From a virus: a stretch of DNA of 40,430 nucleotides. Each line of letters starts with the position of its first letter. The first letter of the stretch is position 1. Both the position numbers and the translations under genes were made by a program. The notes under the pieces were generated by a model. The model worked only from the letters and a program-made list of their open reading frames with translations, did no database searches and was not told where the DNA came from. Shown piece by piece: positions 1-40,430 of this stretch. The stretch spans positions 1-40,430 of IMG/VR virus record IMGVR_UViG_3300027749_003914; one strand, written 5' to 3'.

Positions 1-17
1 AAAATTGGAGAAATTAT

Positions 18-407
18 ATGGCCTATTCACCGCAGTTGATTGATCACTACGAAAATCCACGTAACGTGGGTAAATTTGAAATTGACGATACCGTTGGCAC
101 CGGCATGGTGGGAGCACCTGCCTGTGGTGACGTAATGAAGTTGCAGATAAAAGTAGATCCAATTACAGGAATAATTCAAGATGCAAGATTCAAAACATAC
201 GGATGCGGAAGCGCAATCGCAAGTTCTAGCCTCGTTACGGAATGGGTCAAAGGTCGCACACTTGAAGAAGCAGGCGCCTTACGAAATAGCCAAATTGCTG
301 AAGAACTTGCTCTCCCCCCAGTCAAAATCCACTGCTCCATCCTGGCCGAAGACGCCATCAAAGCCGCTGTAGCAGATTATCGCAAAAAGCATGATCTCGT
401 TCAGTGA
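18..407 (+). CDS. iscU: IscU Fe-S cluster scaffold protein
   Basis: IscU is the scaffold on which IscS-derived sulfur and iron are built into a [2Fe-2S] cluster before transfer to target proteins. The 129-residue product is the usual length and reads as a near-complete bacterial IscU. Cluster ligands Cys36, Cys63 and Cys106 and the conserved Asp38 (ACGD) are present, and so is the LPPVK motif at 99-103 that the HscA chaperone recognises. The start is supported by a GGAG ribosome site 8 bases upstream. The 3' end overlaps iscA by 17 bases. No IscS, HscA/HscB or ferredoxin gene is in the window, so the protein must rely on host partners or on genes further upstream. From memory it is closest to betaproteobacterial IscU, which suggests capture from the host. 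Confidence 0.96.
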   Translation: MAYSPQLIDHYENPRNVGKFEIDDTVGTGMVGAPACGDVMKLQIKVDPITGIIQDARFKTYGCGSAIASSSLVTEWVKGRTLEEAGALRNSQIAEELALPPVKIHCSILAEDAIKAAVADYRKKHDLVQ

Positions 408-714
408 CACGGCTCGGACAAAAATACAAAAACTTGTCACAGCCAAAGGTTATGCTGGCATTCGTCTTGGGGTAAAAACCACCGGTTGCTCTGGGCTGGC
501 CTATGTGTTAGAGTATGTTCGAGAATACACAGACGAACCCTATGTTACCAACTATGCACAACCTGACTTTGTGGTCTTGGTAAATCACAAAGATGATGTC
601 TATCTCAAAAACATGACAGTAGATTATGTGCGCCAAGGCCTCAATGAAGGCTTTGAATTCTCAAATCCCAATGAACGTGACCGCTGTGGCTGTGGCGAGT
701 CATTCAGAATCTGA
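391..714 (+). CDS. iscA: IscA/HesB A-type Fe-S carrier
   Basis: A-type carriers receive clusters from scaffolds such as IscU and deliver [2Fe-2S] or [4Fe-4S] clusters to apo-enzymes. At 107 residues it has the family length, with the three invariant cysteines Cys33 (TTGCSG) and Cys99/Cys101 in the C-terminal CGCGESF motif. The middle (residues 45-90) differs from bacterial IscA much more than the neighbouring IscU differs from its homologues. This fits the HesB-like genes often carried by T4-type marine phages and suggests the two genes have separate histories. The gene starts inside iscU, and its stop overlaps the next start (TGATG), so translation of the three genes is probably coupled. Confidence 0.93.
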   Translation: MISFSDTARTKIQKLVTAKGYAGIRLGVKTTGCSGLAYVLEYVREYTDEPYVTNYAQPDFVVLVNHKDDVYLKNMTVDYVRQGLNEGFEFSNPNERDRCGCGESFRI

Positions 715-2015
715 TGCCTGCTGTACCCAATACCGGACTGTGGTCAGTTGATATAACTACTGCCGAAAAAGTTGCATGGATTAATCAGAATCAACATATT
801 TGCTTGTATCCATACACTGTATTACACAATCAAATAAACAACAACGCCAAAATACAATCAACTTGCTGTTGTAATATAGTTCCGTCCAAGATCAATGACC
901 ACAATTTCTCTGATTTAAAATTAACAATTGAACAAGGAATTAACAATGATCGCTGTCGATTATGTTACAATTCTGAAAAACAAATAGGTAGTTCTGAAAG
1001 AACCATTGGATTAATAAGTCGACAGCCAGAAACAATAAATCGGTTTTTAAGTAATGGAGTTGTTGATCATTTTGAATTTAGAATTAAATTCTCAAACCTA
1101 TGTAATTTGGCCTGTAAAACTTGTGAGCCTGAACACAGTAGTAAATATGCCCAGGTATATAATCTACCTGTAGTAAAAGAATTACAACAAGACATAGGCA
1201 CTGATGAGACGTTTTGGAACAATTTGACAACTCAGATTGTCAACAAATGTCAAGAAATTTCTCATGTGTCCATTGCATTATATGGAGGTGAATCTCTAAT
1301 TCAACCTGGAGCAATACGATTAATACACTGGCTAGTTGAAAACAAGTTAAGTGATAAAGTTGACCTCAGAATAACCACTAATTTTACTAATTTAAAAGAA
1401 AACAGTATTACCAACTTTAATAAATTTCGATCAGTGACAATTTGTGCCAGTATAGACAGCGTTGATGAAAATTATGAGTATGTCAGATACCCAGAAAAAT
1501 TTAGTACAATTACTGCTAATCTAAATTTTGTAATCAAAAATAAAAAAAATACAAAAATAAATTTTCATATAACTCCAGTTTGGAGTTTGCATAATATTTT
1601 TTATATCAATCACTACATAGATTGGTGGGACCAATGGTTTACAGAAAATGATATCTGTAATATATCAATTAATAATGTCAGTATGTCAGAACCGCATATA
1701 ATGACTGTACAAAATTTGCCAGTGGAATATCGACAACATCTAGTATCTATTGTGTCACAGGCATTGGCTCATAAACTGTTTGAAAATCCTAAACACGTAG
1801 TATTACAAGAATATTTATTGGGGTTGGTTGTATTTTTATCCAGCGACACAATTGTCTACAATAAATTTACAGAATTTTTACAACAAACGGCCCAGGACGA
1901 TCACCTCACTGGGCTGGCCATGTCCATTGGCAATGCCAAGTTTTATAATATTCTCAGCGATCAGCACAGACAATGTAAGTTGACTTTTGACCAACAACCT
2001 GTTAAAATAGGTTAA
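714..2015 (+). CDS. Radical SAM protein with N-terminal auxiliary cysteines
   Basis: A radical SAM enzyme uses a [4Fe-4S] cluster to cleave S-adenosylmethionine and start radical chemistry. The core motif is C130-x3-C134-x2-C137 (NLCNLACKTC), followed by GGES at 191-194, the SAM-binding glycine motif. Before the core, Cys30, the Cys51-53 run and C81-x2-C84 resemble the auxiliary-cluster segment of twitch/SPASM-type proteins, here placed N-terminal. The substrate is unknown. No peptide substrate or other maturase gene is visible nearby. The gene is clearly AT-richer than its neighbours (one 60-base line has about 22% GC), a sign of separate acquisition. It starts in the iscA stop codon (TGATG), so it is probably co-translated with the cluster-assembly genes. 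Confidence 0.88.
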   Translation: MPAVPNTGLWSVDITTAEKVAWINQNQHICLYPYTVLHNQINNNAKIQSTCCCNIVPSKINDHNFSDLKLTIEQGINNDRCRLCYNSEKQIGSSERTIGLISRQPETINRFLSNGVVDHFEFRIKFSNLCNLACKTCEPEHSSKYAQVYNLPVVKELQQDIGTDETFWNNLTTQIVNKCQEISHVSIALYGGESLIQPGAIRLIHWLVENKLSDKVDLRITTNFTNLKENSITNFNKFRSVTICASIDSVDENYEYVRYPEKFSTITANLNFVIKNKKNTKINFHITPVWSLHNIFYINHYIDWWDQWFTENDICNISINNVSMSEPHIMTVQNLPVEYRQHLVSIVSQALAHKLFENPKHVVLQEYLLGLVVFLSSDTIVYNKFTEFLQQTAQDDHLTGLAMSIGNAKFYNILSDQHRQCKLTFDQQPVKIG

Positions 2016-2731
2016 TGTACAATCCTAAATTTGATTATCAACCCATACCTCGGGTCACAATAGAGGGCCGGCGTTACTATGCCACGCCAGATGGCAACAA
2101 CTTGCCCAGTGTGACCACAATTCTGGATCGAACAAAACCTCCAGAAAAAGTCGAAGCATTGAACCAATGGCGTCGACGTGTGGGTGCAGAAAAAGCACAA
2201 CAGATCACAACCGAAGCCGCCAATCGTGGCACACGTATGCACACCTATCTTGAGCAGTATGTCAAGGATGGTGCTATCCGAGAACGTGGATCAAATCCTT
2301 ACTCTTGGCCCAGCCATGTGATGGCAGAGACTGTGATTACAGAAGGACTCAAAAACGTAAGTGAATTTTGGGGAATCGAAGTTCCACTATATTTTCCCAG
2401 TATCTACGCAGGCACAACAGACGGTGCTGGTATACATCTAAATGAAGAAGCCATACTAGATTACAAGCAAACCAACCGGCCCAAAAAACGTGAGTGGATT
2501 GATGATTACTTTGTGCAACTTTGTGCCTATGCAGAAGCACACAACGAAATACATGGCACACGCATACGCAAAGGCGTTATCCTAATGTGTGTCAAGCCTG
2601 ATCTAGACGAGCAACACAACATCATTGGTCGACCGCAATATCAGGAATTTGTGTTGGCGGGTGCAGAATATGATCGTTACCGAGATCTATGGTGGCGAAA
2701 GGTCGAGCAGTATTACATGCTAAATACTTGA
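2015..2731 (+). CDS. PD-(D/E)XK exonuclease, MGME1/RecB-like
   Basis: This is a single-domain PD-(D/E)XK nuclease of the RecB/Cas4/MGME1 type, which in T4-like phages probably works in DNA processing or recombination. Motifs in order are RGTRMH with His76, Glu122, Asp136 in TTDGAG, the DYK pair Asp149/Lys151 and QLCAY at 168-172. This matches the metal-binding and catalytic order of the fold. No helicase domain or Cas4-type iron-sulfur cysteine set is seen, and no CRISPR lies nearby, so a Cas4 role is unlikely. The start overlaps the previous stop (TAATG). A TAAATAC motif at the 3' end may promote the next gene. Confidence 0.85.
   Translation: MYNPKFDYQPIPRVTIEGRRYYATPDGNNLPSVTTILDRTKPPEKVEALNQWRRRVGAEKAQQITTEAANRGTRMHTYLEQYVKDGAIRERGSNPYSWPSHVMAETVITEGLKNVSEFWGIEVPLYFPSIYAGTTDGAGIHLNEEAILDYKQTNRPKKREWIDDYFVQLCAYAEAHNEIHGTRIRKGVILMCVKPDLDEQHNIIGRPQYQEFVLAGAEYDRYRDLWWRKVEQYYMLNT
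2719..2726 (+). promoter_or_regulatory. Late-promoter-like GCTAAATA
   Basis: GCTAAATA matches six of eight bases of the T4 late promoter TATAAATA. It lies at the end of the nuclease gene, and a start about 6 bases downstream would give a leader of roughly 20 bases carrying AAGAGGA ahead of the GTG start at 2751. The spacing and the virion-like product fit, but a six-base AT-rich match can arise by chance inside coding DNA. Confidence 0.35.
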
Positions 2732-2750
2732 TCACAAGAGGACAATCATC

Positions 2751-3305
2751 GTGGCAATTGTACAAGTATCCCAAATCACAAACCGTAAAGGTCTAGCAGA
2801 AAATCTACCGCAATTGGCCGGTGCTGAATTTGGCTGGGCCACAGACAGCCGTCAACTATACATCGGCAACGGCACCCTGGCCGACGGTGCACCTGTGATC
2901 GGCAACACAGAAATACTCACAGAGTATTCCGATGTGTTTACCGGACGCACTGAATTTGCATTCGGTGATCTTGTGGTCAAGGCAGGAACCACCGCTACAC
3001 TGACCAATAACGCCACTACTCAAACAGTGTTCACAATCGATGCTGTCGCGATTCCAGCATTTGAAGTCAAGTATATGATACGCCGAGGTGTATACACCAG
3101 AACCGGCACTTACATTGTGGTAGGCAGTACAGATGGCACCAGCGGAACATTAACAACTTCAGATGTTAATCCAGTACAGAATGGATCAACTGGTGTTACA
3201 TTTACAGTTACCGAAAGTGCCAGCACTATTACCTTTGCCTACACCACCACCAACACAGGTGTCACAGGAACCCTTTACTACTCCATCAGTTACTTTCAAG
3301 TTTGA
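2751..3305 (+). CDS. Probable virion (fibre-associated) protein
   Basis: This is a 184-residue protein with no signal peptide or membrane segment. Residues 1-55 carry a segment of the type AGAEFGWATDSRQLYIGNG, which recurs at the N-termini of phage tail-fibre and head-decoration proteins. Residues 85-184 are rich in Thr, Ser and Gly with alternating beta-strand character, as in adhesion or decoration domains. The start is GTG, preceded by AAGAGGA at a good distance. It is separated from the main tail genes by the ribonucleotide reductase cassette, which is common for small virion genes in T4-like genomes. The exact structural role cannot be told from sequence. Confidence 0.6.
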   Translation: MAIVQVSQITNRKGLAENLPQLAGAEFGWATDSRQLYIGNGTLADGAPVIGNTEILTEYSDVFTGRTEFAFGDLVVKAGTTATLTNNATTQTVFTIDAVAIPAFEVKYMIRRGVYTRTGTYIVVGSTDGTSGTLTTSDVNPVQNGSTGVTFTVTESASTITFAYTTTNTGVTGTLYYSISYFQV

Positions 3306-3730
3306 TGTGGCCACTTACATTTGAACAACGCCTACATGCGTGGGGTGTTCTTCGTGAATCAGTTCAACACGCACCTGTTGAACATGTTCTTGCCGAAGTC
3401 AACGCCTGGTGGTTTCACGCACCCTGGAGAGCCTATCACCTGCACTGGGATGATCGGCCAAACTGGCCAGATCCCTGGGAACTTTTGAGCGACAATATCT
3501 ATTGTGATCTTGCTCGCGGGCTGGGAATCCTGTATACTATAACTCTGCTGGATCGTGCAGATCTGCAGAATTCAGTATTGGCAGAATCAGATCAGGGCAA
3601 TTTAGTCCTGGTCGAGCAAGGGAAATATATATTGAATTGGGACTCTGAACAAGTGTTAAATATCAGTCCAGGGCCGATCAAGACCCAACACAGCATAACA
3701 CAACAACAAATACAACAACAAATCAGGTAA
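3305..3730 (+). CDS. Hypothetical phage protein
   Basis: I do not recognise a function. The likely start is the ATG at 3305, which shares TGATG with the previous stop, giving 141 residues; the TTG one codon earlier is less convincing. The protein is rich in Trp and His over residues 1-60 (HAPWRAYHLHWDD, NWPDPWELLSDNIYCDLARG) and ends in a Gln-rich tail. There are no membrane segments or cysteine motifs. It is co-transcribed with the virion-like gene, and nrdA follows after two bases. The tight coupling suggests a link to the virion gene, but that is inference only. Confidence 0.7.
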   Translation: MWPLTFEQRLHAWGVLRESVQHAPVEHVLAEVNAWWFHAPWRAYHLHWDDRPNWPDPWELLSDNIYCDLARGLGILYTITLLDRADLQNSVLAESDQGNLVLVEQGKYILNWDSEQVLNISPGPIKTQHSITQQQIQQQIR

Positions 3731-3732
3731 CA

Positions 3733-6051
3733 ATGAAGCAAATTATAGTACAAAAACGCAGTGGCAGACGCGAGCCGCTGGCGTTGGAGAAATGGCAGGC
3801 GCAGATCGCCAAGGTGTGCGCAGGTATAGCAGATGTCAGTCAGAGCATGATAGAAATCAAAGCCCAGTTACATTTTTATGATGGCATCACAACAAAAGAA
3901 ATTGACGGCATCACACTCAGAGCCATAGTGGACTTGATTGACGTAGAATCCAACCCTGATGTGGGTCATACCAACTATCAGTACGTGGCAGGCAAACAGC
4001 GGCTGAGCATGTTGCGTAAAGACGTATATGGCACATACGATCCTCCCCACCTGTTGGAGATTGTGAAGCGGAATGTGGCCACTGGTTTGTATACTCCTGA
4101 ACTGTTGGAATGGTATTCAGAAGAAGACTGGAATCGCATGAACGACATGATCGATCATGCAAAAGACGAGCAGTATTCTTATGCGGCTGTGGAACAGTTG
4201 ATTGAGAAGTATCTTGTTCGCAATCGTTCAACAAAAGAAATTTACGAAACACCACAGGTTCGTTACATGATTGCGGCTGCCACGGTGTTCCACACGGAAG
4301 AACCTAACTCTGCTCGTATGCGCTATATCAAAGAGTATTACACTGCGGCCAGTGACGGTTTGTTTACTCTTGCTACTCCTGTGCTGGCTGGCCTTGGTAC
4401 TCCCACCAAACAGTTTAGTTCTTGCGTACTCATCCGAAGCGACGACGACTTGGACAGTATTTTCGCGTCCGGGGAAATGATGGCCAAGTATGCCTCAAAA
4501 CGTGCTGGCATTGGTTTGGAGATTGGACGATTACGTCCATTAGGCTCACCCATACGTGGTGGCGAAATCATGCACACCGGCATGATACCATTTTTAAAGA
4601 AGTGGTTTGGAGATTTACGCTCATGCTCACAAGGAGGTATCCGCAATGCAAGTGCTACTGTATTCTATCCCATTTGGCATCATCAGTTTGATGATCTTAT
4701 CGTTCTCAAGAACAACCAAGGCACAGAAGAAACTCGTGTCAGGCACATGGACTATGGGGTTGTTCTTTCCGCATTCTTCTGGAGACGATTTAAAAATCGA
4801 GAAAACATAACTTTCTTTGATCCCAACCAAGTGCCAGAACTGTACGAAGCGTTCTATGCCAACACTGAACGCTTTGAAAAACTTTATGTTGAGTACGAAA
4901 AACGCAAAGACTTGCGCACAAAAACAATGAGTGCTGAAGAAGTATTCAAGTCGGGCATCTTGAAAGAACGTACAGATACAGGTCGTATCTATCTTGTGTT
5001 CATTGACAATGTCATGAACCAAGGTCCGTTTGACACTGAATATCATACCATTTACCAGAGTAATCTTTGCTGTGAAATCCTCTTACCTACAAAATCTTTT
5101 AAACGCCTTGACGATGCCAAAGGACGCATTGCTCTTTGCACACTGGGCTCAATTAACTGGGGTGCGTTCAGGAATCCTGAGGATATGCGTAGGGCTTGTC
5201 GTATTTTGCAACGCTCGCTTTGTAACATTCTCGACTACCAAGACTTCCTCTCCATCCAGAGTCAGTTATCAAATGACGAAATTCAGCCGCTTGGTATCGG
5301 CATTACTAACCTTGCTTACTGGCATGCCAAGCGCGGACTCCAATATGGTAACAAAGATGCTCTTGGAGAGGTTAAATCTTGGATGGAACACCAAGCCTTC
5401 TACCTTACAGAGGCTACGGTTGAATTGGCAAAGGAACGTGGTCGTTGCAAAGATTCTGACCGCACCTACTACGGTAAAGGTATCTTTCCTTGGGAGCGAC
5501 GTGCGACCGGAGTCAACGAACTCACCGACTTTACGCCTGAATTGAACTGGGAAGGCCTACGTGCCGAGATGCGTAGTTATGGTGTGCGTAACGCTACACT
5601 AATGGCCATTGCACCGGTAGAGTCTAGTTCAGTTGTGATCAACTCAACCAACGGCATTGAAATGCCCATGAGTCTGATCTCAGTTAAGGAATCTAAAGCA
5701 GGTAGCCTTACACAAGTTGTGCCCGAATACCACAAGTTGAAAAACAAGTATCAAATGATGTGGGCACAAAAAGACTGTGATGGATATTTAAAGACTGCGG
5801 CTGTGTTAGCGGCCTATGTTGATCAAAGCATTAGTACAAACACATTCTACAACCCAGCGCACTTTGCAGACCGTAAAGTTCCCACAACGCTGATTGCTCG
5901 CAACTTGATGCAGGCACACCACTGGGGAATCAAAACATTCTACTACAGCCTGATCAACAAACAAGGTAGCAAACAAGTGGATGAGGCGGTACCCCTTGAA
6001 ATTATTGATTTTGATCTCGAAGACGCCGATTGCGAAAGTTGCAAGTTATGA
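3733..6051 (+). CDS. nrdA: Ribonucleotide reductase class Ia, alpha subunit
   Basis: NrdA reduces ribonucleoside diphosphates to deoxy forms, supplying dNTPs for phage replication with NrdB (7272-8372). The 772-residue protein has an N-terminal ATP-cone (about 3-95), so it should keep dATP/ATP activity control. Catalytic residues match E. coli: Cys231 (C225) and Cys469 (C462) as the redox pair, Asn444, Cys446 (thiyl radical) and Glu448 in SNLCCE. The radical-transfer tyrosine pair lies in TFYYSLINKQG near the C-terminus. The tail ends CESCKL with Cys767 and Cys770, the pair that re-reduces the active site, spaced CxxC rather than the CxxxxC of E. coli. No intron or homing endonuclease interrupts it. 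The 65-residue membrane protein begins in its stop codon. Confidence 0.97.
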   Translation: MKQIIVQKRSGRREPLALEKWQAQIAKVCAGIADVSQSMIEIKAQLHFYDGITTKEIDGITLRAIVDLIDVESNPDVGHTNYQYVAGKQRLSMLRKDVYGTYDPPHLLEIVKRNVATGLYTPELLEWYSEEDWNRMNDMIDHAKDEQYSYAAVEQLIEKYLVRNRSTKEIYETPQVRYMIAAATVFHTEEPNSARMRYIKEYYTAASDGLFTLATPVLAGLGTPTKQFSSCVLIRSDDDLDSIFASGEMMAKYASKRAGIGLEIGRLRPLGSPIRGGEIMHTGMIPFLKKWFGDLRSCSQGGIRNASATVFYPIWHHQFDDLIVLKNNQGTEETRVRHMDYGVVLSAFFWRRFKNRENITFFDPNQVPELYEAFYANTERFEKLYVEYEKRKDLRTKTMSAEEVFKSGILKERTDTGRIYLVFIDNVMNQGPFDTEYHTIYQSNLCCEILLPTKSFKRLDDAKGRIALCTLGSINWGAFRNPEDMRRACRILQRSLCNILDYQDFLSIQSQLSNDEIQPLGIGITNLAYWHAKRGLQYGNKDALGEVKSWMEHQAFYLTEATVELAKERGRCKDSDRTYYGKGIFPWERRATGVNELTDFTPELNWEGLRAEMRSYGVRNATLMAIAPVESSSVVINSTNGIEMPMSLISVKESKAGSLTQVVPEYHKLKNKYQMMWAQKDCDGYLKTAAVLAAYVDQSISTNTFYNPAHFADRKVPTTLIARNLMQAHHWGIKTFYYSLINKQGSKQVDEAVPLEIIDFDLEDADCESCKL

Positions 6052-6245
6052 ACAGCATAGAAAAGATCTGGGCGCGAGCCACCGGTCACCTAATGGGCGA
6101 GTCAGATCATGATCGTCCTGATGTGCCTATTCTTACTTTGCAAGAAGCACGTCTTGCACTATTCCTAAAAACCTTTTGGGTAGCAATACACGTGGTAACC
6201 TGTTGTTTCATTATTGCTGGCGTTGTAAGACACTGGAACAATTAG
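6048..6245 (+). CDS. Small single-pass membrane protein
   Basis: The start is the ATG overlapping the nrdA stop (ATGA), giving 65 residues. The N-terminal 40 are polar and charged, followed by one hydrophobic segment (about 43-60, FLKTFWVAIHVVTCCFIIAGVV) and a short basic tail. I know no function. It ends in TAG, the only complete gene in the window to do so. If TAG were read through, seven codons would be added before a TGA at 6264-6266. Its place between nrdA and an aldolase says little about role. Confidence 0.7.
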   Translation: MNSIEKIWARATGHLMGESDHDRPDVPILTLQEARLALFLKTFWVAIHVVTCCFIIAGVVRHWNN

Positions 6246-6246
6246 C

Positions 6247-6897
6247 ATGTTAGAAACCTGTTGTGATATATTAGTAGATGCGTACAAACGCAATTGGATA
6301 ACCAGTAGAGATGGCAACATCTCTATACGTCATCACGACCGTGATCATTTTTATATCACACCGTCGGGTGTGCGTAAGCAAACAATGCAACCTGATCAAT
6401 TTAAAAAGATTCAAATTGGCAAATGGGACAATGGGTTTGGTGAAAACACTTACAACTGGCAAGAGTTGGACTACACTGACATTAGTAAGAATTTGACTCC
6501 CAGCGGAGAGATCCCTCTGCACTTTGGACTACAGCAAGAAATGGGACAACACAAAAATGATGTTAGAGTTGTTGTTCATGTACACCCAACCTATTGTATT
6601 GCGGCCATGCATGCCGGAATTGATTTGAGTACCATCAGCGATGTATTTCCGGAACTGAATCGCTATACTCGGGTAGCATCCAATGTGGGAGATGTGGCAC
6701 CCATCAGTCAAGAACTGGCTGATGCATGCCATCGTAATCTGGGACTAGACCCAGAGGGCAATATTCAGTTTGATATTGTGGGTATCAAGGGACATGGAGT
6801 TGTGGCCATTGATGTCACCCCGTGGCGTGCCTATGAGCACATAGAGAGATTGGAACATATTTGCAAGATAGTTCTTGCATCAGAAAAACACAAATGA
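6247..6897 (+). CDS. Class II aldolase/adducin-family protein
   Basis: The family includes L-fuculose-1-phosphate aldolase and ribulose-5-phosphate 4-epimerase, zinc enzymes acting on sugar phosphates. The 216-residue protein has DGNIS (22-26), TPSG (38-41), PSGEIPLH (85-92) with a Glu placed like the catalytic Glu of FucA, and zinc-ligand candidates His111 and His113 (HVHP) and His183 (GHG). All three metal histidines are kept, so it is probably active, but the substrate cannot be assigned. It lies inside the ribonucleotide reductase cassette between nrdA and nrdB, where it might feed pentose phosphates to nucleotide synthesis (inference). Just after its stop lies a relic resembling the start of nrdB. 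Confidence 0.85.
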   Translation: MLETCCDILVDAYKRNWITSRDGNISIRHHDRDHFYITPSGVRKQTMQPDQFKKIQIGKWDNGFGENTYNWQELDYTDISKNLTPSGEIPLHFGLQQEMGQHKNDVRVVVHVHPTYCIAAMHAGIDLSTISDVFPELNRYTRVASNVGDVAPISQELADACHRNLGLDPEGNIQFDIVGIKGHGVVAIDVTPWRAYEHIERLEHICKIVLASEKHK

Positions 6898-6947
6898 GAC
6901 AACAATACAATTTAAAAATCAACTTTGGTGAATCGACATGCCATTAA
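6894..6947 (+). pseudogene. Relic of an nrdB 5' end
   Basis: An ATG overlapping the aldolase stop (ATGA) opens a short frame reading MRQQYNLKINFGESTCH. NrdB begins MSTQQYNLKTKTD. The shared QQYNLK is encoded by 20 identical bases (6899-6918 and 7280-7299). The simplest reading is that nrdB once followed the aldolase directly and that insertion of the gene at 6938 left this decayed start behind. A chance or regulatory repeat cannot be ruled out. Confidence 0.4.
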
Positions 6948-7267
6948 TTCAAAAATTTATACATACCTGGCCCCAAGGATCAACTCCAATATTTTTTGAG
7001 GATTGGATACTGACCTTGCCACAATCTGAACAAGATGAATTTCAAGAAAGCCGACGTAATCAATACCGGCTGAGACAGGCAGCAATCGACGAAGGTCGAA
7101 TGATTATGAGAGATTCTGCTAATGCCAATGAGTGGGGTGAGTATGTATGGAAAGATGCAGAAGCATTTGACGTTGGAAAACAGCACGATCCAATCTGGGT
7201 AAGATATTGGCAACGCTGGGAGAAAGAAACTGGAGTAATATTCACAATGGAAACTATAGAGGAATAA
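6938..7267 (+). CDS. Hypothetical protein inserted before nrdB
   Basis: This is a 109-residue protein with no recognised family. It is soluble, rich in Trp, Glu and Arg, with likely helical segments (about 28-60) and no cysteines. It sits between the aldolase and nrdB, and a 20-base copy of the nrdB start lies just upstream, so it looks like a late insertion into an older aldolase-nrdB pair. The ribosome site is weak. The ORF is well formed, and nrdB starts only four bases after its stop. Confidence 0.7.
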   Translation: MPLIQKFIHTWPQGSTPIFFEDWILTLPQSEQDEFQESRRNQYRLRQAAIDEGRMIMRDSANANEWGEYVWKDAEAFDVGKQHDPIWVRYWQRWEKETGVIFTMETIEE

Positions 7268-7271
7268 TAAT

Positions 7272-8372
7272 ATGTCAACACAACAATACAATTTAAAAAC
7301 AAAAACAGATTACCTTTCAAGAAAAATGTTCTTGGATCCAGCAGGTCCTGTGACCATTCAGCGTTTTGAAGAAGTCAAGTACAACAAACTGGTCAAGTAC
7401 GAACAAGAAGCACGTGGATTCTTTTGGGTGCCAGAAGAGATATCTTTGACCAAAGACGCACAAGACTTTAAAGATGCAAGTGACACAGTCAAGCATATCT
7501 TTACGTCAAACTTACTGCGCCAAACAGCATTAGACAGCCTGCAAGGACGCGGTCCCAGTCAAATCTTCACACCTGTTGTGAGTATTCCTGAACTCGAAGC
7601 ATTAGTCTACAACTGGACATTTTTTGAAACCAATATTCATTCAAGAAGTTACAGTCACATCATTCGCAACATCTACAATGTGCCCAAGGATGTGTTCAAC
7701 ACAATCCACGACACCGAAGAAATTGTGAACATGGCATCCAGTGTGGGCAACTATTATGATCGACTGCACATGATCAACTGTCGTAAAGAGTTGTTGGAAG
7801 AGTTTGCCGAACGCGAACATATCAAGGCCATTTGGTTGGCACTCAATGCCTCCTATGCTTTAGAAGCATTCCGCTTCATGGTATCATTTGCCACAAGCCT
7901 GGCCATGGTCGAGAACAAAATCTTCATTGGCAACGGCAATATCATTCAACTGATCCTGCAAGATGAACTGCTACACAAAGAGTGGACAGGCTGGCTGATC
8001 AATCAAGTGGTCAAGGAAGACCCTCGCTTTGCGGCTGCCAAGATCGAGTGCGAAGTCGAAGTATATCAAATGTACCTGGACGTGATCCGTGAAGAAAAAG
8101 CCTGGGCTGATTACTTGTTTCAGAAAGGACCTGTGATAGGACTCAATGCCAATATTCTCAAAGACTTTGTGGACTACACTGCCAATGCGGCGCTGAAAGA
8201 AATTGGCATCAAGTATACTGAACCAGCACCACGCTCAACGCCTATTCCCTGGTTTACCAAACATGTAGACACCAGCAAGAAACAGTCCGCATTGCAGGAA
8301 ACTGAGAGTACAAATTACGTAATTGGGGTCATGTCCGATCAACTGGACTACGAAGAATTACCAGAACTATAA
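7272..8372 (+). CDS. nrdB: Ribonucleotide reductase class Ia, beta subunit
   Basis: NrdB holds the diiron-tyrosyl radical used by NrdA. The 366-residue protein has Asp88, Glu119, His123, Tyr127, Glu198, Glu232 and His235, corresponding to E. coli D84, E115, H118, Y122, E204, E238 and H241. Spacing D-to-E (31) and E198-to-E232 (34) match E. coli exactly. The segment between Glu119 and His123 is one residue longer (ETNIH against ETIH), so the E-x2-H pair is E-x3-H here. The acidic tail DYEELPEL fits the peptide that docks on NrdA. The ATG has no strong ribosome site. Glutaredoxin follows after 14 bases. Confidence 0.96.
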   Translation: MSTQQYNLKTKTDYLSRKMFLDPAGPVTIQRFEEVKYNKLVKYEQEARGFFWVPEEISLTKDAQDFKDASDTVKHIFTSNLLRQTALDSLQGRGPSQIFTPVVSIPELEALVYNWTFFETNIHSRSYSHIIRNIYNVPKDVFNTIHDTEEIVNMASSVGNYYDRLHMINCRKELLEEFAEREHIKAIWLALNASYALEAFRFMVSFATSLAMVENKIFIGNGNIIQLILQDELLHKEWTGWLINQVVKEDPRFAAAKIECEVEVYQMYLDVIREEKAWADYLFQKGPVIGLNANILKDFVDYTANAALKEIGIKYTEPAPRSTPIPWFTKHVDTSKKQSALQETESTNYVIGVMSDQLDYEELPEL

Positions 8373-8386
8373 CAAGGAAAACTAAA

Positions 8387-8620
8387 ATGACAAAAGCCAT
8401 TGTATGGTCCAAAGACCAGTGCCCCTATTGTGACCAAGCCAAGGCCTTGCTCAAGATGAAAGGCATTGAATTTGAAGAACGCAACGTGAGCCGTGACTGG
8501 ACACGTGAACAACTATTAGAAGCAGTACCAAATGCTCGCACAGTGCCACAGATCTTCTTGGATGAAGAACTGGTGGGCGGATTTACAGAACTAAAGAAAA
8601 GGTTTGATAATGCTACTTGA
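8387..8620 (+). CDS. grx: Glutaredoxin
   Basis: This 77-residue thioredoxin-fold protein has the classical glutaredoxin active site CPYC (Cys12, Cys15), the cis-proline TVPQIF loop (53-58) and a GG glutathione-binding motif (64-65). It probably re-reduces NrdA, as phage glutaredoxins do, and its place directly after nrdB supports that. AAGGAAAA upstream of the ATG gives a reasonable ribosome site. Its last 11 bases overlap the next gene. Confidence 0.95.
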   Translation: MTKAIVWSKDQCPYCDQAKALLKMKGIEFEERNVSRDWTREQLLEAVPNARTVPQIFLDEELVGGFTELKKRFDNAT

Positions 8621-8906
8621 AATCGACAAAGGACTTGCCGAAGGCGACGTGGTCACACTCAAACTCACATCAGGTGAGGAGATTGTGGCCAGACTGGATA
8701 AAGAAACTGACACACACTATAGATTGACCAAACCCATGGTCATTGCCATGGGTCCAAACGGCCCAGGACTCCTGCCCTACCTGTTCACAGTGAGTCCGGA
8801 CAAGACCATTGGCCTGAGCAAAACCACTGTGACCGTGGCTGTAGCATCTGACAAGCAGTTTGCCAGTCAATACATGCAAAGCACAACCAACATACAAATG
8901 GTTTAA
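8610..8906 (+). CDS. Small beta-rich phage protein (possibly Sm/SH3-like)
   Basis: The ATG at 8610, preceded by AAAAGG, is favoured over the TTG at 8604 and gives 98 residues. The N-terminal part (VVTLKLTSGEEIVARL) followed by short strands looks like a small beta barrel of the Sm or SH3 type, and the phrase KPMVIAMGPNG-GLLPYLF recurs, as far as I remember, in T4-like phages of marine and fresh water. No function is known to me. It overlaps glutaredoxin by 11 bases and so belongs to the nrd operon by position. Confidence 0.7.
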   Translation: MLLEIDKGLAEGDVVTLKLTSGEEIVARLDKETDTHYRLTKPMVIAMGPNGPGLLPYLFTVSPDKTIGLSKTTVTVAVASDKQFASQYMQSTTNIQMV

Positions 8907-8937
8907 AACGACGGCTTTTTGTTTCCATAAATATACA

Positions 8938-9153
8938 ATGGGACATCGCTTTGTGATCATGCGTGACGATCAGTTGTTGGAATACACAGAGTATGAGCAG
9001 ATTCCAGATCGGTTTGATCACGTGATTGAGTTTGCTCCTGAAGCCCCACCCGGACCGCACACGGATCAAGATCATGAAGAAATTGATCAGTGGCACTCAA
9101 AATTTGAAAGATTAATGGAAATAGAATATGCCAGCAGCCGCAAGACAAGGTGA
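8938..9153 (+). CDS. Small acidic hypothetical protein
   Basis: The frame is open from 8860, but the ATG at 8938 is the more likely start because it does not run deep into the previous gene; it gives 71 residues. The protein is acidic and rich in His and Asp, with no known domain. A CATAAATA motif lies five bases before the ATG and no ribosome site is visible, so the ATG at 8959 (64 residues) is an alternative. It overlaps the PAAR gene by 26 bases, suggesting a tail-assembly link. Confidence 0.55.
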   Translation: MGHRFVIMRDDQLLEYTEYEQIPDRFDHVIEFAPEAPPGPHTDQDHEEIDQWHSKFERLMEIEYASSRKTR

Positions 9154-9418
9154 CAGTTGTGTGATTCATTGCTCTCCGTTTAACGTGGCAGCAGGCAGTG
9201 CCAGTGTGTTTACCAATGGCAGAGCCGCCGCTCGGGTAGGAGATCCGGTGGATTTACATTTGAATCTTGGTAAAAAATGTTTCCCACACTCGGCCACCAT
9301 TGCTTCAGGATCAGGATCTGTTTATATCAACGGCAAGAAAGCCGCCCGAGTAGGCAGTAAATTAAAAGGCTGCACCTCAGTCAGTGGCGGGTCAGGTGAT
9401 GTTTTCATTGGTGGCTGA
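9128..9418 (+). CDS. PAAR-type spike tip protein
   Basis: PAAR proteins form the sharp metal-stabilised cone capping the central spike of contractile tails (T4 gp5.4, type VI secretion). The 96 residues open with PAARQGD and contain two spaced RAAARVGD/KKAARVGS repeats and the Gly-rich GSGSVYING strand pattern of the fold. Cys and His residues in CVIHC, HLNLGKKCFPH and KGC are candidate metal ligands. It supports a contractile-tailed (myovirus) virion. The start overlaps the previous gene, and the next gene starts two bases after its stop. Confidence 0.9.
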   Translation: MPAAARQGDSCVIHCSPFNVAAGSASVFTNGRAAARVGDPVDLHLNLGKKCFPHSATIASGSGSVYINGKKAARVGSKLKGCTSVSGGSGDVFIGG

Positions 9419-9420
9419 TT

Positions 9421-10467
9421 GTGGCTGAGTCGATATTAACACCACTGCAATTGATAGCGGGCGCCAGCCTTAGCAACAATCAAGGTATACAACTGGCTAC
9501 AGACTTTGCTAATGCACTGGCATCCTACAACGGTACGCCATTGATACACCCCTTGCTGATAGCACTTGGCAACAGTTCTGCGGCCAATCTGTCTAATGTG
9601 ACATTACTGGGTCTTGAGACCATGGCAGCCAACACTTGTCCTGCCCTGGCTGACAACACACCGGCCAACTATGCTCCTGCAATTGGCAGCAGTCTGGGTA
9701 GCCCTGCTCTTGGCAACAGTATTTTGGGATTCACCGGAATCATCAGCGGCATAGGTAATTCTTATCTAGGCAATGGCAATGTGAGTGTGTTTTCTCAAGT
9801 GTTTGCTGGCGCAGTAGGCTATATTGATCAAACCAATGCATTTATTAACACAGCCATAAACAGTCAGACCTATCTAGGCAGCACATTCACCAGCATGAAC
9901 AGCCTTATCACTGGCAATTTAACTGATGTCAATTTGGCCTTGCCTTCGTTCGGCAGTGACTTGGCACGACTTGGCTTTCTCATTGACTTGCCCAACCTGG
10001 GCAACTTTGGCCTGCCCAGCACAGTGTTCAAGCAGTTGGCCACAGTGGCCAATCTCACAGCAAGAATCACTGTGGCACTCCGGCAAGTGGGATTCTCTAC
10101 CTCGCAAATTGAACGCATCACTGATCCTGATGCACGACTGACCGACACAGAAGAAGCACGACTTTACAGAGCCATGCTGTTGATCACTGGACAGTCTCTG
10201 CAACAGGTGTGCGACATTTTGAAAATCACTTTGCCTGTGGCTGGTGTCAATACCACCCAGCCACAAAATCCTGGCCTGAACTCCATGGCCGATCTCTTAG
10301 ACCCTGTAAAAATCTTCCCCAACAGTTTTGCCAGCCTCACAGTGAGAACCTATAATCAAAACACCACCAGTGAGTTGAGATCTATCTATCTGGATGCCAC
10401 CGGCAATGTCAACAGCAAACTTACAGAATATCTACCAAGATATGTGATAACGGTGGTACCAGCATGA
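9421..10467 (+). CDS. Probable tail/baseplate protein
   Basis: A GTG start two bases after the PAAR stop gives a 348-residue protein. Residues 1-170 are rich in Ala, Asn, Leu and Gly, with repeated LGNS/GNGN-like turns; residues 200-290 look helical. There are no transmembrane segments strong enough to call and no known domain. Position directly behind the spike tip, and a start-stop overlap (ATGA) with a similarly composed gene, suggest both act in the spike or baseplate. That is inference from context only. Confidence 0.6.
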   Translation: MAESILTPLQLIAGASLSNNQGIQLATDFANALASYNGTPLIHPLLIALGNSSAANLSNVTLLGLETMAANTCPALADNTPANYAPAIGSSLGSPALGNSILGFTGIISGIGNSYLGNGNVSVFSQVFAGAVGYIDQTNAFINTAINSQTYLGSTFTSMNSLITGNLTDVNLALPSFGSDLARLGFLIDLPNLGNFGLPSTVFKQLATVANLTARITVALRQVGFSTSQIERITDPDARLTDTEEARLYRAMLLITGQSLQQVCDILKITLPVAGVNTTQPQNPGLNSMADLLDPVKIFPNSFASLTVRTYNQNTTSELRSIYLDATGNVNSKLTEYLPRYVITVVPA

Positions 10468-11417
10468 TTACCTATGAACGCTTGAGCAAAATTATACCCG
10501 CAGATCAGGCATTAGCCTGCAAGGCTGTGAGTGTGAGTCTACAACAGATAAAAAACATAACCAATTTGTCTTTGCCAAATTTGGCCACAGCATTTGCGGG
10601 CACAGTGACCACTCGAGATCTAAACTTGATCAATGCACTGACCACGGCTGTGCCTGCCTCAGTGACTGCCTACTATACCACCAACTATGCCACCGGCACA
10701 GGACCGGGCAATACTCTGGTCTTAACCGATTTATTGGGTGCCGCAGTGGGAGTTGACTATATCACTCAATTGAACAATGCTGTGACCACTATCAACTCAT
10801 TGGCCGCTGCCGGACAATTGGCAAATCTCACCAGTATCTATTTGACCATGGCCAACACAGTGAATGGCGTGTATGGCGATGCAGTAAGTGGTCCGGTCAC
10901 AATACCGACGGGTCCGGCAGCAGGTACCTACGCCAATGCAGATGAAGCCTTTGGAAATGCGTTGACTCCGGCTGCCATAACAGAAATTGGCAGTGTAGTC
11001 ACAATCAATCCCAATCAAACCACTGCACTCAATACTGATTTCAACAACATGGCACAAAAAGTCGTAAACGAAAGTCACAACCTGGCCTTGGCGGGAATCC
11101 AAATTATCAACTTGAATACCACAGGAGATACCCTGGGCCCGATCATGAGTTTTGTTGAAAGTCTGCCCACATATGGGCTGAAAAAAGAAGTCAACGGACC
11201 TGTTTGGTTCCTGGAACAAGTGGCCAATCTTACCACTCTGGGCGGTCAAGCCATTGTGGGTTGCCTACGCGAAGGACAAAATCTAGCAGTTCTTAACAAT
11301 GTAGGAATTGGTGTGGATACCGCCGTTCCTGACACTTCTAGTTTCCCCATTCTGATTGCAAATCTCATTCCAGCCACGTATACTACAGCACAAGCAGCCA
11401 ATTTAGTGGTAATTTAA
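10464..11417 (+). CDS. Probable tail/baseplate protein
   Basis: This 317-residue protein starts in the stop codon of the previous gene (ATGA). Like its neighbour it is rich in Ala, Asn, Thr and Leu, with long stretches of alternating small and hydrophobic residues (LANLTSIYLTMANTVNGVYG). I see no catalytic motif. The two may form a complex on the tail tip; clear sequence similarity between them is not evident by eye. The gene is followed by a 74-base gap holding a late-promoter-like motif and a hairpin. Confidence 0.6.
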   Translation: MITYERLSKIIPADQALACKAVSVSLQQIKNITNLSLPNLATAFAGTVTTRDLNLINALTTAVPASVTAYYTTNYATGTGPGNTLVLTDLLGAAVGVDYITQLNNAVTTINSLAAAGQLANLTSIYLTMANTVNGVYGDAVSGPVTIPTGPAAGTYANADEAFGNALTPAAITEIGSVVTINPNQTTALNTDFNNMAQKVVNESHNLALAGIQIINLNTTGDTLGPIMSFVESLPTYGLKKEVNGPVWFLEQVANLTTLGGQAIVGCLREGQNLAVLNNVGIGVDTAVPDTSSFPILIANLIPATYTTAQAANLVVI

Positions 11418-11436
11418 ACACCTAATACGTGTTTCT

Positions 11437-11444
11437 ACTAAATA
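11437..11444 (+). promoter_or_regulatory. Late-promoter-like ACTAAATA
   Basis: ACTAAATA matches six of eight bases of TATAAATA and lies in a true intergenic gap. The predicted start, about 11450, falls at the foot of the hairpin at 11452, so the transcript for the outer-membrane protein would begin with a stem-loop. Confidence 0.35.
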
Positions 11445-11451
11445 TTATTCT

Positions 11452-11476
11452 GTGTTTGTAATCAAACACTCTTTTT
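11452..11476 (+). terminator. Hairpin plus T-run before the barrel gene
   Basis: GTGTTTG (11452-11458) pairs with CAAACAC (11463-11469) around a TAAT loop and is followed by TCTTTTT, the form of a rho-independent terminator for the tail genes. It could equally be a 5' stabilising hairpin of the next transcript, since AAAAGG and the ATG at 11492 follow directly. Confidence 0.5.
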
Positions 11477-11491
11477 AAAAGGAAAAACTAA

Positions 11492-12037
11492 ATGAAGAAA
11501 ATCTTCGCAATCTTGGCCTTGGCCATCACAGGTACTGCATTTGCAGCCGACAGTTTCACAGTTGAAGGTCAACACGTGAACAACGCAGGTGCCGCGGCAC
11601 AACAAACTTATGCTTTGGGTGTAAAGAAAGAGTTCACAGGCTTTGCCGGTGACTTAGCATTCTCTAACACACAAACCGAAGGTACAAATGCGTTAACCAC
11701 ACGTCTTGAAGCAGGCGCCACAGTGGCTGGCCCAGTTGGTTTATATGCACGTGCCGCAGTTGGTCAAAAGTACTCTAACACTACTGACTTCACATACTAC
11801 TCTGTTGAGCCAGGTATCGCTGCCGCTGTTCCAGGCGTGTCAGGGTTGACTGGCAAATTTGGTTATCGTTTCCGTAGTGCATTTGATGGCACACAAAACA
11901 ATGATCAAACTCAAACAGCACGTTATGCCTTGGCCTATGCTGTAAACAAAGACGACACCGTTGCTGTGAAATATGACCGCGTCAAGGGTGACAACAACCA
12001 AAAAATCATTGCAGTGCAATACACACGCGGTTTCTAA
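11492..12037 (+). CDS. Secreted outer-membrane beta-barrel protein
   Basis: The 181-residue product begins with a clear signal peptide (MKK, hydrophobic 4-15, cleavage likely after AFA18). The mature part is made of alternating strands, for example GLYARAAVGQKY and RYALAYAVNKDDTVAVKYDRV, and ends QYTRGF with a terminal Phe, the signature recognised by the BAM barrel-insertion machinery. This predicts an 8-10 strand outer-membrane barrel. A phage gene exporting such a protein might alter the cell surface, exclude other phages or change permeability; none of this can be decided here. AAAAGG precedes the ATG. The gene has its own terminator, and its 3' end is duplicated. Confidence 0.82.
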   Translation: MKKIFAILALAITGTAFAADSFTVEGQHVNNAGAAAQQTYALGVKKEFTGFAGDLAFSNTQTEGTNALTTRLEAGATVAGPVGLYARAAVGQKYSNTTDFTYYSVEPGIAAAVPGVSGLTGKFGYRFRSAFDGTQNNDQTQTARYALAYAVNKDDTVAVKYDRVKGDNNQKIIAVQYTRGF

Positions 12038-12085
12038 AAAGTAACACTCAAGTACTACTTTCTAAAAGTAATACTCTAGTACTAC
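12031..12085 (+). repeat. Imperfect tandem repeat over the barrel-gene stop
   Basis: Two adjacent copies, 28 bases (12031-12058) and 27 bases (12059-12085), differ at about three positions. Each begins TTTCTAA, the last Phe codon and stop of the barrel gene, and ends AGTACTAC. The second copy therefore carries a duplicate of the gene end, immediately before the terminator. Confidence 0.85.
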
Positions 12086-12116
12086 AAAAGCCCTACAAAT
12101 CGTAGGGCTTTTCTTT
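12086..12116 (+). terminator. Rho-independent terminator
   Basis: AAAAGCCCTAC (12086-12096) pairs perfectly with GTAGGGCTTTT (12102-12112) around AAATC, and the descending arm runs on into TTCTTTT. This strong terminator ends the outer-membrane protein transcript, and the next promoter starts four bases later. Confidence 0.92.
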
Positions 12117-12119
12117 TGG

Positions 12120-12148
12120 TTGACCAGATATTCAAGATCGGGTATAAT
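12120..12148 (+). promoter_or_regulatory. Sigma70-type promoter TTGACC-N17-TATAAT
   Basis: The -35 TTGACC (12120-12125) and -10 TATAAT (12143-12148) are 17 bases apart. The predicted start is at or within a base or two of the ATG at 12155, leaving no room for a ribosome site. The promoter follows the terminator directly. Confidence 0.85.
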
Positions 12149-12154
12149 CAAGAC

Positions 12155-12388
12155 ATGAAGTTAGAAATTAACGAAATACTACAGTGGACCGGAGCGGTGT
12201 TTATCATTGCTGGTCACAGTCTTAATGCCATGGGCCCTGCGGTCTATCCTTACAATATCCTTGCATTTTTCATAGGAACCATCCTGTTCATGGCCTGGAC
12301 CATACGTGTGGCTAATCGCCCACAGTTGGTGGTTAATATTGTTACTCTAATGCTGGGTGCGTCGGGTTTGATCAAAGCATTTGGTTGA
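12155..12388 (+). CDS. Small membrane protein, probably leaderless mRNA
   Basis: This 77-residue protein has two or three hydrophobic segments (about 9-26, 31-49 and 55-72), and no known family is recognised. It looks like a small inner-membrane protein with a short charged N-terminus. The only ATG that fits lies about seven bases after the TATAAT box with no Shine-Dalgarno sequence, so the message is probably leaderless. Its TGA stop is contained in the -35 box of the next promoter. Confidence 0.68.
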   Translation: MKLEINEILQWTGAVFIIAGHSLNAMGPAVYPYNILAFFIGTILFMAWTIRVANRPQLVVNIVTLMLGASGLIKAFG

Positions 12389-12413
12389 CCCAAAATTACC
12401 CTTTTGCTACAAT
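12385..12413 (+). promoter_or_regulatory. Sigma70-type promoter TTGACC-N17-TACAAT
   Basis: TTGACC (12385-12390) and TACAAT (12408-12413) are 17 bases apart. The TGA stop of the upstream gene (12386-12388) lies within the -35 box. The predicted leader is about 25 bases and contains AAAAAGGAA before the ATG at 12445. Confidence 0.8.
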
Positions 12414-12444
12414 ATACACATATCAAGACAAAAAGGAATCCAAA

Positions 12445-12585
12445 ATGACCGTAGCAGACTTGATTGCAATACTCCGCAAAATGCCAACTGATGCCACTGT
12501 TGTAACTCACGACAGCGATTACGGATATTGCAAGCCGATCGTTTCCTTGGACGATGACGGCGAAGTTGTAATCTCAGTAGGTTGA
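12445..12585 (+). CDS. Small hypothetical protein
   Basis: This 46-residue protein begins MTVADLIAILRKMPTDATVV and ends with an acidic strand pattern (SLDDDGEVVISVG). It has its own promoter and a good ribosome site (AAGGAA, 9 bases before the ATG). The pattern resembles small phage proteins of unknown function; I cannot assign one. Its stop lies in the -35 box of the next promoter. Confidence 0.65.
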   Translation: MTVADLIAILRKMPTDATVVTHDSDYGYCKPIVSLDDDGEVVISVG

Positions 12586-12610
12586 CTCAAAATAGCCGAT
12601 TTGTTATAAT
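12582..12610 (+). promoter_or_regulatory. Sigma70-type promoter TTGACT-N17-TATAAT
   Basis: TTGACT (12582-12587) and TATAAT (12605-12610) are 17 bases apart, with an extended -10 TGT before TATAAT. The upstream TGA stop (12583-12585) lies inside the -35 box. A leader of about 24 bases carries AAGGAG. Confidence 0.87.
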
Positions 12611-12640
12611 ACTTGTATAGAAACTAAAAAGGAGTCCGTA

Positions 12641-12922
12641 ATGAGTACAGAAACTTACAATCGTTTGACAGAACAACAAAAACGTGAAGTTCGTATGTAT
12701 GGTTGCACTGAAGCAGAGATGCGTGAAGCAGTGGAACAAAGCATTACCTATCGCTTCTCCGGACCGGCCATGATGGCGGCCAGCATCTTGAGCGATGCAC
12801 AGGAAATGATCAACACCGAATACGGCGAAGTCGACAGCATGCGAGCCGAAGATGCTCGTCAAGCAATTAATCGTGCCAAATTTGTTTTATTCACCTACAT
12901 CATGGACCGGGAGACAGCATGA
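12641..12922 (+). CDS. Hypothetical helical protein
   Basis: This 93-residue, mostly helical soluble protein is rich in Glu, Arg, Ala and Met, with no recognised family. AAAAAGGAG lies 8 bases before the ATG. Residues 1-35 (YNRLTEQQKREVRMYGCTEAEMREAVEQ) suggest a helical hairpin, and the rest a second pair of helices. Its stop overlaps the start of the next small gene (ATGA), so the two are probably translated together from the promoter at 12582. Confidence 0.7.
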   Translation: MSTETYNRLTEQQKREVRMYGCTEAEMREAVEQSITYRFSGPAMMAASILSDAQEMINTEYGEVDSMRAEDARQAINRAKFVLFTYIMDRETA

Positions 12923-13068
12923 GCCGCATGAGTGATCTTGAAATTCAAATTGAAGAACTGCTAGACCAAGGGCAAACCCCTTTCATGATTGCACAACTGC
13001 TGGACATTCCAGTTTCGTGGGTCTATAGTGTGGAAGAAAATAGCCCTTTTGCAACATCAAACAGTTGA
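12919..13068 (+). CDS. Small helix-turn-helix-like protein
   Basis: This 49-residue ORF starts in the previous stop (ATGA). The segment QTPFMIAQLLDIPVSWVYSV reads as a helix-turn-helix, with IAQLLDIP as the first helix and turn and VSWVYSV as the recognition helix, as in small phage DNA-binding proteins. It may regulate the neighbouring promoters (inference). Its TGA stop lies inside the -35 box of the promoter at 13065. Confidence 0.6.
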   Translation: MSRMSDLEIQIEELLDQGQTPFMIAQLLDIPVSWVYSVEENSPFATSNS

Positions 13069-13093
13069 CCAAAAATTCGTTTTCGGTTATAAT
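13065..13093 (+). promoter_or_regulatory. Sigma70-type promoter TTGACC-N17-TATAAT
   Basis: TTGACC (13065-13070) and TATAAT (13088-13093) are 17 bases apart. The preceding TGA (13066-13068) is again within the -35 box. The predicted start at about 13100 gives a leader of 25 bases with AGGAG before the ATG at 13125. Confidence 0.87.
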
Positions 13094-13124
13094 ACATTTT
13101 TAATTCATTAACTCAGGAGATCGT

Positions 13125-13499
13125 ATGTCTTATTCTTTTGCAGGTACTTCTGTACTAAAAGGTGAACTCAAAGTTCGTTTTGCCAACTCAGACGCTCGTG
13201 CCAAGCAATTGGCCAAACTAGGCGACACAGATGTAAACATTGTGCCATTACCACATGTGATGGACAAGACCGCGGCTGTGGCATACTTGCTGGAGTCTGG
13301 CTTTGCCCAAGACATCTTGGTTCGTGCCGCACTAGAAGCCGAAGTGGCTCCTCGAGTCAAAGTCAAAGCACCACGCACTGTCAAGGTACGTGTGAAGTTG
13401 GTCAAGCCCAAAGCAAAGGCCAAGGTCAAGATAGACCGCACTGCGGCCACAGAAGCCGAAGTGGACGCATTGTATTCAGCAGTTTACGGCACCAAGTAA
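13125..13499 (+). CDS. Hypothetical protein with Lys-rich basic segment
   Basis: This is a 124-residue protein. Residues 1-70 form a compact region (GTSVLKGELKVRFANSDARAKQL... VMDKTAAVAYLLESGF) that, from memory, recurs in T4-like marine phages. Residues 78-105 are strongly basic (repeated KVK, KPKAKAK), which suggests nucleic acid contact. Function is unknown. It has its own consensus promoter and AGGAG ribosome site, as expected of an early-expressed gene, and its TAA stop overlaps the next small ORF. Confidence 0.72.
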   Translation: MSYSFAGTSVLKGELKVRFANSDARAKQLAKLGDTDVNIVPLPHVMDKTAAVAYLLESGFAQDILVRAALEAEVAPRVKVKAPRTVKVRVKLVKPKAKAKVKIDRTAATEAEVDALYSAVYGTK

Positions 13500-13645
13500 T
13501 GGTCATCAACGCCTTTTTTGTTTGGCTCAATTGGCGCATTGCTGATTGGTGCTTTGAAAACAACAGCCCTGGCTGGGGCTGGGCAAACATTTTCTTCAGT
13601 GCCTACAACGGCGCTATTATTGTGTATCAGTTATCAGGAGGTTAA
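13499..13645 (+). CDS. Small Trp-rich hypothetical protein
   Basis: This 48-residue ORF starts on the last base of the preceding stop (TAATG) and ends one base before the next ATG. It is rich in Trp, Phe and Asn (FFVWLNWRIADWCFE, SPGWGWANIFFSAYNG), suggesting an amphipathic or membrane-associated peptide. The exact fit between two genes and the GGAGG near its end, which serves the next gene, support it. No family is recognised. Confidence 0.55.
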   Translation: MVINAFFVWLNWRIADWCFENNSPGWGWANIFFSAYNGAIIVYQLSGG

Positions 13646-13646
13646 C

Positions 13647-14012
13647 ATGGGACTAGACATGTACGCATACACTGCCGCCAAAGAACAAGCGGACCGTGAA
13701 ACTGGCTGGACTAGCCAGCGTGAAATCGCCTACTGGCGCAAGCATCCTAACTTGCACGGTTGGATGGAACAACTTGCCAAATCTAAAAAAGTCAAATACA
13801 ACACATTCAACGGTGTTGAACTAGAAATCACCTGGGAAGATCTGGATGAACTGGAACGTGCGGTAACACATGACCAACTGCCAGGTACGCAAGGATTCTT
13901 TTTTGGTGATGGTGCAGATGACTACTACAAACCACAAGATCTTGAATTCATCAAGAAAGCCCGAGCAGAATTGTTCTTGGGACTTAAAGTGTTTTATAAC
14001 TCATCATGGTAA
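13647..14012 (+). CDS. Hypothetical phage protein (MGLDMYAY type)
   Basis: The start at 13647 is set by CAGGAGG seven bases upstream; the longer frame from 13518 overlaps the preceding small gene in another frame and is not favoured. The 121 residues include MGLDMYAY, EIAYWRKHPNLHGWMEQL and GTQGFFFGD, phrases I associate with a widespread phage family of unknown function. It is soluble, without a cysteine motif. It is the last gene before DNA ligase. Confidence 0.78.
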   Translation: MGLDMYAYTAAKEQADRETGWTSQREIAYWRKHPNLHGWMEQLAKSKKVKYNTFNGVELEITWEDLDELERAVTHDQLPGTQGFFFGDGADDYYKPQDLEFIKKARAELFLGLKVFYNSSW

Positions 14013-14024
14013 CCACTTAAATAT

Positions 14025-15398
14025 ATGGACGAGATTGACTTCTCAAACGAAAGGTTCGACCACACGATGGCCGCAGGTTGGATACGTGATTTGGAAAGTT
14101 CGGACAGTCGCATACACAAGGAAAAAACCATTGAAAAAGCATTAATGGCAGCCAAATTGGGCAGTGCCGATGCACAATGTTTTCTCTTCAACTGCTACCA
14201 GGCCTACAATCCTTTCTACACATTCAACATCCGTCAAGTGCCTGAAACATCTGGCCTGACTGATCGGCCCAACCCTTGGACAAAATTTTGGGGGTTGCTG
14301 GAAGCCCTACGCACAAGATCAAGCACAGGCAATCGTGCCCGTGAAAGTATCGAGCAAATGAGCCAGCAGTTCGACTCAGACGAGTGGAACAACTTGGCTC
14401 GTCGTGTGATGATCAAGGATCTGCGTTGTGGCATCTCTGAGAAAACACTAAACAAAGTGCTGGGCAAAACAGAATACCGGATTCCTGTGTTTACTTGTCA
14501 ACTGGCTCAGGACTCCACAGACCAACCCAAGAAACTCAAAGGTATCAAACGTTTAGAAGTCAAACTGGATGGTGTGCGTGTGTTGGCAGTGATTGACGGT
14601 GCCAATGTCACCCTGTTCAGTCGTAATGGCAAAGAGTTTGAGAACTTCCCACAGATTGCAGATGCCATTGAAGATGCCCGCAAGCACTTTCAGTGGGGTC
14701 GTGGCACCGGTGGTCGTTTTGTGTTGGATGGTGAGATTGTGGGTGAAAGTTTTCAGAAACTCATGAAGCAGGCACATCGCAAAACGGATGCGGTGACAGA
14801 AGGCATGGTGTACCATATATTTGATATACTTCCCCTGGAGTCCTTGCAGGAAGGTCACTGCAACATACAACAATACAAACGCATTGAGTGGATCGAAAGT
14901 GCTCGAGATCGTCTCAAAGATACTGCTTGCCTACGCATCATGAATGGCCTGGAAGTGGATTTGGACACAGCGGAAGGGCATGACATCATGCAACGATTTG
15001 CCGAAGCGTCAGTGGCAGAAGGCTTTGAAGGTATCATGATCAAATCAATGGATGCACCCTATGAGTGCAAGCGTTCGGACTCATGGATGAAATGGAAACC
15101 CACTATATCAGTTGATCTCAAAATTGTGGGTTTTGAACCAGGTACTGGTCGCAATGCGGGCCGGTTGGGTGCTATAATATGTGAAGGAGAAGACAATGAC
15201 CGTAGAATTTGTGTTAATGTTGGTACTGGCTTTAGTGATACTGTTCGTGATGAGTATTGGACCTCAAGGGATCAGTTACTTGGTCACTTGGTTGAAGTGC
15301 AGGCGGACGCAGTCACACAAAACCAAGACGGAACCTACAGCCTCCGATTCCCCCGGTTCTTGAGATTTCGTGACTTTGACGCAGGAGAGAAAGTTTGA
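14025..15398 (+). CDS. ATP-dependent DNA ligase
   Basis: The enzyme seals nicks in duplex DNA by an enzyme-AMP intermediate, needed for phage replication and repair. The 457-residue protein has motif I EVKLDGVR with nucleophile Lys180, FSRNGKEF (198-205), LDGE with Glu237, motif IV EGFEGIMIK (332-340) and motif V WMKWK (354-358), followed by an OB-fold region. Its length is near that of T4 gp30 (487). The N-terminal 160 residues are helical, as in T4-type ligases. All catalytic residues are present. The start at 14025 follows a TTAAATATATGG stretch and lacks a good ribosome site, so the exact start is slightly uncertain. Its stop overlaps the next gene (TGATG). Confidence 0.95.
   Translation: MDEIDFSNERFDHTMAAGWIRDLESSDSRIHKEKTIEKALMAAKLGSADAQCFLFNCYQAYNPFYTFNIRQVPETSGLTDRPNPWTKFWGLLEALRTRSSTGNRARESIEQMSQQFDSDEWNNLARRVMIKDLRCGISEKTLNKVLGKTEYRIPVFTCQLAQDSTDQPKKLKGIKRLEVKLDGVRVLAVIDGANVTLFSRNGKEFENFPQIADAIEDARKHFQWGRGTGGRFVLDGEIVGESFQKLMKQAHRKTDAVTEGMVYHIFDILPLESLQEGHCNIQQYKRIEWIESARDRLKDTACLRIMNGLEVDLDTAEGHDIMQRFAEASVAEGFEGIMIKSMDAPYECKRSDSWMKWKPTISVDLKIVGFEPGTGRNAGRLGAIICEGEDNDRRICVNVGTGFSDTVRDEYWTSRDQLLGHLVEVQADAVTQNQDGTYSLRFPRFLRFRDFDAGEKV
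15196..15363 (+). other. Possible overlapping ORF inside ligase
   Basis: In the +1 frame inside the ligase gene, TATAAT (15173-15178) and AAGGAG (15184-15189) precede an ATG that opens a 55-residue frame. Its product has one strong membrane helix (residues 3-20, VEFVLMLVLALVILFVMS) and a basic tail. No matching -35 box is visible. The ligase reading of the same DNA (GRLGAIICEGEDND) is normal for the family, so the signals may be coincidental. Confidence 0.2.
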
Positions 15399-15601
15399 TG
15401 ACTTCCTTGTATGAAATAGTACTAGTGGCTGTGATGGTAACTCAAGGCCCTGCAGGCGGCCCGATGAGTTTGGAGTACCAACCTTTGGATTACTACAATT
15501 CATGGAGTACTTGTTTGAAAGAAGAACGCAAACTACAGGCACGAATCAAGGACCGAGAAAGAACTCGAGCCTATATTTGTTTAAAAGTTGATAGAGAATA
15601 A
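15398..15601 (+). CDS. Small hypothetical protein with hydrophobic N-terminus
   Basis: The start at 15398 shares TGATG with the ligase stop and gives 67 residues. The N-terminus (LYEIVLVAVMVTQGPAGG) could be a weak signal or anchor segment; the rest is charged and helical, with two cysteines (C40, C62). No family is recognised. It belongs to a run of small overlapping genes between ligase and 17227. Confidence 0.62.
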   Translation: MTSLYEIVLVAVMVTQGPAGGPMSLEYQPLDYYNSWSTCLKEERKLQARIKDRERTRAYICLKVDRE

Positions 15602-15605
15602 CGCA

Positions 15606-15836
15606 ATGACAGCACGATCAGCCGACGGTGTTCGCGGACACATATTAAACTTAGTTGACGGAACTGTAGTGTTCCGTGTGTATGATGCAGAACACAACTT
15701 TGTGGACTATGATATACATCACAGTGACTTGTGTGTTACAATCACTGATCCAGATGCGTATTTTTATCGTCGAGATGGCCAAGACATACTGGACCACGCT
15801 CCTGCAACATTGGGGATGACACATGATGATACTTGA
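15606..15836 (+). CDS. Small beta-rich hypothetical protein
   Basis: This 76-residue protein starts at ATG 15606, five bases after the previous stop; the TTG at 15588 would overlap the upstream gene. Strands such as GHILNLVDGTVVFRVYD and VDYDIHHSDLCVTI suggest a small beta barrel; the tail is acidic and His-rich. As far as I recall, similar short proteins are common in T4-like phages, without known function. Its end overlaps the next small membrane protein by 14 bases. Confidence 0.65.
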   Translation: MTARSADGVRGHILNLVDGTVVFRVYDAEHNFVDYDIHHSDLCVTITDPDAYFYRRDGQDILDHAPATLGMTHDDT

Positions 15837-15945
15837 AATATTTGTAGCAGGCATGATCACTGCCTTTGGTTGGTGGACTAGCACACACTACATTATTGAA
15901 CCTTATTTTCCACCACCTGTTGAAAAGAAAGTGGAACAAAAATGA
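15823..15945 (+). CDS. 40-residue single-pass membrane protein
   Basis: The ATG at 15823 (or the next codon, 15826) gives about 40 residues: a hydrophobic helix containing ILEIFVAGMITAFGWW, then HYIIEPYFPPPVEKKVEQK. The motif GWW-T-HYIIEP-FPPP followed by a basic tail is one I associate with small membrane proteins of T4-like phages. Function is unknown. Its stop overlaps the next ATG (ATGA). Confidence 0.7.
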   Translation: MMILEIFVAGMITAFGWWTSTHYIIEPYFPPPVEKKVEQK

Positions 15946-16382
15946 AAATTGGATTGAGTTACAGTCGTTGTGTTCGTGACATTGTGGATGGCAAGGTAGA
16001 CATTGCGGACGTGCTGGTGTTGATCACTCGTACAGATTTTGATCCGCATGTGGACGACCAGTGGCGAGGTATTTGGATCGGCTACGGTGGTGGCACGGAA
16101 AATGCCTACAGCGGTGGATTCTTCAGTACCAGCAATCCCGAATGGGCTGGCTATCATGACGAGGATCAATTTCGTAGTGTCAGCATTGAACTTTGGGAAA
16201 CTGGTCGACTACACCAACCGCGCAAGTTTGGGGCTCATCCTGCTCGGCGTCCAGAAATCTGGTTGGAAACTGTGCTACCAGATTCAGAAATGCAGAGTCG
16301 CCCAGCAGTGAAAGCGGCCTGGGATCATTTCCAGACCCTTGCAGGGTTGACCAACACACAACTGGATCGAGAATACAGATGA
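15942..16382 (+). CDS. Hypothetical phage protein
   Basis: This 146-residue protein begins MKIGLSYSRCVRDIVDGKVDIADVLVLITRT and contains WETGRLHQPRKFG near the middle. Both phrases recur, as far as I remember, in T4-like phages as a conserved protein of unknown function. It is soluble and has a single cysteine. The start overlaps the previous stop and the end overlaps the next start, so it is in one operon with its neighbours. Confidence 0.75.
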   Translation: MKIGLSYSRCVRDIVDGKVDIADVLVLITRTDFDPHVDDQWRGIWIGYGGGTENAYSGGFFSTSNPEWAGYHDEDQFRSVSIELWETGRLHQPRKFGAHPARRPEIWLETVLPDSEMQSRPAVKAAWDHFQTLAGLTNTQLDREYR

Positions 16383-17227
16383 GAAATCCAATGGCTCGGA
16401 TTGCACTTGATTTTGCGCCAGGGTTACACGGACACTTTTTAGAACTAGTCTTAAATAAGTATATCTATGGTGTGCCTTTTCGATCAGATAAAATTTTTCA
16501 ATCATCTGGTGCAGTTCATGCAATCAATATTGATCAAGATTATCAAAGTCAAAAAATTGTTTATCAAGGCCACTTTTCTTCGTTTGACTATCCTTATTGC
16601 GCCCGCACTAAAAAAGTAGTTTTTATTAACCATGATCCTGAACTAGATTTTGTTTTATTAACCAATATTTTTTACCGTTGTCATAAAGATGCTGTTAATG
16701 TTGCGGACTTTGACGTGAATGCAATAACTGCAATACACAAACAATTTTTAATAACTGGTAATACGGATTTAGATTTTAGAAACAACTGGTTTGCAAAACT
16801 AAACGAAAGACATTTTGATCATGCATCAATGCAACCAGATACGCAGTTACCGTTGTACAATTTTGATTATAAAAGTTTTTTTGATTTAAGTAATTTTTGT
16901 ATGGAACTTCAAAAAACAGCACACTTTTTACAAGAAACTTTTAAGTTCGATTACACACTAGCAGAACTTTGGCAAAAATTTATTAACTTGAATCAAGGTT
17001 GGATACTGCGCAAACAAGCACATTTAATCTTAGAATCAACTTTGTCAAAGCATGAGTTATCAATTCCTAACGATTGGAAATTGCATGCCTATCTAAATTT
17101 TCAATTGAGTCGAATGTTTGACTTACATGACGGACAATTGTATACTGAGCCTAGGTACCCTGGTGTCACCAGTGAACTATTGGCCGTGGTACAAGAGCAT
17201 TTGTCAAATTTTGACAGTAAATTCTAA
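16379..17227 (+). CDS. Hypothetical phage protein (HGHFLE type)
   Basis: The start is the ATG overlapping the previous stop (ATGA), giving 282 residues; a longer frame to 16193 is an overlap artefact. The opening RIALDFAPGLHGHFLELVLNKYIYG resembles a family seen in cyanophages and other T4-like phages, with no known function. The rest is rich in Phe, Asn and His. The gene is much AT-richer than those around it, like the radical SAM gene and the split glycosyltransferase-like gene. Confidence 0.7.
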   Translation: MRNPMARIALDFAPGLHGHFLELVLNKYIYGVPFRSDKIFQSSGAVHAINIDQDYQSQKIVYQGHFSSFDYPYCARTKKVVFINHDPELDFVLLTNIFYRCHKDAVNVADFDVNAITAIHKQFLITGNTDLDFRNNWFAKLNERHFDHASMQPDTQLPLYNFDYKSFFDLSNFCMELQKTAHFLQETFKFDYTLAELWQKFINLNQGWILRKQAHLILESTLSKHELSIPNDWKLHAYLNFQLSRMFDLHDGQLYTEPRYPGVTSELLAVVQEHLSNFDSKF

Positions 17228-17251
17228 TATGATTGATAAAGGAGTTTCGGA

Positions 17252-18631
17252 GTGTCTAAAAAATCCAAAATAGCAGAAGTAGATATTGTAAATCCTGAGC
17301 ATGACAAACTCATGGAGGTGTTAAAGTTTACGCCACGCACATATAAAATTAGCCTGTGGGGTTATGGTGGTGAAAAAGTCATGGGCACTGTAGAACGTGA
17401 TGTATGGGACTACTGCATGGAGAACCAAGTTGACTTGTCCGAGGTTGCTTGGAGTGATGAGGAAACAGTTCAAGATGACATGAACCTTGATGTTGATCGT
17501 TTACCGTTCACGCCTGGCTCGTGGTATGAATGTGATGACATGGCACACACCAATGGTGTTAGCCGTAATGCTGGCACCCTTCAAATCGAAGATGAAAACG
17601 GCACGGTCATATATGAACGGAGATTGGAAGATTGCGATGGTGGCCGTGACGATAGCCCAGAATGGTCATGCAATGACGAAGCCTGGGTTGGCAGTAAGCC
17701 TGCTGGCACAGTGGTGTTCATCGGTACCAGCAATGAAAAAGGCACATTCTTCGAAGGCGAAATCAACCTTACGCAACCTTTTGATATTACCAAACTGACC
17801 CTGGGCTACGATGACATCGACGGTGAAGAACTGGTCAACAGTGTGACCTATGATGATGAAGACATTGACAACTGGGGCGGTAGCACCGATGGTAAGAGCA
17901 GTGACTTTGGCATGTATCTTGTGAAGGATAGTAATTCGTGGGAAACTTATGCGCCAGAAGAAAAAGACTGGGGACATCCTCCGCATGGCACAAGTCCCAG
18001 CACCTGGGAAAAATCTAAAACATTTAAGTTTGATAAAGTCCAACCCACCCTGCCCGGCTACTATAGTTGCACCTGGAAAAACTATGGTACAACGTATGGC
18101 TCAGCCTATTGGGATGGCTCACAGTTCGGCGAATGGGAATACGGTAAGTTCACGCCTATTACAGGAGAGATTGTGTCTTGGTCAGGATACAACTGGGACA
18201 CCGGTTCATGGGTTAATCAACCACCAGAACCGGTAGATGTTGCTTGTGACGATAAAAAATGCGGCTGGGTAGGCATGAGCACTGATCGTCGAGAAGATGC
18301 GGAACACAACGACCATTGTCCACATTGCAATGGCACAGAATTCTCCTGGATTGACTATGATCCTGATACCGCACTGGGCCGCAAGAATCGTGCTAAGTAT
18401 TGTCTAGAGTGGGATCCAGCGGTTTCGTTAGAACGAATCCCAGTCCCAGAAGGATTAAAACTCATCAATTGTGCCTGCAAAGGCTGTGCATGGGAAGGTC
18501 CCATCGACGATACATTAAATAATGCAGACGATGAGATGACATGTCCAGAGTGCAGTAGTTATGTAGAGATTCTAAGCGATGAAGACGAAGCAATGGCCGA
18601 TGCTACCAAGTGGCCAGCAACAAGACCTTAA
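17252..18631 (+). CDS. Acidic protein with two C-terminal zinc ribbons
   Basis: A GTG start with AAAGGAG upstream gives a 459-residue, strongly acidic protein. Residues 25-325 are rich in Asp, Gly and Trp, with repeated strand patterns. The C-terminal part has two likely zinc ribbons: C332/C337 with C356/C359, and C409/C412 with C431/C434. The tail is acidic. No catalytic motif is visible. An acidic body plus zinc ribbons could mean a DNA-mimic or an adaptor contacting host machinery, but this is a guess. BI-1 follows 11 bases after the stop. Confidence 0.72.
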   Translation: MSKKSKIAEVDIVNPEHDKLMEVLKFTPRTYKISLWGYGGEKVMGTVERDVWDYCMENQVDLSEVAWSDEETVQDDMNLDVDRLPFTPGSWYECDDMAHTNGVSRNAGTLQIEDENGTVIYERRLEDCDGGRDDSPEWSCNDEAWVGSKPAGTVVFIGTSNEKGTFFEGEINLTQPFDITKLTLGYDDIDGEELVNSVTYDDEDIDNWGGSTDGKSSDFGMYLVKDSNSWETYAPEEKDWGHPPHGTSPSTWEKSKTFKFDKVQPTLPGYYSCTWKNYGTTYGSAYWDGSQFGEWEYGKFTPITGEIVSWSGYNWDTGSWVNQPPEPVDVACDDKKCGWVGMSTDRREDAEHNDHCPHCNGTEFSWIDYDPDTALGRKNRAKYCLEWDPAVSLERIPVPEGLKLINCACKGCAWEGPIDDTLNNADDEMTCPECSSYVEILSDEDEAMADATKWPATRP

Positions 18632-18642
18632 AGGGGAAAACT

Positions 18643-19332
18643 ATGAATGATACCGTTATATTTAATGATGAACAATACCGTTCAGCAGAACAAATCAACT
18701 CGGCCATGGGTCGTGTTTACGGACACATGAGTCTGGCAGTGATTGTGAGTATGCTGGTCAGTTACTGGGTAGGCACCACACCTGAACTGCTGGCATTCTT
18801 TTTTACAGGTGTGATGAAGTGGATTGTGATCTTTGCACCACTAGCGGCTATATTTGGTGTGAGCATGATGCTGGGCAACGATCCAAGTAAACCCATGGCA
18901 CAGTTATGCCTACATGGCTTTGCGGCCTTGATGGGCCTGAGTTTCTCAATGATCTTTGCTGTGTTTGCCATGGGATCGATTGTGAGTGCATTCATGGGTG
19001 CGGCCATCCTGTTTGGGGTCATGAGTGGGTATGGTTACTTTACCCGACGTAGTTTAGATAGTGTTGGTAAGTTTATGTTTGTGGGTTTGATCGCCATCTG
19101 TATTGCCAGTATTGTGAACATCTTTATTGGCAGCACCGTGATGCAGATGGTGATCTCCGCATTGGCCATCATAATCTTTCTTGGACTCACTGCCTATGAC
19201 ACACAACAGATCCGTGAAGAACTCAGTGTGGAAACTACCGATGCCGCAGAAGTGCGTGGTGCCCTGACCTTGTACATGGACTTTATCAACTTGTTCTTGA
19301 ATTTGTTGCAATTGTTTGGCGATAGAAAATAA
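18643..19332 (+). CDS. Bax inhibitor-1/YccA family membrane protein
   Basis: The family comprises seven-helix membrane proteins. In bacteria YccA modulates the FtsH membrane protease, and BsYetJ moves calcium. The 229-residue protein starts at ATG 18643 after AAGGGGAAA. Hydrophobic helices fill residues 30-205, with the conserved YDTQQIREE near 180 and the typical C-terminal ALTLYMDFINLFLNLLQLFG. The DTQ aspartate belongs to the family's acidic pair. It could protect phage proteins from FtsH or delay lysis (inference); the presence of ClpX and ClpS genes nearby makes protease control the more attractive idea. Confidence 0.88.
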   Translation: MNDTVIFNDEQYRSAEQINSAMGRVYGHMSLAVIVSMLVSYWVGTTPELLAFFFTGVMKWIVIFAPLAAIFGVSMMLGNDPSKPMAQLCLHGFAALMGLSFSMIFAVFAMGSIVSAFMGAAILFGVMSGYGYFTRRSLDSVGKFMFVGLIAICIASIVNIFIGSTVMQMVISALAIIIFLGLTAYDTQQIREELSVETTDAAEVRGALTLYMDFINLFLNLLQLFGDRK

Positions 19333-19360
19333 ACACTACTGAGTTTAGAACAACAATAAG

Positions 19361-19389
19361 TTGACACGCCACCATCTCTCTTGTACAAT
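19361..19389 (+). promoter_or_regulatory. Sigma70-type promoter TTGACA-N17-TACAAT
   Basis: A perfect -35 TTGACA (19361-19366), a 17-base spacer and a -10 TACAAT (19384-19389) stand in an intergenic gap. The predicted start is about 19396, which is 193 bases before the next convincing start codon. The other sigma70-type promoters with a leader here leave only about 24-47 bases. Confidence 0.85.
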
Positions 19390-19395
19390 GTACTT

Positions 19396-19588
19396 GTGCA
19401 TGAGCAAGGAGATTGGTGGCGATCTAATGGCGTGAGCGGGGTGATTGAACGCCCGGGCCCGACAGAGCCGTGGCAGGTAGATATAATGTCCACAAGGTTG
19501 AGACACTGTCCAAGATCCGGCAACGGATCAAAACCGGCTGATACCCGGTGTATGCTCAAGTTGGAAATCACAGTGAAAGGAAGTTCAA
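19396..19588 (+). ncRNA. Structured leader or small RNA
   Basis: The stretch is GC-richer than its surroundings and full of inverted repeats: AGAT/ATCT around 19410-19424; GTGG (about 19470-19473) with CCAC (19490-19493); GATCCG-GCAA-CGGATC (19514-19529), a six-pair stem with a GNRA-type tetraloop; ACCGG/CCGGT (19533-19549); and an enclosing pair TTGAG (19498-19502) with CTCAA (19555-19559). Two hairpins inside a closing stem give a cloverleaf-like 3' domain. It lies between a consensus promoter and the gene at 19589, whose AAAGGAAG site follows the last stem. I cannot match it to a known riboswitch. A coding reading (GTG frame ending at 19599) has no ribosome site. Confidence 0.4.
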
Positions 19589-19903
19589 ATGTCTGTTAAA
19601 ATAGAAGCCTCTGATTCCACGCTTCCATCCCTTGACTCTCTTAAAACAACGGCTTTGCCCATGCACAAATTATATTTCGAACTGTCAGGTGTGGACACAT
19701 GGTATGCTATCATGCGGGAAGCACGAGCACAGTTTGGCAAAAACTGGCGTAGTCAAGCACATGTCAAACGGCGACTAGAACATGCCAGCCTCTGGCGACT
19801 AGGTAACTCTACAGAACGTGTGTGGTTTGAAGTGCCAGATCCCAAGTTTGGAACCTGGATAGCAATCAAACATGCGGTAAGACAAGTAGAACCCGGTAAA
19901 TAA
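19589..19903 (+). CDS. Hypothetical protein downstream of structured leader
   Basis: This 104-residue soluble protein is preceded by AAAGGAAG. Residues 25-95 (LYFELSGVDTWYAIMREARAQFGKNWRSQAHVKRRLEH) look like a small alpha/beta domain with a basic helix. No family is recognised. Its interest comes from the 193-base structured leader ahead of it, which may control it. Confidence 0.68.
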   Translation: MSVKIEASDSTLPSLDSLKTTALPMHKLYFELSGVDTWYAIMREARAQFGKNWRSQAHVKRRLEHASLWRLGNSTERVWFEVPDPKFGTWIAIKHAVRQVEPGK

Positions 19904-19909
19904 TACTCT

Positions 19910-21406
19910 ATGATATTTGGTTTCAGCATCCTGTCCACAGCAATCTTGCTCAGTTGTGTGGCCGCTTATTATTCGGTAGCAGGCTTGACAGCCATCTTCA
20001 GTGCGGCAGCCATACCTGTAATGATCATGGGCGGCAGCCTTGAACTAGGCAAGATTGTGGCCACAGTTTGGTTGCACAACAACTGGCAACGAGTGGGAGT
20101 GTTGTTTAAAGTGTATCTAGTACCTGCAGTGGCATTCCTAATGCTACTCACATCAATGGGAATTTTTGGATATTTGAGTAAGGCCCACTCAGATCAAAGT
20201 TTAGTATCAGGCGACGCAGTAGCAAAGGTAGCAATCTACGATGAAAAGATCAAGATATCTCGTGACAATATTGAAGCCGACCGCCGGGCACTTAAACAGA
20301 TGGATGAGGCTGTGGACCAGGTTATGGGCCGATCAGCAGATGAAAAAGGTGCCGACAAAGCAGTTGCAATACGAAGAGGCCAACAACGAGAACGGGCTAG
20401 GATACTTGCTGACATCGAAACCGAACAGAAAAAGATTACTGGCCTTAATGAAGAGCGGGCACCACTAGCGGCCGAGTTCCGCAAGGTCGAATCAGAAGTA
20501 GGACCAATCAAGTACATTGCGGCCCTGGTGTATGGAGATAACCCTGATTCAAATGTGCTAGAACGTGCTGTGCGACTGGTAATCATCATGATTGTACTAG
20601 TGTTTGATCCACTGGCACTTACACTTATTCTGGCCGCCAACAAACAGTTTGAATGGGCACGGCAAGGCACTGGAGGCTTTGTACATGACAAGCCTGAACC
20701 CGAATCTGAACCCAGGTACGAGCCCGATGATGGCCCACTAACCGAAGATCAAATCACACAATTGCAAGAGATTGCAAAAACACCAGAACCGCCCGACGAT
20801 CCTATACCCTGCTACAAGTGTGGCACACCATTGGTGGACGCTCCGGGTATTGGTTTGTTCTGTCCTAATAAAGAATGTGATGTTATAGACAATGTCAACG
20901 GTGAGGAACCGATTGAGTTAACAACGCCAATTGAAATTGAATACAAGTTCGTAGACGAACATCATGAACCTGATCACGAACCTGATCTACATGTGTATGA
21001 TGACGAACGCTTGGTATCAAACTTTGACAAACAACAGTTGGCGGAACAGCCGTCTGTGTCAGAAAAATCTGCCTGGGACAACTATCTTGGCATACGAGCA
21101 GACAATGATGTCAACATCTTCAAGTCTGGCCTACTAAAAGGATTTGGTATTCGATTCCCTGACGACGCTGTCAAAGGCGATTCATTCATTAGAGTGGATC
21201 AAATGCCCAGTGCCTTGTACAAGTACAATGGCGTGAAGTGGATTGAAGTTGACAAAGGACTCAGTGACCAGTATGCCTACGACACAGCCTATATCGATCA
21301 CCTGATAGAAAAACTCACCACAGGTGAATACGACCCTGAATTATTAAACGACGCAGAAAGAGAACAAGTGGCACAACGCTTACAAACAACCGCAAAAGGC
21401 ATCTAA
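19910..21406 (+). CDS. Membrane protein with coiled coil and zinc ribbon
   Basis: This 498-residue protein has hydrophobic segments at about 5-28, 30-48 and 68-88, a long charged coiled coil (about 100-215) and a further membrane segment (218-243). A soluble tail follows, with a zinc ribbon (C301, C304, C318, C323), a low-complexity acidic/His stretch and a folded C-terminal domain (about 385-490). The first 90 residues resemble, from memory, a conserved membrane protein of T4-like marine phages of unknown role ([32 protein letters not shown]). It may anchor a complex to the host inner membrane. Its stop overlaps the clpX start (TAATG), which hints that it works with ClpX. Confidence 0.78.
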
Positions 21407-22614
21407 TGGCAGCAGATTTGCACAACACCTGCAGTTTCTGCGGCAAGCACAAAGACTCAGTAAAAAAACTCATAGTAGGCGAAAAAGTAGGCATCTGTAA
21501 TGAATGCGTGGACTTTTGTCAAGGTCTTTTGATTGAGGAAACAGTTGAATCCACAACAGTGGATGCTGCCGCTCCGAGAAAACTGGATCCTGTTGTGCTC
21601 AAAGAATATCTAGATCAGTATGTGATCGGCCAAGATTCGGCCAAGATCATGCTGAGTGTGGCCATTGTGAATCATTACAAACGCATCAACAAGACCACTC
21701 TGGAGCCCGAATTAGAAAAAGCCAATGTACTCATGCTGGGCCCCACTGGCTCGGGCAAGACCTTGTTGGCCAAGTCGGTGGCACGTTATCTTGACGTGCC
21801 GTTTGCCATTGCTGATGCCACCAGCATCACTGAAGCAGGCTATGTGGGCGATGATGTGGAAAGTCTTATCACAAGGCTGTATACCGCGGCCGGTGGTGAT
21901 GTGAACAGAACACAACGTGGTATTGTGTTTGTGGACGAGATTGACAAGATTTCCCGCAAGGGCGAAAGTACCAGTATCACAAGAGACGTGTCAGGCGAGG
22001 GTGTGCAACAGGCCCTGCTCAAAATGGTAGAAGGCACTGTGTGTCGCATTCCGGCCGGTGGTGGCCGCAAGCATCCGTCAGGTGACATGATTGAAATTGA
22101 TACTCGGAACATCTTGTTCATTGCCGGCGGCGCATTTGTTGGACTAGATTCGATTGTTAAAAATCGTGTGCAAGGAACAAGTATAGGATTCGGTGCCAAG
22201 GTTGAACGCGACTCAAATGCTGACCTTGCACTTACCACCCCTGACGATCTTGTCAAATATGGCATGATTCCTGAGTTTGTGGGACGTTTTCCTAACTGGG
22301 TTAGTCTGCAAGAACTTAGCAAGCAAGATCTTGTACACATTCTCACTGGTGTGAAAAACAATTTTGTTGAACAGTACAAGTGGTTGTTTGCCGAAGATGG
22401 AGTGGAATTGCAGTTTACAGAATCGGCCCTGGATACCATTGCTGAGCGCACCTTGCTCAACAAAACAGGCGCTCGTGGCCTACACAGCGAACTGGAACGT
22501 GTGCTGATGCCGCACATGTACAATCTCAAAAGATATCCTGCCATGGGCATCAAGTGCGTGGAAATTGCGCCCCACCAGGTAAATATTCCTACAGCACTAG
22601 AAGGCACAAATTGA
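21406..22614 (+). CDS. clpX: ClpX, AAA+ unfoldase of the ClpXP protease
   Basis: ClpX unfolds tagged or native substrates and feeds them to ClpP. The 402-residue protein is complete. It has an N-terminal zinc-binding domain (C9, C12, C31, C34), Walker A GPTGSGKT (112-119), pore loop GYVG (145-148), Walker B IVFVDEID (173-180), RKH pore loop (221-223), the IGF loop that docks on ClpP (260-262) and sensor-2 GARGL (about 357). Because IGF is kept and no clpP is in the window, it most likely recruits host ClpP. The N-terminal domain and the linker differ from typical bacterial ClpX, which may change adaptor choice. Its stop overlaps the bS21 start. Confidence 0.96.
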
Positions 22615-22832
22615 AACTACACGGAAGATCAGTATTGGTAACAGATGGCAATGTTGAACGAGCCTTGCGCAAATTCAAGAAAAAAATTGCAGAATCCAAT
22701 TTGATAAACGATCTTCGCGATAGAGAATTCTACGAAAAACCCACCACTGAACGCAAACGCAAAAAGTCTGCCGCTAAAAATCGTTGGCGTAAAAAATTAG
22801 CAGATCAACAACTGCCCCAAAAACTCTACTGA
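22611..22832 (+). CDS. rpsU: Ribosomal protein bS21
   Basis: bS21 is a small protein of the 30S platform near the Shine-Dalgarno helix, and it affects initiation. The product of 73 residues from the TTG at 22611 aligns along its whole length: [16 protein letters not shown], then [18 protein letters not shown] and the basic tail ending LPQKLY. E. coli bS21 has 71 residues. The TTG overlaps the clpX stop (TTGA), no ATG is available in frame, and it should be translated by coupling. Replacing host bS21 could bias ribosomes to phage messages, as proposed for other phage bS21 genes. The LP-KLY ending points to a betaproteobacterial source. Confidence 0.93.
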
Positions 22833-23104
22833 TGTACATCGAGTTTGACTTACCGACCAATGATCGAGACAGTCAACACACCTACTACGCACTCAGTGTA
22901 ATACGTGAAGAAATACAGGATTGGTTGGAAAAATATCCTGTTGAGTCAACACAAAAAACAATAAAATACAAACATAGATTGGCATTCAATGACGATCGAA
23001 ACTATACTTTGTTTGCACTCACATGGAATCCAAAAAGTTGGAATCAAAAATACAGTTGGATACAATACCGCTTGATTGAGCCAATGAAAGTTGACACAAA
23101 TTGA
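22832..23104 (+). CDS. Hypothetical protein
   Basis: This 90-residue protein starts in the bS21 stop codon (TGATG). It is soluble and rich in Tyr, Trp, Asn and Lys (LTWNPKSWNQKYSWIQYRL), with no recognised motif. Position suggests co-translation with bS21. The -35 box of the hsp20 promoter overlaps its last codons. Confidence 0.68.
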   Translation: MYIEFDLPTNDRDSQHTYYALSVIREEIQDWLEKYPVESTQKTIKYKHRLAFNDDRNYTLFALTWNPKSWNQKYSWIQYRLIEPMKVDTN

Positions 23105-23121
23105 TTTTTGCTGTATAAATA
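23091..23121 (+). promoter_or_regulatory. Dual promoter: TTGACA-N17-TATAAATA
   Basis: A perfect -35 TTGACA (23091-23096) stands 17 bases before TATAAA, and the same site reads TATAAATA (23114-23121), the exact T4 late promoter. It could be read by host sigma70 early and by the phage late sigma factor later, giving hsp20 expression throughout infection. Confidence 0.8.
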
Positions 23122-23122
23122 C

Positions 23123-23156
23123 ACTTGTAAAGTGCTGATACGCAGGCTTTACAAAG
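23123..23156 (+). other. 5' hairpin of the hsp20 transcript
   Basis: TTGTAAAG (23125-23132) pairs perfectly with CTTTACAA (23147-23154), with an inner CTG/CAG stem. It starts at the predicted transcription start, so it would cap the 5' end. The AAAAAGGAG ribosome site (23170s) lies outside it. It may protect the message or act as a heat-responsive element. Confidence 0.6.
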
Positions 23157-23184
23157 TCATAAATCGCTTAAAAAGGAGAAAAAC

Positions 23185-23637
23185 ATGACAAATTCTAAAA
23201 CTCTGACTCTACGTTCTTTTGACGTTCCCCAACTGCACAAATTTGGTATTGGTTTTGACCACCTGTTTGACGATCTCATGCGTGTGAGCAGTTTGCAAAG
23301 CAATTCCAACTATCCTCCACACAATGTGATCAAGACCGGTGACGATACTGTTACCATTGAAGTTGCTGTGGCCGGCTTTGCAGAAGGTGAGATCGATATT
23401 GCGTTGGAAAAACGCATGCTGACCATTACCGGTGCTAGAAAAAATGCAGAAGATGAAAACCATGAATATTTACACCGTGGCATCAGCAGTCGAGACTTCA
23501 AGCACACATTTACCCTTGCGGAACATGTGGAAGTCAAGAACGCTGTGATTCAAAATGGTATTTTGGCAGTGGAACTTGAACGCCAGGTACCTGAAGAAGC
23601 CAAGCCTAAAACTATTGCTATCACATACACTTCCTAA
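23185..23637 (+). CDS. hsp20: Hsp20/IbpA-type small heat-shock protein
   Basis: Small heat-shock proteins hold unfolding proteins in refoldable complexes, and they are frequent in T4-like phages, where a role in virion assembly or stress survival is suspected. The 150-residue protein has the alpha-crystallin domain at about 43-138, with IbpA-like phrases YPPHNVIKTGDD, VAVAGFAEGEIDI, YLHRGISSRDF and NGILAVELERQVPE, and the C-terminal IAI motif (I-x-I) that binds a neighbouring dimer. AAAAAGGAG precedes the ATG. It has its own dual promoter, and clpS follows behind a separate promoter. Confidence 0.95.
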   Translation: MTNSKTLTLRSFDVPQLHKFGIGFDHLFDDLMRVSSLQSNSNYPPHNVIKTGDDTVTIEVAVAGFAEGEIDIALEKRMLTITGARKNAEDENHEYLHRGISSRDFKHTFTLAEHVEVKNAVIQNGILAVELERQVPEEAKPKTIAITYTS

Positions 23638-23643
23638 TATAAT
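23615..23643 (+). promoter_or_regulatory. Sigma70-type promoter TTGCTA-N17-TATAAT
   Basis: TTGCTA (23615-23620) lies in the hsp20 end, and TATAAT (23638-23643) directly follows its stop, 17 bases away. A late-like TGTAAATA (23646-23653) follows, so this may also be a two-mode promoter for clpS. Confidence 0.7.
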
Positions 23644-23653
23644 AGTGTAAATA

Positions 23654-23678
23654 CAGTAGCGGGGCGGTCCCGCTACTG
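23654..23678 (+). other. Strong hairpin at the 5' end of clpS message
   Basis: CAGTAGCGGG pairs perfectly with CCCGCTACTG around GCGGT (ten base pairs, five-base loop). No T-run follows, so it is unlikely to be a terminator. It sits at or just after the predicted transcript start, as the hairpin before hsp20 does. Confidence 0.7.
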
Positions 23679-23696
23679 AACAATCAAGGATAAGAA

Positions 23697-24005
23697 ATGT
23701 CGCAAGCAGAAACCGTTGTAACAACAAGAACAAAAACATCCATCAAAGAACCAAGTCTGTATCGGGTGATTTATCTCAATGACAACACAACCACAATGGA
23801 GTTTGTTGTGGAATCCTTGATAGAATTCTTTGGGTATACTGAAGAAACAGCCGCACAAATCACCGTGGCTATACATGACGCAGGATCAGCCACTGTGGCA
23901 GTGTTGCCATGTGAAATTGCCGAGCAAAAAGGCAGTGAAGTTACCACTCACGCTCGAGCGCAGAACTTTCCCCTTCAGATCAGAATAGAACCTGACGTCA
24001 CGTGA
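23697..24005 (+). CDS. clpS: ClpS, N-end-rule adaptor
   Basis: ClpS delivers proteins with destabilising N-terminal residues to ClpAP. The 102-residue protein matches the family: a flexible N-terminus, then LYRVIYLNDNTTTMEFV, ending in a normal ClpS fold. The binding-pocket residues are kept, with Asn28-Asp29, Met34 and His60 at the spacing of E. coli N34/D35, M40 and H66. It may redirect host N-end-rule degradation, or block it by competing with host ClpS. No clpA is in the window. A hairpin and a sigma70-type promoter precede it. It converges on the phosphoesterase gene with no base between the two stops. Confidence 0.93.
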   Translation: MSQAETVVTTRTKTSIKEPSLYRVIYLNDNTTTMEFVVESLIEFFGYTEETAAQITVAIHDAGSATVAVLPCEIAEQKGSEVTTHARAQNFPLQIRIEPDVT

Positions 24006-24809
24006 TCACCAGTTGATTTCGATGCGCTTGGGATAATACACATGTTTTCGGTGTGGTGTATCGCCGCGCCCACGACAGTTGTTGACATAACGTATGTCAT
24101 TCAGGGCACGGTCAACTGTGCCGTGATAATGTCCAAAGCACCAGGTGTGTATTTTGCGTTCTGTGTCATTGGTGCGTACCAAGTGCATGAGCCTGTTGCC
24201 CATGCAATTGAAATCGTATCGGTGTGCTAGATCTATGTCGTGTTCGATCAACTCTGCTTGGGGCACGGTATGAGTCACAATCACAATTTTCTTGACATCT
24301 CGGTGAGTTTGTAGTTTTTGCACACTGCTGACCAAGTAGGCTGCATCTGTTCTGCTGGCATCCAGGATCATTTGTGTATCGACCACAACTTCAGGATGTC
24401 GTGCTTCGTAACGATCTTTCATCCATTGTCTAGAGCCTTCTGTGTCAATGCTGTCGTCTAGATCAAATCCCCACCAGCCATTGGTGCCCAGTATGGCCAC
24501 ACCGTCGATGACCACAACATTGTCCTGTAAATAAGTTACTCTGGGTATTCTGCGTATGGCTTGATTAAGTTTTGTGTAACTGGCACCCAGGTCACCAAGT
24601 TGAAAACGATGTTCGTCATTGCCGTCTATATAGAACACTGCGGCGTAACAGTCTGAAAGATGTCGCAGGAGTTTTTTAACTTGAACATGATCTCTAGCAA
24701 CATCTCCTGCAACTACACATACCGGACTGGTGGCCAAGCCAGAAAAATTAATTAGTTCGCTCCAGGTTTCCAGATGCAGGTCGGAAATTAAATCAAATGT
24801 CATTGTCAT
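24006..24809 (-). CDS. Metallophosphoesterase (calcineurin-like)
   Basis: Calcineurin-like enzymes hydrolyse phosphoesters with two metal ions. The 267-residue protein has D10-x-H12 (DLHLE), GDVARD with Asp36, IVIVTHT and the C-terminal FGHYHG (GHxH). The usual GNHE motif reads GNDEH (63-67), with Asp where the catalytic His is expected and His two places later. This may be a real change in chemistry or a shifted residue. The substrate cannot be inferred; nucleotide or sugar phosphate hydrolysis is typical. The ATG at 24809 or the one at 24803 starts it, and it diverges from the gene at 24834. Confidence 0.88.
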   Translation of the reverse strand: MTMTFDLISDLHLETWSELINFSGLATSPVCVVAGDVARDHVQVKKLLRHLSDCYAAVFYIDGNDEHRFQLGDLGASYTKLNQAIRRIPRVTYLQDNVVVIDGVAILGTNGWWGFDLDDSIDTEGSRQWMKDRYEARHPEVVVDTQMILDASRTDAAYLVSSVQKLQTHRDVKKIVIVTHTVPQAELIEHDIDLAHRYDFNCMGNRLMHLVRTNDTERKIHTWCFGHYHGTVDRALNDIRYVNNCRGRGDTPHRKHVYYPKRIEINW

Positions 24810-24833
24810 GATACATATTTAAAAGGAAATGCA

Positions 24834-25202
24834 ATGAACATAATATTTGGAACAGAAATGGCTCAACAAGCGCAGGATCGTTACACAGTGCTTGAATTAG
24901 ATACTCTCAATCTAGTACCAACAGGTGAGACAGTCACAGTCTATTGCTTGGTAGAAACAGTGCCCATAACAGAAATGCCTGCTGTGGCGAGTCTACAAGA
25001 TCTGCACTCAAATCTCATGACAGAATATAGAAAACAGAACTGGCACTACTGCGAGGATGCCATTGCACACCTGACCGGCAAATGGCATGGAGAACTCGAC
25101 AGTTTTTATACTGAATTATATCAACGCATACAAGGTCTCAAACAGAATGATCTGTCGGTGGACTGGACTGGTCGAATCGATAAGACTGTCGAAGTTGCCT
25201 AA
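24834..25202 (+). CDS. Hypothetical phage protein
   Basis: The start is supported by AAAAGGAAA upstream. The 122 residues begin MNIIFGTEMAQQAQDRYTVLELDTL and contain HLTGKWHGELDSFYTELYQRIQGL. The pattern is one I associate with a conserved protein of cyanophage-like T4-type viruses, with no function known to me. Its last 65 bases overlap, tail to tail, the end of the split glycosyltransferase-like gene on the other strand, so both ends are coding on both strands. Confidence 0.7.
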   Translation: MNIIFGTEMAQQAQDRYTVLELDTLNLVPTGETVTVYCLVETVPITEMPAVASLQDLHSNLMTEYRKQNWHYCEDAIAHLTGKWHGELDSFYTELYQRIQGLKQNDLSVDWTGRIDKTVEVA

Positions 25203-26541
25203 GATGTAGGGTCGCTATTTTACGTTTACCTCTGATTATGTCTAACATTTTGTTATTTTTCATTAATGTTAGCCATTTTAAATAATGTTTACCCCGAGAC
25301 TTTGTAACTTGTTGTGCGGCCAAATTTAAATTGTTTTTTAGTTCATTTTTGACCTGATTGAAAAACGCATCACTGAAAAAATGTTTCTTATTGAATTCTG
25401 CAATAGATTTCATTTCTTGAAAAAAATCTTCACGTTCTTGACCCTGTAGATTTTGTATCTGTGTCATAGACCACATAATTTTTTCCATGCGTTTAAGACT
25501 GTCGGATTCCTGATCGTAAGACTCATCTATCCAGGGCGCAAAAGTTTTGAATCCATAACTTCTAATGTAATCCAGTGCGCCAGAGCCTGCAGCCAATATA
25601 AAAGGATGGCCACATGCAATTGATTTTAGAGTTTTTTCAGTTAAATGTATTCGACCATCATCAAATACTGTTTCTAATATCACGCTAATCTGAGTTGAGA
25701 TAAAATCAGTATAATCATAATCTGCACTGGATGCACTAGAAACAGTATTGGTAGGAATCAGATCGATCAGTTGCGGATTGTTGAGATTAAATTTGGAATT
25801 TAAAAATTCATAATTTGAAAAATGTACCTCGTCGCTATTGACATGCATTACACTTGTTTGGCTAGCATGATGGAGATTATTTTCTATTAACAATTCCAAG
25901 AACTTCAGTCTGTATTCTCTACGATGACTCCAGTCTCTGCAATAAATTAAAAATACTTTTTGTGGGTTGGTATCTCCGAGTAATCTTGCATCATGTTCAG
26001 CAAATCTATACCAATCTCTGGCTATAATGGCATGTGCCCAATAATGAACACATAAAAATTCATTATTCTGATAATGTTTCAAATCAACCGAATTTTTTTC
26101 AGAATGCACCAAAATAGTCTGGTCATAGATAATGGCATTTCTACGCAATATCTCGGATTTTAAATTAAATTCAGACAAATATTTGTAGTTCAAATTATAA
26201 AACTCTGGAGAAAAAACAATCCAGTTTATGTCATTGTTATTTTTGTCTTCTTTAATAAAATCATCATGAGATTCAAATTTTTCTTTCTAACGCGGTGTAC
26301 TATATTTTTCTTTCCAATATTGTTGCCACTGGACTGGACTGTTATACAGATTCCAGTCCAGTGGCTCTTGATCATGCATAATAACTCCAGGAAGTTGGAA
26401 TTTTGTTTTTAGGTTATATTCCTTCAGCCAAACTAGATCTGAAATTTTTTTACTACCGTGTGGGCGGAATACATAAACACATGCTGGGGTAGGTAATAGG
26501 CCCTCAACCCAGTGGTATAGATTATCTAAAGGAATACTCAT
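25138..26541 (-). pseudogene. Glycosyltransferase-like gene with in-frame TAG
   Basis: Reading the minus strand from the ATG at 26541, 84 codons are followed by TAG (26286-26284) and then, in the same frame, 382 more sense codons to TGA at 25138, a 467-position product if the amber is read. The first part (PACVYVFRPHGSKK, GVIMHDQEPLDWNLYN) and the second (ILVHSEKNS, HYWAHAIIARDW, GRIHLTEKTLKSIACGHPFILAAGSGALDYIRSYGFKTF) look like one phage family; the second has the EKT..A..G.PFI.AG signature seen in exostosin/glycosyltransferase-like proteins. Function is inferred weakly. The gene is AT-rich. The second part could also start from TTG at 26193. No frameshift is needed to join the parts. Confidence 0.62.
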
Positions 26542-27780
26542 ATGAAAAAAATTGGATTTATTGGCATTGGAAAATTAGGGCTAGACTGTGCTGAAGTCAT
26601 GGCAGAGAAGCATGAAGTCAGAGGCTATGATATTTACCCACGAACCAGCAACTCAGTAAAAGTTTGTGACATTGACGAACTTGTGAACGAAAGCGAATGG
26701 ATTTTTATTGCGGTGCCCACACCACATGCAGAAGGCTACGATGGATCAGTTCCTTCAAGTCACATGGAGCCTCGAGACTTTGGACACGACGCTGTGATTG
26801 ATGCCATCCACAAGGTCAATACACATGCCAGATCACCCAAGAAAGTGGTGTTGATCTCCACAGTATTGCCTGGTACCACACGTCGCAAGTTTATTACCTT
26901 GTTGGATGCCAAACACCAGTTCCTGTACAATCCTTACCTGATTGCCATGGGTTCGGTCAAGTGGGACATGGTCAACCCAGAAATGATCATTATTGGTACC
27001 GAAGACGGCAAGATGTCCGGTGTGGCTGGCGAACTGATTGATCTCTACAAAACAGTAATGGAAAATAATCCACGTTACGAATTAGGCACCTGGGACGAGT
27101 GCGAATCAATCAAGATTTTCTACAACACATTTATTTCAGCCAAGGTGGGCTTGGTCAACATGATTCAAGACTTTGCACTCAAAATTGGCAACATCAATGT
27201 GGACGTGGTCACAAGTGCCTTGGCCAATTCGACCATGCGTATCATGGGCTCCAAGTACATGACAGCCGGCATGGGCGATGCAGGTGCTTGCCACCCACGT
27301 GACAACATTGCTCTGCGTTGGTTGGCCAAAGAATACCAAGTGGGCTATGACCTGTTTGACACTGTCATGCATGCTCGAGAAGTACAGGCCAAAAATCTGG
27401 CCTTGTTCCTGGTAGATCAAGCCAAGAGTCGCGGCATGAGCATTGTGATTCACGGCAAGGCCTACAAGCCCGATGTGCCTTACTGTATTGGCTCATACTC
27501 CACCCTGGTTGGTTACTATGTGAAAGAAGCCGGATTTGGTGTACGATATCTAGATCCCTTGGCAGATGATCAAACTGAAGTTATTGCAGAATTGGCAGGA
27601 CCCAGCGTAGTGTTATGGGCACACAACCGCAAGATCACCTATGAATACACAGGCGATCAAGCAGACACACAACCCTACTGTGAGATACCAGCAGGGTCAG
27701 TAATTGTTGATCCCTGGCGCAAACTGCCAGATCTTGACGGGCTGACCGTGGTCCACTATGGCAACACCCGCCATCAATAA
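26542..27780 (+). CDS. UDP-glucose/GDP-mannose dehydrogenase family protein
   Basis: The family oxidises nucleotide sugars to uronic acids with NAD. The 412-residue protein has the N-terminal Rossmann motif GFIGIGKLG (5-13), AVPTP (57-61), the central FYNTFISAKVGLVNM helix and the catalytic cysteine Cys250 in GACHPRDN, followed by GKAYKPD and a C-terminal Rossmann domain. Compared with bacterial Ugd the loops are divergent (GACHPRD rather than GSCFPKD), so the substrate may differ. AAAGGAA precedes the ATG, which abuts the start codon of the minus-strand gene (CATATG). It leads an overlapping run of genes to 30758, perhaps for surface sugar changes. Confidence 0.87.
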   Translation: MKKIGFIGIGKLGLDCAEVMAEKHEVRGYDIYPRTSNSVKVCDIDELVNESEWIFIAVPTPHAEGYDGSVPSSHMEPRDFGHDAVIDAIHKVNTHARSPKKVVLISTVLPGTTRRKFITLLDAKHQFLYNPYLIAMGSVKWDMVNPEMIIIGTEDGKMSGVAGELIDLYKTVMENNPRYELGTWDECESIKIFYNTFISAKVGLVNMIQDFALKIGNINVDVVTSALANSTMRIMGSKYMTAGMGDAGACHPRDNIALRWLAKEYQVGYDLFDTVMHAREVQAKNLALFLVDQAKSRGMSIVIHGKAYKPDVPYCIGSYSTLVGYYVKEAGFGVRYLDPLADDQTEVIAELAGPSVVLWAHNRKITYEYTGDQADTQPYCEIPAGSVIVDPWRKLPDLDGLTVVHYGNTRHQ

Positions 27781-28279
27781 CACCTGGGCCCGGGGCCATG
27801 TTGAACCCTGGTGGGGCCTGCGTCACCGCGAATTGGACTACTTTCAGGAGCCATTCAATAATCCCGAAAGTCTCAGCGACTGGCGCGGTCTGGGCTACAC
27901 ACAGAAAAAGTTCACAGGTGACATGTATGACATGCGCCGACCCGAACCGGAATGGATGCAGGGCTTTGATCAACAGTTTCCTTTTGAAAATCTCAGTTGG
28001 AGTGTGTATCGCATGACACCAGGTTGTGTGTTGCCCATGCATGGTGACACCTATGCACGATTCCGAGAAATTTACGCTGTGCCTGCTGAGGCCACAGTGG
28101 TGCGGATGATTGTGTTCCTGGAAGACTGGGCCAGTGGACACTACATGGAAATGAATGGCTGTCCAGTCACTGGTTGGCAGGCCGGCGACTGGGTATCATG
28201 GCACGATGACTTTCTGCATCTGGCAGCCAACATGGGCCGCACTGATCGCTACACACTACAACTCACAGGAACTGTATGA
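27758..28279 (+). CDS. Aspartyl/asparaginyl hydroxylase-like oxygenase
   Basis: This 173-residue protein has the layout of a double-stranded beta-helix iron/2-oxoglutarate oxygenase: H95-x-D97 in LPMHGDTYARF, a distal His154 in DFLHLAANMG and an Arg164 ten residues later that would bind 2-oxoglutarate. Similar proteins occur in cyanophage-type genomes, as I recall. The substrate is unknown. It overlaps the dehydrogenase by 23 bases and its stop overlaps the amidinotransferase start (ATGA), so the three probably act together. Confidence 0.75.
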   Translation: MATPAINNTWARGHVEPWWGLRHRELDYFQEPFNNPESLSDWRGLGYTQKKFTGDMYDMRRPEPEWMQGFDQQFPFENLSWSVYRMTPGCVLPMHGDTYARFREIYAVPAEATVVRMIVFLEDWASGHYMEMNGCPVTGWQAGDWVSWHDDFLHLAANMGRTDRYTLQLTGTV

Positions 28280-29187
28280 TATCCACAGTAAATGAATGGA
28301 GCCCACTCAAGAAGATCGTGGTAGGATCAGCCACAGACGCCAACTGGCCTGTGATGGATCCTGTGTTTGCCCAAGAGTCAAAAAAAACTACCTGGCAAGA
28401 ATCTCCTGTTCCACGTGGACCTGTTCCTGAGCGCATAATTGAAGAAACCAACGAGGACTTGGATGGTCTAGTAACCACCCTAATTAGCCTGGGAGTAGAA
28501 GTAGTGCGGCCAGACCCACTGAACTTTCAAACGCACGATGGCTTGTACAATTATTGCCCGCGTGACAGGCTACTGGTACATGGGTCCACAGTGATTGACA
28601 CTGCCATGATGTATCCCTGCAGAGACATGGAACTGCAATGCTATCATGACTTGATCCAAGATGCTGACGTTGTCCGCATGCCACGTGATCAAGGACTTGT
28701 GCTTGATGCGGCCAATGTCTGCAGACTGGGAGATAGTATGCTGTTCCTAGAATCAGCATCGGGCAATCGTGCGGCCTACGAATGGTTGTGCGCACAGTTA
28801 CCCAATGTCAAAATTGAACTATGTAACTTCTATGCAGGTGTACATATTGATTCAACCATTGTGCCACTACGTGAAGGATTGGTCATGCTCAATGCCAGTC
28901 GTGTGACATTTGATAATGTTCCCCGAGTGTTTGATGGCTGGCACAAAATCTGGGTCGCGGATGTGGTGGCTCAGGACTTTTATAAATATCCATATGCGTC
29001 AAAATGGATTGCCATTAACATGTTGGTAGTTGACCCTCACACAGTTATTTGTGATCGAAATCAAACCGAATTGATCAAAACACTAGAGAGTTATCGATTT
29101 CGAGTCATACCGCTTGAACTCAGACATAGTCGCACACTAGGCGGTGGCTTTCATTGTGTCACACTAGATCTGCATCGTGAGTCATGA
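28276..29187 (+). CDS. Glycine amidinotransferase-like enzyme
   Basis: Amidinotransferases move an amidino group from arginine to an amine, such as glycine or inosamine-phosphate, via a cysteine adduct. The 303-residue protein has YCPRDRLLV (NYCPRD, like MCxRD of the family), DAANV, GVHIDS with the catalytic His, and Cys294 in GGGFHCVTLDL. All catalytic elements are visible, but at about 300 residues it is shorter than vertebrate AGAT. The acceptor is unknown. With the UDP-sugar dehydrogenase upstream it might build a guanidino-sugar or modify an aminosugar, or it might produce guanidinoacetate; neither can be chosen here. Confidence 0.88.
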   Translation: MISTVNEWSPLKKIVVGSATDANWPVMDPVFAQESKKTTWQESPVPRGPVPERIIEETNEDLDGLVTTLISLGVEVVRPDPLNFQTHDGLYNYCPRDRLLVHGSTVIDTAMMYPCRDMELQCYHDLIQDADVVRMPRDQGLVLDAANVCRLGDSMLFLESASGNRAAYEWLCAQLPNVKIELCNFYAGVHIDSTIVPLREGLVMLNASRVTFDNVPRVFDGWHKIWVADVVAQDFYKYPYASKWIAINMLVVDPHTVICDRNQTELIKTLESYRFRVIPLELRHSRTLGGGFHCVTLDLHRES

Positions 29188-29738
29188 ACATTGCCTGGTT
29201 GTTTGCTGAAAACACCCTGCTGCCTCCTGCCACAGATGTGCAGGCCATAAAGAATGTGGCACCCATATGGGGCTCTTGGCGCACACAACGTGGTTACCAG
29301 ACAGACAACGTGATCTGTTGGGATCCTGCACAAGCCACACAACTGGTTGCTCAAGGCTATGGTGCTATCTGTAATTTGTTCATACATGCATCTGTGTATG
29401 AACAACAGGAACGACCCAAAGGTGTGCGTGTGTTTGGAGGAGAGTTTGCTCACGCCGTGGACTCTCGCGATGATGTGGTGGGCATGCATCTAGTGGCCAG
29501 CACCGCGGATGTCATACTCATGGTGGGATTTGATTTTACAGAACCAAAAACACTCACTGAATCCCGAACCAACTATTTGGGTCTGGCGGCTCAAGTTGTA
29601 CAAGATCACCCAAAACAGCAATGGGTATTGATCGACCACGGAACCGAATTGGCCAAATCGTTTGAGAACATGGAAAATATCACTTGCGATCGAATGAAAA
29701 ATGTGTTACAATTGCTCATGTTCAACACAACCAAATGA
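29184..29738 (+). CDS. Hypothetical protein in amidinotransferase operon
   Basis: This 184-residue protein starts in the previous stop (ATGA). Alternating strands and helices (YGAICNLFIHASVYEQ, ADVILMVGFDF, KQQWVLIDHGTELAKSF) suggest a Rossmann-like alpha/beta fold. I see no catalytic motif. Tight coupling to the amidinotransferase and to the UV endonuclease (three-base gap) suggests co-expression; a shared function is not shown. Confidence 0.72.
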   Translation: MNIAWLFAENTLLPPATDVQAIKNVAPIWGSWRTQRGYQTDNVICWDPAQATQLVAQGYGAICNLFIHASVYEQQERPKGVRVFGGEFAHAVDSRDDVVGMHLVASTADVILMVGFDFTEPKTLTESRTNYLGLAAQVVQDHPKQQWVLIDHGTELAKSFENMENITCDRMKNVLQLLMFNTTK

Positions 29739-29741
29739 CAT

Positions 29742-30758
29742 ATGACTGCTCGAATTGGATTCTGTTGTAAATGGCTGAATGATCCTTCAGAATGTGGAGG
29801 CATGAAGGTCAACGCCGCGGACCGTGACCTAAACGGCAGGTCAACTACCATGCGCTGGTTGCGTGAACATCCTGCAGACGCAGATCAACGCCAGTGGGAC
29901 ATCATGAACCACAATGCCTCGGCTGCTGTGCGCATGATTGAACGTGTGGCCACCTTGCCCGAAGCACGTAGAATGGTACGCCTGGGCAGTGAAATGCTAC
30001 AGGGCTACACAGAAGCCAACTGGATTGACTGGTGGCAACGAGCAGAAATACAAGATCACTGTGCCCGGATATTTGCACCCATTGGTGAAACAGCCCGACG
30101 TCTTGGGGTCAGACTCAGTTTCCACCCAGGGCAGTTTTGTGTGTTGGCCAGCGAATCAGATGAGATTGTGGAACGTAGCATACTGGAATTTGAATACCAT
30201 GCGGACATGGCTAGATGGATGGGCTATGGCAGTGAATGGCATGATCACGGATTCAAGATCAATGTGCATCTATCGGGCCGAGGTGGTAGTGACAAATTCT
30301 TGAGAACTCTGAGTCGTCTCTCTCCAGAAGCCAGGAACTTGATCACCATCGAAAATGACGAAATGACCAATGGACTAGATGCCACACTGGCAGTGGCGTC
30401 ACATGTGGCCTTGGTTCTAGACGTGCATCATCATTGGATCAACACCGGTGAATATATCGAACCCACAGACGTGCGTGTGGCTCGCGTGATTGACAGTTGG
30501 CGCGGTGTGCGTCCTGCCATGCACTTTAGTACCAGTCGAGAGGACATTTTGGTCGACCATGATCCAACCACTAGACCAGACCTTGCTGAACTGCTTGCCA
30601 AGGGTTACAAGAAACAGAAACTCCGAGCACACAGCGACTTCTGTTGGAACTCTGCTGTGAATGCATGGGTGCTGGGCTTTGGTGATCAGTTTGACATACA
30701 GGTAGAAGCCAAGGGCAAGAACTTGGCCAGTCAACAACTGTACGAACAATCCTTGTAA
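29742..30758 (+). CDS. uvsE: UV damage endonuclease (UvdE/UvsE)
   Basis: UVDE nicks DNA 5' to UV photoproducts and abasic sites, opening an alternative excision repair route. The 338-residue TIM-barrel protein has the full motif set: RLSFHPGQFCVL (His128), NVHLSGRGG (His176), IENDE (Glu204), DVHHHW (His230), MHFSTSRED (His261), RAHSDFCWN (His297) and EAKGKNLA with Glu322 and Lys324, the lysine reported to be modified in the bacterial enzyme. All look intact. A phage copy fits life in sunlit water. It ends the operon, followed by a late-type promoter and a terminator. Confidence 0.94.
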   Translation: MTARIGFCCKWLNDPSECGGMKVNAADRDLNGRSTTMRWLREHPADADQRQWDIMNHNASAAVRMIERVATLPEARRMVRLGSEMLQGYTEANWIDWWQRAEIQDHCARIFAPIGETARRLGVRLSFHPGQFCVLASESDEIVERSILEFEYHADMARWMGYGSEWHDHGFKINVHLSGRGGSDKFLRTLSRLSPEARNLITIENDEMTNGLDATLAVASHVALVLDVHHHWINTGEYIEPTDVRVARVIDSWRGVRPAMHFSTSREDILVDHDPTTRPDLAELLAKGYKKQKLRAHSDFCWNSAVNAWVLGFGDQFDIQVEAKGKNLASQQLYEQSL

Positions 30759-30779
30759 TATTATCGTAATATGTACATA

Positions 30780-30787
30780 TATAAATA
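30780..30787 (+). promoter_or_regulatory. Exact T4-type late promoter TATAAATA
   Basis: A perfect TATAAATA is placed just after the uvsE stop, in a real intergenic gap. Start of transcription is expected about 30793. A terminator lies 46 bases further on, so the promoter seems to serve a short RNA rather than the fibre gene. Confidence 0.75.
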
Positions 30788-30792
30788 AATTT

Positions 30793-30862
30793 AACCGCAC
30801 ACAACGATAGAGTGTGACCAGAACTCGTAACTGGTACTAAGCACCCCAGGGGTGCTTTTTCT
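30793..30862 (+). ncRNA. Candidate late-expressed small RNA
   Basis: Between the exact TATAAATA box and a strong terminator lie about 70 bases with two further hairpins: CACAC (30798-30802) with GTGTG (30812-30816), and ACCAG (30817-30821) with CTGGT (30831-30835). No ORF of useful length is present. The layout is promoter, two hairpins and a terminator hairpin with T-run, the usual plan of a bacterial small RNA. A leftover promoter ahead of the operon's terminator is the alternative. Confidence 0.42.
30839..30861 (+). terminator. Rho-independent terminator
   Basis: AAGCACC pairs with GGTGCTT around the CCAGG loop region, followed by TTTCTT. It ends the 26.5-30.8 kb operon and insulates the fibre genes. 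Confidence 0.88.
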
Positions 30863-30886
30863 TGGGTTAGATTAAAATGTAGATGC

Positions 30887-30894
30887 GGTAAATA
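30887..30894 (+). promoter_or_regulatory. Late-promoter-like GGTAAATA
   Basis: GGTAAATA matches six of eight bases of TATAAATA and stands in the gap before the giant fibre gene. Start at about 30900 leaves a short leader with AAAAGGG before the GTG at 30915. GGTAAA here is also inverted as TTTACC at 30909-30914. Confidence 0.45.
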
Positions 30895-30914
30895 CATCAA
30901 AAGGGCTGTTTACC

Positions 30915-33900
30915 GTGTCTATAAAAACTCCATCTCCTGTTGATTCTCCATACGCTACCGCGTCCACCACGCCCACTGTGCTGAATTCAGCACCCGGTGT
31001 ACAAACAGCCGCTGCCGATGTGGCTGTGACTGTTCCTGATGCTGCCAACATATCCTACTATGCCAATGGGCAGGCTGCTATTGACTCCTTGGTGACCACC
31101 AGCAGATCAGGTGTGTTTGCCGGCGCCAATGTCACGTTGTCGGTAACTGAGCAAAATTATCTTACCCAAAACAAAACATTCATTGGCACAGGCAATGGCA
31201 GTGTGGGCGGTTCCAACAGTCAGATACAGTTCAACAACAGTGGCGATTTTGGCGGCAGCGCAAATTTGACATTTGATGGTGCCAATGTTGTGGTATCAGG
31301 TGTGAAAACTGACAACTATTACTATGCCAATGGCACAGCATTCACTGGCGGAACGTATGGCAATGCTAACGTGGTAGCCAACCTGGCTGCATTGGGATCA
31401 AATCCAGTATCAACCACAGGCAATGTAACCGGCAACTACTTCTTAGGCAACGGTTCACAACTCACAGGCATTATTACAAGTTATGGCAATGCCAACGTGG
31501 TAGCCAATCTGGCTGCTTTGGGCACCAACCCTGTATCAACCACAGGCAATGTCTCAGCCAGTTACTTGTTTGGTAATGGTTCACAACTGAGTGGCATTAC
31601 TACAAATTACAGCAACTCAAATGTCAGCGCATTCATGGCTGCTTTTGGTAGCAATACAGTAAGCACAACAGGCGCAGTGACCGCAGGTAATATCACGGGC
31701 GGTAACATCTTGACCGGTGGTTTGGTAAGTTCTACAGGTACCATAACAGGCTCTAGTCATCTGGGTTCAGTTGTATCAGTAACTGCCAACATCACAGGTG
31801 GCAATATTATAACAGCAGGCGTAATCACAGCCACTGGTACTATCACTGGTGGTAATTTAAGTGTTAGTGGCAATGTCTTGGGTAGTCTATTGCCCAGTGC
31901 CAATGTCACATATGACCTGGGCAGTGCCACCCAGGCCTGGCGAGATCTATATCTGTCGGGCAACAGTATCAAACTGGGTGCTCAAACAATCACATCCAAT
32001 GCCACTAGTGTCAGTACAGGCACCGGCAACTTGGTCGGTGGCAATGTTTTAACCACTGGATCAATATCAGCCACATCTACTATCACCAGTGCCGCCACAA
32101 TCACAGGTGGCAATATTGCCACTGCAGGGCAGATCACTTCCACAGGCAACATAACTGGTGGCGGATTGACCATCAATGGCGCAGGTGTGGTCACAGGTAA
32201 CCTACAAATTCAAGGCAACTTGATCTACAACAATTTGACCAACATCACCACGGCCAATCTGGTGTTTGGCCTGGCCAACACTGTGACCGGTATCTCGGCC
32301 AATGGTGCAGGATTTGTTGTGGGCAATACCAGCCAAGCCAGTTTCTTGTACAACTACGGCACACAGCAGTGGAACAGCAACATTGGTATCAGTGCTGTGG
32401 GCAACTTGATTGGTGACAATATATTGACTTCAGGACTGGTGTCTGCGACCGGCAATCTTTATGGTGGTAACGTACTCAATTCAGGTGCAAGTTCAGTTGC
32501 TGGCAATATCACTGGTGGTAACGTATTAACAGCAGGACAGGTGTCAGCCACCGGCAACATCACCGGCAACTACTTCATTGGTAATGGTTCACAACTCACA
32601 GGCATTGTGTCAAGTTATGGCAATGCCAACGTTGTGGCCAACTTGGCTGCTTTGGGCACCAATCCAGTATCAACCACGGGCAACGTCACAGGTGGCAATA
32701 TATTAACAGGTGGCCTAATCAGTTCAACTAGCACCGTAACTGGCTCAAGTCATTTGGGTGCAGTTGTATCAGTCACAGCAAATATTACCGGTGGTAATAT
32801 CTTAACAGCAGGACAGGTGTCAGCAACCGGTAATCTTTATGGCGGCAACGTACTCAATTCGGGAATAAGTTCAGTTGCTGGTAATGTAACTGGCGGTAAC
32901 ATATTAACTGCTGGGCTTGTAAGTGCGACATCGACTATCACTAGTGCGGCCAATATCACTGGTGGCAATATTCTAACAGCAGGACAGGTGTCGGCCACTG
33001 GCAATGTGTCTGGTAACTTCTTCATTGGTAATGGATCACAACTCACAGGATTGCCAGCCACATATGGCAACGCCAATGTGGTGGCCAATTTGGCTGCACT
33101 GGGATCAAATCCAGTATCAACCACAGGTAATATCACAGGCGGCAACTTGATCACAAGCGGTCTAATATCAGCCACCGGCACAGTCACAGGCACAAGTCAT
33201 TTGGGTTCAGTAGTTAGCGTAACTGCCAACATCACAGGCGGTAATGTATTGACAGGTGGCGTGATTTCGGCCACAAGCACAATCACTTCGGCTGCCAATA
33301 TCACAGGTGGTAACATACTCACTGCCGGGCAAGTATCGGCTACCGGCAATCTTTATGGTGGCAACGTGCTCAATTCGGGTGCAAGTTCAGTCACTGGTAA
33401 CATCACAGGTGGCAACATATTAACTGCTGGGCTTGTAAGTGCCACTGGCACAGTTACTGGTTCAAGTTTGCTTGGCTCAGTGGCATCACTAAGTGGCAAC
33501 GTCATTGGTGGTAATTTACGTACCGCAGGTGTAGTCACTGCTACAGGCAACATCACTGGTGGCAACTTGTTGACAAGTGGTTTAATAAGTGCTTCTGCCA
33601 ACATCACAAGTGGTAATTTGTTAACAGGCGGATTGATAAGTTCAACTGGTACTGTGACAGGCTCAAGTTTACTGGGCTCAGTGGCATCGCTAAGTGGCAA
33701 TGTCACTGGTGGTAACATCGTAACTGCTGGACAGGTCAGTGCCACTGGCAACTTGTATGGCGGTAATTTAAGCATCACTGGCAATGTACTGGGTAATCTG
33801 TTGCCCAGTGCCAACATCACATATGACCTGGGCAGTGCCACTCAGGCCTGGCGAGATCTATATCTGTCAGGCAACAGTATCAAACTGGGTGCGGCCACAA

Positions 33901-36900
33901 TCACTTCCTCAGGAACCGCAGTCAGCATGGGCACCGGCAATGTCAGCAGTGGCAATTTGACCACAGGTGGATTAATATCATCAACTGGTAACGTTATTGC
34001 TGGTAATGTGTTAACTGCCGGCGTGATATCAGCCACTGGCACAATAACCACAGGTTCGGACATCAGTCTAGTGGGCAACATCGTTGACACTGGCACGTTC
34101 TGGCTCAACACCACTGCCAATGGCAACATCAATTTGAATCCCAATGGTTCGGGACAAACCAATATACCAGTGGGTATTCTCAATGTCACTGCCAATATCT
34201 CGGGTGGTAATGTGTTAACTGGTGGGCTAGTGAGTGCTACAGGCAATGTAACTGGAGGCAACATACTCACTGTGGGATTAATTTCGGCCACTGCCAACAT
34301 TACAGGTGGCAATGTGCTAACTGCTGGGTTGATATCAGCCACAAGCACTATCACCAGTGCTGCCAACATCACTGGTGGTAACATCATAACTGCTGGACAG
34401 GTCAGTGCCACAGGCAATGTCACTGCTGGCGGATTAACAATCAATGGCACAGGTGTGGTCACAGGCAACTTCCAAGTTCAAGGTAATTTGACTTACAACA
34501 ACTTGACAAATATCACCACAAGCAATTTGGTATTTTATCTAGCCAACACCACAACAGGTATCTCAGCCAATGGTTCAGGAATCGCAGTTGGCAATACCAG
34601 CGAAGCAACATTCTTGTACAACTACGGCACACAGGCCTGGAATAGCAATATTGGGATCAATGCTGTGGGCAATGTCACTGGCGGCAACATCAACACCGCA
34701 GGTGTGATCACAGCCACTGGTAACATAAATGGTGGTAATTTAAGAACTGCTGGCGTGATCACAGCCGCTGGAAACATCCAGGGCGGCAACATCTTGACAG
34801 GTGGATTAATATCTGCCACTTCAACTATCACCAGTGCTGCCAACATCACAGGTGGTAATGTATTAACTGCTGGGCTTGTAAGTGCCACGGGTACTGTGAC
34901 TGGCTCAAGTTTACTAGGCTCAGTAGCATCACTTAGTGGTAATGTCACAGGTGGTAATCTATTGACAGGTGGATTGATCAGCGCAACATCAACCATTACT
35001 TCAGCGGCAAATATCACAGGTGGCAACTTGCTAACAGGTGGACTTGTAAGTGCCACATCGACCATCACCAGTGCCGCCAATATCACAGGTGGTAACATCT
35101 TGACTGCTGGCCTGATGAGTTCAACTGGCAACGCTATCCACGGCAATATCTCGACAGGCGGACTTGTAAGTGCTACTGGAACTGTGACTGGTTCAAGTTT
35201 GTTAGGTTCAGTAGTATCTGTCACTGCCAACATCACAGGTGGTAATATCTTAACTGCTGGTGTTGTATCGGCTACAGGCAATGTGTCTGGTAACTTCTTT
35301 ATTGGTAACGGATCACAACTGACAGGTATTGCGGCTTCATATGGCAACACCAATGTGACCACATTGTTGAGTACTTTGGGCAGTAACATTATTAGTGGAA
35401 CTGGCAATATCACAACAACTGCCAACATCTCGGGCGGTTATATCCTGGGTAATGGTTCACAGTTGACTGGATTACCAGCAAATTATGGCAATGCTAACGT
35501 GGTGGCCAACTTGGCTGCACTGGGATCAAACCCTGTGTCAACCACAGGTAACATAACAGGTGGCAATCTATTATTTGGGTCTGGAATTGTCACCGGCACA
35601 GGCAACATCACTGGCGGTAATTTATTGACAGGTGGGTTGATATCAGCCACTGGCACTGTGACTGGAACCAGTCACCTGGGCTCAGTTGTATCTGTCACTG
35701 CCAACATTACCGGCGGTAACATCTTAACTGGCGGCTTAATTAGTGCTACATCAACTGTCACCAGTGCGGCCAATATTACAGGTGGTAATATTATCACCGC
35801 TGGACAGGTGTCGGCCACTGGTAACATCTCAGGCAGTTTCTTTATTGGCAATGGCTCACAACTGACAGGGCTTGCCGCAACATATGGCAATGCTAACGTG
35901 GTGGCCAACTTGGCCGCGCTAGGCACTAACCCAGTATCAACCACTGGCAACGTAACTGGTGGCAACTTATTGTTTGGTTCTGGAGTTGTCTCTGGCACAG
36001 GTAACATCACAGGTGGCAATGTATTGACTGGTGGATTGATCACAGCAACTGGCAACATAACCGGTGGCAATTTACTAACAGGTGGTCTCATGTCCAGTAC
36101 AGGTAATGCCATACATGGTAACATCTTGACCGGTGGCTTGATATCAGCCACAGGCAATGTCACTGCCGGCAACGTATTATTTGGCGCTGGTATTGTAAGT
36201 GGTACCGGTAACATAAACGGTGGCAATTTAATTGGTATCTACGCCAACGGCACCAGTAACATCTACATTCCTACTGCCAGTGGCAATATCAACTTCAGTG
36301 CCAATGCTATTGCCAACATACTGATCATCACGACCACTGGTAATTTAATAGCAAGCGGCAACGCAAGTGTCACAGGCAACATCACTGGTGGTAATGTGCT
36401 GTTTGGATCAGGTGTTGTTTCGGGCACAGGCAATATCACTGGTGGTAACATCCTAACTGCTGGATTGATTAGTGCAACTGCCAATGTAACCGGTGGTAAC
36501 TTAATCACAGCAGGTTTGATAACTGCCACAGGTAACATTACCGCTGTGGCCAACATTGCTGGTGGTAACATCCTAACTGCTGGCATTATGAGTTCAACAG
36601 GTAATGCCACACATGGCAACATACTAACTGCTGGTTTAATAAGTGCTACTGCAAATATTACAGGTGGTAACGTGCTATTTGGAACTGGCATAGTTTCGGG
36701 CACTGGCAACATATATACTGGCAATTTGATTGGCGTACATGCCAATGGCAACAGCAACATCAGTATTCCTGCTGCCGCCGGCAACATCAACTTCAGTGCC
36801 AACGGCAATGCCAATGTGTTGATTTTGACCACAAACGGTAACTTGATATCAGCCGGTAACTTTATTGGTACCTTGGCTAATGGCAACAGTAATATCAGTA

Positions 36901-37349
36901 TTCCTAGCGCCAACGGCAACATACTGTTTAGTGCTGCCGGCACTGCCAACGTGATGCAGGTAAACACCGGAGGTATTGTGGCCAACGTGTTGGCACCCAC
37001 CACAGCAACTCCTGCCAACGGTGTGGGTTACATAGGCATGCCAGTGAGTACTGTTACAGGAACAGGTACACTGACCATTGTGGATGCTGGCAAACTTGTT
37101 TACATCACCGGCGCCAGCCAGACTGTGACCATTCCTGCCAACGGTTCAGTGGCATACCCAATAGGAACTGCCATAACATTCATTGCTGGACCTGCGTCAA
37201 GTGCCACCAGCATTGCTATCACAACAGACACCATGTACCTGGCAGGCACAGGGTCAACCGGCACAAGAACAATGGCTGCCAACGCCATGGCCACAGCAGT
37301 CAAGGTCACAAGTACTGTCTGGTACATCAACGGAACAGGACTGTCATAA
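30915..37349 (+). CDS. Giant repeat-built tail fibre protein
   Basis: A GTG start after AAAAGGG gives a 2144-residue protein, the largest in the window and probably a receptor-binding or long tail fibre. Residues 1-95 form a distinct N-terminal part (SIKTPSPVDSPYATASTTPTV...), likely for attachment to the tail. Most of the rest is built from units of the type NITGGNILTAGLVSATG, about 17 residues, interspersed with YGNANVVANLAALGSNPVSTTG (six copies) and with two copies of LLPSANVTYDLGSATQAWRDLYLSGNSIKLGA. The regular Gly-Asn turns suggest a beta-solenoid or triple-stranded fibre shaft. The C-terminal 120 residues (GYIGMPVSTVTGTGTLTIVDAGKLVYITG) look like a globular tip. Its stop overlaps the next start (TAATG). 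Confidence 0.9.
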   Translation: MSIKTPSPVDSPYATASTTPTVLNSAPGVQTAAADVAVTVPDAANISYYANGQAAIDSLVTTSRSGVFAGANVTLSVTEQNYLTQNKTFIGTGNGSVGGSNSQIQFNNSGDFGGSANLTFDGANVVVSGVKTDNYYYANGTAFTGGTYGNANVVANLAALGSNPVSTTGNVTGNYFLGNGSQLTGIITSYGNANVVANLAALGTNPVSTTGNVSASYLFGNGSQLSGITTNYSNSNVSAFMAAFGSNTVSTTGAVTAGNITGGNILTGGLVSSTGTITGSSHLGSVVSVTANITGGNIITAGVITATGTITGGNLSVSGNVLGSLLPSANVTYDLGSATQAWRDLYLSGNSIKLGAQTITSNATSVSTGTGNLVGGNVLTTGSISATSTITSAATITGGNIATAGQITSTGNITGGGLTINGAGVVTGNLQIQGNLIYNNLTNITTANLVFGLANTVTGISANGAGFVVGNTSQASFLYNYGTQQWNSNIGISAVGNLIGDNILTSGLVSATGNLYGGNVLNSGASSVAGNITGGNVLTAGQVSATGNITGNYFIGNGSQLTGIVSSYGNANVVANLAALGTNPVSTTGNVTGGNILTGGLISSTSTVTGSSHLGAVVSVTANITGGNILTAGQVSATGNLYGGNVLNSGISSVAGNVTGGNILTAGLVSATSTITSAANITGGNILTAGQVSATGNVSGNFFIGNGSQLTGLPATYGNANVVANLAALGSNPVSTTGNITGGNLITSGLISATGTVTGTSHLGSVVSVTANITGGNVLTGGVISATSTITSAANITGGNILTAGQVSATGNLYGGNVLNSGASSVTGNITGGNILTAGLVSATGTVTGSSLLGSVASLSGNVIGGNLRTAGVVTATGNITGGNLLTSGLISASANITSGNLLTGGLISSTGTVTGSSLLGSVASLSGNVTGGNIVTAGQVSATGNLYGGNLSITGNVLGNLLPSANITYDLGSATQAWRDLYLSGNSIKLGAATITSSGTAVSMGTGNVSSGNLTTGGLISSTGNVIAGNVLTAGVISATGTITTGSDISLVGNIVDTGTFWLNTTANGNINLNPNGSGQTNIPVGILNVTANISGGNVLTGGLVSATGNVTGGNILTVGLISATANITGGNVLTAGLISATSTITSAANITGGNIITAGQVSATGNVTAGGLTINGTGVVTGNFQVQGNLTYNNLTNITTSNLVFYLANTTTGISANGSGIAVGNTSEATFLYNYGTQAWNSNIGINAVGNVTGGNINTAGVITATGNINGGNLRTAGVITAAGNIQGGNILTGGLISATSTITSAANITGGNVLTAGLVSATGTVTGSSLLGSVASLSGNVTGGNLLTGGLISATSTITSAANITGGNLLTGGLVSATSTITSAANITGGNILTAGLMSSTGNAIHGNISTGGLVSATGTVTGSSLLGSVVSVTANITGGNILTAGVVSATGNVSGNFFIGNGSQLTGIAASYGNTNVTTLLSTLGSNIISGTGNITTTANISGGYILGNGSQLTGLPANYGNANVVANLAALGSNPVSTTGNITGGNLLFGSGIVTGTGNITGGNLLTGGLISATGTVTGTSHLGSVVSVTANITGGNILTGGLISATSTVTSAANITGGNIITAGQVSATGNISGSFFIGNGSQLTGLAATYGNANVVANLAALGTNPVSTTGNVTGGNLLFGSGVVSGTGNITGGNVLTGGLITATGNITGGNLLTGGLMSSTGNAIHGNILTGGLISATGNVTAGNVLFGAGIVSGTGNINGGNLIGIYANGTSNIYIPTASGNINFSANAIANILIITTTGNLIASGNASVTGNITGGNVLFGSGVVSGTGNITGGNILTAGLISATANVTGGNLITAGLITATGNITAVANIAGGNILTAGIMSSTGNATHGNILTAGLISATANITGGNVLFGTGIVSGTGNIYTGNLIGVHANGNSNISIPAAAGNINFSANGNANVLILTTNGNLISAGNFIGTLANGNSNISIPSANGNILFSAAGTANVMQVNTGGIVANVLAPTTATPANGVGYIGMPVSTVTGTGTLTIVDAGKLVYITGASQTVTIPANGSVAYPIGTAITFIAGPASSATSIAITTDTMYLAGTGSTGTRTMAANAMATAVKVTSTVWYINGTGLS
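31356..36850 (+). repeat. Degenerate protein-level repeats of the fibre shaft
   Basis: Long repeats occur at about 31356, 31480, 32617, 33062, 35484 and 35882 (YGNANVVANLAALG unit) and at about 31891 and 33799 (DLGSATQAWRDLYL unit), between many shorter GNITGGN units. Copies are close in protein but differ at many synonymous positions, for example GGTAATATT against GGCAACATC for GNI. The same short unit occurs in the partial gene at 39085. Confidence 0.85.
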
Positions 37350-38935
37350 TGAGTGGAATAATGGGTGGGCTGTTGAGCAGTTACAGCATTGATACACCAG
37401 CCACGCTGGTATACAATCTAGATGCTGCCGTGCTGGGCGGACGTCCAAGTACCACAATCACAACCAGTGCCAGTTTCAATGGCACAAGCCAACGTCTAAG
37501 CACCACTGGTTTGCTGGCCACTGGTACTGGTACCAGTGCCACCGGCACAAACATGAGCACCGGCGATTTTACCTGGGAGTGCTGGGTGAGACCAACCGGT
37601 ACCTCTGGAGCACAAACATTTATAGACACTCGCGGAAATTCAACAGGATACTCAGCATCAGGTAATGATGGTGCTTATTTTGGAACAGTAGGGACCGGCG
37701 ATCTTAGTCCCATGTACTATTCAAACGCTACTGTATTACTTACTTCTACAATTGCATTAACACTAAACACCTGGGCTCACGTGGCCTTGGTCAGATCATC
37801 AGGAACAGTAACTATATACGTAAATGGTGTAAGCGGCGGCTCTATTGCAGGTGATACCACAGATTTATCAGCACCTTACGTTGTCATGGGCGGAACACAA
37901 GAGTTTGGTGGCGGCCTCTGGCTAACCGGACAAATATCCAACCTGCGCATGATCAAAGGCACAGCAGTTTATACCACCGCCTTTACTCCGCCGACCACCA
38001 CACTCAGAGCCATTGCCGGCACAAACCTGTTGATGCCACTGATGGCCTCACCGTTCATGGATCTTTCTGTTAACGTGCTGCCAATCGTCAACACCGGCAC
38101 CGTGGCCACCACTACTCAAGCGCCGAGCCTCACAACAGGCACCACTGATGTCACCAACACCTATACATTGACATCTAGTATTCCTCTTGCAACATTCACT
38201 GGCAGCAGTACAGGAACCACACTCACAGTGGCCAGTGGGCTAACAGGAACAGTCACACTGGGCATGACCATAACCGGCGGCTCAATCCCGGCTGGCACAT
38301 ATATTGTGAGTCAACTGACCGGTACCACTGGCAGCACAGGTACATATACCATCAGTGCCAGTGTCACGCAAACATCAACCAGCATCACAGGAGCAAGAGT
38401 CAACTGGTTCGGCAGTCAAGGCGGTATATTCAGTAACTATTTCAGTGGCGACGGAATTGGCGCTTACATCACGGGTGGACCAAACATTGGTGCTGCCACA
38501 AGATACACAGTGATGATGGCCTATCAGTTGATTGGTACTAGTAATTATGGTCGATTGTTAAACTCCAATACCGCAAGCCCAGACTGGCTCATGGGCGGAT
38601 ATTCATCATATCCCAAAGCCTGGTTTTCTAATGGAGTTACCATCAACTTGTCTGGTGCTACCAAAGACACAGTGTGGCACATAGATTTTGTTACATTTAC
38701 CAGAACTGTGGGCAATATATATTCAAGCACCAGTGCCCAACCCACATCAACACCAACATACACCAACACCAGCAGTACCATCAGCGGATTTAACCAGTTG
38801 AAACTGTTCAGCAAGAGTGACGGCAATGAGTGCGCAGCCGGCAATATTGGCATGGTCAAAGTGTGGACTGGAGTGTTGAGCACTGCACAAATGCAGGCCG
38901 AATACAATGCCTACAAGGCAAGATTTGGCTATTAA
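37349..38935 (+). CDS. LamG/concanavalin-like fibre protein
   Basis: This 528-residue protein starts in the stop codon of the giant fibre (TAATG). Residues about 38-215 show the LamG pattern (FTWECWVRP, INTWAHVALVRSSGTVTIYVNG, GQISNLRMIKGTAVY), a jelly-roll carbohydrate-binding fold. A Thr/Ser/Gly-rich linker (about 240-350) follows, and a second LamG-like part occupies 370-525 (RYTVMMAYQLIG, GMVKVWTGVLSTAQMQAEYNAYKARFGY). It is a plausible sugar-binding tip or side fibre. Translation is coupled to the giant fibre, so the two may be joined in one assembly. Confidence 0.85.
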   Translation: MSGIMGGLLSSYSIDTPATLVYNLDAAVLGGRPSTTITTSASFNGTSQRLSTTGLLATGTGTSATGTNMSTGDFTWECWVRPTGTSGAQTFIDTRGNSTGYSASGNDGAYFGTVGTGDLSPMYYSNATVLLTSTIALTLNTWAHVALVRSSGTVTIYVNGVSGGSIAGDTTDLSAPYVVMGGTQEFGGGLWLTGQISNLRMIKGTAVYTTAFTPPTTTLRAIAGTNLLMPLMASPFMDLSVNVLPIVNTGTVATTTQAPSLTTGTTDVTNTYTLTSSIPLATFTGSSTGTTLTVASGLTGTVTLGMTITGGSIPAGTYIVSQLTGTTGSTGTYTISASVTQTSTSITGARVNWFGSQGGIFSNYFSGDGIGAYITGGPNIGAATRYTVMMAYQLIGTSNYGRLLNSNTASPDWLMGGYSSYPKAWFSNGVTINLSGATKDTVWHIDFVTFTRTVGNIYSSTSAQPTSTPTYTNTSSTISGFNQLKLFSKSDGNECAAGNIGMVKVWTGVLSTAQMQAEYNAYKARFGY

Positions 38936-38938
38936 GAT

Positions 38939-39082
38939 ATGTCAACAATTGTAATAGAAGGCGGCATCACCATTGAAACCGGGATCGCAATTGGTGTTGA
39001 TATAGATCTCTCTGTGTTTTTTATAACAGAAGACAACAATCAACTCACAAGTGAAACAGGTGACAGTTTTGTCGAGGAATAA
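38939..39082 (+). CDS. Small hypothetical protein between fibre genes
   Basis: This 47-residue ORF starts three bases after the LamG gene stop and ends two bases before the next ATG. The N-terminal half is beta-like (STIVIEGGITIETGIAIGVDID), the end acidic. No clear ribosome site is visible. The exact fit between two fibre genes supports it. It could be a small fibre attachment or chaperone protein; no family is recognised. Confidence 0.55.
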   Translation: MSTIVIEGGITIETGIAIGVDIDLSVFFITEDNNQLTSETGDSFVEE

Positions 39083-39084
39083 CA

Positions 39085-40430
39085 ATGAGCAACGTTAAAT
39101 TTAGTCAACTGCCCAACCTAGGCAATATCACAGCCAACACCATAGTACCTGTGGTCTCAGCCGGTACCAACTACACTGTCACAACTGCCAACCTACAAAG
39201 TTATGTAAACAGTAGCACAGGCAATGTCACTGCTGGCAACATACGCACCGGCGGCCTAATCAGTGCTACAGGCAATGTCACCAGTGGCAATGTCAGCATT
39301 GTTGGTGGTACCCTGGCATTTGCCAATTCAAGTATTGTACAAAGCAATCCCTTGGATTTGTCAATAACTGGTGTGTATCAAATCAGTGTGAAACCTGCAG
39401 GAGGATCTTATCAGTGGACTTTTGGCAACGATGGTGCCTTGACCGGACCAACTGGTCTGGGAGTCACTGGCTACGTATCAGCCGGTGGTAATGTCACTGC
39501 TGGCAACATAAGAACTGCTGGCCTGGTTTCCGCTACAGCCAATATCACAGGTGGTAACATACTAACAGCGGGACTGGTCAGTGCTACGGGCAACATCACC
39601 GGTAACTATGTCCTGGGCAACGGTGCGCTGTTGACTGGTGTTATCACCAGCGTGGCCAACATCAATTCTGGTACATCAAACGTCACAGTGGTCAGTAGTG
39701 GTGGCAATATCACCGTGGGAGTAGGCGGTACATCAAATGTGGCTGTGTTTGCCACCACAGGCGAATACATAACTGGCGTAGTCTCAGCCAGCGGCAACAT
39801 TACAGGTGGTAATATAATTACAGCAGGGTTGATCACAGCCACAGGAAATATCACAGGCGGCAACATCGCAGCCACAAGCATTGCAGGTACGTTGACCACA
39901 GCCGCACAGACAAACATAACTTCAGTTGGTACACTAAGTGCATTGACGGTGACAGCAAACGTCACAGGCGGTAATGTGCTAACAGGTGGATTGATTTCAG
40001 CAACAGGCAATATTACAGGTGGCAATGTCAGTGCTACATTATTAAGTGGAACCACAGTAAGTGCCACTGCCAATGTTGTAGGCGGCAACATTACAACTGC
40101 TGGTGTAATCACAGCAACAGGTAACATCACTGGTGGTAATATCGCAGCCACCAACCACACAGGTACCACTGTCAGCGTCGCAGGCAATGTCACAGGTGGC
40201 AATGTTCTAACAGGTGGCGTGATTTCTGCAACTGCCACAATTACCGGTGGTAATTTGGCCACGGCAGGCACAGCATCAGCAACAGGTACAGTAACTGGTG
40301 GCAATGTGCTGACCGCTGGTATAATGAGTTCAACTGGCAATGCCACTCACGGCAACATACTCACTTCGGGTTTAGTAAGTGCTACGGCCAATGTCACGGG
40401 CGGCAACATCTTGACTGCTGGGTTGATCAG
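39085..40430 (+). CDS. Second repeat-built tail fibre protein, partial
   Basis: The frame from ATG 39085 stays open to the window end (448 codons and more). It opens with MSNVKFSQLPNLGNITANTIVPVVSAG, a typical N-terminal attachment segment of phage fibres, then a segment QWTFGNDGALTGPTGLG (about 110), and then the NITGGNILTAGLVSATG-type repeats of the first giant fibre. It is a paralogue in its shaft, with a different N-terminus. The 3' end is missing, so the full length is unknown. Confidence 0.85.
   Translation, partial: MSNVKFSQLPNLGNITANTIVPVVSAGTNYTVTTANLQSYVNSSTGNVTAGNIRTGGLISATGNVTSGNVSIVGGTLAFANSSIVQSNPLDLSITGVYQISVKPAGGSYQWTFGNDGALTGPTGLGVTGYVSAGGNVTAGNIRTAGLVSATANITGGNILTAGLVSATGNITGNYVLGNGALLTGVITSVANINSGTSNVTVVSSGGNITVGVGGTSNVAVFATTGEYITGVVSASGNITGGNIITAGLITATGNITGGNIAATSIAGTLTTAAQTNITSVGTLSALTVTANVTGGNVLTGGLISATGNITGGNVSATLLSGTTVSATANVVGGNITTAGVITATGNITGGNIAATNHTGTTVSVAGNVTGGNVLTGGVISATATITGGNLATAGTASATGTVTGGNVLTAGIMSSTGNATHGNILTSGLVSATANVTGGNILTAGLI

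Follow-up and report, generated by a model that had tools for sequence, protein, structure and literature searches.

An isolated in-frame TAG codon in a putative glycosyltransferase gene of an uncultured phage

The interrupted gene and its predicted product

The DNA analyzed here, which we call the window, is the whole of a 40,430-bp uncultured phage record (the complete virus record), and it is probably a fragment of a genome. On its minus strand, a reading frame extends from an ATG at 26541 to a TGA at 25140-25138, and this frame (25138-26541) is open throughout except for a single TAG. The TAG, at 26289-26287 on the same strand, is codon 85 out of 468, a total that includes both the TAG itself and the terminal TGA. 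A preliminary description of this DNA had likewise reported one amber codon in an otherwise open minus-strand frame, but its position for that codon, 26286-26284, is three bases off: since the coordinates of the upstream ORF, 26287-26541, include that ORF's own stop, the TAG must occupy 26289-26287. The description was right in holding that no frameshift is involved and that the gene is otherwise intact. The entire 468-codon frame aligns without gaps to positions 772-2175 of an intact homologue, L001, and this alignment contains no second lesion. Because the whole frame can be aligned in this way, we conclude that it does not consist of two ORFs juxtaposed by chance.

The stop divides the gene into an N-terminal fragment of 84 residues (26287-26541, minus strand, stop included) and a post-stop frame of 382 codons plus the terminal TGA (25138-26286, minus strand). 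Residues that are invariant across the family are found on both sides of the stop: M1, P4, L8, Y9, G29, D57-Q58-E59 and L61 precede it, and many more follow it, including H146, E148, W168, R202, R208 and E302-K303. The first possible re-start past the stop is a TTG at 26193, which opens an ORF of 351 amino acids (25138-26193, minus strand) in a weak ribosome-binding context.

Neither half of the gene, nor the protein that would result from read-through, has a match in Pfam or PHROGs. An AlphaFold2 model of the intact L001 copy, computed from a 64-row alignment, attained a pLDDT of 89.9 and a pTM of 0.88. When this model was compared with solved structures using Foldseek, most of the top matches were GT-B proteins (e.g., glycogen synthase and WaaG), with a best E-value of 7.7e-4 and low TM-scores of about 0.3; among viral models, the matches were to uncharacterized proteins of Caudovirales and, at a weaker level, to glycosyltransferases of giant viruses. 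On account of these structure matches, the assignment of the product to the GT-B glycosyltransferases is supported at the level of the predicted fold, in a Caudovirales family that is absent from Pfam and PHROGs, which agrees with the glycosyltransferase-like character proposed earlier. From the predicted fold we infer an activity in sugar transfer. The product shares a GT-B-like predicted fold, as well as a conserved C-terminal E-K motif region, with GT-B enzymes such as glycogen synthase, WaaG and BshA in the PDB and the phage protein A0A6J5LWJ0 in BFVD, but it differs from the solved enzymes in having no Pfam or PHROG match and only low global TM-scores.

The head-to-head neighbor of the gene, at 26542-27780 on the plus strand, is a UDP-glucose/GDP-mannose dehydrogenase. 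The starts of the two genes stand back to back within 26520-26560, so that CAT is directly followed by ATG, and the ribosome-binding site of the dehydrogenase, AAAGGA, is antisense to codons 4-6 of the glycosyltransferase. The silent sites of these three codons are nearly fixed in relatives (CCT in 56 of 64, TTA in 57 of 64, GAT in 53 of 64), and the two starts abut exactly in 31 of the 64.

Homologues and the ancestral codon

A scan of viral contigs with the gene itself yielded 43 relatives, and many more were added when the two flanking genes served as queries. Not one of 65 non-redundant homologues, each with coverage of at least 80%, contains an internal stop; all are single, uninterrupted proteins. 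The same holds for homologues of the flanking genes, with no internal stop in 110 copies of the dehydrogenase or in 74 copies of the phosphoesterase. The apparent stops in two family members from other records, G020 and G021, proved to be the terminal stops of intact ORFs. The preliminary description had considered that the homologues might normally be two separate proteins with a stop at this point; we reject such a two-gene split, as no split homologue occurs among the 65.

Alignment to full-length homologues, a check that had been proposed earlier, finds the whole frame collinear and a tryptophan codon in the two closest. The closest, L001, is a gapless 468-codon homologue that is 82% identical and has TGG at codon 85. 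The second, L128, is of the same length and 71% identical, and its TGG at codon 85 lies inside the conserved stretch RWKEKFE. Since both relatives have TGG at this codon, we conclude that tryptophan is ancestral, and that the TAG arose on the window's own branch. The inferred change from TGG to TAG is a G-to-A substitution on the coding strand, or C-to-T on the plus strand. Codon 85 falls in an insert of about 30 residues that the window shares with L001 and L128 alone and that is a gap in 61 of the 64 aligned proteins. AlphaFold2 confidence across this insert is low (60-70).

A pattern scan that permitted either codon at the site returned L001 only, and no second record of the window's virus. 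No cultured phage matched the family, and bacterial genomes held no relative of it. Records of relatives reach 370 kb, and those of large relatives contain as many as 10 matches to the family each (for example, the records behind L016, L018, L150 and L133); no paralogue of the glycosyltransferase was found within the 40-kb fragment. The matches in the large relatives point to a phage family of GT-B glycosyltransferases, still without a name, that has expanded in large uncultured phages.

Selection around the stop and its possible explanations

Between the window and L001, dN/dS is 0.18 upstream of the stop and 0.21 downstream. When changes past the stop are polarized with L128, the window's branch carries 36 silent and 37 replacement substitutions, and the branch to L001 carries 38 and 35. 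The share of the window's branch that evolved without constraint is estimated as 0.09, with a 95% upper bound of 0.24. Because the substitutions on the window's branch match those of its intact sister, the lesion is either very recent, or suppressed, or an error. An old pseudogene is rejected, given that selection past the stop is not relaxed and there is no further lesion. The gene has the profile of a recent nonsense allele: the sense codon is ancestral, the rest of the gene is intact, and there is no relaxation. Unrelaxed constraint, however, is equally what one expects of a recent allele, of a consensus error and of a suppressed stop.

Overall, the most likely explanation is an ordinary one: the gene is intact apart from a nonsense change of recent date or an erroneous base. 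A fresh C-to-T mutation or an assembly error had been among the options offered in the preliminary description, and of those options it fits best with the tryptophan codon in the closest relatives and the unrelaxed constraint. We favor a real and recent nonsense allele, Trp85 to TAG, in a phage glycosyltransferase gene, with a probability of roughly 0.6 that reflects judgement rather than calculation. Under this reading, a single-base change would recently have converted Trp85 to TAG in the genome of an uncultured tailed phage. Translation would then stop after 84 residues, within the N-terminal Rossmann-like domain, presumably leaving an inactive fragment, so that the phage, or part of its population, would be without the glycosyltransferase. 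Several paralogues exist in large relatives, and if the window's own genome has a similar redundancy, as is assumed from those relatives, the phage may tolerate such a loss. Sugar modification in phages, moreover, is often useful only under some conditions, which might also make the loss tolerable. The allele could be either fixed or a polymorphism caught in the consensus.

The main rival reading is that the metagenome assembly has the wrong base here, through a miscall or in the consensus, in which case the phage itself has a sense codon and an intact gene. In the assembled sequence such an error and a real allele give an identical picture, and the TAG is a lone, unsupported change in one record, within a gene that is otherwise intact and normally constrained. 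If we assume between 1e-5 and 1e-4 errors per base, one or more nonsense errors would arise somewhere in the window's genes with a probability of about 1.5-14%. Real lesions are similarly rare (an internal stop in 0 of 249 comparable gene copies). Against an error, the window has no second sign of low quality, and its comparable genes contain no other interior stop. We regard an error as possible but somewhat unlikely, and this, too, is a judgement and not a calculation.

The constraint past the stop, being equal to that of the intact sister, also accords with a TAG that is read through, whether through leaky termination or with the help of a suppressor tRNA such as a mutated tRNA-Trp of the phage, so that the full-length enzyme is made. 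Many residues might be tolerated at codon 85, given its place in a variable insert that is modeled with low confidence. In-frame stops with dN/dS below 1 are widely reported from bacteria; Belinky et al. 2021 (PMC7918605) interpret them as read-through where the stops are orthologous. Their genes resemble the present one in having a single in-frame stop, an intact remainder and purifying selection on both sides. In the genes for which read-through is backed, however, the stop occurs at orthologous positions of several genomes, whereas the stop in the window occurs in one record only and is conserved in none of the 65 homologues. Furthermore, this is the only such TAG, and the other genes are without it.

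The tRNA genes provide no positive support for suppression, an option that the preliminary description had raised. No tRNA gene was found in the window. In four large relatives, the tRNA clusters comprise 71 tRNAs and two tmRNAs; a tRNA-Trp(CCA) gene, a potential source of such a suppressor, is present in each of the four, but none of the 71 tRNAs has a CUA anticodon. A search of the five closest longer records likewise revealed no CUA tRNA; these records yielded no tRNA of any kind and may themselves be fragments. Read-through by one or another of these routes is, in our view, improbable. For its most specific form, in which the TAG is decoded, e.g. as tryptophan by a copy of the large relatives' tRNA-Trp whose anticodon has mutated to CUA, we see only a very slight chance; if it were true, the glycosyltransferase would be the one phage gene whose expression needs an amber suppressor from the phage or its host. 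In two of the related large phages, L235 and L237, the tRNA cluster includes a tmRNA gene with the tag ANAANDEVFALAA.

The part of the gene downstream of the stop might also be expressed alone, from an internal start such as the TTG at 26193, to give a functional protein of 351 residues. The ORF is open, and a partial Shine-Dalgarno-like AGAG stands nine bases 5' of the TTG. Such a protein, however, would lack every invariant residue from M1 to L61 listed above and, according to the AlphaFold2 model, strands 1-3 of the N-terminal domain, and homologues split in this manner are absent. We therefore consider re-initiation highly improbable. The suggestion that the stop represents a phase-like off state finds no support either: only one base is altered, with no change of repeat length and no inversion.

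Stop-codon usage and other genes of the window

Among the 43 gene calls of the window, 23 terminate in TGA and 20 in TAA. The sole TAG terminator belongs to a doubtful ORF of 71 amino acids ending at 6245, which bears out the earlier remark that TAG is hardly used as a stop apart from the gene ending there. Eight ORFs of at least 100 amino acids end in TAG, but all are on the minus strand, at coordinates antisense to plus-strand genes, and none corresponds to a gene call. No second interior stop occurs in the 43 gene calls, or in those genes of the window for which tblastn allowed a comparison with close relatives. The latter search, of relatives' ORFs against the window, was limited to annotated frames; its unrestricted version was swamped by antisense shadow ORFs.

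The rarity of TAG as a terminator is what one might see if the phage decoded TAG as an amino acid, as in genetic code table 15. We give such a reassignment next to no chance, in accordance with the preliminary description, which had thought genome-wide recoding unlikely. Only one in-frame TAG occurs across 43 genes and some 12,400 codons, the coding fraction under table 11 is 0.88 (ORFs of at least 100 amino acids), like that of the relatives, and TAG terminates genes in those relatives. Recoded phages have a low coding density under table 11, and about half of TAG-reassigned phages contain a Sup-CTA tRNA (PMC11210395). The window resembles the table 15 phages (Crassvirales and Lak phages; PMC11210395) in being from an uncultured phage with a TAG inside a gene. 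It differs from them in having one such TAG rather than many, in its normal coding density, and in that its TAG stands opposite tryptophan and not glutamine; a Sup-CTA tRNA was found neither in the window, which is probably a fragment, nor in the tRNA clusters of the relatives.

As it stands, a single nonsense codon of this kind, in the record of one metagenomic phage, matters little. It is useful as a verified case: when an uncultured phage shows one in-frame TAG on its own, homologues should be consulted before any proposal of recoding.

Several other genes of the window deserve mention. Two overlapping candidate genes at 3-714 appear to encode IscU-type and IscA-type Fe-S assembly proteins, and they are followed at 714-2015 by a weak radical SAM match. 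A phage-encoded membrane protein of the Bax inhibitor-1 family (PF01027, E-value 9.6e-53) lies at 18610-19332. Candidate genes for ClpX and its adaptor ClpS, identified by reading of the sequence, are located near each other at 21406-22614 and 23697-24005. Very long tail-fibre-like proteins, composed of repeated units of the type TGNITGGN(I/V)LTAGL(I/V)SATG, are encoded at 30915-37349 and at 39085-40428, and the second of these continues past the end of the window.
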